Assembly: GCF_032463525.1 (NCBI RefSeq)
Contig: NZ_CP135971.1
Coordinates: forward strand, 3,782,001-3,846,000
Direction of reading: 5' to 3'
Source: Pseudomonas sp. DTU_2021_1001937_2_SI_NGA_ILE_001
Lineage (GTDB): Bacteria > Pseudomonadota > Gammaproteobacteria > Pseudomonadales > Pseudomonadaceae
DNA: 64,000 bases
Part shown: one piece after another, positions 1-64,000 of the stretch
Layout: the number at the start of each line of letters is the position of its first letter
Numbering within the stretch: position 1 is the stretch's first letter
Made by a program: the position numbers and the translations under genes
The notes under the pieces: generated by a model
Databases searched by the model: none
Seen by the model: the letters and a program-made list of their open reading frames with translations, nothing else
Told to the model about the DNA's origin: nothing

Positions 1-636
1 CAGGCCGGCAAGGATGTCTTCGTCGCCGGCATCGAGGCCTATTCGACCCTGGGCTGGTTTGCCGACCCGATCCTCAACACCATGCTGGGCTGGGGCGACG
101 AACGCCTGGCGACGCTGATCTTCCACGAGCTGGCGCACCAGCGCTTCTACGTGAAAGACGACACCGCGTTCAACGAGTCCTACGCCAGCTTCGTCGAGCA
201 GGAAGGCACCCGCCAATGGCGTGCTGCGCGGGGCCTGCCGCCGCAGGACGACAGCCGCAGCGCCCAGCGCGACGCCCTGACGCGGCTGGTGCTCGACACC
301 CGGCAACGCTTGCGCACGCTGTATGCGCAGCCGTTGCCCGCCAGCGAGATGCGCGCCCGCAAGGCCGCGGAGTTCGAGCGCTTGCGGCACGAGTACCGAC
401 AACTGCGCGACCGCCAGTGGCCGGGCGACAAACGCTTCGATGCCTGGATTGACGCGCCCCTGAATAACGCCAAGCTGCTGCCCTTCGGCCTTTACGATCA
501 GTGGGTGCCGGCCTTCGCCGCCGTGTTCCGCCAGGTCGGCGGTGACTGGTCGCGCTTCTATGTCGAAGTCGAGCGTCTTGGCAAACTGCCCGCTCCCGCG
601 CGCACCCAGGCCTTGCATGACCTGATGCCCCGTTGA
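1..636 (+). CDS. Putative zinc aminopeptidase, C-terminal part
   Basis: The reading frame is open from the first base of the window, so the start lies upstream and only about 211 C-terminal residues are seen. The frame carries an HELAHQ motif (HExxH zinc-metallopeptidase signature) followed by a glutamate-rich helix, FNESYASFVEQEG, which would supply a third ligand. This matches the Pseudomonas 'putative aminopeptidase' family (PF10023-like), usually a lipoprotein-type protein of about 350 residues. The substrate is not known. The stop lies 10 bases from the stop of the convergent HAD gene. Frame and peptidase class are secure; the exact function is inference from family. Confidence 0.8.
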   Translation, partial: QAGKDVFVAGIEAYSTLGWFADPILNTMLGWGDERLATLIFHELAHQRFYVKDDTAFNESYASFVEQEGTRQWRAARGLPPQDDSRSAQRDALTRLVLDTRQRLRTLYAQPLPASEMRARKAAEFERLRHEYRQLRDRQWPGDKRFDAWIDAPLNNAKLLPFGLYDQWVPAFAAVFRQVGGDWSRFYVEVERLGKLPAPARTQALHDLMPR

Positions 637-646
637 ATGGCCTCGA

Positions 647-1294
647 TCAGCGCTGGAAAGCCTGGTGCAGCTCGGCGACGCTGTTGAAGTGGAAGTCTGG
701 CGCTTCGGCGTGCAGTTCCTCGGCGCTGCCGAAGCCATAGCCCACCGCCGCAACCTGCAGGCCATTGCGTCGCCCGCCGATGAGGTCATGCTTGCGGTCG
801 CCGATCATCAGGGTCTGTGCCGGGTCGAGGCGTTCCTGGTCGAGCAGGTGGGCAATCAGCTCGACCTTGTCGGTGCGGGTGCCGTCCAGCTCGCTGCCGT
901 AGATCACCTTGAAGTGCCGGGCGAAATCGAAATGCCGGGCGATCTCGCGAGCGAACTCCCAAGGCTTGGAGGTCGCGACGTACAGCGTGCGGCCCTGCCC
1001 TGCCAGGCTTTCCAGCAGGTGTGGAATACCGTCGAACACCTGGTTCTCGTACAGGCCGGTGACCCGGAAGCGTTCGCGGTAGAAATTCACCGCCTCCCAG
1101 GCCCGCGCCTCGTCCATGGCATAGAACTGCATGAAGGCCTGCAGCAGCGGCGGGCCGATGAAGTGTTCCAGGCGGGTGATGTCCGGCTCATCGATACCCA
1201 GCTTCGCCAGGGCGAACTGGATCGAGCGGGTGATGCCCAGGCGTGGGTCGGTCAGGGTGCCGTCGAGGTCGAAAAGAATGTTCTGCTGATGCAT
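647..1294 (-). CDS. HAD-superfamily phosphatase (phosphoglycolate-phosphatase-like)
   Basis: A 215-residue protein with the haloacid dehalogenase motifs: motif I DLDGTLTD near the N-terminus (nucleophile and acid Asp), motif II Ser/Thr in ATSKP, and motif IV IGDRKHD. The helical cap inserted after motif I makes it subclass IA, the Gph/5'-nucleotidase-like group. It probably hydrolyses a small phosphate ester in the cytoplasm; the substrate cannot be read from the sequence. It is transcribed alone, convergent with the aminopeptidase gene. Upstream lies a REP pair, not an obvious operon partner. Confidence 0.85.
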   Translation of the reverse strand: MHQQNILFDLDGTLTDPRLGITRSIQFALAKLGIDEPDITRLEHFIGPPLLQAFMQFYAMDEARAWEAVNFYRERFRVTGLYENQVFDGIPHLLESLAGQGRTLYVATSKPWEFAREIARHFDFARHFKVIYGSELDGTRTDKVELIAHLLDQERLDPAQTLMIGDRKHDLIGGRRNGLQVAAVGYGFGSAEELHAEAPDFHFNSVAELHQAFQR

Positions 1295-1360
1295 GAAAAC
1301 GGGCTCGTTGCGGTGGGGCCGGCTGACGCCGGCTCGGGGACAATAAAGATCGATCCGTTC

Positions 1361-1450
1361 GTAGGAGCGAGCTTGCTCGCGATGGCCGTGCCAGGCTCAC
1401 CGCATACGCATGGGGCTTACCGGTCTTTTCGCGAGCAAGCTCGCTCCTAC
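1361..1450. repeat. REP-type inverted pair (GAGCGAGCTTGCTCGC family)
   Basis: Two copies in opposite orientation, 1361-1383 (GTAGGAGCGAGCTTGCTCGC) and 1429-1450, enclose about 45 bases. Each copy is itself a short palindrome, so the pair can fold as a long hairpin. The same core recurs near 26230 and at 55630-55715. This is the usual look of a Pseudomonas repetitive extragenic palindrome doublet. It fills the gap between the HAD gene and the gamma-class carbonic-anhydrase-like gene. Confidence 0.8.
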
Positions 1451-1500
1451 AACAGCCAGAGAGCGCCTAAGCGATCAGTGCCTGGCGAGGGACGGGGCAG

Positions 1501-2046
1501 TCAAGGCTGGTCGAAACCTTCGGCCAGGTGCTGGTCCTTGAGTTTCACGTAGTTGGCGGCGCTGTAGGGGAAGAAGGCGATTTCCTTTTCGGTGAGCGGG
1601 CGCACCTGTTTCACCGGGCGACCCACGTACAGAAAGCCGCGCTCCAGCACCTTGCCGGGTGGGACCAGGCTGCCGGCACCGATGATCACTTCGTCCTCGA
1701 CCACCGCGCCATCCATCACGGTAGTGCCCATGCCGACCAGAATGCGGTTGCCGAGGGTGCAGCCATGCAGCATGCACTTGTGGCCGATGGTCACTTCGTC
1801 GCCGATCAGCAGCGGGAAGCCGTCGGGGTTGAACGGACCGGCATGGGTGATGTGCAGCACGCTGCCGTCCTGCACGCTGGTGCGTGCGCCGATACGGATG
1901 CGGTGCATGTCGCCGCGCACCACGGTCAGCGGCCAGATCGAGCTGTCATCGCCGATCTGTACATCGCCGATCACGATGGCCGAGCTGTCGACGAAAGCCC
2001 GTTCGCCAAGGCTCGGGGTGTGGTTCTGGAATCTGCGAAGGGCCAC
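1501..2046 (-). CDS. Gamma-carbonic-anhydrase-like hexapeptide-repeat protein
   Basis: A 181-residue left-handed beta-helix protein of the YrdA/PaaY/gamma-carbonic anhydrase group. Hexapeptide repeats run through most of the chain (for example IVIGDV, IIGAGS, ILVGMG), and histidines that fit the zinc sites are visible in VLHITHAG and IGHKCMLHGC. A longer reading frame exists, but I chose the GTG at 2046 because it follows AGGGAGG at good spacing and gives the usual start VALRRFQNHTP. Carbonic anhydrase activity is family-level inference; many members have no proven activity. The gene is divergent from prlC. Confidence 0.85.
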   Translation of the reverse strand: MALRRFQNHTPSLGERAFVDSSAIVIGDVQIGDDSSIWPLTVVRGDMHRIRIGARTSVQDGSVLHITHAGPFNPDGFPLLIGDEVTIGHKCMLHGCTLGNRILVGMGTTVMDGAVVEDEVIIGAGSLVPPGKVLERGFLYVGRPVKQVRPLTEKEIAFFPYSAANYVKLKDQHLAEGFDQP

Positions 2047-2149
2047 GATAGCCTCCCTGTTTGCCGGTGATAGAGCGTTTCGGTGCTGCGTGTGCGGGCG
2101 ATTGTAATTAAGATGGCCGAGTGTTTCTTCACAGCCAAGGTGCAAAACC

Positions 2150-4198
2150 GTGAGCGCGAACAACCCGCTTCTGCAACCCTACGACCTGCCTCCCTTCTCG
2201 GCGATCCGTGCCGAACACGTCAAGCCGGCCATCGACCAGATCCTCGCCGACAACCGTGCCGCCATCGCCAGCCTCCTGGCCGAACAGGGCAAGCAGCCGG
2301 ACTGGGCCGGGCTGGTGCTGGCGATGGACGAGCTCAACGACCGCCTGGGCGCCGCCTGGAGCCCGGTCAGCCACCTCAATGCGGTGTGTAACAGTGCCGA
2401 GCTGCGTGAAGCCTACGAGTCCTGCCTGCCAGCACTGAGTGCCTATTCCACCGAAATGGGCCAGAACCGCGAGCTGTTCCAGGCCTATGAGGCCTTGGCC
2501 GCCAGCCCGGCCGCTGCCGGTTTCGACATCGGCCAGAAGACCCTCCTCGAACACGCCCTGCGCGATTTCCGCCTGTCGGGCATCGACCTGCCGCCCGAGC
2601 AGCAGAAGCGCTACGCCGAAGTACAGAGCAAGCTGTCGGAACTGGGCAGCCAGTTCTCCAACCAGCTGCTCGACGCCACCCAGGCCTGGACCAAACTGGT
2701 CACCGATGAAGCGGCGCTGGATGGCCTGACCGAGTCGGCCAAGCAACAGATGGCCGCTGCCGCCAAGGCCCGTGACCTGGACGGCTGGCTGATCACCCTG
2801 GAATTCCCCAGCTACTACGCGGTGATGACCTACGCCCACGACCGCGCCCTGCGTGAAGAGGTCTACACCGCCTACTGCACCCGCGCCTCCGACCAGGGGC
2901 CGAACGCCGGGCAGAACGACAACGGTCCGGTGATGCAGCAGATTCTCGATCTGCGCCAGGAACTGGCCGGCCTGCTGGGCTTCGCCAACTTCGCCGAACT
3001 GAGCCTGGCGACCAAGATGGCCGAGTCCAGCGACCAGGTGCTGAGCTTCCTGCGTGACCTGGCCGCCCGCAGCAAACCGTTCGCCGCCCAGGACCTGGAG
3101 CAGCTCAAGGCTTTCGCCGCCGAACAGGGCTGCCCGGACCTGCAGAGCTGGGACACCGGCTACTACGGCGAGAAATTGCGCGAGCAGCGCTACAGCGTGT
3201 CGCAGGAAATCCTGCGTGCCTACTTCCCGATCGACAAGGTACTCGGCGGCCTGTTCGCCATCGTCCAGCGCCTGTACGGCATCGAGATCAACGAGCTGAA
3301 GGGGTTCGACACCTGGCACCCGGACGTGCGCCTGTTCGAGATCAAGGAGAACGGCCAGCACGTCGGGCGCTTCTTCTTCGACCTGTATGCCCGCGCCAAC
3401 AAGCGTGGCGGCGCCTGGATGGACGGCGCCCGCGACCGTCGGCGCACCGCCGATGGCCGTCTGCAGAGTCCGGTGGCCAACCTGGTGTGCAACTTCACCC
3501 CGGCTTCGCCCGGCAAGCCGGCGCTGCTGACCCACGATGAGGTCACCACGCTGTTCCACGAATTCGGCCATGGCCTGCATCACCTGCTGACCCGCGTCGA
3601 GCACGCCGGGGTGTCCGGCATCAACGGCGTGGCCTGGGATGCCGTGGAACTGCCGAGCCAGTTCATGGAGAACTGGTGCTGGGAACCCGAGGGCCTGGCG
3701 CTGATTTCCGGCCACTACGAGACCGGCGAGCCGTTGCCGCAGGACCTGCTGGAGAAGATGCTGGCGGCGAAGAATTTCCAGTCCGGCCTGATGATGGTGC
3801 GCCAGCTGGAGTTCTCGCTGTTCGACTTCGAACTGCACGCGACCCACGGCGACGGCCGCAGCGTGCTGCAGGTGCTCGAAGGCGTGCGTGACGAGGTGTC
3901 GGTGATGCGTCCGCCGGCGTTCAACCGCTTCGCCAACGGCTTCGCGCACATTTTCGCCGGCGGTTACGCGGCGGGTTACTACAGCTACAAGTGGGCCGAA
4001 GTGCTGTCGGCCGACGCCTTCTCGAAGTTCGAGGAAGAAGGTGTGCTTAACGCCGACACCGGTCGTGCGTTCCGTGAGGCGATCCTGGCGCGTGGCGGCT
4101 CCCAGGCACCGATGGTGCTGTTCGTCGATTTCCGCGGACGTGAGCCGTCGATCGATGCACTCTTGCGCCATAGTGGCCTGAGTGAGGAAGCGGCATGA
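2150..4198 (+). CDS. prlC: Oligopeptidase A, M3-family zinc metallopeptidase
   Basis: A 682-residue cytoplasmic peptidase, the usual length for PrlC/OpdA, starting with GTG. The zinc site HEFGH lies at about residues 470-474 and is followed by a conserved E in the ELPSQFMENW block that characterises the M3 family. It degrades short peptides, including signal peptide fragments, in the cytosol. Its stop codon overlaps the start of yheV (ATGA), so the two are almost certainly one operon. The order prlC-yheV is conserved in gammaproteobacteria. Confidence 0.95.
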   Translation: MSANNPLLQPYDLPPFSAIRAEHVKPAIDQILADNRAAIASLLAEQGKQPDWAGLVLAMDELNDRLGAAWSPVSHLNAVCNSAELREAYESCLPALSAYSTEMGQNRELFQAYEALAASPAAAGFDIGQKTLLEHALRDFRLSGIDLPPEQQKRYAEVQSKLSELGSQFSNQLLDATQAWTKLVTDEAALDGLTESAKQQMAAAAKARDLDGWLITLEFPSYYAVMTYAHDRALREEVYTAYCTRASDQGPNAGQNDNGPVMQQILDLRQELAGLLGFANFAELSLATKMAESSDQVLSFLRDLAARSKPFAAQDLEQLKAFAAEQGCPDLQSWDTGYYGEKLREQRYSVSQEILRAYFPIDKVLGGLFAIVQRLYGIEINELKGFDTWHPDVRLFEIKENGQHVGRFFFDLYARANKRGGAWMDGARDRRRTADGRLQSPVANLVCNFTPASPGKPALLTHDEVTTLFHEFGHGLHHLLTRVEHAGVSGINGVAWDAVELPSQFMENWCWEPEGLALISGHYETGEPLPQDLLEKMLAAKNFQSGLMMVRQLEFSLFDFELHATHGDGRSVLQVLEGVRDEVSVMRPPAFNRFANGFAHIFAGGYAAGYYSYKWAEVLSADAFSKFEEEGVLNADTGRAFREAILARGGSQAPMVLFVDFRGREPSIDALLRHSGLSEEAA

Positions 4199-4479
4199 GC
4201 GACGCCCCCGTGGTGACCCCGAAACGCTTCATCGCCGGTGCGGTGTGCCCGGCGTGCAGCGAATCCGACAAGCTGAAGATGTGGAGCGAAGACGGCGTGC
4301 CGCACCGCGAGTGCGTGAGCTGCGGCTACACCGACACCCTCAACGACCAAGGGCTGTCGGTGCCCAAGGAACTCGGCACCCGGGTCAACCGGGCTGAGCC
4401 CAAGCCGGCCACGCCCAAGGTCCAGGGCGTGCAGTTCTTCCCCAATCCGAAGCTCAAGAAGCCGGTCGACCCGAGCTGA
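4195..4479 (+). CDS. yheV: YheV-family zinc-ribbon protein
   Basis: A 94-residue protein with two CxxC pairs, CPAC and CVSC, near residues 18-42, spaced as in a small zinc ribbon. The C-terminal half is charged, proline-rich and probably flexible. It matches the YheV (DUF2387-like) family, whose role is unknown. The start overlaps the prlC stop, suggesting translational coupling. A strong GC-rich hairpin follows 6 bases after the stop. Confidence 0.85.
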   Translation: MSDAPVVTPKRFIAGAVCPACSESDKLKMWSEDGVPHRECVSCGYTDTLNDQGLSVPKELGTRVNRAEPKPATPKVQGVQFFPNPKLKKPVDPS

Positions 4480-4485
4480 GGGTCA

Positions 4486-4519
4486 GGGGGCCCGGCGTCT
4501 GCTCAGGCGCCGGGCCCCC
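4486..4519. terminator. Bidirectional hairpin between convergent genes
   Basis: A perfect 12-bp stem, GGGGGCCCGGCG against its complement, with a 10-base loop. It lies between the stop of yheV and the stop of the opposing small gene. There is no T-run on either side, so it may act as a transcription or RNA-stability barrier and not as a classical intrinsic terminator. Confidence 0.6.
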
Positions 4520-4524
4520 GCGCT

Positions 4525-4761
4525 TCACGACAGGCTCTTCATGAATGCGGCGGCCAAGCCGAACAGTACTTCGTCTTCTGGCGCGAAACCGGCGTCGGAC
4601 TCTTCGCTGTCCAGCACTTCATCGAAATCCTCATCGGCATTCGAACTGCCCAGACGCGCCCAGTACGTGGTTTCATCGTTTCTGATGAAGTCGATCAGCA
4701 TTTCCGGGTTGCGGGAGGTTTCGAAGCCCTCCAGCAACATGCGCACTTCGTAATTAGCCAT
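4525..4761 (-). CDS. Small conserved acidic protein, function unknown
   Basis: A 78-residue protein beginning MANYEVRMLLEGFE and ending AAFMKSLS. It has a strongly acidic middle (DEDFDEVLDSEES) and a short hydrophobic helix at the C-terminus. There are two adjacent ATG codons. The one at 4761 has the better spacing from GAGGTGG and is chosen. I recognise it only as a Pseudomonas conserved hypothetical. It is divergent from the LexA-controlled radical SAM gene, and its own promoter would lie in the shared gap. Confidence 0.7.
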   Translation of the reverse strand: MANYEVRMLLEGFETSRNPEMLIDFIRNDETTYWARLGSSNADEDFDEVLDSEESDAGFAPEDEVLFGLAAAFMKSLS

Positions 4762-4913
4762 CATCCACCTCGCAGCGGTTAGGGTTGCGATGACTCGGCA
4801 GTCGGGCAAGGACTGCCCGACGCACGTTATCCCTGGCCTGGCATCGGGTCTACTGACAGAAATGACAGTGAGACGGCCTTACCAGCGGTAGTGGCGTGTA
4901 ACAGATTGTGCTG

Positions 4914-4933
4914 TACTGTATATGTGAACAGTA
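4914..4933 (+). promoter_or_regulatory. LexA (SOS) box upstream of the radical SAM gene
   Basis: The site reads TACTGTATATGTGAACAGTA. It contains CTGT-N8-ACAG with TA/TA flanks, the gammaproteobacterial LexA consensus, and its outer arms are perfectly symmetric. It ends 13 bases before the chosen ATG of the radical SAM gene, a repressing position. Confidence 0.85.
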
Positions 4934-4946
4934 TCAGGCATTCCCC

Positions 4947-6005
4947 ATGACCTCCTCTTCGCCAATCCGTGGCCGCGGCACGGCCAGCAATCCCCATAAC
5001 CGTTTCACGGCCCAGCGCTCGGTGGTCGAGGACGACGGCTGGTACCAGGAAGTGCCGCTGACCCAGGGCACCGAAGTGACCCACGAGACGGCCAAGACCA
5101 TCATCACCCGCAACATCTCGCCCGATATCCCCTTCGACCGCTCGATCAATCCCTACCGGGGCTGCGAGCATGGTTGCATCTACTGCTTCGCGCGGCCCAG
5201 CCACGCCTACTGGGACATGTCGCCGGGCCTGGATTTCGAAACCCGGCTGATCGCCAAGACCAACGCCGCCGCGCTGCTCGAACAGCAACTGTCCAAGCCG
5301 GGCTACCGTTGTGCGCCGATCAACCTGGGGGCCAACACCGACCCCTACCAGCCCATCGAGCGCGAGTACAAGCTGACCCGCGCCATTCTCGAAGTGCTGC
5401 TGCGCTACCGGCACCCGGTGACCATCGTCACCAAGGGCTCTCTGATTCTGCGTGACCTCGACCTGCTGGCCGAGCTGGCGCGGCAGCGGCTGGTGTCGGT
5501 GTACATCAGCCTCACCACCCAGGACGACGAACTCAAACGTATCCTCGAACCCCGCGCCGCCGCCCCCGCCGCGCGGTTGCGGGCGATTCGCGTGCTGCGC
5601 CAGGCCGGGGTGCCGGTGGGGGTGTTGTGCGCGCCGATGATCCCCATGATCAACGACAGCGAGCTGGAGAACCTCATGCAGCAGGCCAAGGCCGCCGGAG
5701 CCCTCAGCGCGGGTTACGTGATGCTGCGCCTGCCGCTGGAGGTCGCGCCGCTGTTCGAAGAGTGGCTGGCCAACCATTACCCGCAGCGTGCGGCGCATGT
5801 CATGAGCCTGATACGCCAGAGCCGCGGTGGTGCCAACAACGACAGCCGCTTTGGTGTGCGGATGCGCGGCGAGGGCCAGTTCGCCGAGCTGCTGGCACAG
5901 CGTTTCGCCCTGGCGCGCAAGCGTCTGGGGCTCGGCCAGCGGGAAAGTTTCGTGCTCGACTGTGACTCTTTCTGCCCTCCGGGTGGTCAGATGTCATTGC
6001 TGTAG
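4947..6005 (+). CDS. SOS-controlled radical SAM protein (PA0069 type)
   Basis: A 352-residue protein with CEHGCIYC, the CxxxCxxC motif that binds the radical-SAM [4Fe-4S] cluster, about 70 residues in. The rest fits the SPL-like family annotated as PA0069 in P. aeruginosa; spore photoproduct lyase is the best known relative. The substrate is unknown. The ATG at 4947 was chosen because it gives the family N-terminus (MTSSSPIRGRGTASNPHNRF); an upstream in-frame ATG would start inside the LexA box. I recall PA0069 as a member of the P. aeruginosa LexA regulon, which agrees with the box seen here. A DNA-repair-related role is inference. Confidence 0.9.
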   Translation: MTSSSPIRGRGTASNPHNRFTAQRSVVEDDGWYQEVPLTQGTEVTHETAKTIITRNISPDIPFDRSINPYRGCEHGCIYCFARPSHAYWDMSPGLDFETRLIAKTNAAALLEQQLSKPGYRCAPINLGANTDPYQPIEREYKLTRAILEVLLRYRHPVTIVTKGSLILRDLDLLAELARQRLVSVYISLTTQDDELKRILEPRAAAPAARLRAIRVLRQAGVPVGVLCAPMIPMINDSELENLMQQAKAAGALSAGYVMLRLPLEVAPLFEEWLANHYPQRAAHVMSLIRQSRGGANNDSRFGVRMRGEGQFAELLAQRFALARKRLGLGQRESFVLDCDSFCPPGGQMSLL

Positions 6006-6222
6006 ATCAAAAAAAGATGGCAAAAAGCTATTGACAATTTTTTGTTTCAATGATGTTGCTTTAAGTTTCACTTAAGCTTCGAAGGTTAGTCTGCAGCCAG
6101 GAGTATCCCTCCCGTGGCCGCGTACAACGGAGCTGTGCGCCATCACTGGCTCGAAAGGGATCACTGCCGCTATCCGAATGAAGCATGAATGATCCACTTC
6201 AATCCGTCAGAGAGGATGAAAC

Positions 6223-6945
6223 ATGAGTGACAAGGACAAACAGACCTCGGCCCCTTCCCAGTCGGGCGCGGAAACCGCCGAGCAGGCCTTGCAGCACATC
6301 GTGGATGGCTTCGTGCAATTTCGCCATGAGGTCTTCCCGCAGCAGGAAGAGCTGTTCAAGAAGCTGGCCAATGCCCAGCGCCCCCGTGCCATGTTCATTA
6401 CCTGCGCCGACTCGCGCATCGTGCCCGAGCTGATCACCCAGAGTTCGCCAGGCGACCTGTTCGTCACCCGTAACGTGGGTAACGTCGTACCGCCCTATGG
6501 GCAGATGAACGGTGGCGTATCCACCGCTATCGAATATGCCGTCATGGCCCTGGGCGTACAGCACATCATCATCTGCGGTCATTCCGACTGTGGCGCGATG
6601 CGCGCGGTCCTCAACCCCCACACCCTGGACAAGATGCCGACGGTCAAGGCCTGGCTGCGTCATGCCGAGGTGGCGCGCACGGTGGTCGAGCACAACTGCG
6701 ATTGCGGTGCCGAGCACGAAAGCATGGGCGTGCTGACCCAGGAAAACGTCATCGCCCAGCTGCAGCACCTGCGCACCCACCCTTCGGTGGCTTCGAAGCT
6801 GGCCAGCGGCCAACTGTCGATTCACGGCTGGGTGTACAGCATCGAGACCAGCGAAATCCTCGCCTACGACTCGCAGCTTGACCGTTTCCGTCCGCTCGAC
6901 GGCGACGGCCCTGTGCCAACGGCTACGCCGAAGGCACGCTTCTAA
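6223..6945 (+). CDS. Beta-class carbonic anhydrase
   Basis: A 240-residue protein with the beta-CA zinc ligands C61, H120 and C123 and the catalytic Asp-Arg pair in CADSR (D63, R65). It interconverts CO2 and bicarbonate in the cytoplasm. AGAGAGGATG precedes the ATG. The 217-base upstream gap is AT-rich and holds a perfect -35 hexamer TTGACA at 6031-6036, but I see no equally good -10. It is followed, in the same direction, by a SulP anion transporter; together they suggest bicarbonate uptake and equilibration. Confidence 0.95.
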   Translation: MSDKDKQTSAPSQSGAETAEQALQHIVDGFVQFRHEVFPQQEELFKKLANAQRPRAMFITCADSRIVPELITQSSPGDLFVTRNVGNVVPPYGQMNGGVSTAIEYAVMALGVQHIIICGHSDCGAMRAVLNPHTLDKMPTVKAWLRHAEVARTVVEHNCDCGAEHESMGVLTQENVIAQLQHLRTHPSVASKLASGQLSIHGWVYSIETSEILAYDSQLDRFRPLDGDGPVPTATPKARF

Positions 6946-7127
6946 CGAGAAGCTCGCGGCAGGCCCGGTGTGGCCTGCCGTATGCAGCCTGAAAATCACG
7001 TCCGCGGTTCTGCGCGGCGAACATTCCCCTTTCTGCCAATGGTGGCGGCTGCGGCCTTTTCGCACCGTCAGGCTTTGTCGTGCCTGCGTGGGTACGGCTG
7101 ATGAAGAATTTCTTGGAGAACGTAGTC

Positions 7128-8681
7128 ATGGAAGCCACAGCCGGCAAAGGTGTTTCATCGATCAAATCTGTCTTGCCACGGGAGCTATTGGCTTCCGTGG
7201 TGGTGTTCCTCGTCGCCCTGCCTTTGTGCATGGGCATCGCCATCGCCTCGGGCATGCCGCCGGCCAAGGGCCTGATCACCGGCATCATCGGCGGCCTGGT
7301 GGTGGGTTTCATCGCCGGCTCGCCGTTGCAGGTCAGCGGCCCGGCGGCGGGGCTGGCGGTACTGGTGTTCGAGCTGGTGCGCACGCATGGCATGGCCATG
7401 CTCGGCCCGATCCTGCTGTTGGCCGGCCTGCTGCAACTGCTGGCCGGACGCTTCAAGCTGGGCTGCTGGTTCCGCGTCACGGCCCCGGCGGTGGTGTACG
7501 GCATGCTTGCCGGTATCGGCGTGCTGATCGTGCTGTCGCAGGTGCATGTGATGTTCGACAGCGGGCCCAAGCCTTCCGGGTTGGACAACCTGATCGGCTT
7601 CCCTACCACGCTGGCGCAGGCTTTCGGCCCTGGCAGCGGGATGCAGGCCGGTCTGCTCGGCCTGGGCACCATGGCGGTGATGTATGGCTGGGAAAAGCTG
7701 CGCCCGCAGCCGCTGCGCTTCGTGCCGGGTGCCTTGCTGGGCGTCGGCATCGCCACGGGTGTGAGCCTGCTCATGGCCCTGGAGGTCAAACGCGTGCAAG
7801 TGCCGGACAACTTGGCCGAAGCCATCGATTGGCTACGCCCGGCGGACCTGGTCAACCTCATGGACCCGGCCGTGCTGGTCGCCGCCTTCGCCCTGGCGTT
7901 CATCGCCAGTGCCGAGACGCTGCTCTCCGCCGCTGCCGTGGACCGCATGCACAACGGTGTGCGTTCGAACTTCGACAAGGAACTCAGCGCCCAGGGTATC
8001 GGCAACATGCTCTGCGGCCTGGTCGGCGCCCTGCCGATGACCGGTGTGATCGTGCGCAGCTCGGCCAACGTCCAGGCCGGCGCCACCACGCGCCTGTCGA
8101 CCATCTTCCACGGCTTGTGGCTGCTGGCCTTCGTGCTGGTGCTGTCCAGTGTGCTGCAGAGCATTCCGGTGGCGAGCCTGGCGGGCGTGCTGGTGTATAC
8201 CGGCCTGAAGTTGGTGGACCTCAAGGCATTCCGCGGCCTGGGTCGCTACGGGCGCATGCCGATGTTCACCTATGCGGCCACTGCTGCGGCGATCGTCTTC
8301 ACCGACCTGCTGACCGGTGTGCTGGTGGGCTTCGCGCTGACCCTGGTCAAGCTGGCCTTCAAGGCCTCGCGACTGAAGATCAGCCTGGTGCCGATGGAAG
8401 GGAACAAGGAGCTGGAGCTGCGTCTGGTGGGGGCGGCGACCTTCCTGAAGGTGCCGGCTCTGACTCAGGTGCTGGGCACCATTCCCCAGGGCAGCACGGT
8501 CCATGTGCCGCTGGGTAATCTGAGTTACATCGACCACTCGTGCCTGGAGCTGCTCGAAGAGTGGGGACGCGCCAATGCGGCCCACGGTACTCGCTTGCTC
8601 ATCGAGCCACGTGGCCTGAAACGCCGCCTGGAGGGTCGGGTGCGCACCAACACCGGCATCGGTGCAGCCGGCACCGCCTGA
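7128..8681 (+). CDS. SulP-family anion transporter with STAS domain
   Basis: A 517-residue membrane protein with about ten to twelve hydrophobic segments, ending in a cytoplasmic STAS domain (core YIDHSCLELLEEWG). SulP carriers move sulfate, bicarbonate or related anions. Two upstream in-frame ATGs exist; I chose 7128 because TTGGAG sits at normal spacing and the next residues lead directly into the transporter domain. The neighbouring carbonic anhydrase makes bicarbonate the more attractive substrate. That is inference from context, since sulfate cannot be excluded by sequence. Confidence 0.88.
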   Translation: MEATAGKGVSSIKSVLPRELLASVVVFLVALPLCMGIAIASGMPPAKGLITGIIGGLVVGFIAGSPLQVSGPAAGLAVLVFELVRTHGMAMLGPILLLAGLLQLLAGRFKLGCWFRVTAPAVVYGMLAGIGVLIVLSQVHVMFDSGPKPSGLDNLIGFPTTLAQAFGPGSGMQAGLLGLGTMAVMYGWEKLRPQPLRFVPGALLGVGIATGVSLLMALEVKRVQVPDNLAEAIDWLRPADLVNLMDPAVLVAAFALAFIASAETLLSAAAVDRMHNGVRSNFDKELSAQGIGNMLCGLVGALPMTGVIVRSSANVQAGATTRLSTIFHGLWLLAFVLVLSSVLQSIPVASLAGVLVYTGLKLVDLKAFRGLGRYGRMPMFTYAATAAAIVFTDLLTGVLVGFALTLVKLAFKASRLKISLVPMEGNKELELRLVGAATFLKVPALTQVLGTIPQGSTVHVPLGNLSYIDHSCLELLEEWGRANAAHGTRLLIEPRGLKRRLEGRVRTNTGIGAAGTA

Positions 8682-8698
8682 CTCAGGCGTACCACGGG

Positions 8699-9349
8699 TC
8701 AGGCCTGGAGGCCGTCCAGCTCCAGGCCGACGCCCAGTTGCATGGAAAGGCATGGCCAGCGGCGCCATGCCGCTTCCGTTCCGGGGTTGCTGAGGCGCTC
8801 GCGATAAGCCTGCACCGACTCCTGAGCGAAGCTGTCTTCGTCGAGCATTTCGCTCAATGCCAGGTGCACGGCCTGGTCCAGCTGGTTGGCGAAGCTTTCA
8901 CCGATCAGCTGGTGGGCAATGACGTTGGCCACCGTGGAGTCCGAAGGAATCAGCGGCTGGCCGAGGTGGCGGATGTAAAGGTCATTGACCTCTTCGACCA
9001 GCCGATGCGCCAGGTAGGCTTCGTCCAGCAGGCCGGCGAGTCCTTCATGACCCTGCATGATTGCCGGCGGGCTGCTGAAGAACTGCGAGGCAATGCGCAG
9101 CACTGGCTTGATGCGGTCTTCGATACCCGCTTCGATCGCCACGCTGTGCGCGGCATCCAGCAGGTCCGGTACGTGTTCGATGTAGGCGGTCACGAAATTC
9201 TTCAGGACCGCATGCGCATCGTTGTCTGGCACGGCAATCGCCGGGTGGAGATGGGGCAATCGGGTTTCCAGCGAGTGCCGCAATTGGCCGGTCTCGGCCT
9301 CATGTTGTCGTGCACGCTGGATCTGCTCCCGCAAGGCTGCAGTGTTCAT
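8699..9349 (-). CDS. Conserved hypothetical helical protein
   Basis: A 216-residue, leucine-, alanine- and glutamate-rich protein predicted to be mostly helical, with no signal peptide or membrane segment. CAGGAG lies well placed before the ATG. I recognise it only as the hypothetical gene found between the SulP transporter and the aa3 oxidase operon in P. putida and P. aeruginosa. It is divergent from coxB and shares a 421-base upstream region with it. No motif suggests a function. Confidence 0.8.
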   Translation of the reverse strand: MNTAALREQIQRARQHEAETGQLRHSLETRLPHLHPAIAVPDNDAHAVLKNFVTAYIEHVPDLLDAAHSVAIEAGIEDRIKPVLRIASQFFSSPPAIMQGHEGLAGLLDEAYLAHRLVEEVNDLYIRHLGQPLIPSDSTVANVIAHQLIGESFANQLDQAVHLALSEMLDEDSFAQESVQAYRERLSNPGTEAAWRRWPCLSMQLGVGLELDGLQA

Positions 9350-9770
9350 CAGTACTCCTGAGGGCCTGATAATGAATATCTTCTGGTTATAAGCGAGCGA
9401 GACATGGTCGGCCCTTCACAGACCATGCTTGCGCCCCACATGCCTGCAAACATTGAGGCAAAGCCGGTTGGGCGTATTTTCCCACTCGCACGGGGATGAC
9501 ATACATTAGCGCGGTTTTTATTGGATCCAAGATCGTTTTGTCATAAGAAATCCATTTTTATATGGCTACACGGTCAAAAATAGAACCTACCGGTCACTCC
9601 TGCCACTTCGCGCGGCGCTCTTGCGCCGCCGCTGGCTGTCTATACTGCTCACCAGGAAGCCGGCTGATCGCCCGTTCAGGGCCCGAGTCAGCAGTCCGCA
9701 AGCCGCTCCCCTTGGCCGCAGTCCGCCACTGACGGACCTGCGCGTTGCACAAGCGCTGAGGGAAACCCGA
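9350..9770. other. Divergent intergenic region upstream of the aa3 oxidase operon
   Basis: No protein-coding signal of its own. The middle (9480-9590) is AT-rich. The region holds a perfect palindrome TTGGATCCAA at 9521-9530, a GCGGCGC/GCGCCGC hairpin at 9612-9629, and a CTATACT hexamer region at 9640-9646 about 125 bases before the coxB start. An open frame runs through the last 150 bases into coxB but lacks a good ribosome site. Confidence 0.6.
9640..9646 (+). promoter_or_regulatory. Possible RpoS-type -10 element for coxB
   Basis: CTATACT matches the extended -10 preferred by RpoS. There is no convincing -35 at 17 bases, which is usual for RpoS promoters. The aa3 oxidase of P. aeruginosa is known to be induced by starvation through RpoS, so the element fits, but the call is inference. 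Confidence 0.4.
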
Positions 9771-10910
9771 ATGAGGCGTCATCCCCGAATGCGGATGGCT
9801 TGCGGGGCCTGGGTGGCGGGAGCCTGGCCGTTGGCCGGTCCTGCCCAGGCCGCCTGGACCACCAACATGGGCCCCGGTGTCACCGGAGTCAGCCAGGCGG
9901 TCTACGACCTGCACATGACCATCTTCTGGATCTGCGTGGCCATCGGCATCGTGGTGTTCGCGGCCATCGGCTGGAGCGTGTTCGCCTATCGCCGCTCGCG
10001 GCGGCAGCAGGCGTCGAGCTTTCACGAGAACACCACGGTGGAGATTCTCTGGACCCTGGTGCCCTTCCTGATCCTGGTGGCCATGGCCATTCCCGCCACC
10101 CGCACGCTCATCGACATGTATGACGCCAGCGAGTCGCAGGTGGACATCCAGGTCACCGGCTATCAATGGAAATGGCACTACCGCTACCTGGGCCAGGATG
10201 TGGAGTTCTTCAGCAACCTGGCCACGCCCGTGGACCAGATCCACAACCGCGATGCCAAGAGCGAACACTACCTGCTGGAGGTCGACCAGCCGCTGGTGCT
10301 GCCGGTGGGGCAGAAAATCCGCTTCCTGGTCACGGGTGCCGACGTCATCCACTCCTGGTGGGTGCCGGCCTTCGCGGTCAAGCGCGACGCCATTCCCGGC
10401 TTCATCCACGAAGCCTGGACCCGTATCGAGCGGCCCGGCACCTACCGGGGCCAGTGCACCGAGCTGTGCGGCAAGGACCACGGCTTCATGCCCATCGTCG
10501 TCGAGGCGCGGCCGCAGGCCGAGTACCAGGCCTGGCTGGCGGGGCGCAAGGAGGAAAGTGCACGGCTCAAGGAGCTGACCGCCAAGGACTGGACCCGTCA
10601 GGAACTCATCGAGCGCGGCGACAAGGTCTACCACACCGTCTGCGCCGCCTGTCACCAGCCCGAGGGCCAGGGCATGCCGCCGACCTTCCCGGCGCTCAAG
10701 GGCTCGGCGGTGGCCAAGGGGCCGCTGGCCGCGCACCTGAACATCGTCTTCAACGGCAAGCCGGGCACGGCCATGGCCGCCTTCGGCAAACAGCTGTCGG
10801 AGGTGGATATCGCGGCGGTGGTGACCTACGAACGCAACGCCTGGGGCAACGACATGGGGGACATGCTGGCGCCCAAGGATGTGCTGGCCCTCAAACAGGC
10901 CAGCCAATGA
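9771..10910 (+). CDS. coxB: Cytochrome c oxidase subunit II with fused cytochrome c domain
   Basis: A 379-residue secreted and membrane-anchored subunit. It has a signal sequence, two transmembrane helices, then a cupredoxin domain with the CuA ligands C229, C233 and H237 in CTELCGKDH. A C-terminal cytochrome c domain carries the heme site CAACH at about residues 291-295. The fused heme makes this a caa3-type arrangement in which the subunit takes electrons from cytochrome c. I start at ATG 9771, which follows GAGGGA; the longer frame upstream looks non-coding. It is first in the cox operon. Confidence 0.95.
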   Translation: MRRHPRMRMACGAWVAGAWPLAGPAQAAWTTNMGPGVTGVSQAVYDLHMTIFWICVAIGIVVFAAIGWSVFAYRRSRRQQASSFHENTTVEILWTLVPFLILVAMAIPATRTLIDMYDASESQVDIQVTGYQWKWHYRYLGQDVEFFSNLATPVDQIHNRDAKSEHYLLEVDQPLVLPVGQKIRFLVTGADVIHSWWVPAFAVKRDAIPGFIHEAWTRIERPGTYRGQCTELCGKDHGFMPIVVEARPQAEYQAWLAGRKEESARLKELTAKDWTRQELIERGDKVYHTVCAACHQPEGQGMPPTFPALKGSAVAKGPLAAHLNIVFNGKPGTAMAAFGKQLSEVDIAAVVTYERNAWGNDMGDMLAPKDVLALKQASQ

Positions 10911-10932
10911 ACGGCCCGGCAGGAGGATGCCC

Positions 10933-12522
10933 GTGAGCACCGTAATCGAAGACCATGACCTGCACACCGGGCATGCCCATGGCCCGGCCAAGGGCCTGAT
11001 GCGCTGGGTGCTGACCACCAACCACAAGGACATCGGCACCCTGTACCTGCTGTTCAGCTTCAGCATGTTCCTGCTCGGCGGTGCCTTCGCCATGGTGATC
11101 CGCGCCGAGCTGTTCCAGCCCGGCCTGCAGATCGTGCAGCCGGAGTTCTTCAACCAGATGACCACCATGCATGGTCTGATCATGGTCTTCGGCGCAGTGA
11201 TGCCGGCTTTCGTCGGCCTGGCCAACTGGATGATCCCGCTGATGATCGGTGCGCCGGACATGGCCCTGCCGCGGCTCAACAACTTCAGCTTCTGGCTGCT
11301 GCCGGCGGCCTTCCTGATGCTGGTCTCCACGCTGTTCACCCCTGGCGGCGGGCCGAACTTCGGCTGGACCTTCTACGCGCCGCTGTCCACCACCTACGCG
11401 CCGGCCAGCGTGACCTTCTTCATCTTCGCCATCCACATGATGGGCATCAGCTCGATCATGGGGGCGATCAACGTCATCGCCACCATCCTCAACCTGCGTG
11501 CGCCGGGCATGACCTTCATGAAGATGCCGCTGTTCGTCTGGACCTGGCTGATCACCGCCTTTCTGCTGATTGCGGTGATGCCGGTGCTGGCCGGCTGCGT
11601 GACCATGATGCTGCTGGACATCCACTTCGGCACCAGCTTCTTCGACGCTGGCGGTGGTGGCGACCCGGTGCTGTTCCAGCACGTGTTCTGGTTCTTCGGC
11701 CATCCCGAGGTGTACATCATGATCCTGCCGGCCTTCGGTGCGGTCAGCTCGATCATCCCGGCGTTCTCGCGCAAGCGGCTGTTCGGCTACACCTCCATGG
11801 TCTACGCCACCGCCGCCATTGCCTTCCTGTCGTTCCTGGTCTGGGCGCACCACATGTTCGTGGTGGGCATTCCGCTGATGGGCGAGCTGTTCTTCATGTA
11901 CGCCACCATGCTCATCGCCGTGCCCACCGGCGTGAAGGTGTTCAACTGGGTGAGCACCATGTGGCAGGGCTCGCTGACCTTCGAGACGCCCATGCTGTTC
12001 GCCGTGGCCTTCGTGATCCTGTTCACCATCGGTGGCTTCTCGGGGCTGATGCTGGCCATCGCCCCGGCGGACTTCCAGTATCAGGACACCTATTTCGTGG
12101 TCGCGCACTTCCATTACGTGCTGGTGCCGGGCGCCATCTTCGGCATCTTCGCCTCGGCCTATTACTGGCTGCCCAAGTGGACCGGGCACATGTATGACGA
12201 AACCCTCGGCAGGCTGCACTTCTGGATGTCCTTCGTGGGCATGAACCTGGCGTTCTTCCCCATGCACTTCGTCGGCCTGGCCGGGATGCCACGGCGCATT
12301 CCCGACTACAACCTGCAGTTCGCCAACTTCAACATGCTATCGTCCATCGGCGCCTTCACCTTCGGCGTCACCCAGCTGCTGTTCCTGTTCATCGTCATCA
12401 AGACCATTCGCGGCGGCCCGCCTGCCCCGGCCAAGCCTTGGGAGGGTGCCGAGGGGCTGGAGTGGAGCGTGCCGTCGCCGGCGCCCTATCACACCTTTGC
12501 CACGCCGCCGGAGGTCAAATGA
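10933..12522 (+). CDS. coxA: Cytochrome c oxidase subunit I
   Basis: A 529-residue, twelve-helix heme-copper oxidase subunit that holds heme a and the heme a3/CuB site. Diagnostic blocks are FFGHPEVYIMILPAFG (CuB His and the cross-linked Tyr helix) and AHHMF. The start is taken as GTG 10933 because AGGAGG lies exactly 6 bases before it; the in-frame ATG at 10927 sits directly against that ribosome site. The stop overlaps the ctaG start. It pumps protons and reduces oxygen in the inner membrane. Confidence 0.95.
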   Translation: MSTVIEDHDLHTGHAHGPAKGLMRWVLTTNHKDIGTLYLLFSFSMFLLGGAFAMVIRAELFQPGLQIVQPEFFNQMTTMHGLIMVFGAVMPAFVGLANWMIPLMIGAPDMALPRLNNFSFWLLPAAFLMLVSTLFTPGGGPNFGWTFYAPLSTTYAPASVTFFIFAIHMMGISSIMGAINVIATILNLRAPGMTFMKMPLFVWTWLITAFLLIAVMPVLAGCVTMMLLDIHFGTSFFDAGGGGDPVLFQHVFWFFGHPEVYIMILPAFGAVSSIIPAFSRKRLFGYTSMVYATAAIAFLSFLVWAHHMFVVGIPLMGELFFMYATMLIAVPTGVKVFNWVSTMWQGSLTFETPMLFAVAFVILFTIGGFSGLMLAIAPADFQYQDTYFVVAHFHYVLVPGAIFGIFASAYYWLPKWTGHMYDETLGRLHFWMSFVGMNLAFFPMHFVGLAGMPRRIPDYNLQFANFNMLSSIGAFTFGVTQLLFLFIVIKTIRGGPPAPAKPWEGAEGLEWSVPSPAPYHTFATPPEVK

Positions 12523-13112
12523 GCGCCGCGAAGCAACCCGCTGCGTCTTCGCGTCGCCTGGTGACCCGCCTGCTGTGGGTGGTGGTCGCCATGTTCGGCT
12601 TCGGCTTCGCTCTGGTGCCCCTCTACGAGGTGATGTGCCAGGCCTTCGGCATCAACGGCAAGACCGGCGGCCCGTACACTGGCGAACAGCGCGTCGATGA
12701 ACAACGCCAGGTGCGTGTGCTGTTCGTGTCCAGCAACGCGGCGGGCATGAGCTGGCGCTTCTACCCCAAGGCCAGCGAATTGCGCGTGCACCCTGGGGCG
12801 GTCAACGAAATGCTGTTCGTCGCCGAGAACCCCGCCGCCTACCCCATGACCGCCCAGGCGGTGCCCAGCGTCGCGCCGGGTCGCGCGGCGGCCTGGTTCC
12901 ACAAGACCGAATGCTTCTGCTTCACCCAGCAGGTGCTGGCGCCGGGCGAGCGCATCGAAATGCCGGTGCGCTTCATCGTCGACCGCGCCCTGCCTGCCGA
13001 TGTGCAGCAGCTGACCCTTGCCTACACGCTGTTCGACATCACCGCCCGCCAGCCGCCTGTCGCGCCGGCCAGCGGCGCGCGCGTCACGGAGGTGTCCCAT
13101 GCCAGCCCCTGA
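12519..13112 (+). CDS. ctaG: Cytochrome oxidase copper chaperone CtaG/Cox11
   Basis: A 197-residue protein with one N-terminal transmembrane helix and a periplasmic immunoglobulin-like domain. The copper-binding CFCF motif is present (KTECFCFTQQ). CtaG delivers copper to the CuB site of subunit I. The ATG overlaps the coxA stop as ATGA, so translation is probably coupled. The length agrees with the family. Confidence 0.93.
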   Translation: MSAAKQPAASSRRLVTRLLWVVVAMFGFGFALVPLYEVMCQAFGINGKTGGPYTGEQRVDEQRQVRVLFVSSNAAGMSWRFYPKASELRVHPGAVNEMLFVAENPAAYPMTAQAVPSVAPGRAAAWFHKTECFCFTQQVLAPGERIEMPVRFIVDRALPADVQQLTLAYTLFDITARQPPVAPASGARVTEVSHASP

Positions 13113-13986
13113 ACACTATTACGTCCCGGCCCAGAGCAAATGGCCGATCATCGCCACCCTGGCGCTGCTGATCACCCTGTTCGGCCTGGGCACCTGGTTC
13201 AACGACCTCAAGGCCGGGCACCCGGACAGTCACGGTCCGTGGATCTTCCTCAGCGGTAGCCTGCTGCTGGCGTGGATGATGGTCGGCTGGTTCGGCGCGG
13301 TGGTGCGCGAAAGTCGCGCAGGCCTGTACAGCGCCCAGCTGGACCGCTCGTTTCGCTGGGGCATGGGCTGGTTCATCTTCTCGGAGGTGATGTTCTTCGC
13401 CGCCTTCTTCGGCATGCTGTTCTACATTCGCTACTGGTCTGGCCCCTGGCTGGGCGGGGAAGGCAGCAACGGCGTGTCGAACATGCTCTGGCCCGAGTTC
13501 CGCTACCAGTGGCCGATGCTCGACACCCCCGACCCCAAGCGCTACCCGGCACCGCAAGGCATCATCGACCCCTGGAAACTGCCGCTGCTCAACACCGTGC
13601 TGCTGGTGAGTTCCAGCGTCACCCTCACCCTGGCGCACCACGCGCTCAAGCATGGCGCGCGGCGGCGCCTGAAGCTGTGGCTGCTCGCCACCCTGCTGCT
13701 GGGCGGCAGCTTTCTGGTGCTGCAGGGTGCCGAGTACCTGCATGCCTATCACGAACTGGGGCTGACCCTGGGCTCGGGCATCTACGGCGCGACCTTTTTC
13801 CTGCTCACCGGCTTCCATGGCGCGCATGTGACCATCGGTGCGCTGATTCTGCTGGTGATGCTGCTGCGCATCCTGCGCGGGCATTTCGATGCCAGGCGTC
13901 AGTTCGGCTTCGAAGCGGCCAGCTGGTACTGGCACTTCGTCGATGTGGTGTGGATCGGGCTGTTTGTGTTCGTCTACGTGATCTAG
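13099..13986 (+). CDS. coxC: Cytochrome c oxidase subunit III
   Basis: A 295-residue, seven-helix inner-membrane subunit of the aa3 oxidase. Family blocks such as MGWFIFSEVMFF and WYWHFVDVVWIGLF are clear. GGAGG precedes the ATG, which lies inside the last codons of ctaG (14-base overlap). Subunit III stabilises the oxygen-reducing centre and proton uptake. The stop overlaps the stop of a small gene on the other strand. Confidence 0.95.
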   Translation: MPAPEHYYVPAQSKWPIIATLALLITLFGLGTWFNDLKAGHPDSHGPWIFLSGSLLLAWMMVGWFGAVVRESRAGLYSAQLDRSFRWGMGWFIFSEVMFFAAFFGMLFYIRYWSGPWLGGEGSNGVSNMLWPEFRYQWPMLDTPDPKRYPAPQGIIDPWKLPLLNTVLLVSSSVTLTLAHHALKHGARRRLKLWLLATLLLGGSFLVLQGAEYLHAYHELGLTLGSGIYGATFFLLTGFHGAHVTIGALILLVMLLRILRGHFDARRQFGFEAASWYWHFVDVVWIGLFVFVYVI

Positions 13987-14171
13987 CGCAGGCGACCGCT
14001 GTACAGGCCCCAGGCAATCAGGCTGACGGTCAGCACCGCCAGCGCCACCCGCAGCACCAGGGCCCCGAGCAGGCGGTTCGAGGGCTGACGGTCGCGGGTC
14101 AGGAACACCAGGCCGCTGAACAGGCTGGCGAGCATGGCGGCCAGAGACAGCACGATCGCGGCCTTGAGCAT
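13983..14171 (-). CDS. Twin-transmembrane small protein (DUF2909-like)
   Basis: A 62-residue protein made of two hydrophobic helices (about residues 4-23 and 37-56) joined by a charged turn with RDRQ. A small protein of this kind lies in the cox cluster of many pseudomonads, on the opposite strand, as here. Its stop overlaps the coxC stop by three bases. A role in oxidase assembly is guessed only from position. It is antisense to the operon, so it needs its own promoter in the 72-base gap before the SURF1 gene. Confidence 0.75.
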   Translation of the reverse strand: MLKAAIVLSLAAMLASLFSGLVFLTRDRQPSNRLLGALVLRVALAVLTVSLIAWGLYSGRLR

Positions 14172-14243
14172 GGCGACTCCAGAGGCAAGGGTGATGATGC
14201 AATGGAGTATAGGGGCCGGTCCGTGGCCGCCAGGGTGTAGCGG

Positions 14244-14954
14244 ATGAGACGCTTCCTGCCGCGCCCGGTGCCGACCCTGGTGCTCATGCTGCTGTTGCCG
14301 CTGCTGGTCGCTCTGGGCCTCTGGCAGTTGCAGCGTGCCGAGCAGAAGGCCAGCCTGCTGGCGCACCAGGCTCGGCAGCAGAGTCTGCTGCCCGGCAACC
14401 TGAAGGCGCTCGCCGAGCAAGACGACCCGGCCTGGCGAGCGGTGCTGCTGCAGGGGCGGTTCGACCCGCAGCACACCCTGCTGCTGGACAATCGCAGCCG
14501 TGACGGTCGTGCCGGGGTCGAGCTGCTGCAGCCCTTCGAAGACCGCTCCAGCGGCCTGTGGGTGCTGCTCAACCGTGGCTGGCTGCCCTGGCCAGACCGT
14601 CGTACGCCGCCGGTATTCGACACCCCGACGGCGGACGCCGATCTGCAGGCCTGGGTCTATGTGCCGCCGGGCCCGGCCTTTCGCCTGCAAGCCGATGCAC
14701 CGGACGAGCGCTGGCCGCGCCTGGTCAATGTGGTCGAGCCGCCGCGGGTGTGGCAGGCCCTGCAACGCGATGGCTACCCCTACGAACTGCGTCTGCTGCC
14801 GGGACCGGCGGCTTACCGGGCCGACTGGCCGATCGTCAACCAGGCACCGCAAACCCATCGCGCCTACGCCGTGCAGTGGTTCGCCCTGGCCGTCGCACTG
14901 ATCGGCTTGTACCTGTACCTGGGGTTTTCCAGGTCCAGGGAGCCTCGGCCATGA
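14244..14954 (+). CDS. SURF1-family oxidase assembly protein
   Basis: A 236-residue protein with an N-terminal and a C-terminal transmembrane helix enclosing a periplasmic domain, the SURF1/Shy1 layout. The family block GLWQLQRAEQK is present after helix 1. SURF1 helps insert heme a into subunit I. It is the first assembly gene after coxC and overlaps the next gene by ATGA. Confidence 0.92.
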   Translation: MRRFLPRPVPTLVLMLLLPLLVALGLWQLQRAEQKASLLAHQARQQSLLPGNLKALAEQDDPAWRAVLLQGRFDPQHTLLLDNRSRDGRAGVELLQPFEDRSSGLWVLLNRGWLPWPDRRTPPVFDTPTADADLQAWVYVPPGPAFRLQADAPDERWPRLVNVVEPPRVWQALQRDGYPYELRLLPGPAAYRADWPIVNQAPQTHRAYAVQWFALAVALIGLYLYLGFSRSREPRP

Positions 14955-15487
14955 GTGGGCAGCGCCGCGGGCAGCTGCAATTGGCGCTGATATTCGCCGG
15001 CTTCCTTCTGCCGCTGCTTATCGCCGGCAGCATGTACCGCTGGCAGTTCTGGCTGCCGGAAAGCCGCACCTACCATGGCCAGCTGCTGGGTGACGGCGTG
15101 GGGCGGGCGGACCTGGGCGTGAGCGCCCGGGAGAGCGGCTGGCAATTGCTGGTCACCACGCCCGGAGCCTGTACGCAGAGCTGCCTGCACCTGGTGTACC
15201 TGGCCCGGCAGATCCACCTCGCCCTGGGGCGCGACGCCGGGCGCGCCAGCCATGCGCTGGCCAGCGGCGTGGCGCTGGATATTCACGCACTGCCTGGCTA
15301 CCCCTGGCTGCGCCGCTACACCCTGGACCTGCAGCGCTATCGCCAGCGCGTGCCTGGCGATGACCAGCCACGGCTGTGGATCGTCGACCCCCACGGCAAC
15401 CTGGTGCTGGAGTACGACGCCCGTGTTAAGGGCCAGGACGTGCTGCGCGACCTGCGGCACCTGCTGAAACTCTCGAACATCGGCTGA
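14951..15487 (+). CDS. Sco-like membrane-anchored protein with CxxxC motif
   Basis: A 178-residue protein with one N-terminal transmembrane helix (about residues 12-30) and a periplasmic domain. It is usually annotated as a cytochrome oxidase assembly hypothetical. I note C74-TQS-C78 followed by LHLVYLARQ, and later LWIVDPHGNLVLEYD. Both resemble the CxxxC loop and the beta-strand of Sco/thioredoxin-fold proteins. A copper or thiol role in CuA assembly is therefore plausible. The genuine Sco gene lies two genes downstream. The start overlaps the SURF1 stop. Confidence 0.8.
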   Translation: MSGQRRGQLQLALIFAGFLLPLLIAGSMYRWQFWLPESRTYHGQLLGDGVGRADLGVSARESGWQLLVTTPGACTQSCLHLVYLARQIHLALGRDAGRASHALASGVALDIHALPGYPWLRRYTLDLQRYRQRVPGDDQPRLWIVDPHGNLVLEYDARVKGQDVLRDLRHLLKLSNIG

Positions 15488-15500
15488 CCGGAGGCGTCCC

Positions 15501-16484
15501 ATGGCCCGTCGCGGATACCTGCTGGCGCTGTTCGCCACCCTCCTCGCACTGCTGGTGGTGCTGCTCGGTGCCTGGACCCGCCTGTCGCACGCGGGCCTGG
15601 GCTGCCCGGACTGGCCGGGTTGCTACGGCTTTCTCGGGGTGCCGTCCGGGGCGCTGCAACAGGCGCTGGCCGAGCTGCGCTATCCCCAGGCGCCGCTGGA
15701 AGTCGACAAGGGCTGGTACGAGATGATGCACCGCTACGCCGCCGCCGCCCTCGGCCTGAGCACCCTGGCGATTACCTGGCAGGCGTGGCGACAGCGCCAG
15801 GCCCTGGGCCTGGCCTTGGCGCTGCTGGGGCTGGTCATGTTGCAGGCAGCGTTCGGCATGTGGACCGTCACCCTCAGGCTGTGGCCGCCGGTGGTTACCC
15901 TGCATCTGCTTGGCGGCATGAGCACCCTGGGCTTGCTGTTCCTGCTGACCCTGCGCCTGGCCGCGTGGCCTGCCGTGCTGCGTAGCCCTGACCCCGCGCT
16001 GCGGCGGCTGGCGTTGGCCGCCCTGCTGCTGATCGCCGTGCAGATTGCCTTGGGCGGCTGGGTCAGCGCCCACTACGCCGCCCAGGCCTGCCCGGACCTG
16101 CCGTTGTGCCAGGGGCGCTGGTGGCCGGTGATGGACTTCGCCGAGGCGTTCGGCCTGAGTCCGCCACTCGGGCTGAGCTACCTGGGCGGCGTGCATGAGG
16201 GCGAGGCGCGCACGGCGATTCACCTGGCCCATCGGCTGGGCGCGGTGCTGGTGGCGCTGGTAACCCTGCGCCTGGCCTGGCGGCTTTGGCAGGCAGGGCT
16301 GGTGGGCATGGGCGGCGTGCTGGCCGGGCTGTTGCTGCTGCAGCTGGCGCTGGGTGCAGGCAATGTGCTGCTGAACTTTCCCACGGCCCTGGCCTTGGCC
16401 CACAGCGGCGGTGCTGCGCTGTTGCTGTTGGCGGCGATCTTCGTCAACGAGCGTGTCGGGCGAGCGCCGCGTAGCTGTACCTGA
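15501..16484 (+). CDS. ctaA: Heme A synthase (CtaA/COX15 family)
   Basis: A 327-residue protein with eight predicted membrane helices. Both extracytoplasmic cysteine pairs typical of bacterial CtaA are present: CPDWPGC and CPDLPLC. Histidine ligands lie in MHRYAA and LAHRLG. It oxidises heme O to heme A for the aa3 oxidase. A ribosome site GGAGGCG precedes the ATG. The usual partner ctaB (heme O synthase) is not found next to it; only 53 bases separate it from the Sco gene. Confidence 0.93.
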   Translation: MARRGYLLALFATLLALLVVLLGAWTRLSHAGLGCPDWPGCYGFLGVPSGALQQALAELRYPQAPLEVDKGWYEMMHRYAAAALGLSTLAITWQAWRQRQALGLALALLGLVMLQAAFGMWTVTLRLWPPVVTLHLLGGMSTLGLLFLLTLRLAAWPAVLRSPDPALRRLALAALLLIAVQIALGGWVSAHYAAQACPDLPLCQGRWWPVMDFAEAFGLSPPLGLSYLGGVHEGEARTAIHLAHRLGAVLVALVTLRLAWRLWQAGLVGMGGVLAGLLLLQLALGAGNVLLNFPTALALAHSGGAALLLLAAIFVNERVGRAPRSCT

Positions 16485-16537
16485 GCGGTACTTGCGTCTA
16501 GGCTTGGCCGTCCCAGTGCTGCCCGGATTCACCGACC

Positions 16538-17167
16538 ATGACCCGAACCCAGAAAACCGTTTTCATCCTCGTCGCCATCATCGCGGTGATCCTGGGCCTG
16601 ACCGTGCAGCGCGTGCTGTCCATGCGCAGCGGCAGCGACCCGGCGGCGCTGGTGGACGCCGGAGTCATCATGCTGCCGCAAAGCCGCGCGGTGCCGGCGT
16701 TGAAAATGATCGACCAGGGTGGCGAGCCGGTGGCCCTCGACCAGCTCAAGGACAAATGGACTCTGGTGTTCTTCGGCTACACCTATTGCCCGGACATCTG
16801 CCCGGCGACCCTGGCCCAGTTGCGCCAGATCAAGGCCAGCCTGAGCGCGGCCGAGGCCGGTCGCCTGCGCGTGGTGCTGGTCAGCGTCGACCCGGACCGC
16901 GACACGCCGCAGCAGCTCAAGCAGTACCTGGCGTACTTCGACAAGGACTTCGTCGGTCTGCGCGGCGCGGTGGAAGACATCCAGACCCTGTCCAAAGCCC
17001 TGAGCATTCCGTACATCCCCGCCGACACCCGCAAGCCCGGCTACACCGTGGACCACAGCGGCAACCTGGCGATCATCGGCCCGGATGGCCGCCAGCACGG
17101 CTTCATCCGTGCCCCCCTGAACGTGCAGAAACTCAGCGCGCGGCTGCCCGTCCTGCTCACCCGGTAA
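16538..17167 (+). CDS. Sco-family copper chaperone for CuA
   Basis: A 209-residue protein with an N-terminal membrane anchor and a thioredoxin fold. Copper ligands are visible: C84 and C88 in YCPDIC, and H173 in VDHSGNL. Sco/SenC proteins load or reduce the CuA site of subunit II. It is the last gene of the cox operon, followed by a strong hairpin before the convergent metQ. Confidence 0.94.
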   Translation: MTRTQKTVFILVAIIAVILGLTVQRVLSMRSGSDPAALVDAGVIMLPQSRAVPALKMIDQGGEPVALDQLKDKWTLVFFGYTYCPDICPATLAQLRQIKASLSAAEAGRLRVVLVSVDPDRDTPQQLKQYLAYFDKDFVGLRGAVEDIQTLSKALSIPYIPADTRKPGYTVDHSGNLAIIGPDGRQHGFIRAPLNVQKLSARLPVLLTR

Positions 17168-17220
17168 TGGGGGCCGGTTGGCCAAGCGAAAGGCGTGGGA
17201 TAAGGGGGTTGGAGCGGCGG

Positions 17221-17252
17221 CGGAGAAGGCCGCCTGCAGGCGGCATTCTCCG
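17221..17252. terminator. Hairpin between the cox operon and metQ
   Basis: CGGAGAA and TTCTCCG flank a perfect 16-base palindrome GCCGCCTGCAGGCGGC. Only a single G/A mismatch interrupts the 16-bp half-stem. It lies between two convergent genes and has no T-run. It is likely a bidirectional stop or RNA stabiliser. Confidence 0.6.
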
Positions 17253-17260
17253 GTGCTGGA

Positions 17261-18034
17261 TCAGAACGCCGGAACCACGGCGCCCTTGTACTTCTCGGCG
17301 ATGAACGCCTTCACTTCCGGGCTGGTCAGTGCGGCGGCCAGTTTCTTCATGGCCTCGGAGTCCTTGTTGTCCGGGCGCGCCACCAGGATGTTGGCGTACG
17401 GCGACTCGGCGCCTTCGATCACCAGGGCATCCTTGGTCGGGTCCAGCTTGGCGCCCAGCGCGTAGTTGGTGTTGATCAGCGCCAGGTCGACCTGGGTCAG
17501 CACACGCGGCAGGGTCGCGGCTTCCAGCTCACGGAATTTCAGGTCCTTGGGGTTGCTGGCCACGTCCTTCGGGGTCGCCAGGATGCTGCTCGGGTCCTTC
17601 AGGGTGATCAGCCCGGCCTTGGCCAGCAACAGGAAGGCGCGGCCTTCGTTGGTGGCGTCGTTGGGCAGGGCCACGGTGGCCCCGCCAGGCAGGTCTTCGA
17701 GCTTCTTGAACTTCTCGGAGTAGGCACCGAACGGTTCGACATGGACCTTGGTCACGGTGACCAGGTTGGTGCCCTTGCCCTTGTTGAATTCATCCAGGTA
17801 CGGCTGGTGCTGGAAGAAGTTGGCGTCCAGGCGCTTCTCGGCGACCTGCACGTTGGGCTGCACGTAGTCGGTGAACACCTTGATCTTCAGATCGACACCT
17901 TCCTTGGCCAGGGTCGGCTTGACGAACTCCAGGATCTCCGCGTGGGGCACGGCAGAGGCGGCCACGCTCAGGGTCTCATTGGCCTGGGCCGACAGTGCGG
18001 TCATGGCAGCGAAAACAGCCACTAGTTTCTTCAT
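17261..18034 (-). CDS. metQ: Methionine ABC transporter, substrate-binding protein
   Basis: A 257-residue periplasmic protein of the MetQ/NlpA family, with the blocks VKVFTDYVQPN-like, FFQHQPYL and TNEGRAF that line the methionine site. AAGGAG precedes the chosen ATG. The N-terminus looks like a cleavable signal peptide ending AQA/NE and has no lipobox cysteine, so the protein is probably soluble and not lipid-anchored like E. coli MetQ. It is the third gene of the metN-metI-metQ operon. Confidence 0.92.
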   Translation of the reverse strand: MKKLVAVFAAMTALSAQANETLSVAASAVPHAEILEFVKPTLAKEGVDLKIKVFTDYVQPNVQVAEKRLDANFFQHQPYLDEFNKGKGTNLVTVTKVHVEPFGAYSEKFKKLEDLPGGATVALPNDATNEGRAFLLLAKAGLITLKDPSSILATPKDVASNPKDLKFRELEAATLPRVLTQVDLALINTNYALGAKLDPTKDALVIEGAESPYANILVARPDNKDSEAMKKLAAALTSPEVKAFIAEKYKGAVVPAF

Positions 18035-18089
18035 GCAACAACTCCTTCTAGCGGCCCGCGTCCGGCGGGCCAAAAGCCAACGAATGCAA

Positions 18090-18764
18090 TCAACGGTGCG
18101 AGAAATACGCCACCAGCCTGTCGCCGACGGTTTGCAGGATCTGCACCAGCACCAGCAGCAATACGACCGTGACGAACATGACATCGTTCTGGAAGCGCTG
18201 GTAACCGTAGCGAATCGCCAGGTCGCCCAGCCCGCCCGCGCCTACCGCGCCGGCCATGGCGGTGAACGACACCAGGGCGATGGCGGTGACGGTGATCGCC
18301 GCCAGGATGCCGGGCAGCGCCTCGGGCAGCAGGGCCTTGAGGATGATCTGCCGGGTGGTCGCGCCCATCGCCTGGGTGGCTTCGATGATGCCTTTGTCCA
18401 CCTCGCGCAGGGCGGTTTCCACCAGCCGCGCGAAGAACGGCGTGGCACCGGCGATCAGCGGCGGCAAGGTGCCGAGAATGCCCAGCGAGGTGCCGGTGAT
18501 CAATTGGGTCAGCGGCATCATCACGATCAGCAGAATGATGAACGGCAGCGCACGCAGCATGTTCACGACCACCCCCACCACGGCATACAGCGGGCGGTTT
18601 TCCAGCAGCTGGCGCGGCGAGGTGAGGAACATCAGCACGCCCAGCGGCAGGCCGAACAGCACGGTGAAGCCCAGCGAGACGCCAAGCATGATCAGGGTGT
18701 CGCCGGTGGCCAGCCAGATTTCGTACCAGTCGACGTTGGAGAACAGTTCCAGGAAAGCGTCCAT
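18090..18764 (-). CDS. metI: Methionine ABC transporter, permease
   Basis: A 224-residue inner-membrane permease with five to six helices and the binding-protein-dependent EAA loop (EATQAMGATTRQIILKALLP). It pairs with MetN in the cytoplasm and MetQ in the periplasm to import methionine. Its ATG shares one base with the metN stop (TGATG), so the genes are coupled. A 55-base gap separates it from metQ. Confidence 0.95.
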   Translation of the reverse strand: MDAFLELFSNVDWYEIWLATGDTLIMLGVSLGFTVLFGLPLGVLMFLTSPRQLLENRPLYAVVGVVVNMLRALPFIILLIVMMPLTQLITGTSLGILGTLPPLIAGATPFFARLVETALREVDKGIIEATQAMGATTRQIILKALLPEALPGILAAITVTAIALVSFTAMAGAVGAGGLGDLAIRYGYQRFQNDVMFVTVVLLLVLVQILQTVGDRLVAYFSHR

Positions 18765-19771
18765 CAGCGCAGGACCTCCATATGGACATCAGCAGCGCTG
18801 AAGCGGGCGAAGGCGGCGTCCAGGTCGCCGCCGGTGATGGCCAGGGTCAGCTGGCCGTAGGGAATGTCCTTGATGCGGTCGATACGCCCCGCCAGGATGC
18901 TGTAGTCCACCCCCGTTTCGCGGGCCACGGTGCCCAGCAGTGGCGCGTAGGTCGACTCGCCCTGGAAGGTCAGGCGCACGATGCGGCCCTGCACATGGGC
19001 GAAATCTTCGCGTTGCTCGTTTTCGTCGAGGTGTTCGTCTTCCTGGACGAAACGCCGGGTGGTCGGGTGCTGCGGGTGCAGGAACACATCGGCCACCCGC
19101 CCCTGCTCGACGATCACCCCGGCGTCCATTACCGCGACCTGGTCGCAGACCCGGCGGATCACGTCCATCTCGTGGGTGATCAGCACGATGGTCAGCTTCA
19201 GCTCACGGTTGATCTCGGCCAGCAGCTGCAGCACCTGGGCGGTGGTCTGCGGGTCGAGGGCACTGGTGGCTTCGTCGCACAGCAGGATCTTCGGTCGTGT
19301 AGCCAGGGCGCGGGCAATGCCGACGCGCTGCTTCTGGCCGCCGGAGAGCTGCGACGGGTATTTGCGCGCATGGGCGCTGAGGCCGACCCGGTCGAGCAGC
19401 TCGGCGACACGCTGGTCGATCTGCTCGCGGGACAGATTGCCGGCCAGGGTCAGCGGCATGGCGACGTTGTCGGCCACGGTCTTGGACGACAGCAGGTTGA
19501 AGTGCTGGAAAATCATTCCGACCTGCTGGCGAAAGCGCCGCAGACCGTTGGCATCCAGGGCGGTCACGTCTTCGCCGTCGACCAGAATGCGACCGCCGGT
19601 GGGATTTTCCAGGCGGTTGATGAGGCGTAGCAGGGTGCTCTTGCCGGCGCCGGAATGGCCGATCAGGCCGAACACCTGGCCTGCTTCGATGCTCAGGCGG
19701 GTGGGGTGCAGGGCCGGGATTTCCTTGCCTGCAACGCGGTAGGTTTTCTGGACGTCAAGAAACTCGATCAC
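18764..19771 (-). CDS. metN: Methionine ABC transporter, ATP-binding protein
   Basis: A 335-residue ATPase with Walker [10 protein letters not shown], signature [16 protein letters not shown] and Walker [12 protein letters not shown]. The C-terminal part (about residues 260-335) is the NIL/ACT-type domain through which bound methionine inhibits transport. It is first in the operon. The 298-base gap to the divergent katE holds no gene. I see no clear methionine-responsive operator in it. Confidence 0.96.
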
Positions 19772-20023
19772 TTACCGAACCTTTTGGGGCCTTGTGGGGT
19801 GCGTTTAATGCCAGCGCAGCGGCGCGTCGCGCGCTGGCCGGAAGCCGGGCTGGATAAGCCGGGCGCGCATTTTAGCCTGTCCGCGCCGAGGTTCTTAGCA
19901 TTAATTTGCCGGTCAACCTGCGTAACGGGCATAACACGACCAGTGGGAAGATTGCTGCGGAATTTCTCTGAACGCCGCTCCCGCCCCTGTGTCACTCCTT
20001 GAACACCGTGAAGTGTATTCACT

Positions 20024-20047
20024 CAGGCCCGCGCTAGGACGGGCCTG
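20024..20047 (+). other. Hairpin in the katE 5' leader
   Basis: CAGGCCCG, an 8-base loop, then CGGGCCTG form a perfect 8-bp stem ending 22 bases before the katE ATG and just ahead of its GAGGAG ribosome site. It could stabilise the mRNA or control translation. There is no T-run, so it is not an intrinsic terminator. Confidence 0.5.
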
Positions 20048-20069
20048 AACTGACGAGGAGTCGTAATCG

Positions 20070-22220
20070 ATGGTCAAGAAGACAGATACGCCAGTCACCC
20101 CGACAGCCAAAAGTGAACTGGCCGGCACCGACACGCTGGACCGTGGCAACAGCAACGCCAAGCTCGACGCCTTGGAGACCTTTCGCTCCGATGCCACCGG
20201 CCAGGCCCTGCGCACCAACCAGGGCGTGAAGATCGCCGACAACCAGAACAGCCTCAAGGTCGGCAGCCGCGGCCCGAGTCTGCTGGAAGACTTCATCATG
20301 CGTGAGAAGATCACGCATTTTGACCATGAACGCATTCCCGAGCGCATCGTGCATGCCCGCGGCACCGCCGCGCATGGCTACTTCCAGAGCTACGACGACC
20401 ACGCCACCCTGACCAAGGCGGGCTTTCTGCGCGACCCGGGCAAGAAGACCCCGGTGTTCCTGCGCTTTTCCACCGTGCAAGGCCCGCGTGGTTCGGGCGA
20501 CACGGTGCGCGACATCCGTGGCTTTGCCGTGAAGTTCTACACCGACGAAGGCAACTTCGATCTGGTGGGCAACAACGTGCCGGTGTTCTTCATCCAGGAC
20601 GCGATCAAGTTCCCCGACTTCGTTCACGCGGTGAAGCCCGAGCCGCACAACGAGATTCCTACCGGCGGATCGGCGCACGACACCTTCTGGGACTTCGTGT
20701 CGCTGGTGCCGGAAACTGCCCATGCGGTGATCTGGGCGATGTCCGACCGTGCCATCCCCAAGAGCCTGCGCACCATTCAGGGCTTTGGCGTGCACACCTT
20801 CCGGATGATCAACACCGAGGGCAAGGCGAGCTTCGTCAAGTTCCACTGGAAGCCCAAGTTCGGCGTCTGCTCGCTGGTCTGGGACGAGGCGCAGAAGCTG
20901 GCCGGCAAGGACACCGACTTCCACCGCCGCGATCTCTGGGAAGCCATCGAGATGGGCGACTATCCGGAATGGGAGCTGGGCGTGCAGATCGTCGCCGAAG
21001 AGGACGAACACAACTTCGACTTCGACCTGCTCGACCCGACCAAGATCATCCCCGAGGAGCTGGTGCCCGTGACCCCGCTGGGCAAGCTGGTCCTGGACCG
21101 CAACCCCGACAACTTCTTCGCCGAGACCGAGCAGGTTGCCTTCTGCCCTGGCCATATCGTGCCGGGTATCGACTTCTCCAATGACCCGCTGCTGCAGGGC
21201 CGGCTGTTCTCCTATACCGACACGCAGATCAGCCGCCTGGGCGGGCCGAACTTCCACGAGATTCCGATCAATCGCCCGGTGGCGCCGAACCACAACAACC
21301 AGCGCGATGCCCAGCACCGCACCACCATCGACCGTGGCCGTGCCTCGTACGAGCCGAACTCGATCGACAGCGGCTGGCCCAAGGAAACCCCGGCCTCGCC
21401 GGAAAATGGCGGTTTCGAGAGCTATCAGGAGCGCATCGAAGCGCACAAGGTGCGTGAGCGCAGCGAGTCGTTTTCCGACCACTTCTCGCAGGCCGCGCTG
21501 TTCTTCAACAGCATGGCCGAGCACGAGAAGGAGCACATCATTGCCGCCTACAGCTTCGAGCTGGGCAAGGTCGAGCGGGTGTTCATCCGTGAGCGGGTGG
21601 TCAACGAGATTCTTGCCAACATCGACCTGACCCTGGCCGGCCGAGTGGCGGAAAACCTCGGCCTGCCGGCTCCCACGGGCGGTACCGTGGCGCCGCGCAG
21701 CCAGGCGCTGAAGGAGTCTCCGGCGCTGAGCCAGGCCAACCTGCTGTCGGGTGACATCGTCTCGCGCAAGGTCGCGGTACTGGTGGCCAACGGCGTGACC
21801 GGCCAGGACGTGGAGAAGATCAAGACCGCCCTGACTGCCCGTGGTGCGCACGCCAAGGTGCTGGGGCCGACCTCCGCGCCGGTGACCACCGCCGAGGGCA
21901 AGCCCCTGGAGGTGGATGCTTCGGCCGAGGGCATGCCGTCGGTGGCCTTCGATGCGGTGTTCGTGCCGGGCGGTGCGGAGTCGGTGAAGGTGCTGGGAGG
22001 CAACGGCGTGACCCTGCACTTCCTGCTGGAAGCCTACAAGCACCTCAAGGCCATCGCCGTGGCCGGTGAGGCCAAGATGCTGGTGGAACAGCTGAAGCTG
22101 GAAGAGGATGCCGGCCTGCTGGTGGTCTCGGACGGCGCCTCGACTGACGCCTTCTTCGACGCCATTGCCCAGCACCGCGTGTGGGCTCGCGAGCCGAAGG
22201 CCAAGGCCGTACCGGCCTGA
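20070..22220 (+). CDS. katE: Large-subunit catalase HPII
   Basis: A 716-residue clade-2 catalase that converts hydrogen peroxide to water and oxygen. The distal His is H102 in [28 protein letters not shown] and [11 protein letters not shown] complete the heme pocket, and the proximal Tyr lies in LFSYTDTQ. The C-terminal 150 residues form the DJ-1/PfpI-like domain specific to large catalases. It is a single-gene unit with GAGGAG before the ATG. HPII enzymes are typically stationary-phase genes; I do not see a clear RpoS -10 here. Confidence 0.96.
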
Positions 22221-22243
22221 TGACTGCTTGCCCTTGGAGCGGC

Positions 22244-22270
22244 TTCAGCCGCGAAGCTTTCGCGGCTGAA
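22244..22270. repeat. REP-like hairpin (TTCAGCCGCGAA family) after katE
   Basis: TTCAGCCGCGAA and TTCGCGGCTGAA form a perfect 12-bp stem with a three-base loop. It is preceded by GGAGCGGC, the core of the Pseudomonas REP also seen at 44529-44619. It lies between convergent katE and the lipoprotein gene, and it probably also serves as a 3' barrier. Confidence 0.7.
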
Positions 22271-22271
22271 T

Positions 22272-22985
22272 TCAGGACTTGGGTGTGAGAATGATCTGCG
22301 CCGGCTGCTGGCGGCTGATCTGCTTGCTCATGTCCAGTTCGAAGCTGGAATTGAGCTTGTTGACCCGCTTGCTCAGCAGGTTGGCCAGCCACGGGAAGTC
22401 ATCGGTGCGCGGCACGCGGACCAGCACGGCACAGTTGAAATTCACCACATCCGAGGCGATGGCATCGAGCTGTCGACGCATCTCGGCGATGTCGGTGGTT
22501 TTCAGCTCGATCAGCGTGTTCGGTGCGCTCGGATCGATGAGCTTGGCGATGCGCCGCGCTTCAGCGGCGGCCAGCTCGGCTTCGGCCTGGTCCAGTTCGG
22601 CCTTGCGTGCCTGGGCGATGGCGCCGTTGACGCCGCTGGTCAGGGCCGGGGCCTTGGGCATCAGCGCACGGGCGCGGCTCAGGGCGGTGGCTGCGCCGTT
22701 GACGTCACCCTTCTGCAGGCTGATCTGGCTGCGGCTCAGGTAGGCCTCGGCCAGCTGGCGCTGCAAGGGGTCCAGGCGCGGGTCCGCGTCATTGGCAGCC
22801 TGCAGCGCCGCCAACTGGTCTTCGGCAGTGGCCAGCTCATTGCCGGTGATGCTCTGTTCGAGCTGGGCGAAAGCGTCTGGCGCGGCTTCGGGCACGCTGT
22901 TGGCGGCCGGTGGCGTGCTCTGACAGGCCCCCAGGAACAGGGAAAAGGCGGCGAGCAGCAGATAGCGGGAGGCGGGCAGTTTCAT
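22272..22985 (-). CDS. PA5502-family lipoprotein
   Basis: A 237-residue protein with a lipoprotein signal peptide (FLGAC lipobox at about residue 21). A helical, alanine-rich region of TPR-like character follows, then a compact C-terminal domain. It belongs to the lipoprotein family next to the znu genes in pseudomonads (PA5502). The role is unknown. Its neighbourhood with zinc uptake genes is conserved, but a zinc function is not shown. It is downstream of znuB on the same strand, with a 37-base gap. Confidence 0.8.
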   Translation of the reverse strand: MKLPASRYLLLAAFSLFLGACQSTPPAANSVPEAAPDAFAQLEQSITGNELATAEDQLAALQAANDADPRLDPLQRQLAEAYLSRSQISLQKGDVNGAATALSRARALMPKAPALTSGVNGAIAQARKAELDQAEAELAAAEARRIAKLIDPSAPNTLIELKTTDIAEMRRQLDAIASDVVNFNCAVLVRVPRTDDFPWLANLLSKRVNKLNSSFELDMSKQISRQQPAQIILTPKS

Positions 22986-23022
22986 TCCTGCGGTTCTCTA
23001 TTTGCGCAAAAAACGAGCAAGT

Positions 23023-23811
23023 CTACACCGCCCGCCGGGGGAGAACAAAGCTGAGCAGAAACAGCGCACAGGCGCAGACCACGATCGAAGGCCCGGCCGG
23101 GGTGTCCTTGAACCACGACAGCGACAAACCGCCGCACACCGCAACCACACCCAGCACGCTGGCCCCCAGGGCCATCTGCTCCGGCGAACGGGCGTGCCGC
23201 TGGGCCGCCGCTGCCGGGATGATCAGCAGCGAAGTGATCAGCAGCACGCCGACGATCTTCATCGCCACGGCGATCACCACGGCGATCAGCAGCATCATGG
23301 TCATGCGCAGGGTGGTCACCGGCAGGCCTTCGACCCTGGCCAGCTCTTCGTGTACCGTCACCGCCAGCAAGGGGCGCCACAGGCTGAGGATCAGTACCAG
23401 CACCAGCGCGCTGCCGCCGAGGATCCAGGCCAGGTCCGTAGGGCTGATCGCCAGCAGGTCGCCGAACAGGTAGGCCATCAGGTCGATGCGCACCTCATGC
23501 ATGAAACTCAGGACCACCAGGCCCAGCGACAGGGTACTGGGGGCGAGGATGCCCAGCAGGGTGTCGGAGGCCAGCGGCTGGCGCTGTTGCAGGGTCACCA
23601 GCAGGATCGCCAGCAGCAGGCAGCCCACCGTCACCGCCAAGGTCGGGCTGATGTCCAGCAGAAAACCCAGGGCCACACCGAGCAGGGCGGCGTGGGACAG
23701 GGTGTCGCCGAAATAGGCCATGCGCCGCCACACCACGAAAGAGCCCAGGGGGCCTGCGACCAGGGCCAGGGCGATGCCGGCGAGCAGGGCATACAACAGA
23801 AAATCAGCCAT
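23023..23811 (-). CDS. znuB: Zinc ABC transporter, permease
   Basis: A 262-residue membrane protein of the ABC-3 family with about eight helices, the usual size for ZnuB. It forms the zinc channel with ZnuC in the inner membrane. The chosen ATG at 23811 overlaps the znuC 3' end by 8 bases. A longer frame would run through znuC and is rejected. It is the third gene of zur-znuC-znuB. Confidence 0.94.
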
Positions 23812-24601
23812 GCTTGCAGCCGTCTCCGTGAACGTGAGGTTTGAAGCGCGGGGGCGCGCTCGGGGTTTCGCTGACCACCTCGCCATGCAGGTCGTGGGCG
23901 TGGTCGTGGTGGTGGTGATAGATCGCCAGGCTGGGGGCGTTCTGGCCGAACAGCTCGACGAACGCCGGGTCGTTACTGACCTGCTCCGGGTGCCCGGAAC
24001 AGCACACGTGGCGGTTCAGGCACACCACCTGGTCGGTGGTGCTCATCACCAGGTGCAGGTCGTGGGAGACCATCAGCACGCCGCAGCCGTGGCGGTCGCG
24101 CAGGCGGGTGATGAGGCTGTACAGCTCGGCCTGCCCCGCTACGTCGACGCCCTGCACCGGTTCATCGAGCACCAGCAGCTCGGGCTCGCGCAGCAAGGCG
24201 CGGGCCAGCAGCACGCGTTGCATCTCGCCGCCGGAAATACCCTGCAGCGGGCTGTCGATGACCTTGCCGGCGCCGACTTCCTCCAGCGCGGCTTCGGCCT
24301 TGGCGCGGTCCACGCCCGGCACCAGGCGCAGGAAGCGCAGCACCGACAGCGGCAGGGTCTGGTCGACGTGCAGCTTCTGCGGCATGTAGCCCACGCGCAG
24401 TTTCGGCTTGCGCCAGACCTCGCCCGAGGTGGGTTGCAGCAGGCCGAGCACGGCGCGCACCAGGGTGGTCTTGCCGGCACCGTTGGGGCCGATCAGGGTG
24501 ACGATCTCCCCGGCGCCGACGCTCAGGGCAATGTTTTCCAGAACCGTCTGGCCAGCGAAATTCACCGCCACCTGGTCCAGGCGGATCAGCACTTTGCTCA
24601 T
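23804..24601 (-). CDS. znuC: Zinc ABC transporter, ATP-binding protein
   Basis: A 265-residue ATPase with Walker [10 protein letters not shown], signature [16 protein letters not shown] and Walker [13 protein letters not shown]. It powers zinc import through ZnuB. The C-terminal 40 residues are unusually rich in histidine ([14 protein letters not shown] and [10 protein letters not shown]), a likely zinc-sensing or zinc-holding tail. Its ATG overlaps the zur stop (TGATG), so the regulator and transporter are cotranslated. Confidence 0.95.
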
Positions 24602-25083
24602 CAGGCCGCCTTGCAGCCGGCGCACACGCCGACGATCTCGATGGTCTGGCCTTCGGCACTGAAGCCCACGTCGCCAGCGGCCTTGACCACCGCCTGGCTG
24701 ATGGCCGGGTTCTGCAGTTCGATGGCCGCGTGGCAGTTACGGCAGATCAGGAACTGGCCCTGGTGCGCGTGGGCCGGGTGGTTGCAACCGGTGAAGGCGT
24801 TGAGCGAGGCGATGCGATGCACCAGGCCGTTTTCCAGCAGGAAGTCCAGCGCCCGGTACACGGTGGGTGGCGCGGCGCGGCGGCCGTCTTCTTCGCTGAG
24901 CACGCCAAGGATGTCGTAGGCGCCCAGCGGCTTGTGGCTTTGCCACACCAGCTCCAGCACCCGACGACGCAGGGCGGTCAGGCGCAAGCCTTTGCTGGCG
25001 CACAGGGCGTCGGCTTCGCTGAGAGCATGGTGTACGCAATGGGAATGATCGTGGGGGCGGCTGGCCAGAGGAGTGATAGGCAT
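24601..25083 (-). CDS. zur: Zinc uptake regulator Zur (Fur family)
   Basis: A 160-residue Fur-family repressor. The N-terminal winged helix contains the helix around [12 protein letters not shown]. The C-terminal half carries the structural CxxC pairs (CRNC and CAGC) and a His-rich hinge (NHPAHAHQG). When zinc is bound it represses zinc uptake genes. It is the first gene of zur-znuC-znuB and divergent from znuA; a candidate operator lies between them. Confidence 0.95.
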
Positions 25084-25109
25084 GGGCGGCGACGATATTG
25101 GCTGGAGAC

Positions 25110-25122
25110 GTTATTATGTTAC
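25110..25122. promoter_or_regulatory. Candidate Zur operator between zur and znuA
   Basis: GTTATTATGTTAC matches 10 of 13 positions of the Zur palindrome GTTATAATATAAC as I remember it. It is 27 bases upstream of zur and 19 bases upstream of znuA, so one site could repress both directions. Confidence 0.65.
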
Positions 25123-25141
25123 CGGTTCCTGCCCGATATGA

Positions 25142-26113
25142 GTGTCCCTCGTGCGTCGACTTCTTAATCTTTTTGTCGTAATGGCATCCAGCTATGCGCT
25201 GGCTGCGCCTTCTCTGGCCCAGGCCGAAGTCCAGGTCCTGACCAGCATCAAGCCCCTGCAATTGATCGCCGCCGCCGTCCAGGACGGGGTCGGCAAGCCT
25301 GACGTGCTGCTGCCGCCCGGTGCGTCGCCGCATCACTATGCCCTGCGTCCTTCCGACGTGCGGCGCGTTGCGGATGTCGAGCTGTTCTACTGGATCGGCC
25401 CGGACATGGAAGGCTTCCTGCCCCGCGTGCTGCAGAACCGCAGCCGCCCGGCGGTCGCGGTGCAGAGCCTGCCCGGCATGCAGTTGCGGCACTTCGGCGA
25501 AGACCAGGCCTCCCACGCCGACCATGATCACGACCACGACGAAGCGCACGCCGATGCGGGCGATGACGATCATGACCACGATCACCGTCCCGGCAGCCTG
25601 GATTCGCACCTGTGGCTGTCGACGGTCAATGCCCGGGTGATCGCCGCGAAGATGGCTGCCGACCTGAGCGCCGCCGACCCGGCCCATGCGGCGCGCTATG
25701 CCAGCAACGCGCAGGCCTTCGGCAAGCGCCTGGATGCTCTGGACGCGCGTATCAAGGCACGGGTCAGTGGGGTGGCTGGCAAGCCGTGGTTCGTGTTCCA
25801 CGAAGCCTTCGACTACTTCGAACAGGCCTACGGCCTGCAGCACACCGGCGTATTCAGTGTCGCCAGTGAAGTGCAGCCCGGCGCCCGCCATGTGGCAGCG
25901 ATGCGCGAACGGCTCAAGGAAGCGGGCAAGACGTGCGTGTTCAGCGAACCGCCGATGCGTCCGAAACTGGCCGAGACCCTCACCGCCGGCCTGCCAGTGA
26001 AGCTCGCCGAACTGGACGCCCTGGGTGGCTACACCCCGGCCAGCGCCAACGGTTATGAGCAACTGCTGGAAAAGCTCGGCAACGACCTGGCCGGTTGCCT
26101 GGAAAGCCTCTGA
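25142..26113 (+). CDS. znuA: Zinc ABC transporter, periplasmic binding protein
   Basis: A 323-residue secreted protein of the cluster A-I metal-binding family. It has a signal peptide ending near AQA, metal ligands in SPHHYALRPSDV, FHEAFDYF and in the C-terminal domain, and a His/Asp-rich flexible loop (about residues 125-150, HADHDHDHDEAHAD) typical of zinc-specific members. The start is uncertain: GTG 25142 is used, and GTG 25151 is possible. Neither has a strong ribosome site. It captures zinc for ZnuBC. Confidence 0.92.
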   Translation: MSLVRRLLNLFVVMASSYALAAPSLAQAEVQVLTSIKPLQLIAAAVQDGVGKPDVLLPPGASPHHYALRPSDVRRVADVELFYWIGPDMEGFLPRVLQNRSRPAVAVQSLPGMQLRHFGEDQASHADHDHDHDEAHADAGDDDHDHDHRPGSLDSHLWLSTVNARVIAAKMAADLSAADPAHAARYASNAQAFGKRLDALDARIKARVSGVAGKPWFVFHEAFDYFEQAYGLQHTGVFSVASEVQPGARHVAAMRERLKEAGKTCVFSEPPMRPKLAETLTAGLPVKLAELDALGGYTPASANGYEQLLEKLGNDLAGCLESL

Positions 26114-26138
26114 TCCTCGTTTGGCAGTCAGGCCTGTA

Positions 26139-26169
26139 AGGCGCCCCCGAAATTTTCAGGAGGGCGCCT
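26139..26169. terminator. Hairpin downstream of znuA
   Basis: AGGCGCCC and GGGCGCCT pair around a 15-base loop, 25 bases after the znuA stop. It has no T-run. It is followed by a REP-type element and the convergent thrB, so it is likely the 3' boundary of znuA. Confidence 0.5.
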
Positions 26170-26202
26170 GGTCGCGAAAAGGCCGGCAATATCATCGAGT
26201 TT

Positions 26203-26252
26203 GCTGCGAACATGACGTAGCCATCGCCAGCAAGCTCGCTCCAGCGGTCTGA
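26203..26252. repeat. Dispersed repeat with REP core AGCAAGCTCGCTCC
   Basis: About 43 of 50 bases agree with 55673-55722, including flanks outside the palindromic core (GAACATGACG upstream, CGGTCTGA downstream). It is therefore a member of an extended REP family, here present as a single, partly degenerate copy. Confidence 0.65.
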
Positions 26253-26274
26253 CTTTTTTGGCCTTGCGCGGCGG

Positions 26275-27225
26275 TTACAGCGCGAACGGCAGCGGCAGGC
26301 GTACGTCCTGGCGTTGGCGCAGGCGGTGCTCGAACTCGGCCGGGTCGTGGATCAGCACGTCCTGGCCGGCGAAGGCTTCGGCGGCGATCAGGCGCGACAG
26401 CCAGAAACGCACGCAGGCCACCCGCAGCATGACCGGCCACAGCTCGGCCTCGGCAGGGGTGAACGACCGCTGCGCGGCGTAGGCACCGAGCAAGGCCTTG
26501 GCACGCACCGGGTCCAATTGGCCGTCGGCCTCGGAGCACCAGTCGTTCAGGGCAATCGCCAGGTCATAGAGCATCGGCCCGGAACAGGCGTTGTAGAAGT
26601 CGATCACGCCGGTCAGGTGCGTGCCCTCGAACATCGCGTTGTCGCGGAACAGGTCGGCATGCAGGTTGGCGCGCGGCAGGGCGAGAATTGCCTGGCGATG
26701 CCGTTCGATCTCCTGCAGGGCCTGCTCCAGCAGTTCGGCCTGGCTGGCATGAAGGTGCGAAAGGAAGTTGCGGCCCTCTTCGAGCATCCAGTCCAGGCCA
26801 CGGTCGGTCTTGCGCTCCAGCACCTGGTCACGGGTCGCCAGGTGCAGGCGCGCCTGCAGGTCGCCAATCGCCGCACAATGCTGGGTATTGGGCTCCTTGA
26901 TGTGCTTGCCGGCCAGGCGCGGTTGCAGCAGCGCCGGCTTGCCTTTCAGCTCGCGCAGGGCCTGGCCGCTGGTATCCCGCAGGGCATAGGGCACTGGCAG
27001 GTCGGCGGCGTGCAGCACGTCGAGCAGTTCGATGAAGAACGGCATCTCCTGCACCGGGCCGCGCTCGACTAGGGTGAGGACGAACTCGCCCTGTTCCAGG
27101 CTGATGAAGTAATTGGTGTTTTCACTACCGGCGGCGATGCCCTGATAGTCGAGCAGGCGGCCGAGCCCGTAGGTGGACAGGAAGGTTTCCAGCTCGGGCC
27201 GGGCCAGGGGGGTAAAGACGGACAT
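26275..27225 (-). CDS. thrB: Homoserine kinase (ThrB, aminoglycoside-phosphotransferase fold)
   Basis: A 316-residue kinase of the APH/choline kinase fold, the Pseudomonas type of ThrB. It phosphorylates homoserine in threonine biosynthesis. The catalytic loop NLHADLFRDNAMF and the metal-binding GVIDFYNACSG are clear. I use the ATG at 27225 (MSVFTPLARPELETFL). Another ATG four codons upstream is possible. It is downstream of and probably cotranscribed with the DUF2782 gene. Confidence 0.92.
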   Translation of the reverse strand: MSVFTPLARPELETFLSTYGLGRLLDYQGIAAGSENTNYFISLEQGEFVLTLVERGPVQEMPFFIELLDVLHAADLPVPYALRDTSGQALRELKGKPALLQPRLAGKHIKEPNTQHCAAIGDLQARLHLATRDQVLERKTDRGLDWMLEEGRNFLSHLHASQAELLEQALQEIERHRQAILALPRANLHADLFRDNAMFEGTHLTGVIDFYNACSGPMLYDLAIALNDWCSEADGQLDPVRAKALLGAYAAQRSFTPAEAELWPVMLRVACVRFWLSRLIAAEAFAGQDVLIHDPAEFEHRLRQRQDVRLPLPFAL

Positions 27226-27255
27226 ATGCCAGCTCAAAAAAGGTTGATGTGAAGG

Positions 27256-27543
27256 TTACCAGCTAAAGATTTCCCACTGGGGGATCAGCATGTCCGGTTG
27301 GTCCGAACGGATGAAATTGGGGCTCGTGCCATCGGCGCGCACGAGAAAATACGGCTTGCCGTGCTTGGGCGTGATCTTGATCGCATAGAGGAAGCCATTC
27401 TGGCGGTACTCCTGGATGGTCTTGTCGCCCTCGGTACGGATCGTCACTTCAGGGTCGGCCGAAGGTGTGTCGTCTGCGGCCACCGCCAGCAACGGCGCGG
27501 TCAGCAACAGGCTGGTCAACCACAAGCGATTTATCGTGCGCAT
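27256..27543 (-). CDS. DUF2782-family secreted protein
   Basis: A 95-residue protein with a signal peptide (cleavage near AVAADD) and a compact domain VTIRTEGDKTIQEYRQNGFLY-like followed by PNFIRSD. This is the DUF2782 family that lies between thrB and polA in pseudomonads. The function is unknown. It is the first gene of a two-gene unit with thrB and divergent from polA across 74 bases. Confidence 0.85.
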   Translation of the reverse strand: MRTINRLWLTSLLLTAPLLAVAADDTPSADPEVTIRTEGDKTIQEYRQNGFLYAIKITPKHGKPYFLVRADGTSPNFIRSDQPDMLIPQWEIFSW

Positions 27544-27617
27544 GATAACCTTGCCCCTTTGTTGTCCATGGTCCGCGCATTTTAGCGCCGACCCCGCCGA
27601 AAAGGTTGAATCTGCTC

Positions 27618-30380
27618 ATGAGCCAAGCTCCCCTCGTCCTGGTGGACGGTTCGTCGTACCTGTACCGTGCCTTCCACGCCCTGCCGCCGCTCACCACCTC
27701 CAAGGGCCTGCCCACCGGCGCCGTGAAGGGTGTGCTGAACATGCTCAAGAGCCTGCGCAAGCAGTATCCGGACAGCCCGTTCGCCGTGGTCTTCGATGCC
27801 AAGGGCGGCACCTTCCGCGACGAGCTGTTCGCCGAGTACAAGGCCAATCGGCCCAGCATGCCCGACGACCTGCGGGTACAGATCGACCTGCTGCACGCCT
27901 GCGTCAAGGCCCTTAGCTACCCGATGCTGTGCGTGGAGGGGGTCGAGGCCGACGACGTGATCGGCACCCTGGCGCGCAGCAGCGCCGCCGCGCAGCGACC
28001 GGTGGTCATCTCCACCGGCGACAAGGACATGGCGCAGCTGGTGGACGGGCACATTACGCTGGTCAACACCATGACCGGTAGTGTGCTGGACGTGGCCGGC
28101 GTGAAGGAGAAATTCGGTGTCGGCCCCGAGCACATCATCGACTACCTGGCGCTGATGGGCGACAAGGTCGACAACATCCCTGGCGTACCTGGCGTGGGCG
28201 AGAAGACCGCCACCGGCCTGCTGGTGGGTATCGGCGGCGGCCTGGCGGACCTGTACGCCAACCTCGACGCCGTGGCCGCCCTGCCGATTCGTGGCGCCAA
28301 GACCCTGGGCGCCAAGCTGGCCGAACACCGCGACATGGCCTTCCTGTCGTACGAGCTGGCGACCATCAAGTGCGACGTGCCGCTGGACGTGCAGATCGAC
28401 GAGCTGGTGATCGGCGAGCCAGACCGCGAGAAGCTGGTCGAGCTGTACACCGAGCTGGAGTTCAAGAGCTGGCTCAACGATATCGAGCGTGACGCCCGTC
28501 GTGCCGGCCAGGAAATCGCCCAGCCGCAAGCCGCGCCCAGTGACCATTCCGGCTACGAGACCATCCTCGACCAGGCGCGCTTCGAGGCCTGGCTGGACAA
28601 GCTGAACAAGGCCGAGCTGATCGCCTTCGACACCGAGACCACCGGTCTCGACGCCCAGAAGGCGCAGCTGGTAGGCCTGTCGTTCGCGGTCAAGACCGGC
28701 GAAGCGGCGTACATCCCGCTGACGCACTCCTACATGGGCGTGCCCGAGCAGCTGGACCGCGACAAGGTGTTGCTGGCCCTCAAGCCGCTGCTCGAAGACC
28801 CGGCCAAGGCCAAGGTCGGGCAGAACGCCAAGTACGACATCAACATCCTCGCCAACTGCGCCATCGGCGGCGACCCGGCCAACGGCATCACCGTGCGCGG
28901 CGTGGCCTTCGACACCATGCTCGAATCCTACGTGCTCAACTCGGTGGCCACCGCCCATGACATGGACAGCCTGGCGGCCAAGTACCTGGGCCAGCAGACC
29001 ATCCGTTTCGAAGACATCGCTGGCAAGGGCAAGAAGCAGCTGACCTTCGACCAGATCGCTCTGGAACAGGCCGGCCCTTACGCCGCCGAGGATGCCGACG
29101 TGACCCTGCGCCTGCACCAGGCGCTGTCTGACAAGCTCAAGGCCGAGCCGGGCCTGCTGTCCGTGCTGCAGGACATCGAGATGCCGCTGGTGCCGGTGCT
29201 GGCGCAGATCGAGCGCCAGGGGGCGCGGGTCGATGCCGCGCTGCTGGGCGTGCAGAGCGTCGAGCTGGGCAACAAGATGGTCGAGCTGGAACGCCAGGCT
29301 TTCGAACTGGCCGGCGAGCCGTTCAACCTGGGTTCGCCCACTCAGCTGGGCAAGATCCTCTACGAGAAGCTGCAACTGCCGGTGCTGGGCAAGACCCCGA
29401 CCGGCAAGCCGTCGACTTCCGAAGACGTGCTGGTCAAGCTCGCCGAACAGGGCCACGAGTTGCCGACCCTGCTGCTGCAGTACCGCTCGATCAGCAAGCT
29501 CAAGAGCACCTACACCGACACCCTGCCCGGCCAGATCAACCCGCGCACCGGCCGTGTGCACACCTCGTACAACCAGGCTGGCGCCGCCACCGGGCGTTTC
29601 TCGTCCAGTGAGCCGAACCTGCAGAACATCCCGGTGCGTACCGCCGAGGGGCGGCGCATCCGCCAGGCCTTCGTCGCCTCGCCCGGCTACAAGCTGCTGG
29701 CTGCGGACTATTCGCAGATCGAACTGCGCATCATGGCCCACCTGGCCAAGGACGAAGGCCTGCTGCACGCCTTCCGCAACGACCTGGACGTGCACCGCGC
29801 CACCGCCGCCGAGGTCTTCGGCGTGGAGCTGGAGCAGGTCAGCAACGACCAGCGGCGTAGCGCCAAGGCGATCAACTTCGGCCTGATCTACGGCATGGGC
29901 GCCCAGGGCCTGGCGCGGCAGATCGGTGTCGACGGCAAGCAGGCCAAGGCCTACATCGACCGCTACTTCGCCCGCTACCCTGGCGTGCGCGACTACATGG
30001 AACGCACCCGCGAACAGGCCGCCGAAAAAGGCTATGTAGAAACCCTGTTCGGTCGTCGCCTGTACCTGCCGGAGATCAACTCCAACAAACCGCAGCAGCG
30101 CGCCGGCGCCGAACGCACGGCGATCAACGCGCCGATGCAGGGCACCGCGGCAGACATCATCAAGAAGGCCATGGTGGCGGTGAACACCTGGCTGAACGAG
30201 TCCGGCCTGGATGCGCGGGTCATTCTCCAGGTACACGACGAACTGGTCCTGGAAGTGCGCGAAGACCTGGTGGAGCGCATCAGCGAAGAAATTCGTCCGC
30301 ACATGAGCGGCGCCGCGCAGCTGGATGTGCCGCTGGTGGTGGAAGTCGGGGTGGGCAACAACTGGGACGAGGCGCACTAG
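27618..30380 (+). CDS. polA: DNA polymerase I
   Basis: A 920-residue repair and replication polymerase. The N-terminal 290 residues are the 5'-3' exonuclease (Okazaki primer removal). The proofreading domain (about 310-490) keeps its catalytic acids, with DTET starting at about residue 338. The polymerase domain has motif A DYSQIELR and motif [10 protein letters not shown]. The ATG at 27618 gives the family start ([28 protein letters not shown]); a TTG four codons upstream is less likely. It is followed by a hairpin and the ErsA/Spf-like locus. Confidence 0.97.
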
Positions 30381-30392
30381 GCCGCAGGCTGT

Positions 30393-30427
30393 GTCCTGGC
30401 AACATGAACATTTGTTCATGCCAGGAC
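30393..30427 (+). terminator. Large inverted repeat just after polA
   Basis: GTCCTGGC and GCCAGGAC form 8 bp, and ATGAACA/TGTTCAT form 7 more bp with a two-base loop; a three-base bulge lies on one side. It begins 13 bases after the polA stop. There is no T-run. It is probably a 3' stabiliser or a barrier insulating the sRNA promoter that follows directly. Confidence 0.55.
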
Positions 30428-30429
30428 AG

Positions 30430-30457
30430 GAACTAAACCGTCCGGGGCCGGGTCAGA
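30430..30457 (+). promoter_or_regulatory. AlgU-type promoter in front of the sRNA
   Basis: GAACTA, 17 bases, TCAGA. This is close to the envelope-stress sigma factor (AlgU/sigma-22) consensus GAACTT-N16/17-TCTGA. It would start transcription near 30463, giving an RNA of about 130 bases up to the terminator. Confidence 0.55.
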
Positions 30458-30462
30458 GTTCA

Positions 30463-30593
30463 CGATTGGCTCGCAAGGCCGATCATGCTCCTATGTTGTG
30501 TTAAGTGTTGGCAGATATCCGGATCCCGCCCTGAGGGTCCGGACCTTGGACCCCGAACTTCCCCCTCCCCATATGAAGTCCGGGGTTTTTTTT
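30463..30593 (+). ncRNA. ersA: Spot 42/ErsA-like small RNA
   Basis: The locus between polA and engB encodes Spot 42 in enterobacteria and ErsA in Pseudomonas. Here the interval ends with a clear intrinsic terminator: ACCCCGAAC (30550-30558) pairs with GTCCGGGGT (30578-30586) with one mismatch, followed by eight T. The loop carries a pyrimidine-rich stretch CTTCCCCCTCCCC, an accessible seed able to pair with Shine-Dalgarno regions, as known for ErsA. An AlgU-like promoter lies upstream. The 5' end is inferred from that promoter. Synteny and structure support the call; I cannot align it to a reference. Confidence 0.7.
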
Positions 30594-30694
30594 GTCCTGA
30601 AAATGTCGCCAACCAGGCTGCAACCGTTCCCGCAGCCTTGCCTGATGTTGGCTCGCGACCTCTCGCAAAGGCGTTTCCATTCAGCCGGTGCTGC

Positions 30695-31327
30695 TCACTG
30701 CTGGGCTTTGTCTTCCAGTTCCAACCAGTTCGCCAGCGTGCGGTAGGCTTCTTCCAGGCCCTGGCGCTTGGGCGCGGAAAACAGCTGGATGGTCACCCCT
30801 TCGCCCCAGCTCTTGCGAATCTGCGACTGCACCTTGAGCAGGGTGTTCTTCGCCGCGCCGTGGGTCAGCTTGTCGGCCTTGGTCAGCAGGATGTGCATCG
30901 GCATGCCGCTGGCCACGGTCCAGTCCAGCATCATGGTGTCGAATTCGGTCATCGGGTGACGCACGTCCATCAGCAGCACCACGCCCTTGAGGCTTTCACG
31001 GCTGCCCAGGTAGGCCTCCAGGTGGCGTTGCCAGTGCTGCTTGAGCGGGATCGGGACCTTGGCGTAGCCATAGCCGGGCAGGTCGACCAGGCGGCGATCG
31101 TCGTCCAGGAGGAAGAAGTTCAGCAGTTGGGTGCGCCCCGGGGTTTTCGAGGTGCGTGCCAGGTTGGCGTGGGTCAGGGTGTTCAGCGCGCTGGACTTGC
31201 CCGCGTTGGAGCGGCCGGCGAATGCCACTTCGAAGCCCGCATCATCAGGGCACTGATCGACCTTGGCGGCGCTGAGCATGAACTTGGCCTGCTGGCAGAG
31301 GCCGAGGATGGGGTTCTTGAGTTGCAT
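30695..31327 (-). CDS. engB: Ribosome biogenesis GTPase EngB/YihA
   Basis: A 210-residue GTPase with G1 [10 protein letters not shown]3 DLPGYGYA and G4 TKAD, needed for 50S subunit maturation. The sequence [16 protein letters not shown] starts the family N-terminus. It is convergent with polA and the sRNA and divergent from cytochrome c4. The length is normal. Confidence 0.95.
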
Positions 31328-31720
31328 GTGATTTCCGCTAAAAAGCCTGCTGCAAGGGGTGCGGCAAGGTGTCGTTTCCGTTCAGGCAGTACGGGTATAT
31401 AATGCCGCAGATTTTGTGTGGATTTCGCCTGTGCCCAGGTGAATGAGCACGCCAAGCGAGAACAGGATCCGTGCAGGTGCCGCAACCGGCATCGGTTTTT
31501 CACCGGATCCGATGCGCATTAGAACGCAGTCCGCTTTCAACCTGAAAGGTTTTTGCTGAAACAGGCGTGGTTCTTCGTCGTTTCGGCTGCCATTCAAATC
31601 GTTGCCGTCGCGTGGAAATGTGCAAGGACTGCAGCTTCCGGGGTCGTGAGCCGCCCTCTTTCGCGGGGGTGTTCCTGGCGCTGCCTGACGTTTCACCTCA
31701 TAGCCGATTTGGATGATCTG
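31328..31720. other. Divergent gap with promoter and long leader for cytochrome c4
   Basis: No gene is supported here. A perfect TATAAT lies at 31398-31403, reading towards cytochrome c4, which would leave a leader of about 310 bases. Within it GCATCGG pairs with CCGATGC around 31489-31516. The -35 at the matching distance is weak. Frames running through this gap have no ribosome site and atypical composition. Confidence 0.5.
31398..31403 (+). promoter_or_regulatory. Perfect -10 hexamer upstream of cytochrome c4
   Basis: TATAAT within GGGTATATAATGCC. It is the best -10 in the engB/cytochrome c4 gap; no good -35 at 16-18 bases is seen, so strength and direction are uncertain. Confidence 0.45.
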
Positions 31721-32335
31721 ATGAACACACTCCTCGCGAGCCTGCTGTTGACACTGGGTGTCTGCGCGCCGGCGCTGGCTGCCGAACCGGTTGGCAATGC
31801 CGCCGCCGGTCAGGCCAAGGCCATGGTCTGTGGCGCCTGCCACGGCCCGGATGGCAACAGTGCGGCAGGCAACTTCCCGAAACTCGCCGGCCAGGGCGAA
31901 CGCTACCTGCTCAAGCAACTGCGCGAGATCAAGGACAACAAGCGCATCGTGCTGGAAATGACCGGCCTGCTGGCCCCGCTCAACGATCAGGACCTGGCTG
32001 ACCTCGCCGCCTGGTACGCCAGCCAGAAGGCCAGCACCGGCATGGCCGACCCGACCCTGGTGTCGCGTGGCGAGGCGCTGTTTCGCGGTGGCAAGCTCGA
32101 AGACGGCATGCCGGCCTGCATCGGCTGTCATTCCCCGGATGGCACCGGCAACGCCCCGGCCGGTTTTCCGCGCCTGGGCGGGCAGCACGCCGACTACATC
32201 AAGAAGCAGCTCACCGCGTTCCGCGAAGCCGAGCGCGTCAACGATGGTGACACCATGGTCATGCGCAGCATCGCGGCAAAACTCAGTAACAAAGATATCG
32301 AGGCACTGGCCCAGTACATTCAGGGGCTGCATTGA
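31721..32335 (+). CDS. Di-heme cytochrome c4
   Basis: A 204-residue periplasmic protein with a signal peptide ending ALA and two cytochrome c domains with heme sites CGACH and CIGCH, the two-domain c4 layout. It passes electrons to terminal oxidases; the aa3/cbb3 oxidases are the known partners in pseudomonads. The ATG at 31721 begins the signal peptide MNTLLASLLLTLGVCAP; the longer frame upstream is leader sequence. A strong intrinsic terminator follows. Confidence 0.94.
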   Translation: MNTLLASLLLTLGVCAPALAAEPVGNAAAGQAKAMVCGACHGPDGNSAAGNFPKLAGQGERYLLKQLREIKDNKRIVLEMTGLLAPLNDQDLADLAAWYASQKASTGMADPTLVSRGEALFRGGKLEDGMPACIGCHSPDGTGNAPAGFPRLGGQHADYIKKQLTAFREAERVNDGDTMVMRSIAAKLSNKDIEALAQYIQGLH

Positions 32336-32365
32336 GGCGTTTGCGGTCTGCACGCTGAACGAGTC

Positions 32366-32393
32366 AAAAAGGGTAGCCTGGGCTACCCTTTTT
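32366..32393 (+). terminator. Intrinsic terminator after cytochrome c4
   Basis: AAAAAGGGTAGCC and GGCTACCCTTTTT form a 13-bp perfect stem (the innermost pairs probably open as a CTGG loop) with a T5 tail. It lies 31 bases after the stop codon. Confidence 0.9.
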
Positions 32394-32487
32394 CGTGGTC
32401 ACGGGCGTTACACTAGCGAACTGCTGCCGCGACGAACGGTCGTAATCGAATCGCTGCAAGCGAATTCCACGAACCCAGGAGTAAAGA

Positions 32488-33132
32488 ATGCGTAACCTGA
32501 TTCTCAGCGCCGCTCTGGTGGCCGTCAGTGTGTTCGGCATGACCGCACAGGCTGCCCAGCCGATCGAGGCAGGCAAACAGTACGTTCAACTGAGCAGCCC
32601 GGTGGCTGTGTCGGAGCCTGGCAAGATCGAAGTCGTTGAGCTGTTCTGGTACGGCTGCCCACATTGTTACGCCTTCGAGCCGACCATCAACCCCTGGGTC
32701 GAAAAACTGCCTGAAGATGTGCACTTCCTGCGCATTCCTGCCCTGTTCGGCGGCCCTTGGGACGCCCATGGCCAACTGTTCATCACCCTCGAGGAAATGG
32801 GCGTGGAGCACCAGGTGCACGCCGCCGTGTTCGATGCCATCCAGAAGCAGCACAAGCGCCTGACCGATCCAGAGGACATGGCCGAGTTCCTGGCCACCCA
32901 GGGCATCGACAAGGACAAGTTCCTCAGCACCTTCAAGTCGTTCGCCGTGAAAGGCAAGATGGCCAAGTACAAGGAGCTGGCCAAGCAGTACCAGGTCACT
33001 GGCGTTCCAACCATGATCGTCAACGGCAAGTACCGCTTCGACCTGGGCACTTCCGGCGGTCCGGAAGCCACTCTCGACGTGGCCGACCAGCTGATCGCCA
33101 AAGAGCGTGAAGCTGCCAAGTCTGCCAAGTAG
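32488..33132 (+). CDS. dsbA: Periplasmic thiol:disulfide oxidoreductase DsbA
   Basis: A 214-residue secreted protein with signal peptide ending AQA and a thioredoxin fold. The active site is CPHC (C57 and C60 in FWYGCPHC), with the cis-Pro loop TGVPTM. It introduces disulfide bonds into exported proteins. CAGGAG precedes the ATG. It is followed after 11 bases by the nuclease-fold gene and dgcP, an order I recall as dsbA1-PA5488-dgcP in P. aeruginosa. Confidence 0.96.
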   Translation: MRNLILSAALVAVSVFGMTAQAAQPIEAGKQYVQLSSPVAVSEPGKIEVVELFWYGCPHCYAFEPTINPWVEKLPEDVHFLRIPALFGGPWDAHGQLFITLEEMGVEHQVHAAVFDAIQKQHKRLTDPEDMAEFLATQGIDKDKFLSTFKSFAVKGKMAKYKELAKQYQVTGVPTMIVNGKYRFDLGTSGGPEATLDVADQLIAKEREAAKSAK

Positions 33133-33143
33133 GCAGTCTCGCC

Positions 33144-34025
33144 ATGCGCCGCTGGGGCAAGGGTAACGAGCGTGTCGCCGGTCTGCGTGACCCGCGGGTC
33201 AACGAGGACCACCTGAGCGCCAGCGGCCTGCCTGACAACGGTCGGCTGCGGCTGTTGAGCTTCAACATCCAGGTCGGCATCAATACCCAGCGTTACCATC
33301 ATTACCTGACCCGCAGTTGGCAGCATGTGCTGCCGCACGGCGGGCGGGCGACCAACCTGCAGAAGATCGGCGAGCTGATCGGCGACTTCGACCTGGTCGC
33401 CCTGCAGGAAGTCGACGGTGGCAGCCTGCGTTCCGGCTACGTCAATCAGGTCGAGCACCTGGCCCAGCTGGGCGCCTTTCCCTACTGGTACCAGCAGCTC
33501 AACCGCAACCTGGGCCGCCTGGCCCAGCACAGCAATGGCGTGCTCAGTCGTCTCAAGCCCTGGGCGATCGAGGACCATCCGCTGCCAGGTCCGGCCGGGC
33601 GCGGTGCGATCCTGATGCGTTTCGGCGAGGGCGATGACGCGCTGGTGGTGGTGATGATGCACTTGGCCCTGGGGGCCCGCACCCGCACCCGGCAACTGGC
33701 CTACATCCGCGAGCTGATCGGCAACTACCGCAACCAGGTGCTGATGGGCGACATGAACACCCACGCCACCGACCTGCTGGAGCATTCGCCGTTGCGCGAC
33801 CTTGGCCTGCTTGCCCCGCAGATCGAGGCGACCTTTCCCAGCTGGCGACCACAGCGCTGCCTGGACCATATCCTGCTCAGCCCGAGCCTGACGCTGGAAC
33901 GCGTACAGGTGCTGGCGCAGCCCATTTCCGATCATCTGCCCGTGGCGGTAGAAATCCGTCTGCCAGCGTCGCTGTGCGGGGACTCCTTGCCCGTGCCCCG
34001 CGTACCTGACGATGGATCCCGTTGA
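33144..34025 (+). CDS. Endonuclease/exonuclease/phosphatase-family protein
   Basis: A 293-residue protein of the EEP (DNase I-like) fold. Conserved blocks are LLSFNIQVG (Asn), LVALQEVDGG (metal-binding Glu), LMGDMNTH and the C-terminal PISDHLPVAVEI (Asp-His pair). There is no signal peptide, so it is cytoplasmic. The substrate could be nucleic acid or a phospho-lipid/inositol-type ester; the sequence does not decide. Its stop overlaps the dgcP start (TGATG), indicating an operon dsbA-EEP-dgcP. Confidence 0.88.
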   Translation: MRRWGKGNERVAGLRDPRVNEDHLSASGLPDNGRLRLLSFNIQVGINTQRYHHYLTRSWQHVLPHGGRATNLQKIGELIGDFDLVALQEVDGGSLRSGYVNQVEHLAQLGAFPYWYQQLNRNLGRLAQHSNGVLSRLKPWAIEDHPLPGPAGRGAILMRFGEGDDALVVVMMHLALGARTRTRQLAYIRELIGNYRNQVLMGDMNTHATDLLEHSPLRDLGLLAPQIEATFPSWRPQRCLDHILLSPSLTLERVQVLAQPISDHLPVAVEIRLPASLCGDSLPVPRVPDDGSR

Positions 34026-36163
34026 TGAGTGACGACGCCGAGCGTTGGAAAGAGAAATACCTGAAGGGCATCGAACAGCAGGACCGCCTGGAGAAGCGCT
34101 GGCAGGCCCGTCTCGACCTGCTGCGCCGCGGCCTGGTGCGCAGCAGTCTGGCGGCGGAGGGTTCGGACCGCGCGGTCGACGAATGCATGAAGGAAATGCG
34201 TGAGATCGTCCGCAAGGACGACATGGACGCCGGCCTGGCCGGCCTCATCCCGCGCCTGGAAAAGGCCGTACTGGATTCCGAGCAACGCCGTGAGGTGCGG
34301 GCCGGGCAGGTCAGCACTGCGCTCACCGCGCTGGTGGCACAGTTGCAGAGCCTGCCGCTGCCCCGCGAAGTGCGTAAACCGCTCAAGCGCTTTGCCAAGG
34401 AACTCGAAGACCGCGCTTCTCAGGCCCGCGAGCTGCCGCTGCTGCTCAGTGAACTCAGCGGCCTGCAAGGCCGCGCCCTGAATGCCCTGGAAAAGACCGA
34501 TCAGCCGGCACGGCCAGGCCTGCTCGAACGCCTGTTCGGGGGCCGCGACGAGGCCGGCGCGCCGGAAACCAGCCAGCCTGACACGCCCGGGCAACCTGCC
34601 GCCCTGCCCGCCACGTCGCCGGCCCCGGATGCCGACGCCGACGATGACCTGGATGAAGCTCCTGTAGCACCCGCGCCGCCGGCGCCTGCCAAGGCGGAGC
34701 CACAGGCCGCTGCCGTTGCGCCGCAGACACCCGCCGCAGAACCCGCAGGGAGTGCCAGGGCGGCCCCCGAACCCGGCGCTCGGCCCGCGGAGGCTGCCGC
34801 TGTGGTCGCTCCGACCCCTTCCTCTGCCGATCCTGCTGCGCCAGCGCCGGCCGAGGCGGCGCTGGCTGACGACGCTGTGGCGGTGGCCGCCCTGGTCAAG
34901 GCCGAGCCAGAAGTCACGCCGCTCACGCCCGTGCAGCCCGTCAGTGCGCCGATAGAAGGGTTGCTGGCGCCTGTACCCATCGTGCCGTTCGAACAGGTCG
35001 TGCCGTTCGCGCCGCTCGCTTCGGCTGACGTGCCCGACGAGCCGCAGGCCGAAGCTGGTGAAGAAGGCCAGGCGGGTGAAGAAGGCGAATACGCCCTGCC
35101 GCATTCATCCGAGCCGAGCTACAGCTCGGTGGCCGCACACATCGAAGACACCCTGCTGGGCCTGCTGGATGACCTGAACCTGCCGGACATCCACCGCCCG
35201 CATGTCGAATCCATGCGCGAGCGTCTGGAGCATGGGCTTAACTGGTACGAACTGCTGCCGATCCTCGATGACCTGGCGGTGTTGATGCTGGCCATCAGCG
35301 ACAGCGGCCAGGTCGAGTTCGAGACTTATCTCAAGCAGCTCAACCAGCGTCTGGAGTCCTTCCAGAGCAGCCTGCAGGCGGTCAACGACGGCCACAGCCA
35401 TGGCCACTCCTCCGCACGTGCCTTCGACAGCGAGCTGCGCGAGCACGTCGATGACCTGCAGAGCAGCGTGCAGGAAGCCTCGGACCTGGTGAGTCTCAAG
35501 GGCATCCTTGAGAAGCGCCTCGAAGGCATGTTGGGCGCCATGGACGACTACCAGCGCAAGCGTGACGAACGCGAGCGTGAAGTCGCCGAGAGCCTGCAGC
35601 ACCTGGCCAGCCGCGTGGCGAGCATGGAGCAGGAAGCCCTGGGCGTACGCGCCAGCCTCGAAGAGCAACGGCGCAAGGCGTTGCTCGACCCGCTCACCGG
35701 CCTGCCCAACCGTGCGGCCTGGGGCGAGCGTCTGGAGCGGGAGATGGCGCATCGTCAAGAACAGGCCAGCAGCCTGCTGATCGGTATTCTCGACCTGGAC
35801 CACTTCAAGCGTATCAACGATGGCTATGGCCACCTGGCGGGCGACAAGGTGCTGAAGATCGTCGCCAACCAGCTGCAAAAACGTCTGCGCACCACGGATT
35901 TCATGGCGCGCTTCGGCGGTGAGGAGTTCGTCATGCTGATGCCGGCCACCACCGTGGCGACCGGCCTGCAGCGTCTTGAGGAGATGCGCGCGGCGGTCGA
36001 GCAATGCCCGTTTCATTTCAAGGGAGAGCCGGTGACCATTACCGTGTCCATCGGCATGACTGCCCTGCGCCCTGCCGAGCGCAGCGATACGGCGCTCAAG
36101 CGTGCCGATCAGGCGCTGTACCGCGCCAAGGAAGCGGGCCGCAACCGTGTCGAGCAGGGTTGA
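34025..36163 (+). CDS. dgcP: Diguanylate cyclase DgcP
   Basis: A 712-residue protein with an N-terminal helical domain (1-160), a long Ala/Pro/Glu-rich linker (about 165-360), a second helical region, and a C-terminal GGDEF domain. The active site reads GGEEF (about 631-635) and an inhibitory I-site RTTD lies exactly five residues before it, so product inhibition by c-di-GMP is expected. It makes c-di-GMP from GTP. The neighbourhood with dsbA and the architecture match P. aeruginosa DgcP (PA5487), described as a cell-pole-localised enzyme. The start ATG overlaps the previous stop. Confidence 0.88.
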   Translation: MSDDAERWKEKYLKGIEQQDRLEKRWQARLDLLRRGLVRSSLAAEGSDRAVDECMKEMREIVRKDDMDAGLAGLIPRLEKAVLDSEQRREVRAGQVSTALTALVAQLQSLPLPREVRKPLKRFAKELEDRASQARELPLLLSELSGLQGRALNALEKTDQPARPGLLERLFGGRDEAGAPETSQPDTPGQPAALPATSPAPDADADDDLDEAPVAPAPPAPAKAEPQAAAVAPQTPAAEPAGSARAAPEPGARPAEAAAVVAPTPSSADPAAPAPAEAALADDAVAVAALVKAEPEVTPLTPVQPVSAPIEGLLAPVPIVPFEQVVPFAPLASADVPDEPQAEAGEEGQAGEEGEYALPHSSEPSYSSVAAHIEDTLLGLLDDLNLPDIHRPHVESMRERLEHGLNWYELLPILDDLAVLMLAISDSGQVEFETYLKQLNQRLESFQSSLQAVNDGHSHGHSSARAFDSELREHVDDLQSSVQEASDLVSLKGILEKRLEGMLGAMDDYQRKRDEREREVAESLQHLASRVASMEQEALGVRASLEEQRRKALLDPLTGLPNRAAWGERLEREMAHRQEQASSLLIGILDLDHFKRINDGYGHLAGDKVLKIVANQLQKRLRTTDFMARFGGEEFVMLMPATTVATGLQRLEEMRAAVEQCPFHFKGEPVTITVSIGMTALRPAERSDTALKRADQALYRAKEAGRNRVEQG

Positions 36164-36236
36164 ATCGCGAGGCGCCGCCGACCCGTGGTCTTCGCTTGGT
36201 TATCATGTGGCGTTTATGCCTGAGAAGTAGGATGTC

Positions 36237-37052
36237 ATGAAGCGGTTATTAGCAGTGCTGTCGTTAGCTACCCTGAGCGCCTGTTCCAGCGGCCCGCGCT
36301 TGGACACCAGCCACCCGTCGGTCAACTTCGACAATCGCATCCAGTATGTCGTCCTGCACTACACCTCCGCTTCCCAGGAGCGTTCGCTGCAACTGCTGAC
36401 CCACGGCGAAGTGAGCAGCCACTACCTGGTCGGTGACGACGCCCGCGCCACGATCTTCAAGCTGGTGGACGAAAGCGCCCGTGCCTGGCATGCCGGTGAA
36501 AGCGAATGGGACGGCCGCACCTGGCTCAACTCCAGCTCGATTGGCATCGAGATCGTCAACCCTGGCTATACCGATGGCCCCAACGGTCGCCTGTGGTACC
36601 CCTACAGCGAGGCGCAGGTGCAGTCGCTGATCGTGTTGCTCAAGGACATCATCACGCGCAATGGCATCGAGCCGCGCCACATCATCGGCCACAGCGACAT
36701 CGCCCCAATGCGCAAGCTCGATCCGGGGCCGCTGTTTCCCTGGAAGCGTCTGGCCCAGGAAGGCATCGGCATCTGGCCCGACGAGCGCCTGGTGGCGGCC
36801 CAGCAGGCGCTATACGCTGCGCGCCTGCCGGACATCCTGTGGTTCCAGCAGCAGCTTGCACGCCTGGGTTACCGCACGCCGCAGACCGGGGTTCTGGATG
36901 AAGAAACCCGCAACGTGATCGCCGCGTTCCAGATGCATTTCCGTCCGCAGCGCTTCGACGGCGAGCCGGATGCGCAGAGCGCAGCGATTCTGCAGGTGCT
37001 CAACAGCATGCGTTTTCGCACGCCGGCCACTCAGAACGGCAGCGCCATGTAG
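36237..37052 (+). CDS. ampDh2: Lipoprotein N-acetylmuramoyl-L-alanine amidase (AmpD homologue)
   Basis: A 271-residue lipoprotein (lipobox LSAC, C16) with an Amidase_2 domain: zinc-ligand histidines in VVLHYTSA and IGHSDIAP, plus SSHYLV and the conserved E in IGIEIVNPG. A C-terminal peptidoglycan-binding domain (about 190-255) follows. It cleaves the amide between MurNAc and the stem peptide. The position beside kinB matches P. aeruginosa ampDh2 (PA5485). The 3' end overlaps the convergent kinB by 22 bases. Confidence 0.9.
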   Translation: MKRLLAVLSLATLSACSSGPRLDTSHPSVNFDNRIQYVVLHYTSASQERSLQLLTHGEVSSHYLVGDDARATIFKLVDESARAWHAGESEWDGRTWLNSSSIGIEIVNPGYTDGPNGRLWYPYSEAQVQSLIVLLKDIITRNGIEPRHIIGHSDIAPMRKLDPGPLFPWKRLAQEGIGIWPDERLVAAQQALYAARLPDILWFQQQLARLGYRTPQTGVLDEETRNVIAAFQMHFRPQRFDGEPDAQSAAILQVLNSMRFRTPATQNGSAM

Positions 37053-38818
37053 AACTGCGTGCCCTGCCCTGGCCGCGAATAGACACCCATGCGGCCGCCG
37101 TGCAGTTGCACGATCTCCTTGCACAGCGCCAGGCCCAGGCCGGCGCCGCCTTTCTTGCGACCCACCTGCACGAAGGGCTCGAAGATGCGCGCCTGATTGC
37201 CGTAGGCGATGCCCTCACCGTTGTCTTCCACGCTGATGATCGCGCGCTCGCCATGGCGCCGGGCTTGCAGGCGGATCAGGCCGTTTTCCGGGGTATGGCG
37301 CAGCGCGTTGTCCAGCAGATTGTCCAGCACCCGGTCCAGCTGCGACTGGTCGGCATGCAGGCGCGGCATGCTCTCTTGGATGTCGAGCTGCAGGATGATG
37401 TCCTGCTCCTGGGCGCGCTCGGCGAAGCGCTGGCGGGCCTGCTGGAGCATGTCTTCGATGTCGCAGGGCGCCAGGGTGAGCTTCTGCAGGCCACTCTGGT
37501 AGCGCGAAAAATTCAGCAGATCGTTGATCAGCTGCATCAGCCGCTGCATCTCTTCCCTGACCGTGTTGAAGAGGTCGGCCTCGCGGCTTTCCTCGGCGAA
37601 GCGCACGCGCTCCTGCAGCAGGCCGAAAGCCATGTGCATGCCGGTGACCGGGGTGCGCAGCTCGTGCGAGGCGCGCAGCACGAACTCGCTGCGTACCCGT
37701 TCGAAGGCCCGTTGCTCGGTGACGTCGTGCATGACCATCACCGCGCCGAGGATCTCGCCGGTGGAATGGCTCACCGGGGTGAGGCTGTAGGTCAGCAGGC
37801 GTGATTCGCCATCGATCTCGATGCACAGGTCTTCGGGCGCACGCTCCAGACTGCCGCCACGCAGGTTGAGAAGGATCTCTTCGTCCAGTTCCGGGCGCGC
37901 CAGGGCTTCGCCGGGGCGCTGGCCGAGGCGGCTCTCGTCCCAGCCAAGCTGACGCTGGGCGACCGGGTTCATGTGCTCCAGGTGACCCTGCTGGTCGATC
38001 ATCAGCAGTCCGTCGTCGATGCTGTCGAGCACGGCCTGCAGGCGCTGCTGGCCGGCCACCAGCTCGTCGATATTGGTCGCCTGGTGCTTGCGCAGCGCTT
38101 CGGCCATCAGCCCGAAGCGGCGTGTCAGCTGGTTCATTTCGGCAGCCGGGGAAATCGGCAAGGTGACGTCGAAGTCGCCCTGGCCGATCTTGTCGGCGGC
38201 CTTGGCCAGCGCCTCGATGGGGGTGCCGAAGCGCCGGGCGATGCCATGGGCGGTGACGAAGCCGATGCACAGCACGGCCAGCCCGACCAGGCTCAGCAGG
38301 CCGGCGATCCAGTTCGCCCGAGCGCGTGAGGCGCGCTCGTTGGCGGTGATGTTGTCCAGTGCCGAGCGGTAGGCGCTCAATAGCCCGTTGCGCAGGTGAT
38401 TGAAGCTGGCGCTCAGTTCGGGATTGGTGCGGATGCTCTGGCCGCCGACGCTGTCGCGCCGGTAGCTCTGGATGAAGGTCTGGTAATTGCGCTGGGCTTC
38501 CTGGAAGCCGCTTTGGGTGTCGGCCTTCTGGTCATGCGCAATACCGTCAGCCAGCAGGGCTTCGAATTGCTTCTGCAGCTTATCCAGACTCTGCGGGTCC
38601 GGATTGGCGTCGAGCATCAGCACCAGTTGATCGCCCAGGTTCTGCCGCAGCTTGAGTCCCAGGTCCAGCGTCTTGAAGTTGCGCTGGATCATCGATTCTT
38701 GGGTGTGCGCGGTCTGCATCACGCCCACCAGGCCCAGTATCAGTCCGAGCAGGGCCACTGTGATCAGGGCCGATATGCTCAGAAACAGGCGGGTGCGCAA
38801 CTTCATTGCCAATTTCAT
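37031..38818 (-). CDS. kinB: Sensor histidine kinase KinB
   Basis: A 595-residue sensor. It has two transmembrane helices (about 11-33 and 169-190) enclosing a helical periplasmic domain, a HAMP domain, a PAS domain (about 255-370), the phospho-acceptor H385 in ASHELRTP, and a C-terminal ATPase domain with DNGEGI and GGAGLGLAL. In P. aeruginosa KinB acts on AlgB and restrains alginate production. It is 19 bases downstream of algB and surely cotranscribed. The length and H385 agree with the P. aeruginosa protein. Confidence 0.96.
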   Translation of the reverse strand: MKLAMKLRTRLFLSISALITVALLGLILGLVGVMQTAHTQESMIQRNFKTLDLGLKLRQNLGDQLVLMLDANPDPQSLDKLQKQFEALLADGIAHDQKADTQSGFQEAQRNYQTFIQSYRRDSVGGQSIRTNPELSASFNHLRNGLLSAYRSALDNITANERASRARANWIAGLLSLVGLAVLCIGFVTAHGIARRFGTPIEALAKAADKIGQGDFDVTLPISPAAEMNQLTRRFGLMAEALRKHQATNIDELVAGQQRLQAVLDSIDDGLLMIDQQGHLEHMNPVAQRQLGWDESRLGQRPGEALARPELDEEILLNLRGGSLERAPEDLCIEIDGESRLLTYSLTPVSHSTGEILGAVMVMHDVTEQRAFERVRSEFVLRASHELRTPVTGMHMAFGLLQERVRFAEESREADLFNTVREEMQRLMQLINDLLNFSRYQSGLQKLTLAPCDIEDMLQQARQRFAERAQEQDIILQLDIQESMPRLHADQSQLDRVLDNLLDNALRHTPENGLIRLQARRHGERAIISVEDNGEGIAYGNQARIFEPFVQVGRKKGGAGLGLALCKEIVQLHGGRMGVYSRPGQGTQFYMALPF

Positions 38819-38837
38819 GGAACACCGAGGGGCAGAA

Positions 38838-40184
38838 TTACAGGTTGTACTGCTTGCGTTTGCGATACAGCGTCGAGGCGTCGATGCCCAGGGTCTTGGC
38901 CGCCTGGTCCAGTGTGTCGCTGGTCGCCAGTACTGCGCCGATGTGGGCTTTTTCCAATTCGTCCAGGCTCATCGCGGCCCCCACCCGCGGGGCGTTGCTG
39001 ACCGGCTGGTCACCCATGCCCAGGTGTGCGACTTCCACCCGCTCCTGCGGGCAGATGATGCTGGCGCGTTCGATGACGTTGCGCAGCTCACGAATGTTGC
39101 CCGGCCAGTGGTAGTTGAGCAGCGCGGTGCGGGCGTCTTCGCTGAAGCCGCGGGCCGGTCGCGCGTATTCCTTGACGAAGCGCGCCAGGAAGCGATCGGC
39201 CAGGGTCAGGATGTCTTCGCCGCGCTCGCGCAGGGCCGGCAGGGTCAGGGTGATGACGTTCAGGCGATACAGCAGGTCTTCACGGAATTTGCCGCTGCGC
39301 ACCATGTCTTCGAGGTTCAGGTTGGTGGCGGCGAGGATGCGCACGTCGGCGCGACGGGTCACTGGGTCGCCGACGCGTTCGTATTCCTTGTCCTGGATGA
39401 AACGCAGCAGCTTGGGCTGCAGGGTCAGCGGGAAGTCGCCGATTTCGTCGAGGAACAAAGTGCCGCCGTCGGCCTGGTTGACCCGCCCCAGCGTGCTCTC
39501 GCTGGCCCCGGTGAAGGCGCCGCGGCTGTGGCCGAACAGTTCGCTTTCCATCAGTTCAGCGGTCAGCGAAGGGCAGTTGATGGTCACGCAGGACTTCTTG
39601 GCGCGTTTGCTCCAGCCGTGGATGGCCCGGGCCAGCTCACCCTTGCCCGTGCCCGACTCGCCGAGAATCAGGATATTGGCATCGGTGACCGCGACCTGCC
39701 GGGCGGTTTCCAGGATGCTCATCATCACCGGGCTGTGCGAATCCAGGCCGTCCTTGGGTTTGCGGATCTCGCCTTCGAGGGCCTCCAGGCGCGCCGAGAG
39801 CTGGCGCACTTCAAGCTGCTTGGCGGTGGCCAGGCGCAGTTGGTCGGGGCTGCAGGGCTTGACCAGGTAATCGGCGGCGCCAGCGCGGATGGCGTCCACG
39901 GCGGTATCCACCGCCGAATGCGCGGTGACGATCACCACGCGCATCCACGGGGCCTGGGTGCGCATCTGCGCCAGCACGTCCAGGCCATTGTCTTCGCCCA
40001 ACCGTAAATCCAGGAAACACAAATCGAACACCTGGCGCTGCATCAGGGCATCGGCCTGCGCGGCGCTGTTGGCCGTGGCCACGCTGTAGCCCTCGTCTTC
40101 CAGGCAATACCGGAAGGTGCGAAGGATGGCGGACTCGTCGTCCACTAGCAGAATACGGCCCTGGTTCTCAGTGGCTGCTTCCAT
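38838..40184 (-). CDS. algB: NtrC-family response regulator AlgB
   Basis: A 448-residue regulator. The receiver domain has acidic pocket DDE and phospho-acceptor D59. The AAA+ domain has Walker A GESGTGKGEL, the sigma-54-contact loop GAFTGA and Walker B GGTLFLDEIG. The C-terminal Fis-type helix-turn-helix is STLYRKRKQYNL. AlgB activates alginate genes in P. aeruginosa. The ATG at 40184 has GAGGAG and AGGA upstream; a frame 18 codons longer is rejected. First gene of algB-kinB. Confidence 0.96.
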   Translation of the reverse strand: MEAATENQGRILLVDDESAILRTFRYCLEDEGYSVATANSAAQADALMQRQVFDLCFLDLRLGEDNGLDVLAQMRTQAPWMRVVIVTAHSAVDTAVDAIRAGAADYLVKPCSPDQLRLATAKQLEVRQLSARLEALEGEIRKPKDGLDSHSPVMMSILETARQVAVTDANILILGESGTGKGELARAIHGWSKRAKKSCVTINCPSLTAELMESELFGHSRGAFTGASESTLGRVNQADGGTLFLDEIGDFPLTLQPKLLRFIQDKEYERVGDPVTRRADVRILAATNLNLEDMVRSGKFREDLLYRLNVITLTLPALRERGEDILTLADRFLARFVKEYARPARGFSEDARTALLNYHWPGNIRELRNVIERASIICPQERVEVAHLGMGDQPVSNAPRVGAAMSLDELEKAHIGAVLATSDTLDQAAKTLGIDASTLYRKRKQYNL

Positions 40185-40397
40185 TTTTCCTACGCTCCTC
40201 AATGAATAGTCTTGGTTAGTCTCGGAATCATCGGGCAAGTTGCATGGTCAATTCTGATTGATTATGCGGCATGCATGGTAGCGATCTGCTTGTGCCTTGG
40301 CTAACTGGCGGATTTGCCTGCCCGGCTGTCGTCAAAACCGCCTGGCCCGGCCTTGCGAGGCCTCCGGTGGACTGACCGCCCTGCAAAGGAGAACGTC

Positions 40398-41243
40398 ATG
40401 CACCCCTTGAAGAATATCGCCCTGGCAACCGCCACCGCTGCGCTGTTGGTCGCCCATCCACTGCTGGCCCACGCCGCGCAGGGGGATGCCGCGCCGCTGG
40501 TAGAAGCCCGCCAGGAGGGTTCGATCTGGACCGCCATTGCCTTGAATCGGCACTTGAGTGCGTTCGATATCAAGGTCGCCGTGGATAACGGCACTGCCAA
40601 GCTGTCCGGCAAGGTCGAAAACCAGGTCGAGCGCGAGCTGGCCGAACGCATCGCGCTGGACGTGGACGGCATCGACAAGGTCGACAACCAGCTGCAGATC
40701 GATCCTTCGGTGGCCACCGAAGCCGATGCCCGCAACGGCCTGGCCCAGCGCTTCGAAGACGCCACCCTGGTGGCGACCATCAAGTCCAAGCTGCTGTGGA
40801 GCAACGTGACCCAGGGCATGGAAATCGAAGTGAGCAGCGACCAGGGCGTGGTCACCCTCAAGGGCCGCGCACAGAGCCCGGAAGCCAAGGAACTGGCCGG
40901 CACTCTGGCGACCAATACCGACGGCGTGGTCAGCGTCAACAACCTGATCAGCCTCAGCGCTGCCGATTCCATTGCCGCCAAGACCCAGCCCCAGGCCCTG
41001 AGCACCACCGAACAGATGAGCGACGCCTGGGTGACCAGCAAGGTCAAGGCCAGCCTTATTTATAGCCGCAACCTCGACGGCTTGAATATCAAGGTCGATA
41101 CCCGCGAAGGCGTAGTGACTCTCAACGGCATGGTCGCCAACTATGCCGACAAGGAACTGGCCGTGGACATCGCACGTAACATCCGCGGTGTGAAGGGCGT
41201 GAACGCCGACGCACTCAAGGTGATGACCCGCACCACCGGATGA
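40398..41243 (+). CDS. Periplasmic protein with three BON domains
   Basis: A 281-residue secreted protein with signal peptide ending AHA. Three BON domains follow at about residues 43-100, 118-180 and 208-275, each with the pattern V-x-L-x-G and a closing GV-x-V/D-N segment. BON domains bind phospholipids or other envelope components; OsmY-like proteins protect during osmotic stress. GGAGAA precedes the ATG at 40398. It is divergent from algB. The exact role is unknown. Confidence 0.85.
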   Translation: MHPLKNIALATATAALLVAHPLLAHAAQGDAAPLVEARQEGSIWTAIALNRHLSAFDIKVAVDNGTAKLSGKVENQVERELAERIALDVDGIDKVDNQLQIDPSVATEADARNGLAQRFEDATLVATIKSKLLWSNVTQGMEIEVSSDQGVVTLKGRAQSPEAKELAGTLATNTDGVVSVNNLISLSAADSIAAKTQPQALSTTEQMSDAWVTSKVKASLIYSRNLDGLNIKVDTREGVVTLNGMVANYADKELAVDIARNIRGVKGVNADALKVMTRTTG

Positions 41244-41372
41244 CCCTCAGGCGCCCCGCGCATTCGTGCAGAACGCACGATGCCAAGGGGGTGATCGTGC
41301 AGCTTGCTGGCCAGGATGAATTTCAAGTCTTTATAAGTTATTGATTTATATAGATTAATTTTCATCTTAAAA

Positions 41373-41390
41373 CTGGCATGCGGCGTGCAA
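41373..41390 (+). promoter_or_regulatory. Sigma-54-type promoter
   Basis: CTGGCATGCGGCGTGCAA has the -24 GG and -12 GC exactly 10 bases apart and differs from the consensus YTGGCACGN4TTGCWW at two positions. It lies in an AT-rich stretch 58 bases before the next ATG. Transcription would start near 41400. Confidence 0.6.
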
Positions 41391-41448
41391 AACCTCTATC
41401 GACAAACCGGAACGGCCGGTTGACAGGATCGGTAGAGGGAGAGAGCCA

Positions 41449-41757
41449 ATGAACAGTCTGCGTATTGCCCAGCTGCGTATCTCGCCCCGGCGTGTACAGC
41501 AAGGCCTTATTGCCAGCCTCGTACTGCTGCTCACTCTGCTCTCCGTCCAGCAGGTGCAATTCCGGGAACAGGTGCGTGAAGCAGCGGCGCTGCAGCAGGC
41601 ACTGATTTCCCGGACCCTCCCCACCGCGGCTGCTGCCACACTCGCCACCCCGGCGAAAGGCGAAGCCAAGGCCCGCAACCTGACCCCTGTCGACGAGCTT
41701 GTTTCCCAGGACAGCCCGGTGCCTGTGCTGCCTGCACAGCAGCGCTGGATTTTCTGA
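41449..41757 (+). CDS. Small single-pass membrane protein, function unknown
   Basis: A 102-residue protein with one hydrophobic helix (about residues 18-36) followed by an Ala/Thr/Pro-rich tail that would lie in the periplasm. GGGAGAGAG precedes the ATG. I recognise no family. It has a sigma-54-like promoter and is followed by DUF1328 and an Ivy-like gene on the same strand with short gaps, so the three may be one unit. Composition is that of its neighbours, so there is no sign of transfer. Confidence 0.7.
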   Translation: MNSLRIAQLRISPRRVQQGLIASLVLLLTLLSVQQVQFREQVREAAALQQALISRTLPTAAAATLATPAKGEAKARNLTPVDELVSQDSPVPVLPAQQRWIF

Positions 41758-41775
41758 CCTGATCGGACCCCCTAG

Positions 41776-41958
<183 letters not shown>

Positions 41959-41959
41959 G

Positions 41960-42424
41960 ATGCGCGCCCTTAGCACCCTACTGGCCGCCGCCCTGTTGAT
42001 GGGCGGCAGTGCCGCCAGCCTGGCCGCGAATGACGGCCAGATGCGGGCCAACGAATTACTCCACAACCCCGATTATCGGGAAGCGTGGTCCAAGGTGGTG
42101 AAAAAGCAGGAGCGTCTGCCCGAGTGGGTGATGAACCTGTCTGGCACCGCCGAGCAACAGATGACCGCCGTCACCGAAGACGGCGATCCGTACCTCACCG
42201 GTACCTTGTGCGAGACCGCCGACAGCTGTCGCAGCGAGCGCCTGATCCTTGCCGCCAGCCTGGACAGGAAGCACATGTACGGGCTGTTGGTCGAGGTGCC
42301 TGCCGGGCTGCCTGCAGACAAGTCGCCCAAGAGCCATGCGACGTCCCGTTACCTGGGTGAGCCTGACGACGGCATGCAACAACTCCTGCAGGAGGAACTG
42401 CGCAAGGATCCGAACTGGTACTGA
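41960..42424 (+). CDS. Ivy-like lysozyme inhibitor family protein
   Basis: A 154-residue secreted protein with signal peptide ending SLAAN. The central LTGTLCETADSCRSERLILAA-like block and the following MYGLLVEVPAG resemble the Ivy fold. In E. coli Ivy the exposed loop is CKPHDC with a histidine that enters the lysozyme active site. Here the loop is CETADSC, one residue longer and without His, so lysozyme inhibition is doubtful. The ATG lies one base after the DUF1328 stop. Confidence 0.75.
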   Translation: MRALSTLLAAALLMGGSAASLAANDGQMRANELLHNPDYREAWSKVVKKQERLPEWVMNLSGTAEQQMTAVTEDGDPYLTGTLCETADSCRSERLILAASLDRKHMYGLLVEVPAGLPADKSPKSHATSRYLGEPDDGMQQLLQEELRKDPNWY

Positions 42425-43130
42425 CCGGCTGACTTGAGGCTTTCCACGAAATACGGCGGTATGGCCGGCTTTCATGGAGCGCCTGAAGAACCGGGGCACT
42501 GGACCGTTTCTTTATTCGACGTTGCACGACCCGAGGAGGGTGCGTGCATGACCAGGGGGCCGGGATGCACTGACCGATCGGGGTCGGTGCGACCTAGGGG
42601 CACAGGGAGTGCCTCCGATGAGGGCCGGGTCAGGTGAAGCCGCCATGCCAGTCTCGACGCCAGCCAGACGCCCGGACCCGCATGGCGCTTTTTATTGCGT
42701 TGCATCCCGCCTCTGGCAGCCCTGACCAGCCGCTCTGCAGCGACCGTATGTCTGGCAACGGCGGAAATGATCGGTGTGCGACCATTACAAGACGTGTCAG
42801 AACTCAACCCCTCTATTGCCCTGCCAATACGACGTAGTAGCCACCTTTCGGCCATATCAGCCATCTCTTGCAGACTTTTCTCACTCCCTTTCGTCGGTTT
42901 TCCTATGCTGATTCGGCATGACTTAGGCCGATATGGCATTAGACGCATTTGGCCGTCGCCTGAATAGTTGCGCCTTTTTTTCGCCTGCTACTGAGCCGGG
43001 ATGCTCATTTGCGGTGACTTTCCGTAGGCCGTCCGGGACTGCTGACCACACGTTCGACCCTGCTGCGGAGCCAGCCAGGGCGTGCCGGGTCCCCGAACGA
43101 CCCAAGGCAGTTCGCACAGGGGTAATGACA
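42425..43130. other. 706-base gap between the Ivy-like gene and gltP
   Basis: No convincing protein gene. Short frames on both strands lack ribosome sites and have shifting composition. The first 270 bases are GC-rich and strongly structured (see the candidate ncRNA). Bases 42780-42960 are AT-richer. The last 100 bases lead into the gltP ribosome site AGGGG. Confidence 0.6.
42530..42694 (+). ncRNA. Candidate structured small RNA upstream of gltP
   Basis: Two adjacent hairpins, 42567-42590 (GCACTGACC with GGTCGGTGC) and 42597-42615 (GGGGCAC with GTGCCTC, loop AGGGA), lie between two copies of GGGCCGGG. They are followed by a stem GCCATGC/GCATGGC (42642-42648 with 42680-42686) and a TTTTTATT tail, which looks like an intrinsic terminator with a large loop. 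Six GGA motifs occur from 42476 to 42676, one in a hairpin loop as ACAGGGA, close to an RsmA/CsrA site. The 5' end is not defined and no good promoter was found. This is inference from structure only. Confidence 0.35.
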
Positions 43131-44486
43131 ATGAAAAAGGCAAAACTGAGTCTGGCCTGGCAGATTCTGATCGGTCTGGTCCTGGGCATCGCCCTGGGGG
43201 CGCTGCTCAACCACTTCGATACCGAGAAGGCCTGGTGGATCAGCAACGTGCTGCAACCGGCGGGCGATATCTTCATTCGCCTGATCAAGATGATCGTCGT
43301 GCCGATCGTGGTCGCCTCGCTGATCGTCGGTATCGCCGGTGTGGGCGACGCCAAGAAGCTCGGGCGCATCGGCCTGAAGACCATCCTCTACTTCGAGATC
43401 GTCACCACCGTGGCCATCGTCGTGGGCCTGCTGCTGGCCAACCTGTTCCAGCCTGGCCATGGCATCGACATGAGCACCCTGGGCACCGTGGACATCTCCA
43501 AGTACAAGGCCACCACCGCCGAAGTGCAGCATGACCATGCCTTCATCGCCACCCTGTTGAACCTGATTCCATCGAACATCTTCGCCGCCGTGGCCCGGGG
43601 CGACATGCTGCCGATCATCTTCTTCTCGGTGCTGTTCGGCATGGGCCTGGCGACCTTGCAGGATGAGGTCCGCGAGCCGGTGGTCAAGGTGTTCCAGGGC
43701 ATCTCGGAAACCATGTTCAAGGTCACCCACATGATCATGAACTACGCACCGATCGGCGTGTTCGCGCTGATCGCGGTGACCGTCGCCAACTTCGGCTTCG
43801 CCTCGCTGCTGCCGCTGGCCAAGCTGGTGCTGCTGGTGTACTTCGCCATCGCCTTCTTCGCCTTCATGGTGCTGGGCCTGATCGCCCGCCTGTTCGGCTT
43901 CTCGATCCTGAAGATCATGCGCATCTTCAAGGACGAACTGATCCTCGCCTACTCCACCGCCAGCTCCGAGACCGCCTTGCCGCGCGTCATCAGCAAGATG
44001 GAAGCCTATGGCGCGCCGAAGGCGATCTGCAGCTTCGTGGTGCCGACCGGCTACTCGTTCAACCTCGACGGTTCGACCCTGTACCAGAGCATCGCGGCGA
44101 TCTTCATCGCCCAGCTGTACGGTATCGACCTGTCGCTGGGCCAGCAGCTGATGCTGGTGCTGACCCTGATGGTCACCTCCAAAGGCATCGCCGGCGTACC
44201 GGGGGTGTCCTTCGTCGTGCTGCTGGCCACCCTGGGCAGCGTGGGCATTCCGCTGGAGGGCCTGGCCTTCATCGCCGGCGTGGATCGCATCATGGACATG
44301 GCGCGTACCGCCCTGAACGTCATCGGCAATGCCCTGGCCGTGCTGGTCATCGCGCGTTGGGAAGGCATGTACGACGATGCCAAGGGCAAGGCCTACTGGG
44401 AATCGCTGCCGCACTGGCGCAGCCAGGACCCGGTACCGGAAGACCTGGTGCAGACCTCGCACGAGACCGGCAAGCTGCGCGGCTGA
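43131..44486 (+). CDS. gltP: Dicarboxylate/glutamate:cation symporter GltP
   Basis: A 451-residue transporter of the DAACS family with eight helices and two re-entrant loops. The serine-rich signature appears as YSTASSETALPR, and the substrate-binding region as YSFNLDGSTLYQS. It imports glutamate/aspartate or C4-dicarboxylates with protons or sodium. The start at 43131 has AGGGG 8 bases upstream; a long N-terminal extension in the same frame is non-coding in character. A REP doublet follows. Confidence 0.93.
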   Translation: MKKAKLSLAWQILIGLVLGIALGALLNHFDTEKAWWISNVLQPAGDIFIRLIKMIVVPIVVASLIVGIAGVGDAKKLGRIGLKTILYFEIVTTVAIVVGLLLANLFQPGHGIDMSTLGTVDISKYKATTAEVQHDHAFIATLLNLIPSNIFAAVARGDMLPIIFFSVLFGMGLATLQDEVREPVVKVFQGISETMFKVTHMIMNYAPIGVFALIAVTVANFGFASLLPLAKLVLLVYFAIAFFAFMVLGLIARLFGFSILKIMRIFKDELILAYSTASSETALPRVISKMEAYGAPKAICSFVVPTGYSFNLDGSTLYQSIAAIFIAQLYGIDLSLGQQLMLVLTLMVTSKGIAGVPGVSFVVLLATLGSVGIPLEGLAFIAGVDRIMDMARTALNVIGNALAVLVIARWEGMYDDAKGKAYWESLPHWRSQDPVPEDLVQTSHETGKLRG

Positions 44487-44528
44487 CGGCCCCTGGCGTC
44501 ACTCGCAATACGGGGTCAGTCAGCCCGG

Positions 44529-44619
44529 GTAGGAGCGGCTTCAGCCGCGAAAGTGACTGCATTTTCACAGCAGATGCAGTGAATTATCTGGCGCTTTCGC
44601 GGTTAAAGCCGCTCCTGCC
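44529..44619. repeat. REP doublet (GGAGCGGCTTCAGCCGCGAA family)
   Basis: GTAGGAGCGGCTTCAGCCGC at 44529 and its inverted, slightly diverged mate at 44594-44619 face each other across 40 bases, the classic P. putida REP pair. The spacer carries TTCACAGCAGATGCA (44564-44578), which also occurs inverted at 55666-55680 inside the other REP family. Confidence 0.85.
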
Positions 44620-44725
44620 GGGCATCATCGCGAATGCCGTGTTCGCGATGCCTACCGCCCCTGCCGGTCGCTCCCGCTCCTGGCCTCCGTTAGAATCCCC
44701 CCGGTCTGAAGGGGGGATGTATCCG

Positions 44726-45967
44726 ATGCTCAATGGCCTTTGGCTTGGTTTTTTCGTCGTGGCGATGGTCGCCGCGCTGGTGCAGTGGCTGGTCGGCGGC
44801 AACGCCGGGATCTTCGCCAGCATGGTCGAGAGCATCTTTGCCATGGCCAAGCTGTCGGTGGAGGTCATGGTCCTGCTGTTCGGCACCCTGACCCTGTGGC
44901 TGGGGTTCCTGCGCATTGCCGAGCAGGCCGGGATCGTCGACTGGCTGGGGCGTGTGCTCAGCCCGCTGTTTGCCCGCCTGATGCCCGAGGTGCCGCGTGG
45001 TCACCCGGCGCTGGGCCTGATTACCCTGAACTTCGCCGCCAACGGCCTGGGCCTGGATAACGCCGCCACGCCCATCGGCCTCAAGGCCATGAAGGCGCTG
45101 CAGGAACTCAACCCCAGCCAGACCACCGCCAGCAACGCGCAGATCCTGTTCCTGGTGCTCAACGCCTCGTCCCTCACCCTGCTGCCGGTAACCATCTTCA
45201 TGTACCGCGCCCAGCAAGGCGCGCCCGACCCCACCCTGGTGTTCCTGCCAATTCTGCTGGCCACCAGCGCCTCGACCCTCGTCGGCCTGCTCTCGGTGGC
45301 AGTCATGCAGCGCCTGCGCCTGTGGGACCCGGTGGTGCTCGCCTACCTGATTCCCGGTGCGCTGCTGCTGGGCGCCTTCATGGCGTTCCTCGGCACCCTG
45401 TCGGCGGCAGCGCTGGCCAGCCTGTCGTCGATCCTCGGCAACCTCACGCTGTTCGGCCTGATCATGCTGTTTCTGGTGATTGGTGCGTTGCGCAAGGTCA
45501 AGGTCTACGAGACCTTCGTGGAGGGCGCCAAGGAAGGCTTCGACGTGGCCAGGAACCTGCTGCCCTATCTGGTGGCGATGCTCTGCGCGGTGGGTGTGCT
45601 GCGCGCCTCCGGCGCCCTGGACTTCGGCCTGGAAGGCATTCGCCACCTGGTCGAGTGGCTGGGCTGGGACACCCGTTTCGTCGATGCGCTACCCACCGCG
45701 CTGGTCAAGCCGTTCTCTGGCAGTGCGGCCCGTGCGTTGCTGATCGAGACCATGCAGAACCAGGGCGTCGACAGCTTCGCCGCGCTGGCCGCCGCGACCA
45801 TCCAGGGCAGCACCGAAACCACCTTCTACGTGCTGGCGGTGTACTTCGGCGCCGTGGGCATCCAGCGTGCCCGCCATGCCGTGGGCTGCGCCTTGCTCGC
45901 CGAGTTCAGCGGCGTGGTGGCGGCGATTCTGGTCTGCTACTGGTTCTTCGGCGCCACCGCCAGCTGA
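44726..45967 (+). CDS. Nucleoside-recognition (SpmA/SpmB-like) membrane protein
   Basis: A 413-residue inner-membrane protein with about ten helices. The two halves resemble spore maturation proteins SpmA and SpmB fused head to tail: NFAANGLGLDNAATPIGLKAM in the first half and KPFSGSAARALLIE with IQGSTETTFYVLAVYFGAVG in the second are the Gate-domain motifs. Pseudomonads do not sporulate, so the role must be different and is unknown; transport of a nucleoside-like or small solute is inferred. The ATG at 44726 is preferred over 44717 because the latter touches the ribosome site. Confidence 0.82.
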   Translation: MLNGLWLGFFVVAMVAALVQWLVGGNAGIFASMVESIFAMAKLSVEVMVLLFGTLTLWLGFLRIAEQAGIVDWLGRVLSPLFARLMPEVPRGHPALGLITLNFAANGLGLDNAATPIGLKAMKALQELNPSQTTASNAQILFLVLNASSLTLLPVTIFMYRAQQGAPDPTLVFLPILLATSASTLVGLLSVAVMQRLRLWDPVVLAYLIPGALLLGAFMAFLGTLSAAALASLSSILGNLTLFGLIMLFLVIGALRKVKVYETFVEGAKEGFDVARNLLPYLVAMLCAVGVLRASGALDFGLEGIRHLVEWLGWDTRFVDALPTALVKPFSGSAARALLIETMQNQGVDSFAALAAATIQGSTETTFYVLAVYFGAVGIQRARHAVGCALLAEFSGVVAAILVCYWFFGATAS

Positions 45968-45970
45968 GGT

Positions 45971-47254
45971 TCAGGGCGTGGCGCTGGGCGACGCCTGATC
46001 CGCAGCAGGCTTTTCACGGGGCGCCGGCGCCTGTTCATCGCTGGCTGCCGGCGGCTCTTGTGCAGCCGGTTTTTCGCTCTCCGATTCCTGGTCGCCCGCT
46101 GAAGGCTCTTCAGCGGACGACCCGGGGGCTTCCTTCGACGGTTGCTCAGGCCGGCTTTGCTCCTGCTGGGCCGGTGCGTCGTCGCCGCCGGGCTTGAGGC
46201 GGATGATCCGCCCTTGCGGCTGGGTCACCAGTGGCTGGTCGGTATCGGAGACCTCGAAGCGCAACACACCAATCAATTGCCCGTCTTCGGTCAGCACCTG
46301 CACCTGCCAGCGCCCGGCGACGTCCTGCGGGAAGTTGCGCTTGTGGGTCCAGGCCCGGTAGCCCTGTTCGCGACCGCCGCTGATGTCCAGGGCGATGCGG
46401 TCGACCTCTTCGCCGTTGCGCCGCCATACGTGATAGATGCGCTCTTGCAGGCCGCGCGGCGCGTTGATTGCGGTGTAGGCATACAGGCCGTCGCGACGCA
46501 GCTGGCTGGCGCTGATCTGGCGGATGCTGTCACCGGGGGTGCGGGTCTTGTTGTCGAACTCGGTGCTGACCGCCACTTCGGTCAGCCACAGCGTGGCCGG
46601 CGGCACCCAGGAGCGCAGCAGCCAGCCGGCACTGCCGATCACGGCGATTACCGCGACCAGCATCACCCCGCCGCGCCAGTTTCGCACCGGAAAGCTTGAG
46701 GCCAGGCTGGGGATCGACAGCAGGACGGCGATACCCAAGGCCAGTTTGTAGCTCTCGGTGGTGGTCAGGTGCAGGATGATCGGCAGTGCGGTGAGCAGCG
46801 CGGCGAACAGGGTCAGGGTGTGCAGGGCCAGGAACAGCCAGCGCCGCGGCGCCAGCCAGCGGTAGTACAGCGGGTCGGTGATCGAGATCAGGCCCGCCGC
46901 ACCGAGCAGCGCGGTGAACACCGCCTGGCCGCTGTTCCAGGTGGTGGTAATGAAGAAGAACGGCAGGACGAAGAACAGGCTTTCCTGGTGAATCAACTGC
47001 GTGCCATAGCGCAGCAGACCCTGAGGGATCTCCTTGCCGAAGCGACGGTTGAACAGCGCGACCACGCTGTTCTCGACCATCAGCCACAGCCAGCCGAGCA
47101 GTAGCACCACGGCGATCCAGCTGGCCAGCCCGGCCTGGCGGTCGACCAGGATGAAACTGCCGATGCCGGAGACGAAACCGCCCGCCGCGATCACGCCAGG
47201 GTAGCGGCGGATCAGATTGAGTACACGGCTGAGGTAGGCGTTCCAGTCTGGCAT
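45971..47254 (-). CDS. DUF5924/DUF2914-type membrane protein
   Basis: A 427-residue protein with about seven helices in the first 230 residues. A soluble domain (about 235-345) with HVWRRNGEEVDRIALDI and GRWQVQV blocks, typical of DUF2914, follows. The last 80 residues are an acidic, Pro/Gln/Glu-rich low-complexity tail. The function is unknown; the topology suggests a periplasmic sugar- or envelope-binding domain. It ends 3 bases from the convergent SpmA/B-like gene. Confidence 0.8.
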   Translation of the reverse strand: MPDWNAYLSRVLNLIRRYPGVIAAGGFVSGIGSFILVDRQAGLASWIAVVLLLGWLWLMVENSVVALFNRRFGKEIPQGLLRYGTQLIHQESLFFVLPFFFITTTWNSGQAVFTALLGAAGLISITDPLYYRWLAPRRWLFLALHTLTLFAALLTALPIILHLTTTESYKLALGIAVLLSIPSLASSFPVRNWRGGVMLVAVIAVIGSAGWLLRSWVPPATLWLTEVAVSTEFDNKTRTPGDSIRQISASQLRRDGLYAYTAINAPRGLQERIYHVWRRNGEEVDRIALDISGGREQGYRAWTHKRNFPQDVAGRWQVQVLTEDGQLIGVLRFEVSDTDQPLVTQPQGRIIRLKPGGDDAPAQQEQSRPEQPSKEAPGSSAEEPSAGDQESESEKPAAQEPPAASDEQAPAPREKPAADQASPSATP

Positions 47255-47326
47255 GAGGCTTCGGGGTCCTGGGTAAAGAGTCAGGGGTGAAAAAATCCGC
47301 GCAGCATACCAACCTGCCGCACCTTG

Positions 47327-48712
47327 CTACAGCGCTCGATCGCGCCGGTAACGCCACCAGCCGACCAGCAGCAGGATCACTGCGCCCGCGCCGGCCAGGG
47401 CCAGCCAGTAGAGGTCGTCATAGCTGAACAGCGGCTGCTGGATGCGCACATAACCCGGTTGCGCCAGCAACTGGCGCAGGGCGTGGTTGGCATCCTCCAG
47501 GCTCACCGCCTGGATACGTTTGGCGGGGTCGGCGAAGCGGCCATCTTCATAGTCGTTCAGCGCGCCCCAGTAGTAGTCGGCCAATGCACTGTTGCCCTGC
47601 ACCGCCCAGGCCTGGCGTGCCACGGCCGCCTGGCGCAGGCGCTCGAAGGTGGCCTTGTCCAGGCCATCGCGCTTGAGGCGGTCGAGCATCGAGTAGAGGG
47701 CCTGCTCGGCCTGCGGCAGGTCGCTGCGGTCCACATCGGCGTCCAGGCTCAGCAGGCTGGTGTCGCCGAACACCTCGCGGTTCGCCGCCGGGCCATACGA
47801 CAGGCCCAGTTTCAGGCGCAGTTCGCTGTACAGCGCCCAGTCCAGGTAGGCGCGCAACAGTTCCCAGGTGTCGTCGGAGGGCTCGTCCAGCGAGGGCTCG
47901 GGGTAGATCATGTGCAGCCGTGAAGCCTCGCCCAGGAAGCCGTGCGTCAGCACTCGACGGGGCTCGGCGCTGCCTTGGGCGGTGGGCAGCGGTGGGTGCT
48001 CGATCGGTTCGGTGGCGGTCAGGCGGCCGAAGGTGCGTTCGATATAGGCCGGCAGCAGTTTGTCCAGGTCGCCGACCACGATGAGGGTCATGTTGTTGGG
48101 CGCGTACCAGGCGGCCAGGGCGTCTTCGAGATGCTCCAGGCTCACGTCATCGACGTCGGGGCGTTGTGCGCACTTGAGGCCCAGTTCTGCCGCCAGTTGG
48201 CTGCGCGCGCCATTGCCGGCCTCGTGGCGGTCGAGCAGACGTTGCAGGCGCGAGGCATGGCCGCCGTCTTCATGGGCGACGATGCGTTTGACCGCATCGA
48301 AGGCCTGTGGCGTGGCCTCGGTGTGGGCGATGATCTGCGCCAGCAGTTCCAGGACCTGGCGCTGGTTGCGCGCCGGGGCCTCGATGACGAAGGTGGTGTC
48401 GGCGTTGCTGGTGAAGGCATTCCATTCGCCGCCCAGGGCCTGCATGCGGGCTTCCAGGCCGCCCTCGCCGCTTTCGTCGAGGCCGGTGAACATCAGGTGT
48501 TCGAGCAGGTGCGGGACTTCTTTCTGGTCGCAGGGAAAGTCGTCGAAGCCGACGCCGACCACCAGGCGGATCGACACGTGGCCTTTGTCGTAACCCGGTT
48601 TGAGCAGCAGTTGCAGGCCGTTGGGCAGCAGGTAGCCCTGCGCTTGCAAACGGTCGAGGGCCAGGGTGGCGGTGGAGCAGAGCAGCAGCCAGATCAGCAG
48701 CAGGCAACGCAT
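47327..48712 (-). CDS. M16-family zinc peptidase with C-terminal membrane anchor
   Basis: A 461-residue protein with a signal peptide and the inverted zinc motif HLLEH (HxxEH) near residue 70, the pitrilysin/M16 signature. One catalytic and one non-catalytic half follow. The last 35 residues are a transmembrane helix ending in RYRRDRAL, so the peptidase domain would sit in the periplasm tethered to the inner membrane. The substrate is unknown. The gene is 59 bases downstream of the Na/Pi gene on the same strand. Confidence 0.85.
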   Translation of the reverse strand: MRCLLLIWLLLCSTATLALDRLQAQGYLLPNGLQLLLKPGYDKGHVSIRLVVGVGFDDFPCDQKEVPHLLEHLMFTGLDESGEGGLEARMQALGGEWNAFTSNADTTFVIEAPARNQRQVLELLAQIIAHTEATPQAFDAVKRIVAHEDGGHASRLQRLLDRHEAGNGARSQLAAELGLKCAQRPDVDDVSLEHLEDALAAWYAPNNMTLIVVGDLDKLLPAYIERTFGRLTATEPIEHPPLPTAQGSAEPRRVLTHGFLGEASRLHMIYPEPSLDEPSDDTWELLRAYLDWALYSELRLKLGLSYGPAANREVFGDTSLLSLDADVDRSDLPQAEQALYSMLDRLKRDGLDKATFERLRQAAVARQAWAVQGNSALADYYWGALNDYEDGRFADPAKRIQAVSLEDANHALRQLLAQPGYVRIQQPLFSYDDLYWLALAGAGAVILLLVGWWRYRRDRAL

Positions 48713-48771
48713 GAGACAGCTTTTCCTTGCGGGCCGGTTGAATTAAACAGACTTCGCGGCTGCCGCCAGGT

Positions 48772-50445
48772 TCACATGGATTGTTCGCCCAGCTCCGCGC
48801 CCGGCCGCTCGGATGCCTCACTGGACAGCGCACCGGTGTCAGTCGTCTCCAGTACCGCATAGGCGCTGCTGCAGAACAGCGAGTTGAGGCGCTTCATGTC
48901 GGCCATCAGCTCCAGGTGCATCGAACTGGTCTCGATACTCTGCACCACCTTGCGTTGCAACCGGTTGACATGCGCGTGGGCCAGGCGCCGTTCCAGCGCA
49001 CGGAAGCGACGTTTCTCGCGCAGCAGCTGGCGGGCGCTTTCCGGGTCGCCGCTGAGAAACACCGACAGGCCCAGGCGCAGGTTGGCCTGCAACTGGGTGT
49101 GCAGGTCGGTCAGCTCCTCCAGCCCGACATCGGAAAACAGCCGGCGCTGGGCGGTCTTCTGCTGCTGGATCTTGCGCAGCATGCGTTCGATCACCCCGCT
49201 GGCCAGCTCCAGGTTGACGGTCAGCTCGATGATCTCGGCCCAGCGGCGGTTGTCCTGTTCGCCCAGATCTTCACGCGGCATCTGCGCCAGGTACAGCTTG
49301 ATGCCGCTGTACAGCGCCTCGACATCTTCGTGGAGGCGGCGCATTTCCTGGGTCACGGCGGTCTGGGTACCGCGCAGTACACCCTGCATGGAGGCCAGCA
49401 TGCTTTCCAGCAGGTCGCCCATGCGCAAGGTCTCGCGTACCGCGTTGGCCAAGGCCAGGCTGGGTGTTTCCAGCGCCGCCAGGTCCAGGTGCCGGGGACG
49501 TGCCGGGCCGCCGCTCTCGGCGCTGGGTTGCAGCAGGCTGGCGCACAGCTTGGCCATGGGCGTGACGAAGGCCAGCATCAGCAGGCAGCGCACGCTGTTG
49601 TAGATCAGGTGGAAGCCGATCACCAGTTCCTGGTTGCGGTAGCCCAGGCTGTCGAGCCAGTTCACCAACGGGTCGAGCAGCGGCATCACCAGCACCAGCC
49701 CGAGCAGCTTGAACAACAGGCTGCCCAGCGCCACCTGGCGCCCCGGTACGTTCTGCATGCTGGTACTGAGAAACGCCAGCAGGCCGCTGCCGATGTTGGC
49801 GCCGACCACCAGGCCGATGGCTACGTGCAGGCTGATGATGTCCGAGCCGGCCAGGGTGGCGGTCAGCAGCACCGCCGCCAGGCTGGAGTAGGAAATCAGC
49901 GCGAACAGCGCCCCGACCAGGGCGTCGAGCAGGAAGTCGCCGGTCAGCGAGGCGAACAGCACCTTCACGCCGTTGGCCTGGGTGATCGGCGCGGCGGCAG
50001 CGACGATCAGCTGCAGGGCCAGGATGATCAGCCCCAGACCGATGGCCACGCGGCCCAGTTGGCCGGCGCGGGTCTGTTTGCGCGACAGGAAGAAGATCAC
50101 CCCGAGCAGGATCAGCAGCGGCGACAGCCAGGACAGGTCGAAGGTCAGCACCCGCGACATCAGCGCCGTGCCCACGTCGGCGCCGAGCATGATCGCCAGG
50201 GCCGGTGCCAGGGTCATCAGCCCCTGGCCGACGAAAGAGGTGACCAGCATGGCCGTGGCGTTGCTGCTCTGCACCAGCGCGGTGACCAGGATGCCGGCGA
50301 TGAACGCCAGCGGCCGACGCGACATGTTCTGCCCGAGCACGCGGCGCAGGTGCGCGCCATACACACGCAGGATGCCGGTACGGACGATGTGGGTGCCCCA
50401 GATGAGCAGTGCCACGGCGGAAAGAAGATCGAGCAGGGTCAGCAT
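48772..50445 (-). CDS. Na/Pi-cotransporter II-like protein with PhoU-like domain
   Basis: A 557-residue protein. The first 310 residues contain two PNaS repeats with the QSSNATAMLVTSFVGQG and SYSSLAAVLLT signatures of the NptA/YjbB family. The C-terminal 240 residues are helical and PhoU-like. Such proteins export or import phosphate with sodium. It starts at a normal ATG. The C-terminal PhoU-like part points to phosphate control, but there is no pst/pho gene next to it. Confidence 0.88.
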   Translation of the reverse strand: MLTLLDLLSAVALLIWGTHIVRTGILRVYGAHLRRVLGQNMSRRPLAFIAGILVTALVQSSNATAMLVTSFVGQGLMTLAPALAIMLGADVGTALMSRVLTFDLSWLSPLLILLGVIFFLSRKQTRAGQLGRVAIGLGLIILALQLIVAAAAPITQANGVKVLFASLTGDFLLDALVGALFALISYSSLAAVLLTATLAGSDIISLHVAIGLVVGANIGSGLLAFLSTSMQNVPGRQVALGSLLFKLLGLVLVMPLLDPLVNWLDSLGYRNQELVIGFHLIYNSVRCLLMLAFVTPMAKLCASLLQPSAESGGPARPRHLDLAALETPSLALANAVRETLRMGDLLESMLASMQGVLRGTQTAVTQEMRRLHEDVEALYSGIKLYLAQMPREDLGEQDNRRWAEIIELTVNLELASGVIERMLRKIQQQKTAQRRLFSDVGLEELTDLHTQLQANLRLGLSVFLSGDPESARQLLREKRRFRALERRLAHAHVNRLQRKVVQSIETSSMHLELMADMKRLNSLFCSSAYAVLETTDTGALSSEASERPGAELGEQSM

Positions 50446-50590
50446 GAGATGCGAAGCCCCCTGAAATCAGTGCCCGGTGGGCGGGTTCGACGATGTAGCG
50501 AGCGATGTGAGGGGAAGGACGCTCAACTAAAGCTTTAGGTCTTGTACGAAAAGTGTCTGCGCACGGCCATGCTGCGTTAAAAACCAGCTG

Positions 50591-50637
50591 GATCGCCAGC
50601 CCGGTGGATCGCCAGCCCGGTGGATCGCCACCCGGTC
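50591..50637. repeat. 16-bp tandem repeat, about three units
   Basis: GATCGCCAGCCCGGTG occurs twice exactly, followed by a third copy lacking one base (GATCGCCACCCGGT). It is short and in a non-coding gap, so copy number may differ between strains. Confidence 0.85.
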
Positions 50638-50867
50638 GGAATGCTCATTTACTCCAGTAAAGTCGCCCGCGACTCCGACCCTTCCGCGCCTGTTTTGACT
50701 CGTTGGCGCTCGACCTTCGGGTCAGCCTACGGCTGTTACTCGCTTCGCTCGTTGCGCCTCGCCTGACCGTCGCTCGCCGACTTTTCTTACAAAAACCTAG
50801 TTGGCTTTGAGCCAGGAGGCCAGCATCGCACAGGCGCCGCAGCATTGAAACAAATCTGTAACAAAAC

Positions 50868-50896
50868 AAAAGGCAGGCCACTTGGGCCTGCCTTTT
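50868..50896 (-). terminator. Intrinsic terminator after the TerC gene
   Basis: AAAAGGCAGGCC and GGCCTGCCTTTT form a 12-bp stem with a five-base loop; both sides carry runs suited to termination. It lies 18 bases after the TerC stop on the minus strand. Confidence 0.88.
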
Positions 50897-50913
50897 GATT
50901 ACCTCGGTGCGCC

Positions 50914-51669
50914 TCAGGCGCGTTCCAGACCGGCTTTCTCGGCTTCGGCCTTCTTGCGCGCGTGGCTGGTGCGCATCTTGATGTTGATGGCTTCCACCGC
51001 CAGCGAGAACGCCATGGCGAAGTACACATAGCCTTTAGGTACGTGCACGTCGAAGGCTTCGGCGATCAGTACGGTGCCCACTACGATCAGGAACGACAGA
51101 GCGAGCATCTTCAGCGATGGGTGCTTGTCGATGAAGTCGCTGATGGCACCGGAGCAGAGCATCATCACCAGCACGGCGACGATGATCGCAGCGACCATGA
51201 CCGGCACGTTGGAGACCATGCCCACGGCGGTGATGACCGAGTCCAGCGAGAACACGATGTCGATGATCGCGATCTGCACGATGGTGGCCAGGAACATGCC
51301 GCCCGCGCCCTTGGGTTCTTCGCTGGCTTCTTCCTCGCCTTCCAGGCCCTGGAAGATTTCCTGGGAGCTTTTCCACAGCAGGAACAGGCCGCCGAAGAAC
51401 AGGATCAGGTCACGGCCGGAAATGCCCTGGCCCATGATGGTGAACAGGTCGGTGGTCAGACGCATGATCCAGGTGATCGACAGCAGCAGCATGATGCGCG
51501 TGACCATCGCCAGGCCCAGGCCGAACAGGCGGGTGCGCTGCTGCATGGACTTGGGCATACGGCTCACCAGGATCGAGATCATGATGATGTTGTCGATGCC
51601 CAGAACGATTTCCAGGGCGGTCAGGGTCAAGAAAGCAACCCAGATTTCCGGGTTGAGCAGCCATTCCAT
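50914..51669 (-). CDS. TerC-family membrane protein
   Basis: A 251-residue protein with seven helices and the TerC acidic motifs LGIDNIIMI and FSLDSVITAVG within the membrane. A charged cytoplasmic loop (GLEGEEEASEEPKGA) lies in the middle. TerC proteins are linked to metal ion (manganese) export and tellurite resistance; the small two-repeat form here is the YgdQ/YkoY-like type without proven substrate. Single-gene unit with terminators on both sides. Confidence 0.88.
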   Translation of the reverse strand: MEWLLNPEIWVAFLTLTALEIVLGIDNIIMISILVSRMPKSMQQRTRLFGLGLAMVTRIMLLLSITWIMRLTTDLFTIMGQGISGRDLILFFGGLFLLWKSSQEIFQGLEGEEEASEEPKGAGGMFLATIVQIAIIDIVFSLDSVITAVGMVSNVPVMVAAIIVAVLVMMLCSGAISDFIDKHPSLKMLALSFLIVVGTVLIAEAFDVHVPKGYVYFAMAFSLAVEAINIKMRTSHARKKAEAEKAGLERA

Positions 51670-51689
51670 CAGTTGTTTCCTCGGGCATG

Positions 51690-51721
51690 AAAAAGTCGCC
51701 GCTCTGTCAGGGAGCGGCGAC
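51690..51721 (-). terminator. Intrinsic terminator after the CitMHS gene
   Basis: On the minus strand GTCGCCGCTC and GAGCGGCGAC form a 10-bp stem followed by TTTTTC. It begins 15 bases after the transporter stop. Confidence 0.88.
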
Positions 51722-51735
51722 TGGGGGGCGGCAGT

Positions 51736-53043
51736 TTACAGGGAGTTGTGCAATGGGAAGAGTCCCAGCAGCACGGCGGCGATCAGGATGCACACGCAGA
51801 CCAGCACCGCCCACTTGAGGGTGAAGCGCTGGTGGTCACCGAAGTCGATACCGGCCAGGGCCACCAGCAGGTAGGTGGACGGCACCAGCGGGCTGAGCAG
51901 GTGCACCGGCTGGCCGACGATGGAGGCGCGGGCCATTTCCACCGGCGAAATGCCGTAGTGCGAGGCGGCTTCGGAGAGCACCGGCAGCACGCCGTAGTAG
52001 AAGGCATCGTTGGACATGAAGAAGGTGAACGGCATGCTCACGATGGCGGTGATCACTGCCAGGTACGGGCCCATTGAGGTCGGGATCACGGTCAGCAGGC
52101 TCTTGGACATGGCATCGACCATGCCGGTGCCGGTCAGGATCCCGGTGAAGATGCCGGCGGCGAAAATCAGGCCGACCACCGACAGCACACTCCCGGCGTG
52201 GGCCGCGACGCGGTCCTTCTGGTCCTGCAGGTTCGGGTAGTTGATGATCATCGCGATACTGAAGGCCACCATGAACAGCACCGGCAGCGGCAGCAGGCCC
52301 ATGATCAGCGAGACCATCAGGGCGAAGGTCAGCGCGCCGTTGAACCAGATCATCTTCGGGCGGCGGGCATCGGGGAACTGCGAGACGCTGATCTCGCTGT
52401 GGTCGATGTCGTCGCCCTGCAGCTGCAGCACGCCCAGGCGCGCCCGCTCACGCTTGCCGTAGAAATAGGCGATGGCCAGGATGCAGATCACGCCGGCGGC
52501 CATGGCCGGGATCATCGGTACGAAAATGTCCGAAGCGTCCACGTGCAGGGCGCTGGCGGCGCGGGCGGTCGGGCCGCCCCATGGGGTCATGTTCATCACG
52601 CCGCCGGCGAGGATGATCAGGCCGGCCATGATCCGCGGGCTCATGCCGATACGGCTGTACAGCGGCAGCATGGCGGCCACGCAGATCATGTAGGTGGTCG
52701 CGCCGTCACCGTCCAGCGATACCACCAGGGCCAGCACCGCAGTACCGACGGAGATGCGCATCGGGTCGCCCTTGACCATCGCCAGGATCTTGCGCACGGC
52801 CGGGTCGAACAGGCCGGAGTCGATCATCAGGGCAAAGTACAGGATAGCGAACATCAGCATGACGCCGGTGGGCGCCAGCTTGGTGATACCGGCCAGCATC
52901 ATCGGGCCGATCTGCGGACCGAAGCCACCGAACAGGGCAAAGATGATCGGCACGATGATCAGGGCGATCAGCGCGGTCATGCGCTTGCTCATGATCAGGT
53001 ACATGAAGGCAATGACCATGGCGAAGCCAAGGAAAGTCAGCAT
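51736..53043 (-). CDS. CitMHS-family citrate-metal:proton symporter
   Basis: A 435-residue membrane protein with about twelve helices of the CitMHS family (blocks SLDGDGATTYMI and MTPWGGPTARAASAL). Members carry citrate complexed with magnesium, calcium or iron, driven by protons. Which metal cannot be read here. No citrate sensor genes lie next to it. Its upstream region is shared with the divergent vanA. Confidence 0.9.
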   Translation of the reverse strand: MLTFLGFAMVIAFMYLIMSKRMTALIALIIVPIIFALFGGFGPQIGPMMLAGITKLAPTGVMLMFAILYFALMIDSGLFDPAVRKILAMVKGDPMRISVGTAVLALVVSLDGDGATTYMICVAAMLPLYSRIGMSPRIMAGLIILAGGVMNMTPWGGPTARAASALHVDASDIFVPMIPAMAAGVICILAIAYFYGKRERARLGVLQLQGDDIDHSEISVSQFPDARRPKMIWFNGALTFALMVSLIMGLLPLPVLFMVAFSIAMIINYPNLQDQKDRVAAHAGSVLSVVGLIFAAGIFTGILTGTGMVDAMSKSLLTVIPTSMGPYLAVITAIVSMPFTFFMSNDAFYYGVLPVLSEAASHYGISPVEMARASIVGQPVHLLSPLVPSTYLLVALAGIDFGDHQRFTLKWAVLVCVCILIAAVLLGLFPLHNSL

Positions 53044-53335
53044 GGCGAAACTCCAGACGAAATAGGGCCAGGGAAACCGGAAACGAGGTAGGGGTCAGCC
53101 GGGTTCAGCGCTGAACGGTCTGGATTCGGGACGCAGGGAGGTTACGCAGGGAGAGGGAATCACGCATTTCAATCACCATTATTCTTGTTGAGTCTCGGGC
53201 GTAGGGACGCGCCCTGGCTTGCCGGTCTTTGCCGGTGCTGGTGACGATGCTAATCGGTCAAGCTTTCAGCCACCTTTCATCCTCCTTGCGCGTGCTTCAT
53301 CGCTCGCTGGCAAGCACATGACTTTTCGTTGTTTT

Positions 53336-53366
53336 TTGATACAGTGGATCCATTGATAATTATTAT
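53336..53366 (+). promoter_or_regulatory. Probable vanA promoter
   Basis: TTGATA at 53336-53341 and AT-rich -10 candidates (ATTATT at 17 bases or TATTAT at 19 bases, 53361-53366). The first operator-like site falls between the two hexamers, a good position for repression. Confidence 0.5.
53343..53356 (+). promoter_or_regulatory. VanR operator-like site 1
   Basis: AGTGGATCCATTGA, with palindromic core TGGATCCA. It is the exact reverse complement of site 2 over 14 bases. The core matches the VanR operator described in Caulobacter (ATTGGATCCAAT). Confidence 0.7.
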
Positions 53367-53414
53367 GGGCGATTATCGGCTGTTTAGCCTTGCGTGATGC
53401 CTGGTTTTGACTGT

Positions 53415-53428
53415 TCAATGGATCCACT
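53415..53428 (-). promoter_or_regulatory. VanR operator-like site 2
   Basis: TCAATGGATCCACT, exact inverted copy of site 1. The centres are 74 bases apart, about seven helical turns, so two regulator dimers would sit on the same face of the DNA. It ends 31 bases before the vanA ATG. Confidence 0.7.
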
Positions 53429-53459
53429 AACAAAAACAAATCAACCGGAGAGCCTGACC

Positions 53460-54518
53460 ATGTATCCCAAGAACACGTGGTACGTTGCCTGCACCCCCGA
53501 TGAAATCGCCAGCAAGCCCCTCGGGCGGCAAATCTGCGGCGAGAAGATGGTGTTCTATCGCGGCCTGGACGATCAGGTCGTGGCCGTCGAGGACTTCTGC
53601 CCGCACCGTGGCGCGCCGTTGTCGCTGGGCTATGTCGAGAACGGCCAGCTGGTGTGTGGTTATCACGGCCTGACCATGGGCGCCGATGGCAAGACCGTGT
53701 CGATGCCCGGCCAGCGGGTCCGTGGCTTTCCGTGCAACAAGACCTTCGCCGCCGTGGAGCGCTACGGCTTCATCTGGGTGTGGCCGGGTGACCAGGCCAA
53801 GGCCGATGCCGAGCTGATTCCGCACCTGGAATGGGCAGTCAGTGACCAGTGGGCCTACGGGGGTGGGCTGTTTCACATCGGCTGCGACTACCGGCTGATG
53901 ATCGACAACCTTATGGACCTGACCCACGAGACCTACGTGCATGCTTCCAGCATCGGCCAGAAGGAAATCGACGAGACGGCGCCTGCCACACATGTCGAAG
54001 GGGACGAAGTGATCACCGCCCGGCATATGCAAAACATCATGGCCCCGCCCTTCTGGCGCATGGCCTTGCGCGGCAACAACCTCGCCGATGACGTGCCGGT
54101 GGACCGCTGGCAGATCTGCCGTTTCACCCCGCCCAGCCATGTATTGATCGAAGTCGGTGTGGCACACGCCGGGCACGGCGGCTATCACGCCGACCCCCGC
54201 TACAAGGCGTCGAGCATCGTGGTGGACTTCATTACCCCGGAAAGCGACACCTCGATCTGGTACTTCTGGGGCATGGCGCGCAACTTCAACCCCCACGACC
54301 AGGCGCTGACCGACAGCATCCGCGAAGGCCAGGGCAAGATCTTCAGCGAAGACCTGGAAATGCTCGAACGCCAGCAGCAGAACCTGCTCAAGTACCCTGA
54401 GCGCAACCTGCTCAAGCTCAACATCGATGCCGGTGGCGTGCAGTCGCGCAAGATCATCGAGCGCCTCATCGCCCAGGAACAGGCCAGCGCCCCTGCGCTG
54501 ATCGCCACGGCCCAATGA
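53460..54518 (+). CDS. vanA: Vanillate O-demethylase, oxygenase subunit
   Basis: A 352-residue Rieske non-heme iron oxygenase. The Rieske [2Fe-2S] ligands are C47, H49, C66 and H69 (CPH and CGYH). The mononuclear iron site is [15 protein letters not shown]. With VanB it removes the methyl group of vanillate as formaldehyde, giving protocatechuate. The ATG at 53460 has CGGAGAG upstream and gives the family start [11 protein letters not shown]. First gene of vanAB. Confidence 0.96.
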
Positions 54519-54537
54519 CCCAGTCCGAGGACGCGCA

Positions 54538-55494
54538 ATGATCGACGTCGTGGTGATTTCCCGCAAAGACGAGGCCCAGGGCATTTGCAGTTTCGAGCTG
54601 GCCCTGCCCGACCGTGGCCCACTGCCGGCCTTCACGGCCGGTGCGCACATCGATGTGCAGGTGCCTGGCGACGATGGCTTGGTGCGCCAGTATTCGCTGT
54701 GCAACCACCCTGGCGAACGGCATCGCTACCTGATCAGCGTGCTCGACGACCCCGCATCGCGCGGTGGTTCGGCGCAGATGCACCGCCTGCTGCGCGCCGG
54801 CATGCCATTGCGCATCAGCGAGCCGCGCAACCACTTTCCACTGGCGGCCGAGGCGCGACGCAGCCTGCTGTTCGCCGGAGGCATCGGCATCACGCCGATC
54901 CTGTGCATGGCCGAGGCGCTGGCTGAGCAGGGGGCGGATTTCGAGCTGCATTACTGCGTGCGCGCCCGTGACCGGGCGGCCTTCCTTGAACGCTTGCAGG
55001 CGTCGGCCTTTGCCGAGCGGGTGCACCTGCATCTGGATGACGAACCCGCCACGGCCCTGCAGGCTGCCCAGCTCCTGGCGGGGCCACAGGCGGATGTCCA
55101 CCTCTACGTATGCGGCCCGAACGGTTTCATGCAGCACGTGCTGGACAGCGCCCGTGCGCAGGGCTGGCAGGAGGCCAACCTGCACCGCGAATACTTCGCC
55201 GCCGCCCCGCTGGACACCAGCGCCGATGGCCGTTTCTCGGTGAAAGTAGCGAGCAGCGGTGAGGTGTTCGAAGTCCCTGCTGACCAGAGCGTGGTCCAGG
55301 TGCTGGAGCGCCATGGCATCGAGGTGCCGGTGTCCTGCGAACAGGGCGTATGCGGCACCTGCCTGACCCGCGTACTGGAGGGCATCCCGGAACACCGCGA
55401 CCTGTACCTCACCGAAGACGAACAGGCCCTCAACGACCAGTTCACGCCCTGCTGTTCGAGGGCGAAAACGCCGATGCTGGTGTTGGATCTTTAG
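54538..55494 (+). CDS. vanB: Vanillate O-demethylase, reductase subunit
   Basis: A 318-residue class IA oxygenase reductase. The FMN-binding domain has RQYSLCN, the NADH domain GGIGITPIL and CGPNGFM, and the C-terminal plant-type [2Fe-2S] ferredoxin domain has CEQGVCGTC plus a fourth Cys in QFTPCCS. It transfers electrons from NADH to VanA. It starts 19 bases after the vanA stop. Confidence 0.95.
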
Positions 55495-55629
55495 TCGAGC
55501 GTGACCCCGCTGCCACAGCTGGCAGGATCAGTAAATGCTGGGTGGCGGTCGCACACACCTCGGTAGCCGGCCTGTGGTGGGACCGGCTTTAGCCGCAATA
55601 CAGGTCAGTTAAGAGCTCTTCGGCTTTTT

Positions 55630-55722
55630 GTTGGAGCTTGCTCGCGAACAGGTCAGCAAACCCCATGCATCTGCTGTGAACGTGACGCAGCTATCGCGAG
55701 CAAGCTCGCTCCCACGGTCTGA
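55630..55722. repeat. Extended REP pair (GAGCAAGCTCGCTCC family)
   Basis: GTTGGAGCTTGCTCGCGAA at 55630 and its inverted mate at 55693-55715. The flanks at 55673-55722 are shared with 26203-26252, and 55666-55680 is shared, inverted, with the spacer of the other REP family at 44564. Confidence 0.8.
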
Positions 55723-55849
55723 TCAGTATTGGGTTTACATGCGCAATTGGATTACCCAGCAGGCACAGCTGGGGCTTGCAGAAGAAAAGAGCAATGCATG
55801 AGCGTCTGGCAAGCTATTTGACGGGTGCCTGTGCAGTTGCTTTCCTCGA

Positions 55850-55877
55850 ACCCCGCTGCCAAAGCCGGCAGCGGGGT
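55850..55877. terminator. Hairpin after the DUF3077-like gene
   Basis: ACCCCGCTGCC and GGCAGCGGGGT form an 11-bp perfect stem with a six-base loop. It lies 30 bases after the stop of the minus-strand gene. No T-run. Confidence 0.6.
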
Positions 55878-55907
55878 CATCCGAAACACACAAGCGGCCT
55901 GTAGGGA

Positions 55908-56165
55908 TCAGGCCGTCACTTCTTCCTCGGGCTCGACAGCCCGCGTGGGCCACTGGTCCAGAGTCTGGTTCAGCGCCAGTTGCGCTTGGGTGATCAAGTG
56001 CATGCTGGCCATGGCCAGGTGACGCGCCTGGCCATGCAGGCTTTCAGCGCTTTCATAGGCTGTAGCAGTGGCGCAGTTGAGCAACTCCACGGCATGGGCC
56101 ACACGACATTCGAGCAGGACAAGGGACGATTCGAGGTTGGGTGGATCGGGGACGATCTTTTTCAT
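55908..56165 (-). CDS. Small DUF3077/DUF6124-like protein
   Basis: An 85-residue protein, MKKIVPDPPNLESSLVLLEC at the N-terminus, mainly one long helical segment (VAHAVELLNCATATAYESAE and on) and an acidic end EPEEEVTA. The MKK-x-x-PDPP start and the helix resemble the DUF3077/DUF6124 family found in many copies in pseudomonads; this one lacks the usual middle part. TGGAG precedes the ATG. The function is unknown. It has a 227-base, highly structured leader with an internal terminator. Confidence 0.7.
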   Translation of the reverse strand: MKKIVPDPPNLESSLVLLECRVAHAVELLNCATATAYESAESLHGQARHLAMASMHLITQAQLALNQTLDQWPTRAVEPEEEVTA

Positions 56166-56392
56166 GGCTACAGCTCCAGTGAGAGGACAGGAGCCGACAC
56201 CCATTGCTACCAAACGCCGGGTGGCGGCCGCACGCAAGTTGGTAGAACCGGTCACTGGCGCCCGGTGCGTCCGAAGACGCCATGCGCACGGCCACCATAA
56301 ACGCAGGCCGTAAAAAAGCGCCTCGCAACAGACGGCGCCTTGCGACAGTGAGGATCGGGTCTACCAAACCCGGTCGCTGAATGGGCAGCGAC
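56166..56392 (-). ncRNA. Candidate cis-regulatory leader RNA of the DUF3077-like gene
   Basis: Read on the minus strand, elements follow in order. Hairpin 1 is GTCGCTG/CAGCGAC (56392-56373). Hairpin 2 is CGGGT/ACCCG with loop TTGGTAG (56372-56356). An intrinsic terminator AAGGCGCC/GGCGCTTT with six T follows at 56341-56312. Next come a GCGTC-TTCG-GACGC tetraloop hairpin (56280-56267), a CTACCAA element (56245-56239) and a second TTTGGTAG (56214-56207), then the ribosome site. The CTACCAA element can pair with either TTGGTAG copy, which gives alternative folds. This is the layout of an attenuator or riboswitch-like leader. No known riboswitch class was recognised. Confidence 0.45.
56312..56341 (-). 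terminator. Intrinsic terminator inside the leader
   Basis: On the minus strand AAGGCGCC pairs with GGCGCTTT (one G-U) around an 11-base loop and is followed by more T. It lies 147 bases before the ATG of the small gene and 225 bases after the vanR stop, so it could end vanR transcripts as well as act in attenuation. Confidence 0.6.
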
Positions 56393-56398
56393 GGGGGC

Positions 56399-56427
56399 AG
56401 GTTAGAAGCCTGAATTCACGGGCACAA
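56399..56427 (-). promoter_or_regulatory. Possible promoter of the leader RNA
   Basis: TTGTGC (56427-56422), 17 bases, TAACCT (56404-56399), placing the start at the first hairpin of the leader. The -10 is weak (three of six), so this is tentative. Confidence 0.35.
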
Positions 56428-56565
56428 GCGGCCGGGATTCTCTCGGAAATGTCCTTCAAGAGAAAGAGAGGCGTCTTGCAATCACGGGCCGAACCCGCCG
56501 CGATGACACTGTGTTGAGCGGGCTAGCTTGCGAAAAGGTCGGTCAGCCCCCCCCCCCCGGCCCAC

Positions 56566-57267
56566 TCAGGAAATGACTTTCATCCGTTCCGCCGACGAGG
56601 CGCTGAAGATCTCGGCGTAGCGCAGGGTGGCGTTGGCGTGTTCGCGCATCAGGGCTTCGGCGCGGGCGCCCTGGCGGCAGACCAGGGCGTCGACGATGGC
56701 GTGGTGCTGCATGTGCGCGTAGTTGAAGCGCCGGTATTCGCGGGCCATGTCGTTGCGGTCCACGGCCAGGGCGCTGACCGAGGCGAACGGCAGGTGGTCG
56801 TTGCGCGCCAGGGCGTCGGCGATGGCCGGGTTGCCGCTGCCGGCGACGATGATCTGGTGAAAACGCATGTTCAGGTCGTGGTACACCTCAAGGTCCTGCT
56901 CGGTGACGTAGCCCTTGTCGAACAGCGCGTCACCTTCGGCCAGGCAAGCTTGCAGGGCATCGCAGTCCTGGGGGCTGAGGCCACGTTCGGCGGTCTGTCG
57001 CGCCGCCAGGCCTTCGAGCACGCCGCGCACCTCCACCGCCCCGGCGATGTCCTGGCCGCTCACCGAACGCACCTGAAAGCCGCGCCCGCCGGCCTTTACC
57101 AACAGGCCTTCCTGCTCCAGGGTACGGAATGCCATGCGCACCGGCATGCGCGACACGCCGAACAGTTCGGCGGTGGGCACTTCCATCAGCCGTTCGCCGG
57201 CCGCCAGCTCGCCCGAGGCGATCATCTTGCGCAGGGCCACCAGTACGGTTTGGCCGGGCTTGCTCAT
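56566..57267 (-). CDS. vanR: GntR/FCD-family regulator, probably VanR
   Basis: A 233-residue regulator with an N-terminal winged helix (about 10-70; VPTAELFGVSRMPVRMAFRTLEQEG) and a C-terminal all-helical FCD ligand domain with metal-binding residues (HDLNMRFHQIIV and YAHMQHHAIV). The sequence resembles Pseudomonas VanR, the vanillate-responsive repressor of vanAB. The ATG at 57267 has GGAAG at good distance; an ATG five codons upstream is possible. It is the last visible gene of the ech-vdh-fcs-aat-acd run, 48 bases after acd. A tract of 12 C (56547-56558) lies just behind its stop. Confidence 0.8.
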   Translation of the reverse strand: MSKPGQTVLVALRKMIASGELAAGERLMEVPTAELFGVSRMPVRMAFRTLEQEGLLVKAGGRGFQVRSVSGQDIAGAVEVRGVLEGLAARQTAERGLSPQDCDALQACLAEGDALFDKGYVTEQDLEVYHDLNMRFHQIIVAGSGNPAIADALARNDHLPFASVSALAVDRNDMAREYRRFNYAHMQHHAIVDALVCRQGARAEALMREHANATLRYAEIFSASSAERMKVIS

Positions 57268-57315
57268 CCAGGCAGCTTCCATCAGTCGAGAGGCGGCTAT
57301 GGTAGCCCAGCCTGC

Positions 57316-59073
57316 TCAGCTCAGGAACGCCAGTGGCTGGCGGGCGCTGTGCAGTCCGGCCAGGTGCCGGTCGGCTTGGGGCAGCAGCCAGGCGAAGAAG
57401 AACCCGGCGGTTTCCAGCTTGGCGGCACGGCGCTCGTCATGCTCGGGCAGCGCCTGGGCCACGCGTGCCGCCCGACACCAGGCAAAGGCCAGCAGGACCA
57501 GCGCGCACAGCGGCAGGAAGTCGCCCGCCGCGCGATACGGGTATTCGGCATCAAGGGTGGCCTGCTCGGCGATCTGCTGCCAGGCGCTTTCCAGGTCCTG
57601 GCAGCGCTGCTGCAGCGCCTGGCCCAGCGCCGTGCACACGGCTACCGCGCTGGCCGCCGTGGCTTCTTCGCGCAGCAGTGCGAGCAGTTGCTGAAGGGCG
57701 GCGCCCCGGTCGCCCAGCACCTTGCGCAACAGCAGGTCGTTGGCCTGAATCTCGTTGGTGCCTTCGTAGATCATCGCGATGCGGCTGTCGCGCAGGGTCT
57801 GTTCGATGGCGAATTCGCTCACATAGCCGTAGCCGCCGAAGACCTGCAAGGCGCGGCTGGCCTGCTGGAAGCCCTGCTCGGTGAAGTACGCCTTGATGAT
57901 CGGCGTCAGCAGCCCGGTCAACTGATGGGCGATGGCCCGTTCTGCCGGTTCGCTGGCGTGCTCGGCCTGATCCAGCAGGTGCGCGGCCCAGTAGCCGAGG
58001 GCCCGCAGGCCCTCGCTGGTGGCGCGCAGTTCCAGCAACGTGCGGCGCATCGCCGGGTGGTAATGCAGCGGGTCGGCGGCGCTGGCCGGTTCCCCGACGG
58101 GACGCTGCACAGCGCGCATCTGCCGGCGTTCGCGGGCGTACTGCGCGGCGTTCTGCCAGGCCGCCTCGACATGCCCCAGGCCTTGCAGACCGACATGCAG
58201 GCGCGCCGAGTTCATCATCACGAACATCGCGGCCAGCCCCTGGTTCGGTGCACCGATCAGCCAGCCGCTGGCGCCTTCGAACAGCATTGAACAGGTGGCG
58301 CTGCCCTTGATGCCCATCTTGTGTTCGATACCGTCGCAGCGCACGCCATTGTGCGCCCCGTCGTCCAGGCGCCGGGGCACCAGGAACAGCGAGATGCCCC
58401 GGCTGCCGGGCGGGGCGTCGGGCAGGCGCGCCAGCACCAGGTGCAGGATGTCTTCGCACAGGTCGTGTTCGCCGCCGGAGATGAACAGCTTGCTGCCGCT
58501 GATCCGGTAGCGGCCCTCGGCGGTCGGTTCGGCCCGGCAGCGCAGCAGGCCGACGTCGCTGCCGGCCTGCGGCTCGGTGAGGCACATGGTCGGCAGGCAT
58601 TGCCCGCTGACGATGCCGGGCAGGTAGCGCTGCTGGATCCATTGCGGCGCATGGGCTTTCAGGCACAGGTAGGCGCCGTGGGCGATGCCGCTGTACATGG
58701 CCCAGGCATGGTTGCTGGCGTAGAGCATTTCCTGCACGGCGGCTTCGAGCAGTTGCGGCAGGCCCTGGCCGCCCAGTTGCGGATCACAGGCCAGTGCCGG
58801 CCAGCCACCCTCCACGTAGGCTTGCCAGGCGGCGGCAAAGCCGTCAGGGGTCTGCACGCAGCCGGCTTCGAAGCGACAGCCTTGGCGGTCGCCACGGGCA
58901 TTCAACGGCGCCAGGACTTCATGGCTGAACTGCCCGGCCTGTTCCACGACCTGCATGGCCAGCGCAGCATCGAGAAACTCGAAGGCTGCGTTGCCGCTCC
59001 AGGCCTGTGGGGCCTGCAGCCAGTGTTCGATGACGAACTGCATGTCGCGCAGCGGGGCCTGGTAGTGCCACAT
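57316..59073 (-). CDS. Acyl-CoA dehydrogenase of the ferulate operon
   Basis: A 585-residue FAD enzyme of the long (about 600-residue) acyl-CoA dehydrogenase type. Conserved blocks are CLTEPQAGSDVG, GYGYVSEFAIEQTLRD and the catalytic Glu in MIYEGTNEIQ. An extra helical C-terminal region of about 120 residues follows. In ferulate clusters this gene (acd) accompanies a thiolase and may serve side-chain beta-oxidation of phenylpropanoid-CoA. AAGGAG lies before the ATG; a longer frame through upstream genes is spurious. Confidence 0.88.
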   Translation of the reverse strand: MWHYQAPLRDMQFVIEHWLQAPQAWSGNAAFEFLDAALAMQVVEQAGQFSHEVLAPLNARGDRQGCRFEAGCVQTPDGFAAAWQAYVEGGWPALACDPQLGGQGLPQLLEAAVQEMLYASNHAWAMYSGIAHGAYLCLKAHAPQWIQQRYLPGIVSGQCLPTMCLTEPQAGSDVGLLRCRAEPTAEGRYRISGSKLFISGGEHDLCEDILHLVLARLPDAPPGSRGISLFLVPRRLDDGAHNGVRCDGIEHKMGIKGSATCSMLFEGASGWLIGAPNQGLAAMFVMMNSARLHVGLQGLGHVEAAWQNAAQYARERRQMRAVQRPVGEPASAADPLHYHPAMRRTLLELRATSEGLRALGYWAAHLLDQAEHASEPAERAIAHQLTGLLTPIIKAYFTEQGFQQASRALQVFGGYGYVSEFAIEQTLRDSRIAMIYEGTNEIQANDLLLRKVLGDRGAALQQLLALLREEATAASAVAVCTALGQALQQRCQDLESAWQQIAEQATLDAEYPYRAAGDFLPLCALVLLAFAWCRAARVAQALPEHDERRAAKLETAGFFFAWLLPQADRHLAGLHSARQPLAFLS

Positions 59074-59111
59074 GGCAATCTCCTTTGCCGTACAGGGTGG
59101 GCGGCGGACGC

Positions 59112-60353
59112 TCAGGGCCGCCAGGCAGGGTTTTCGATGAGTACCGCCATGCCTTGCCCGCCGCCCACGCAGGCGGCGGCGATGCCGTAGCGCAGGTTGT
59201 CTTCGCGCAGTTGCCGGGCCAGGGTCATGACCAGGCGCAGGCCGCTGGCAGCCAATGGGTGTCCGAGGCCGATGGAGCCGCCGCGAACGTTGAGCCGGTC
59301 GAGGTCCAGTTCCAGCTCGCGGGCCACGGCCAGCACCTGGGCGGCCTGGGCTTCGTTGATTTCCAGGCGGTCGATCTGCTCCAGGCGCAGGCCGCTGCGC
59401 TGCAACAGCAGGCGAATGGCCGGGGCGGGACCGATGCCCATGTGTTCCGGGGCCACGCCGACCACCGCGCTGCCCAGCAAGTGGGCGAGCACCGGCTGGC
59501 CTGCCGTCGAACCTGGGCCGACCAGTGCGGCGGCGGCACCATCGACGACTGCGCAGCTGTTGCCGGCGGTCTGCACCCCGCCTTCGTGTACGGCACGCAG
59601 ACGCGCCAGGGCGGCGGCGTCGGTGCTGCGGGGGTGGCTGTCCTGGGTGACCGCTTCGACACCGCGTGGCAGGCGGATGCCGCGTGCCTGGTAGCCGTCC
59701 AGCTCGAAACGTTCGCTGCCCACCGGCAGGATTTCCCCGGCCAGCCAGCCGCTGGCCTGCGCCGCCAGGCTCGATTGGTGGCTGCGCAAGGCATAGGCGT
59801 CCACTTCCTGGCGGCTCAGGCCATACAGCACGGCCAGGCGCTCGGCGGTGGCGATCATGTCGATACCTGGCGCCGGGTCGTACAGCGCTTCCCAGAGGAA
59901 ATCCTTGAAGTCCACCCCTGCGCCCAGCTTGAAACCGTCGCGATGGGTGTAGGCGGCGATCGGGTTGCGCGACATCGACTCGGCGGCCACGCACAGCGCC
60001 AGTTGCGCGCCCTCGCCCACCTGCAGGGCGGCCTGGCGCAGCAGTTCGAAACCGGTGGCACAGATGCGCTGCACGGCCAGCGCCGGCACCTGCAGCGGTA
60101 CCCCGCTGTACAGGCCGATGTGCCGGGGCAGCATGTAGGCATCGAAGCTGGCCTGGGCCATGGAGCCGGCCAGAACCGAGTCGACCTGCGCAGCAGGCAG
60201 CCCGGCGCGCGCCAGCACGCCGCGTCCGGCCTTGATGCCGAGGTCGATGGGCGACACCTGGGCCAGTGCGCCGCCCAGGTCGACCCAGGGCGTGCGCACC
60301 GCGTCGTACAGCGCGACGTCGTCGAACCGCGAATACTGGCCGGCGCCGTTCAT
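59112..60353 (-). CDS. aat: Beta-ketothiolase (acetyl-CoA acetyltransferase) of the ferulate operon
   Basis: A 413-residue thiolase with the nucleophile Cys in VQRICATGFELL, the His region GGSIGLGHPLAASG and the second Cys in CVGGGQGMAV. It would cleave a 3-ketoacyl-CoA, giving vanilloyl-CoA in a non-vanillin ferulate route or recycling acetyl-CoA. The gene is called aat in known ferulate clusters. Its ATG overlaps the fcs stop (ATGA). In the ech/vdh route this enzyme is dispensable, so its role here is inferred. Confidence 0.88.
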   Translation of the reverse strand: MNGAGQYSRFDDVALYDAVRTPWVDLGGALAQVSPIDLGIKAGRGVLARAGLPAAQVDSVLAGSMAQASFDAYMLPRHIGLYSGVPLQVPALAVQRICATGFELLRQAALQVGEGAQLALCVAAESMSRNPIAAYTHRDGFKLGAGVDFKDFLWEALYDPAPGIDMIATAERLAVLYGLSRQEVDAYALRSHQSSLAAQASGWLAGEILPVGSERFELDGYQARGIRLPRGVEAVTQDSHPRSTDAAALARLRAVHEGGVQTAGNSCAVVDGAAAALVGPGSTAGQPVLAHLLGSAVVGVAPEHMGIGPAPAIRLLLQRSGLRLEQIDRLEINEAQAAQVLAVARELELDLDRLNVRGGSIGLGHPLAASGLRLVMTLARQLREDNLRYGIAAACVGGGQGMAVLIENPAWRP

Positions 60354-62230
60354 GCCGGTGCCCCGGCGGCCTTGGCGTCGGCGCGCAGCAGCGCGTCGTG
60401 GTCGCCGCGGTACAAGGCATCGACCAGGCTGGCGCGCCATTGCAGCACGGCGCGCTGGTTGATCGAGCCCTTGTCGGTGATCTCGCCGCGGTCGATGGAC
60501 GGCGGCTCGGCCAGCAGGGCGATCCATTCCAGGCGGCTGGCGTTGCCGCTGGCGTCCTTGTTCAGGCGGTGCAGCCAGGCGGCGAACCAGTGGCGCACCT
60601 CGGGGCTGGCCAGCACCTGTTCGTCGCTGGCCTCGCGGCCCAGCCCCGCCAGCTGCCGGCACTCATAAAGGCGTGGGAACACCAGCGCGCCGAGGCATTC
60701 GCGGTCGGGTGCGCAGACCACGATGTCCTGCACGTAGGGCGAGCCCTCCAGCACCGCGCGGTTGCGCAGTGGCCCGACGCTGACGAACACCCCCGAAGAC
60801 AGCTTGAAGTCTTCGGCGATACGCCCATCGAACATCAGCCCCAGCTCGGGCTGCGCCGGGTCGGCGAGCTTCAGCGCGTCACCGGAGCAGTAGTAGCCCT
60901 GCTCGTCGAAGGCTTCGGCGGTCTGCTGCGGCGAGCGCCAGTAGCCGGGCATGATGTGCGGGCCGCGAAAGCGCCCTTCCAGCTTGCCGTCCACTGGCAC
61001 CAGACGCACTTCGCAGCCCGGCGCCGGCAGCCCGACGTAGCCGGCCTGGGACAGCGGGCCGGTGGTGAAGGTGCACGACGGCGAGGCTTCGGTCATGCCC
61101 AGCCCGGCCATCATGCGGATACGCTCGCCGCAGTGCTGCTCGGCGATGCGGTCGAGGCGGTCCCAGATGCTTTGCGACAGGCCAGCGGCGGCGAAGAAGA
61201 ACAGCTTGATGCGGGCGAAGAAGCGCTCGCGCAGCTCGCTGTCCTGCTCCAGGGCGCTGACCAGCTCTTCCCAGCCCTTGGGCACGGTGAGGTAGGCGGT
61301 GGGCGAGATTTCCTTGAGGTTGCGCAGGGTCTCGGCGAAGCCCTGCGCGGTGGGCTTGCCGTTGTCCAGGTAGAAGGTGCCGCCGTTGTACAGCACGATG
61401 CCCAGGTTATGGCTGCCGCCGAAGGTGTGGTTCCAGGGCAGCCAGTCGACCAGCACCGGCGGCTCTTCGCCGAACACCGGGAAGGTCTGCAACAGCATCT
61501 GCTGGTTGGCGCAGAGCATGCGCTGGGTGGTGACCACCGCCTTGGGCAGCTTGGTGGAACCGGAGGTGAACAGGAACTTGGCGATGCTGTCCGGGCCGGT
61601 GGCGGCGAACGCGGCTTCGGCCTCGGCGCCACCGGGTTGGGCCAGCAGGCTGGCGAAGTCGATGGCGGGCCGGCCGCTGGCCATGCCGCGCACGCTGATC
61701 ACCGCAATGTCGGCCGGCAGCACGGCGTCGATGGCTTTCTGGAACGGCGTGACGTCGCTGACGAACACCAGGCCCGGCTGCAGCACGTCACAGACATGGC
61801 GCAGCTTGGCGTGGTCCTGGGACAGCAGCGAATAGGCCGGTGACACCGGGCAGTAGGGAATCCCGGCGTACATCGCCCCGAGGGCCATCTGCAGGTGCTC
61901 GATGTCGTTGCCCGAGAGCAGCGCCAGCGGGCGTTCGGCGCTCAGGCCGTGAGCCAGCAGGCTCTGGGCGATGGCACGCACGTCGGTGAGCATTTGCGCG
62001 TAGCTGATTTCGCGCCAGCCACCCTGTTCATTGCGCGCGGCGATGAAGGTGCGCTGCGGGCACTCGGCGGCCCAGTGCCGCAGGCGGTCGAGCAGCCGCG
62101 CCGGGCGTTCGGCCAGCGGTTCCAGGTTACGAATGTGCAGGATACCCTGGCGTTCGCTGACCGCGACGGCGGGGTGCGCGATGGACACGGGGCGGTAGGG
62201 CGCCGGGGCGCTTGCAGGTTGGCGGTTCAC
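60350..62230 (-). CDS. fcs: Feruloyl-CoA synthetase
   Basis: A 626-residue adenylate-forming enzyme. P-loop-like FLFTSGSTKLPKAVVTT, GMTEASP and FDGRIAEDFKLSSG are the acyl-CoA ligase motifs A3, A5 and A8. It activates ferulate, and usually p-coumarate and caffeate, to the CoA thioester in the cytoplasm. GTG 62230 is chosen because GGAGG lies 8 bases before it; an ATG at 62245 coincides with that site. It follows vdh after 126 bases and is coupled to aat. Confidence 0.93.
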   Translation of the reverse strand: MNRQPASAPAPYRPVSIAHPAVAVSERQGILHIRNLEPLAERPARLLDRLRHWAAECPQRTFIAARNEQGGWREISYAQMLTDVRAIAQSLLAHGLSAERPLALLSGNDIEHLQMALGAMYAGIPYCPVSPAYSLLSQDHAKLRHVCDVLQPGLVFVSDVTPFQKAIDAVLPADIAVISVRGMASGRPAIDFASLLAQPGGAEAEAAFAATGPDSIAKFLFTSGSTKLPKAVVTTQRMLCANQQMLLQTFPVFGEEPPVLVDWLPWNHTFGGSHNLGIVLYNGGTFYLDNGKPTAQGFAETLRNLKEISPTAYLTVPKGWEELVSALEQDSELRERFFARIKLFFFAAAGLSQSIWDRLDRIAEQHCGERIRMMAGLGMTEASPSCTFTTGPLSQAGYVGLPAPGCEVRLVPVDGKLEGRFRGPHIMPGYWRSPQQTAEAFDEQGYYCSGDALKLADPAQPELGLMFDGRIAEDFKLSSGVFVSVGPLRNRAVLEGSPYVQDIVVCAPDRECLGALVFPRLYECRQLAGLGREASDEQVLASPEVRHWFAAWLHRLNKDASGNASRLEWIALLAEPPSIDRGEITDKGSINQRAVLQWRASLVDALYRGDHDALLRADAKAAGAPA

Positions 62231-62356
62231 GTGCGGTTCCTCCATTGAAGCAGGCCGCGCCGCATCGCTCACGGGCGATGGCTGGCGCGCGCCGACTTCT
62301 GGCTGTCGCCTTTGTTCTTGTCGGGAGCGGGCGGCCTGTCGCAGCCGCCCGGGCGC

Positions 62357-63805
62357 TCAGATCGGGTAGTGCCTTGGGCCGTTCTGCAGGGTCACCCAGC
62401 GCAACTGGGTGAAGAACTCCACCGAGGCCTTGGCGCCGAAGCTGCCGTAGCCGCTGGACTTCACCCCGCCGAAGGGCATCTGCGCCTCGTCGTGCACGGT
62501 CGGGCCGTTGATGTGGCAGATGCCCGATTCGACACGTTGGGCCAGCGCCAGGGCGCGGCTGGTGTCGCGGCTGAAGATCGCCGCCGACAGGCCGAATTCC
62601 GAGTCGTTGGCCAGGCGCAGCAGGGCTTCGTCACCGCTGGCGCGCAGCACCACCGCCACCGGGCCGAAGGACTCTTCGCGATACAGACGCATCGAGTCGG
62701 TGACCTGGTCGAGCAGGGTCGGCTGGAGGATGCTGCCGCTGCAGGTGCCGCCGCAGACCAGGGTCGCGCCCTGGGTCACGGCATCGTCGATCAGGCCCAT
62801 GATGCGCTCGCCGGCGCGGGCATCGACCAGCGAGCCGAGCTTGGCGGCCGGGTCGCTCGGGTCACCGGCTGGCAGGGTGGCGATCTTGGCCTTGAGCTTG
62901 GCGACGAAGGCATCGGCGACCTTGTCGTCGACGATCAGCCGCTCGGTCGACATGCAGATCTGCCCCTGATTGAAGTAGGCGCCGAAGGCGGCGGCTTCGA
63001 CGGCGGCATCGAGGTCGGCGTCGTCCAGCACCAGAAACGGCGCCTTGCCGCCCAGCTCCAGCAGCGCCGGCTTGAGGTGGCGCGCCGACAGCTCGCCGAC
63101 GATGCGCCCGACATGGGTGGAGCCGGTGAAGTTGACGCGGCGTACTGCCGGGTTGGCGATCAGCCGTTCGACGATGGCGGGTGCGTCTTGCGGGGCATTG
63201 CTGATGACGTTGACCACGCCATCGCCGAGCCCGGCTTCATGGAGGATCTGGCCGATCAGCCGATGCACCGCCGGGCTCAGCTCGGAAGCTTTCAGCACCA
63301 CTGTGTTGCCGCAGGCCAGGGGCATGGCGATGGCGCGGGTGGCGAGGATCACCGGGGCGTTCCACGGGGCGATGCCCAGCACCACACCGCACGGCTGGCG
63401 CAGGGCCATGGCAAAGCTGCCCGGCACGTCGGAAGGAATCACCTCGCCGTTGATCTGCGTGGTCATTGACGCGGCTTCACGCAGGATCTTCGCCGCCAGC
63501 ATGACGTTGAAGCCGTACCAGTTGGCCATGGCGCCGGTTTCTCCGGCGGCGGCGATGAAGTGCTCGCTGTTGGCCTGCAGTTGGTCGGCGGCTTTCAGCA
63601 GGCGCGTGCGGCGCTCGTTGGGCGCCAGCGCGGCCCAGGCCGGAAACGCAGCCTGGGCGGCGGCCACGGCGGCGTCGGCGTCTTCCAGGGTGGCAGCGGC
63701 GACCCGCGACACCACTTCGCCGCTCACCGGGTTGCGGCGCTCGAAAGTCTTACCGTCGCGGGCAGGGCACGACTGCCCGCCGATCAGCAATGGCACGTCC
63801 AGCAT
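62357..63805 (-). CDS. vdh: Vanillin dehydrogenase
   Basis: A 482-residue NAD-dependent aldehyde dehydrogenase. Cofactor and active-site blocks are FTGSTHVGR, the catalytic Glu in LELGGKAPF and the nucleophile Cys in NQGQICMSTER. By context it oxidises vanillin (and related benzaldehydes) to vanillate. It lies between ech and fcs in the order known from Pseudomonas ferulate operons. The start ATG is preceded by AGAGGAA. Confidence 0.93.
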   Translation of the reverse strand: MLDVPLLIGGQSCPARDGKTFERRNPVSGEVVSRVAAATLEDADAAVAAAQAAFPAWAALAPNERRTRLLKAADQLQANSEHFIAAAGETGAMANWYGFNVMLAAKILREAASMTTQINGEVIPSDVPGSFAMALRQPCGVVLGIAPWNAPVILATRAIAMPLACGNTVVLKASELSPAVHRLIGQILHEAGLGDGVVNVISNAPQDAPAIVERLIANPAVRRVNFTGSTHVGRIVGELSARHLKPALLELGGKAPFLVLDDADLDAAVEAAAFGAYFNQGQICMSTERLIVDDKVADAFVAKLKAKIATLPAGDPSDPAAKLGSLVDARAGERIMGLIDDAVTQGATLVCGGTCSGSILQPTLLDQVTDSMRLYREESFGPVAVVLRASGDEALLRLANDSEFGLSAAIFSRDTSRALALAQRVESGICHINGPTVHDEAQMPFGGVKSSGYGSFGAKASVEFFTQLRWVTLQNGPRHYPI

Positions 63806-63895
63806 GATGATTCCTCTTTATTGTCTTTATCGGGAACACCGGTCGATACGGTCGACCCGGGCGAGCGGCACACGGCCCCTCGCCCGCCGGCGCGG

Positions 63896-64000
63896 TCAGC
63901 GCTTGTAGGCTTCCAGGCCTGGCTTGATGCTCTTGTCGTCGAGGAACTGCTTCATACCCTGCTCGCGACCGCCTTCGGTGTCCAGCAGGCGCGACTGGTC
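63896..64000 (-). CDS. ech: Feruloyl-CoA hydratase/lyase, C-terminal end
   Basis: Only the last 34 residues lie in the window, ending EQGMKQFLDDKSIKPGLEAY and KR. This matches the C-terminus of Pseudomonas Ech, a crotonase-fold enzyme that hydrates feruloyl-CoA and splits it to vanillin and acetyl-CoA. The frame is open to the last base. It is the gene immediately upstream of vdh, 90 bases away. The identity rests on these residues and the operon order. Confidence 0.85.
   Translation of the reverse strand, partial: DQSRLLDTEGGREQGMKQFLDDKSIKPGLEAYKR

Follow-up and report, generated by a model that had tools for sequence, protein, structure and literature searches.

What kind of RNA stands in front of a small gene in the window (the whole stretch of Pseudomonas DNA analyzed, 64,000 nt), and on what does it act? 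A first-pass annotation of the letters had noticed, on the minus strand, two hairpins, copies of TTTGGTAG, a terminator with a T6 run, a UUCG-capped hairpin, a CTACCAA element and a −35/−10 pair, and a check of the sequence found every one of them at the positions given. It had proposed a controlling RNA of a class that it could not name, folding in alternative ways around the terminator. We conclude instead that the locus is very probably a self-contained C4 antisense cassette acting on its own DUF6124 message.

The C4 RNA, its target block and the gene behind them

Scanning the window with all Rfam families gave the class a name: the C4 antisense RNA (RF01695) and the c4-a1b1 block (RF03163) both exceed their gathering scores, and the elements first listed together are split over these two families (table 1). 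The C4 match covers the whole model (positions 1–87 of 87), and the GGW motif described in PMC5320573 lies within GTTTATGGTGG, with which the RNA starts. The isrK family (RF01394) reached 31.7 bits in the same scan of the window, below its cut-off of 50. Element letters follow the C4 literature, as used in the relevant part of PMC5320573, and were assigned by position, a′ being CTACCAA and b′ the apical loop. Both a′ and b′ have complementary sites on either side of C4, b1 being the weakest, and b2 lies over the ribosome-binding site of the small gene; this match between the apical loop and the Shine-Dalgarno region had gone unnoticed in the first-pass annotation, which saw only the a set.

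The gene itself had been described as DUF3077-like. It belongs to DUF6124: PF19619 (43 bits, cut-off 27) is the sole Pfam family listed for its protein up to E 1, and DUF3077 (PF11275, cut-off 21 bits) gave no match for this protein up to that value and none in the genome. Comparison of its predicted structure returned nothing at E 0.001 or better in the PDB or a viral library, and the predicted two-helix hairpin is too plain for a function to be read from the fold.

Table 1. Features of the window cassette and its surroundings (positions in the window)
Feature	Position	Strand	Basis
Conserved upstream block of cassette, reaching into the −35 element	56425..56490	-	Shared DNA and pattern match
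Putative promoter: −35 TTGTGC (56427-56422), 17-nt spacing, −10 TAACCT (56404-56399)	56399..56427	-	Sequence only
c4-a1b1 target block (RF03163), hairpins 1 and 2	56352..56405	-	58.0 bits, gathering score 46.7
Hairpin 1	56392-56373	-	Sequence
Hairpin 2, with TTTGGTAG in its loop	56372-56356	-	Sequence
a1 TTTGGTAG, loop of hairpin 2	56361..56368	-	Complement of a′
b1 TCACTG	56346..56351	-	6-nt complement of C4 apical loop; weak alone (175/2000 shuffles)
Intrinsic-terminator-like stem and T6	56312..56338	-	Sequence; T run at this place in a minority of paralogues
C4 antisense RNA (RF01695)	56217..56302	-	67.2 bits, gathering score 45; covariation
UUCG-capped hairpin of C4	56267..56280	-	Sequence
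C4 apical loop with b′ CCAGTGA (56258-56252)	56252..56261	-	7-nt complement of b2
a′ CTACCAA	56239..56245	-	Exact complement on both sides
a2 TTTGGTAG	56207..56214	-	Complement of a′
b2 TCACTGG (56182-56176), overlapping Shine-Dalgarno GGAG (56177-56174)	56174..56182	-	Complement of b′
DUF6124 gene, 85 residues, predicted two-helix hairpin	55908..56165 (with stop)	-	PF19619, 4.2e-11; model mean pLDDT 82.5
Extra DNA between vanB and GntR gene, containing the cassette	55495..56565	.	Junction of about 21 nt in most other loci compared

The cassette extends beyond its putative promoter. Position 56490 is where the DNA common to the window cassette and two other copies starts, and the pattern TTTCCGAGARAATCCCGGCCGCTTG (56449-56425), searched with up to three mismatches, has nine matches in the genome, all nine immediately upstream of a C4 (control, 0); the cassette includes this block as well. 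The extra segment further contains a REP-like repeat behind the DUF6124 gene (55584-55737), with more than 15 similar places in the genome, and, at its edge beside the GntR stop codon, a run of 12 G (56547-56558) that could be an assembly or slippage spot. Elsewhere in the window, Rfam matches above cut-off were obtained on the plus strand for Pseudomon-1/ErsA RNA (30485-30601, 129.3 bits) and ivy-DE RNA (42549-42640, 96.2 bits).

Pairing and codes across cassettes

At the window locus taken alone, shuffled sequences show how often an exact match as long as the observed one arises by chance. For the CTACCAA stretch, the 8-nt upstream match was equalled in 0 of 2000 shuffles and the 7-nt downstream match in 14 of 2000; for the apical loop, the 6-nt upstream match was equalled in 175 of 2000 and the 7-nt downstream match in 46 of 2000. 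The observed duplex energy was reached for CTACCAA in 2 of 500 shuffles upstream and 49 of 500 downstream, and for the apical loop in 35 and 21 of 500. Because of these frequencies, the b matches at this one locus being close to chance level, single-locus support for pairing is moderate, and it is the comparison of cassettes that provides strong support. In the lowest-energy structure predicted for the entire leader, C4 is base-paired to leader sequence, so that a free C4 may depend on processing.

The comparison covers 166 cassettes. This genome contributed 13 and three others 52, 39 and 35; the remaining 27 come from as many further species, each being the best-scoring match of its genome, and for that reason favor well-kept copies. 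Seven of 133 C4 matches, those below the cut-off, were left out of the fetched cassettes. In 150 of the 166, the same 7-nt word of C4 is exactly complemented both upstream and downstream (downstream in 155, upstream in 156), and 37 distinct a words are used. As a control, C4s were combined with flanks from cassettes of their genome that use a different word, and a both-side complement was found in 25 of 2662 cases. Cognate elements pair better than non-cognate ones at each of the four site types in each of the four genomes (0 of 5000 permutations every time); these tests, like the energy tests below, took 13/13, 46/52, 35/39 and 31/35 cassettes, namely those with a start codon 25–80 nt behind C4 and a loop of 8–18 nt. 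Two-sided change was seen at 17 of 29 predicted C4 stem pairs among the 13 paralogues of this genome, and the a elements covary in their 37 versions, so that the conserved regulatory RNA first proposed withstands the refuting condition set for it, a lack of conservation or of compensatory changes. A further case is provided by L056 and L064, which come from two genomes and share both flanks: their a′ elements differ, and each matches its own a1 and a2 (the 30 flank-sharing pairs were defined by BLAST of both flanks and are not all true orthologues). Of 150 cassettes whose start is usable, 136 have a predicted loop duplex that overlaps positions −11 to −7, the ribosome-binding region. These patterns suggest that the C4 antisense RNA probably blocks the small gene behind it.

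The earlier proposal was of another kind: as an attenuator, CTACCAA would pair alternately with the two TTGGTAG elements of the same RNA and thereby decide between termination and read-through. Such pairing is possible, since a1 and a2 are both exact complements of the single CTACCAA, as had been noted, and a T6 terminator lies between them. However, a run of at least five T in the 75 nt before C4, admittedly a crude test, occurs in only 3/13, 15/52, 10/39 and 5/35 cassettes of the four genomes, so that the terminator is not general, and yet 150 of 166 cassettes retain their a elements on either side of C4. Attenuation also leaves the match with the ribosome-binding region unexplained. We consider it very unlikely and have set it aside on account of the missing T runs: with fewer than one-third of the checked cassettes carrying one, an antisense RNA that targets the message of its own cassette is a better reading of the locus than a leader that switches around a terminator.

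In the start-filtered set, every cassette has its own a/b combination within its genome (13/13, 46/46, 35/35 and 31/31). The a words recur (five words in the 13 cassettes here), and a′ alone does not insulate because such words are shared between cassettes: the own downstream a site is strictly the best in only 1/13, 18/46, 14/35 and 9/31. Loops are almost never shared, with 30 different ones in 31 cassettes of one genome and all different in the other three. Restoring the cassettes removed by the start filter, and thus comparing all 139 of the four genomes, revealed two within-genome pairs that share both elements, L137/L138 and L156/L164, and one copy of each pair (L137, L164) has lost its start codon; in five of the 139 (L098, L123, L137, L138, L175), no a element was found, and a fixed C4 stretch was compared instead. 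The tandem neighbors L138 and L148 have identical genes (by rounded identity) and different a′ and b′. Selection for insulation between codes is likely rather than proven, as such cases are few. When partners are ranked on summed duplex energies, 12/13, 40/46, 31/35 and 29/31 C4s have their own target as the sole best one, but in the other direction only 10/13, 32/46, 22/35 and 26/31 targets have their own C4 in that rank; duplex energies are thus an imperfect sorter of cognate pairs.

Copies, distribution and insertion site

The first-pass annotation had suspected a multicopy family, and the genome indeed holds 13 C4 matches that exceed the cut-off, of which two lie on a second contig of 97,862 bases, along with ten c4-a1b1 matches, seven above cut-off. 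All 11 DUF6124 matches of the genome have a C4 within 450 nt upstream. The remaining two of the 13 cassettes (L010, L011) precede Bro-N proteins, and the one of these scanned against PHROGs matches families named anti-repressor; an antirepressor target is true of P1/P7 and lies outside the Rfam model, and the window gene encodes a DUF6124 protein, not a phage antirepressor. The N-termini of the two Bro-N proteins (INPNPP, INPNAP) resemble the VPDPP start of DUF6124 proteins. Three cassette proteins in all were compared with PHROGs, the other two giving weak matches of unknown function, and none of three tried matched NCBIfam.

Across the four genomes, a C4 was found within 450 nt upstream of 11/11, 27/29, 26/32 and 35/41 DUF6124 matches, leaving 14 of 113 for which none was found; the corresponding counts for DUF3077 are 2/2, 5/6 and 5/6. 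With the DUF6124 profile, 1334 of 7993 candidates scored match at E 0.001, and the organism names visible among the 120 matches listed are Pseudomonas. In ten other species (L026, L027, L032, L035, L038, L039, L042, L045, L051 and L052), C4 is followed by a 52- to 54-residue protein of one kind, such as MHALNPSKIRAAAHRAMALAALHANSSLATRL..., and the one member scanned had no Pfam match.

C4 is widespread in the genus: a match was obtained in 54 of 59 Pseudomonas genomes, the present one among them, and 53 have one that exceeds the cut-off. At E 0.001, the median is 14 matches per genome and the maximum 54, with at least ten in 37 of the 59, under stricter filters and with at most 61 candidates scored per genome. 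Outside the genus, C4 was found in 17 of 273 other genomes of the class (1–6 copies each, at most 15 candidates scored) and in 14 of 114 other genomes of the order (1 to 6 copies, at most 34 candidates scored), some genomes being common to both samples. Before cassettes of two other species (L044, L059, L074, L153, L159 and others), close variants of a different promoter-upstream block, CCTACAACTACGCCAGAATCCGCCGGCTTGTG, recur, which suggests shared transcriptional control within a lineage.

In 26 loci printed from other genera, the genes after C4 were judged by eye to include some for small helical proteins and others for antirepressor-like and primase-like ones, as is seen in phages and satellites. 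These neighbors might make the cassettes functionless remnants of decayed phages or satellites, the more so as L137 and L164 are without a start codon and L174, L068 and L121 look truncated by eye. This reading is nevertheless very unlikely, because exact complementarity is preserved on both sides in most cassettes, is kept in L056/L064 while a′ changes, and because 111 of the 113 DUF6124 matches have no internal stop codon.

The cassette also seems to be mobile. A search among relatives gave no orthologous site of the cassette itself, and the site was therefore compared through neighborhoods of the GntR gene. In 74 of 80 loci around relatives of this gene, vanB lies convergent beside it (one of the two genes was unmatched in the other six), and the gap between them is 11 to 77 nt, typically 21, in 70 loci, 138 and 191 nt in two, and anomalous (−675) in one. 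A gap of 1070 nt occurs only in L224, a near-identical Pseudomonas assembly (98% identity to the window over 3 kb), which is also the one locus of the 80 with a C4. By parsimony, the window cassette is a gained unit, which either arrived as a segment of about 1.07 kb or came along with one. The stretch that it shares with the two second-contig copies measures about 580 bp, starts at the upstream block and ends shortly after the stop codon, with 82–83% identity. Similar DNA was found in three plasmid records, in two of them over the whole cassette. Among virus contigs, 58 loci were retrieved, one by the window protein and 57 by another DUF6124 protein; 57 of them have at least 250 nt upstream, and in 49 of these, C4 ends within 150 nt of the gene, whereas it lies roughly 500 nt upstream in the other eight. 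Some neighbors in three printed virus-contig loci are, by eye, what we take to be Mu-type head genes. A phage collection searched by tblastn with the protein and by blastn with the cassette gave no match.

An alternative reading is an addiction cassette of the type I toxin–antitoxin kind, in which DUF6124 would be harmful and C4 its RNA antitoxin, and this would explain both the distinct codes and the multicopy spread. The cassettes are short and carry a single gene, codes are rarely shared within a genome, and both the plasmid records and the C4–DUF6124 units in virus contigs fit. Type I toxins are typically small and hydrophobic, however, and the DUF6124 protein, predicted to be a two-helix hairpin, seems unlike them, so that we hold this reading to be unlikely. 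A still less likely proposal is that the library of C4 cassettes is an RNA-based immunity repertoire: a resident C4 would silence any copy that shares its a/b code and arrives on a phage, plasmid or satellite, only new codes would establish, which would drive diversification, and DUF6124, DUF3077 and Bro-N proteins would be the effectors released.

Proposed mechanism and known systems

From the parts, their complementarity and covariation, the distinct codes and the extra DNA at the site, all legible in the sequence, we infer the following course for a cassette that controls its own message. One promoter would give a single transcript in which the DUF6124 message is preceded by C4 and the a1/b1 block. 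C4 would adopt its three-stem form and probably be cut out of the transcript, as RNase P does in phage P1 according to passages of the sources for these phage facts (PMC5320573, PMC8198154, PMC12197685). It would then pair with the message behind at two places: a′ would bind a2, and b′ in the apical loop would bind b2, covering the Shine-Dalgarno sequence, and accumulated C4 would shut off DUF6124 translation. Both sites recur in the upstream a1/b1 block, which could titrate C4 and set a threshold; in cassettes that have a terminator behind this block, like the present one, the block could form a short RNA that serves as a sponge. Since C4 and target share one transcript, a pulse of output would be expected on promoter firing, or on arrival of the cassette in a cell that lacks its C4, and the a/b combinations, nearly always different within a genome, should insulate the copies in the cell.

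The RNA class is known. C4 was earlier predicted in Pseudomonadales by Weinberg and co-workers, as cited in PMC5320573, and a table of PMC2864571 gives its range as Proteobacteria and phages. In the open literature, searched by titles and the beginnings of abstracts, we found neither a description of C4 cassettes before DUF6124 or DUF3077 genes nor a genus-wide use of C4 in privately coded, mobile cassettes. The interest of the locus lies in this multicopy, privately coded and mobile use of C4 in Pseudomonas, which would make a textbook phage antisense RNA a chromosomal format of gene control with up to dozens of uses per cell. Up to about 50 parallel RNA pairs per cell would amount to a natural experiment on how short antisense codes coexist free of cross-talk, and two families of small proteins of unknown function, DUF6124 and DUF3077, would gain a testable regulatory logic.

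Several known systems resemble the cassette in part. In the description given in PMC4825925, the isrK–orf45–anrP locus of prophage Gifsy-1 shares with it a terminated short leader RNA, a read-through message and an antirepressor-like gene, but the window's isrK match remains below the family cut-off. The seqA–CI RNA–seqC system of phage P4, compared by description only (same source), likewise relies on an antisense RNA that is released by processing of an untranslated transcript and has sequences complementary to it on either side, and differs in causing premature termination before the replication genes. The likeness to C4 of P1/P7 extends to both covariance models, the antisense elements and targets located at and upstream of the ribosome-binding site; here, however, the target is DUF6124 rather than an antirepressor operon, and the genome holds 13 copies, mostly on the large contig. 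The closest multicopy precedent is that of the Group 1 C4-like sRNAs of Acinetobacter baumannii AB5075, for which the corresponding part of PMC5320573 reports 21 copies in one bacterial genome, a variable antisense loop and an RNA-seq processing pattern at the GGW motif. That account leaves their targets open, as transcripts of incoming phages or of the host, whereas here, each copy precedes its own gene with matching elements.
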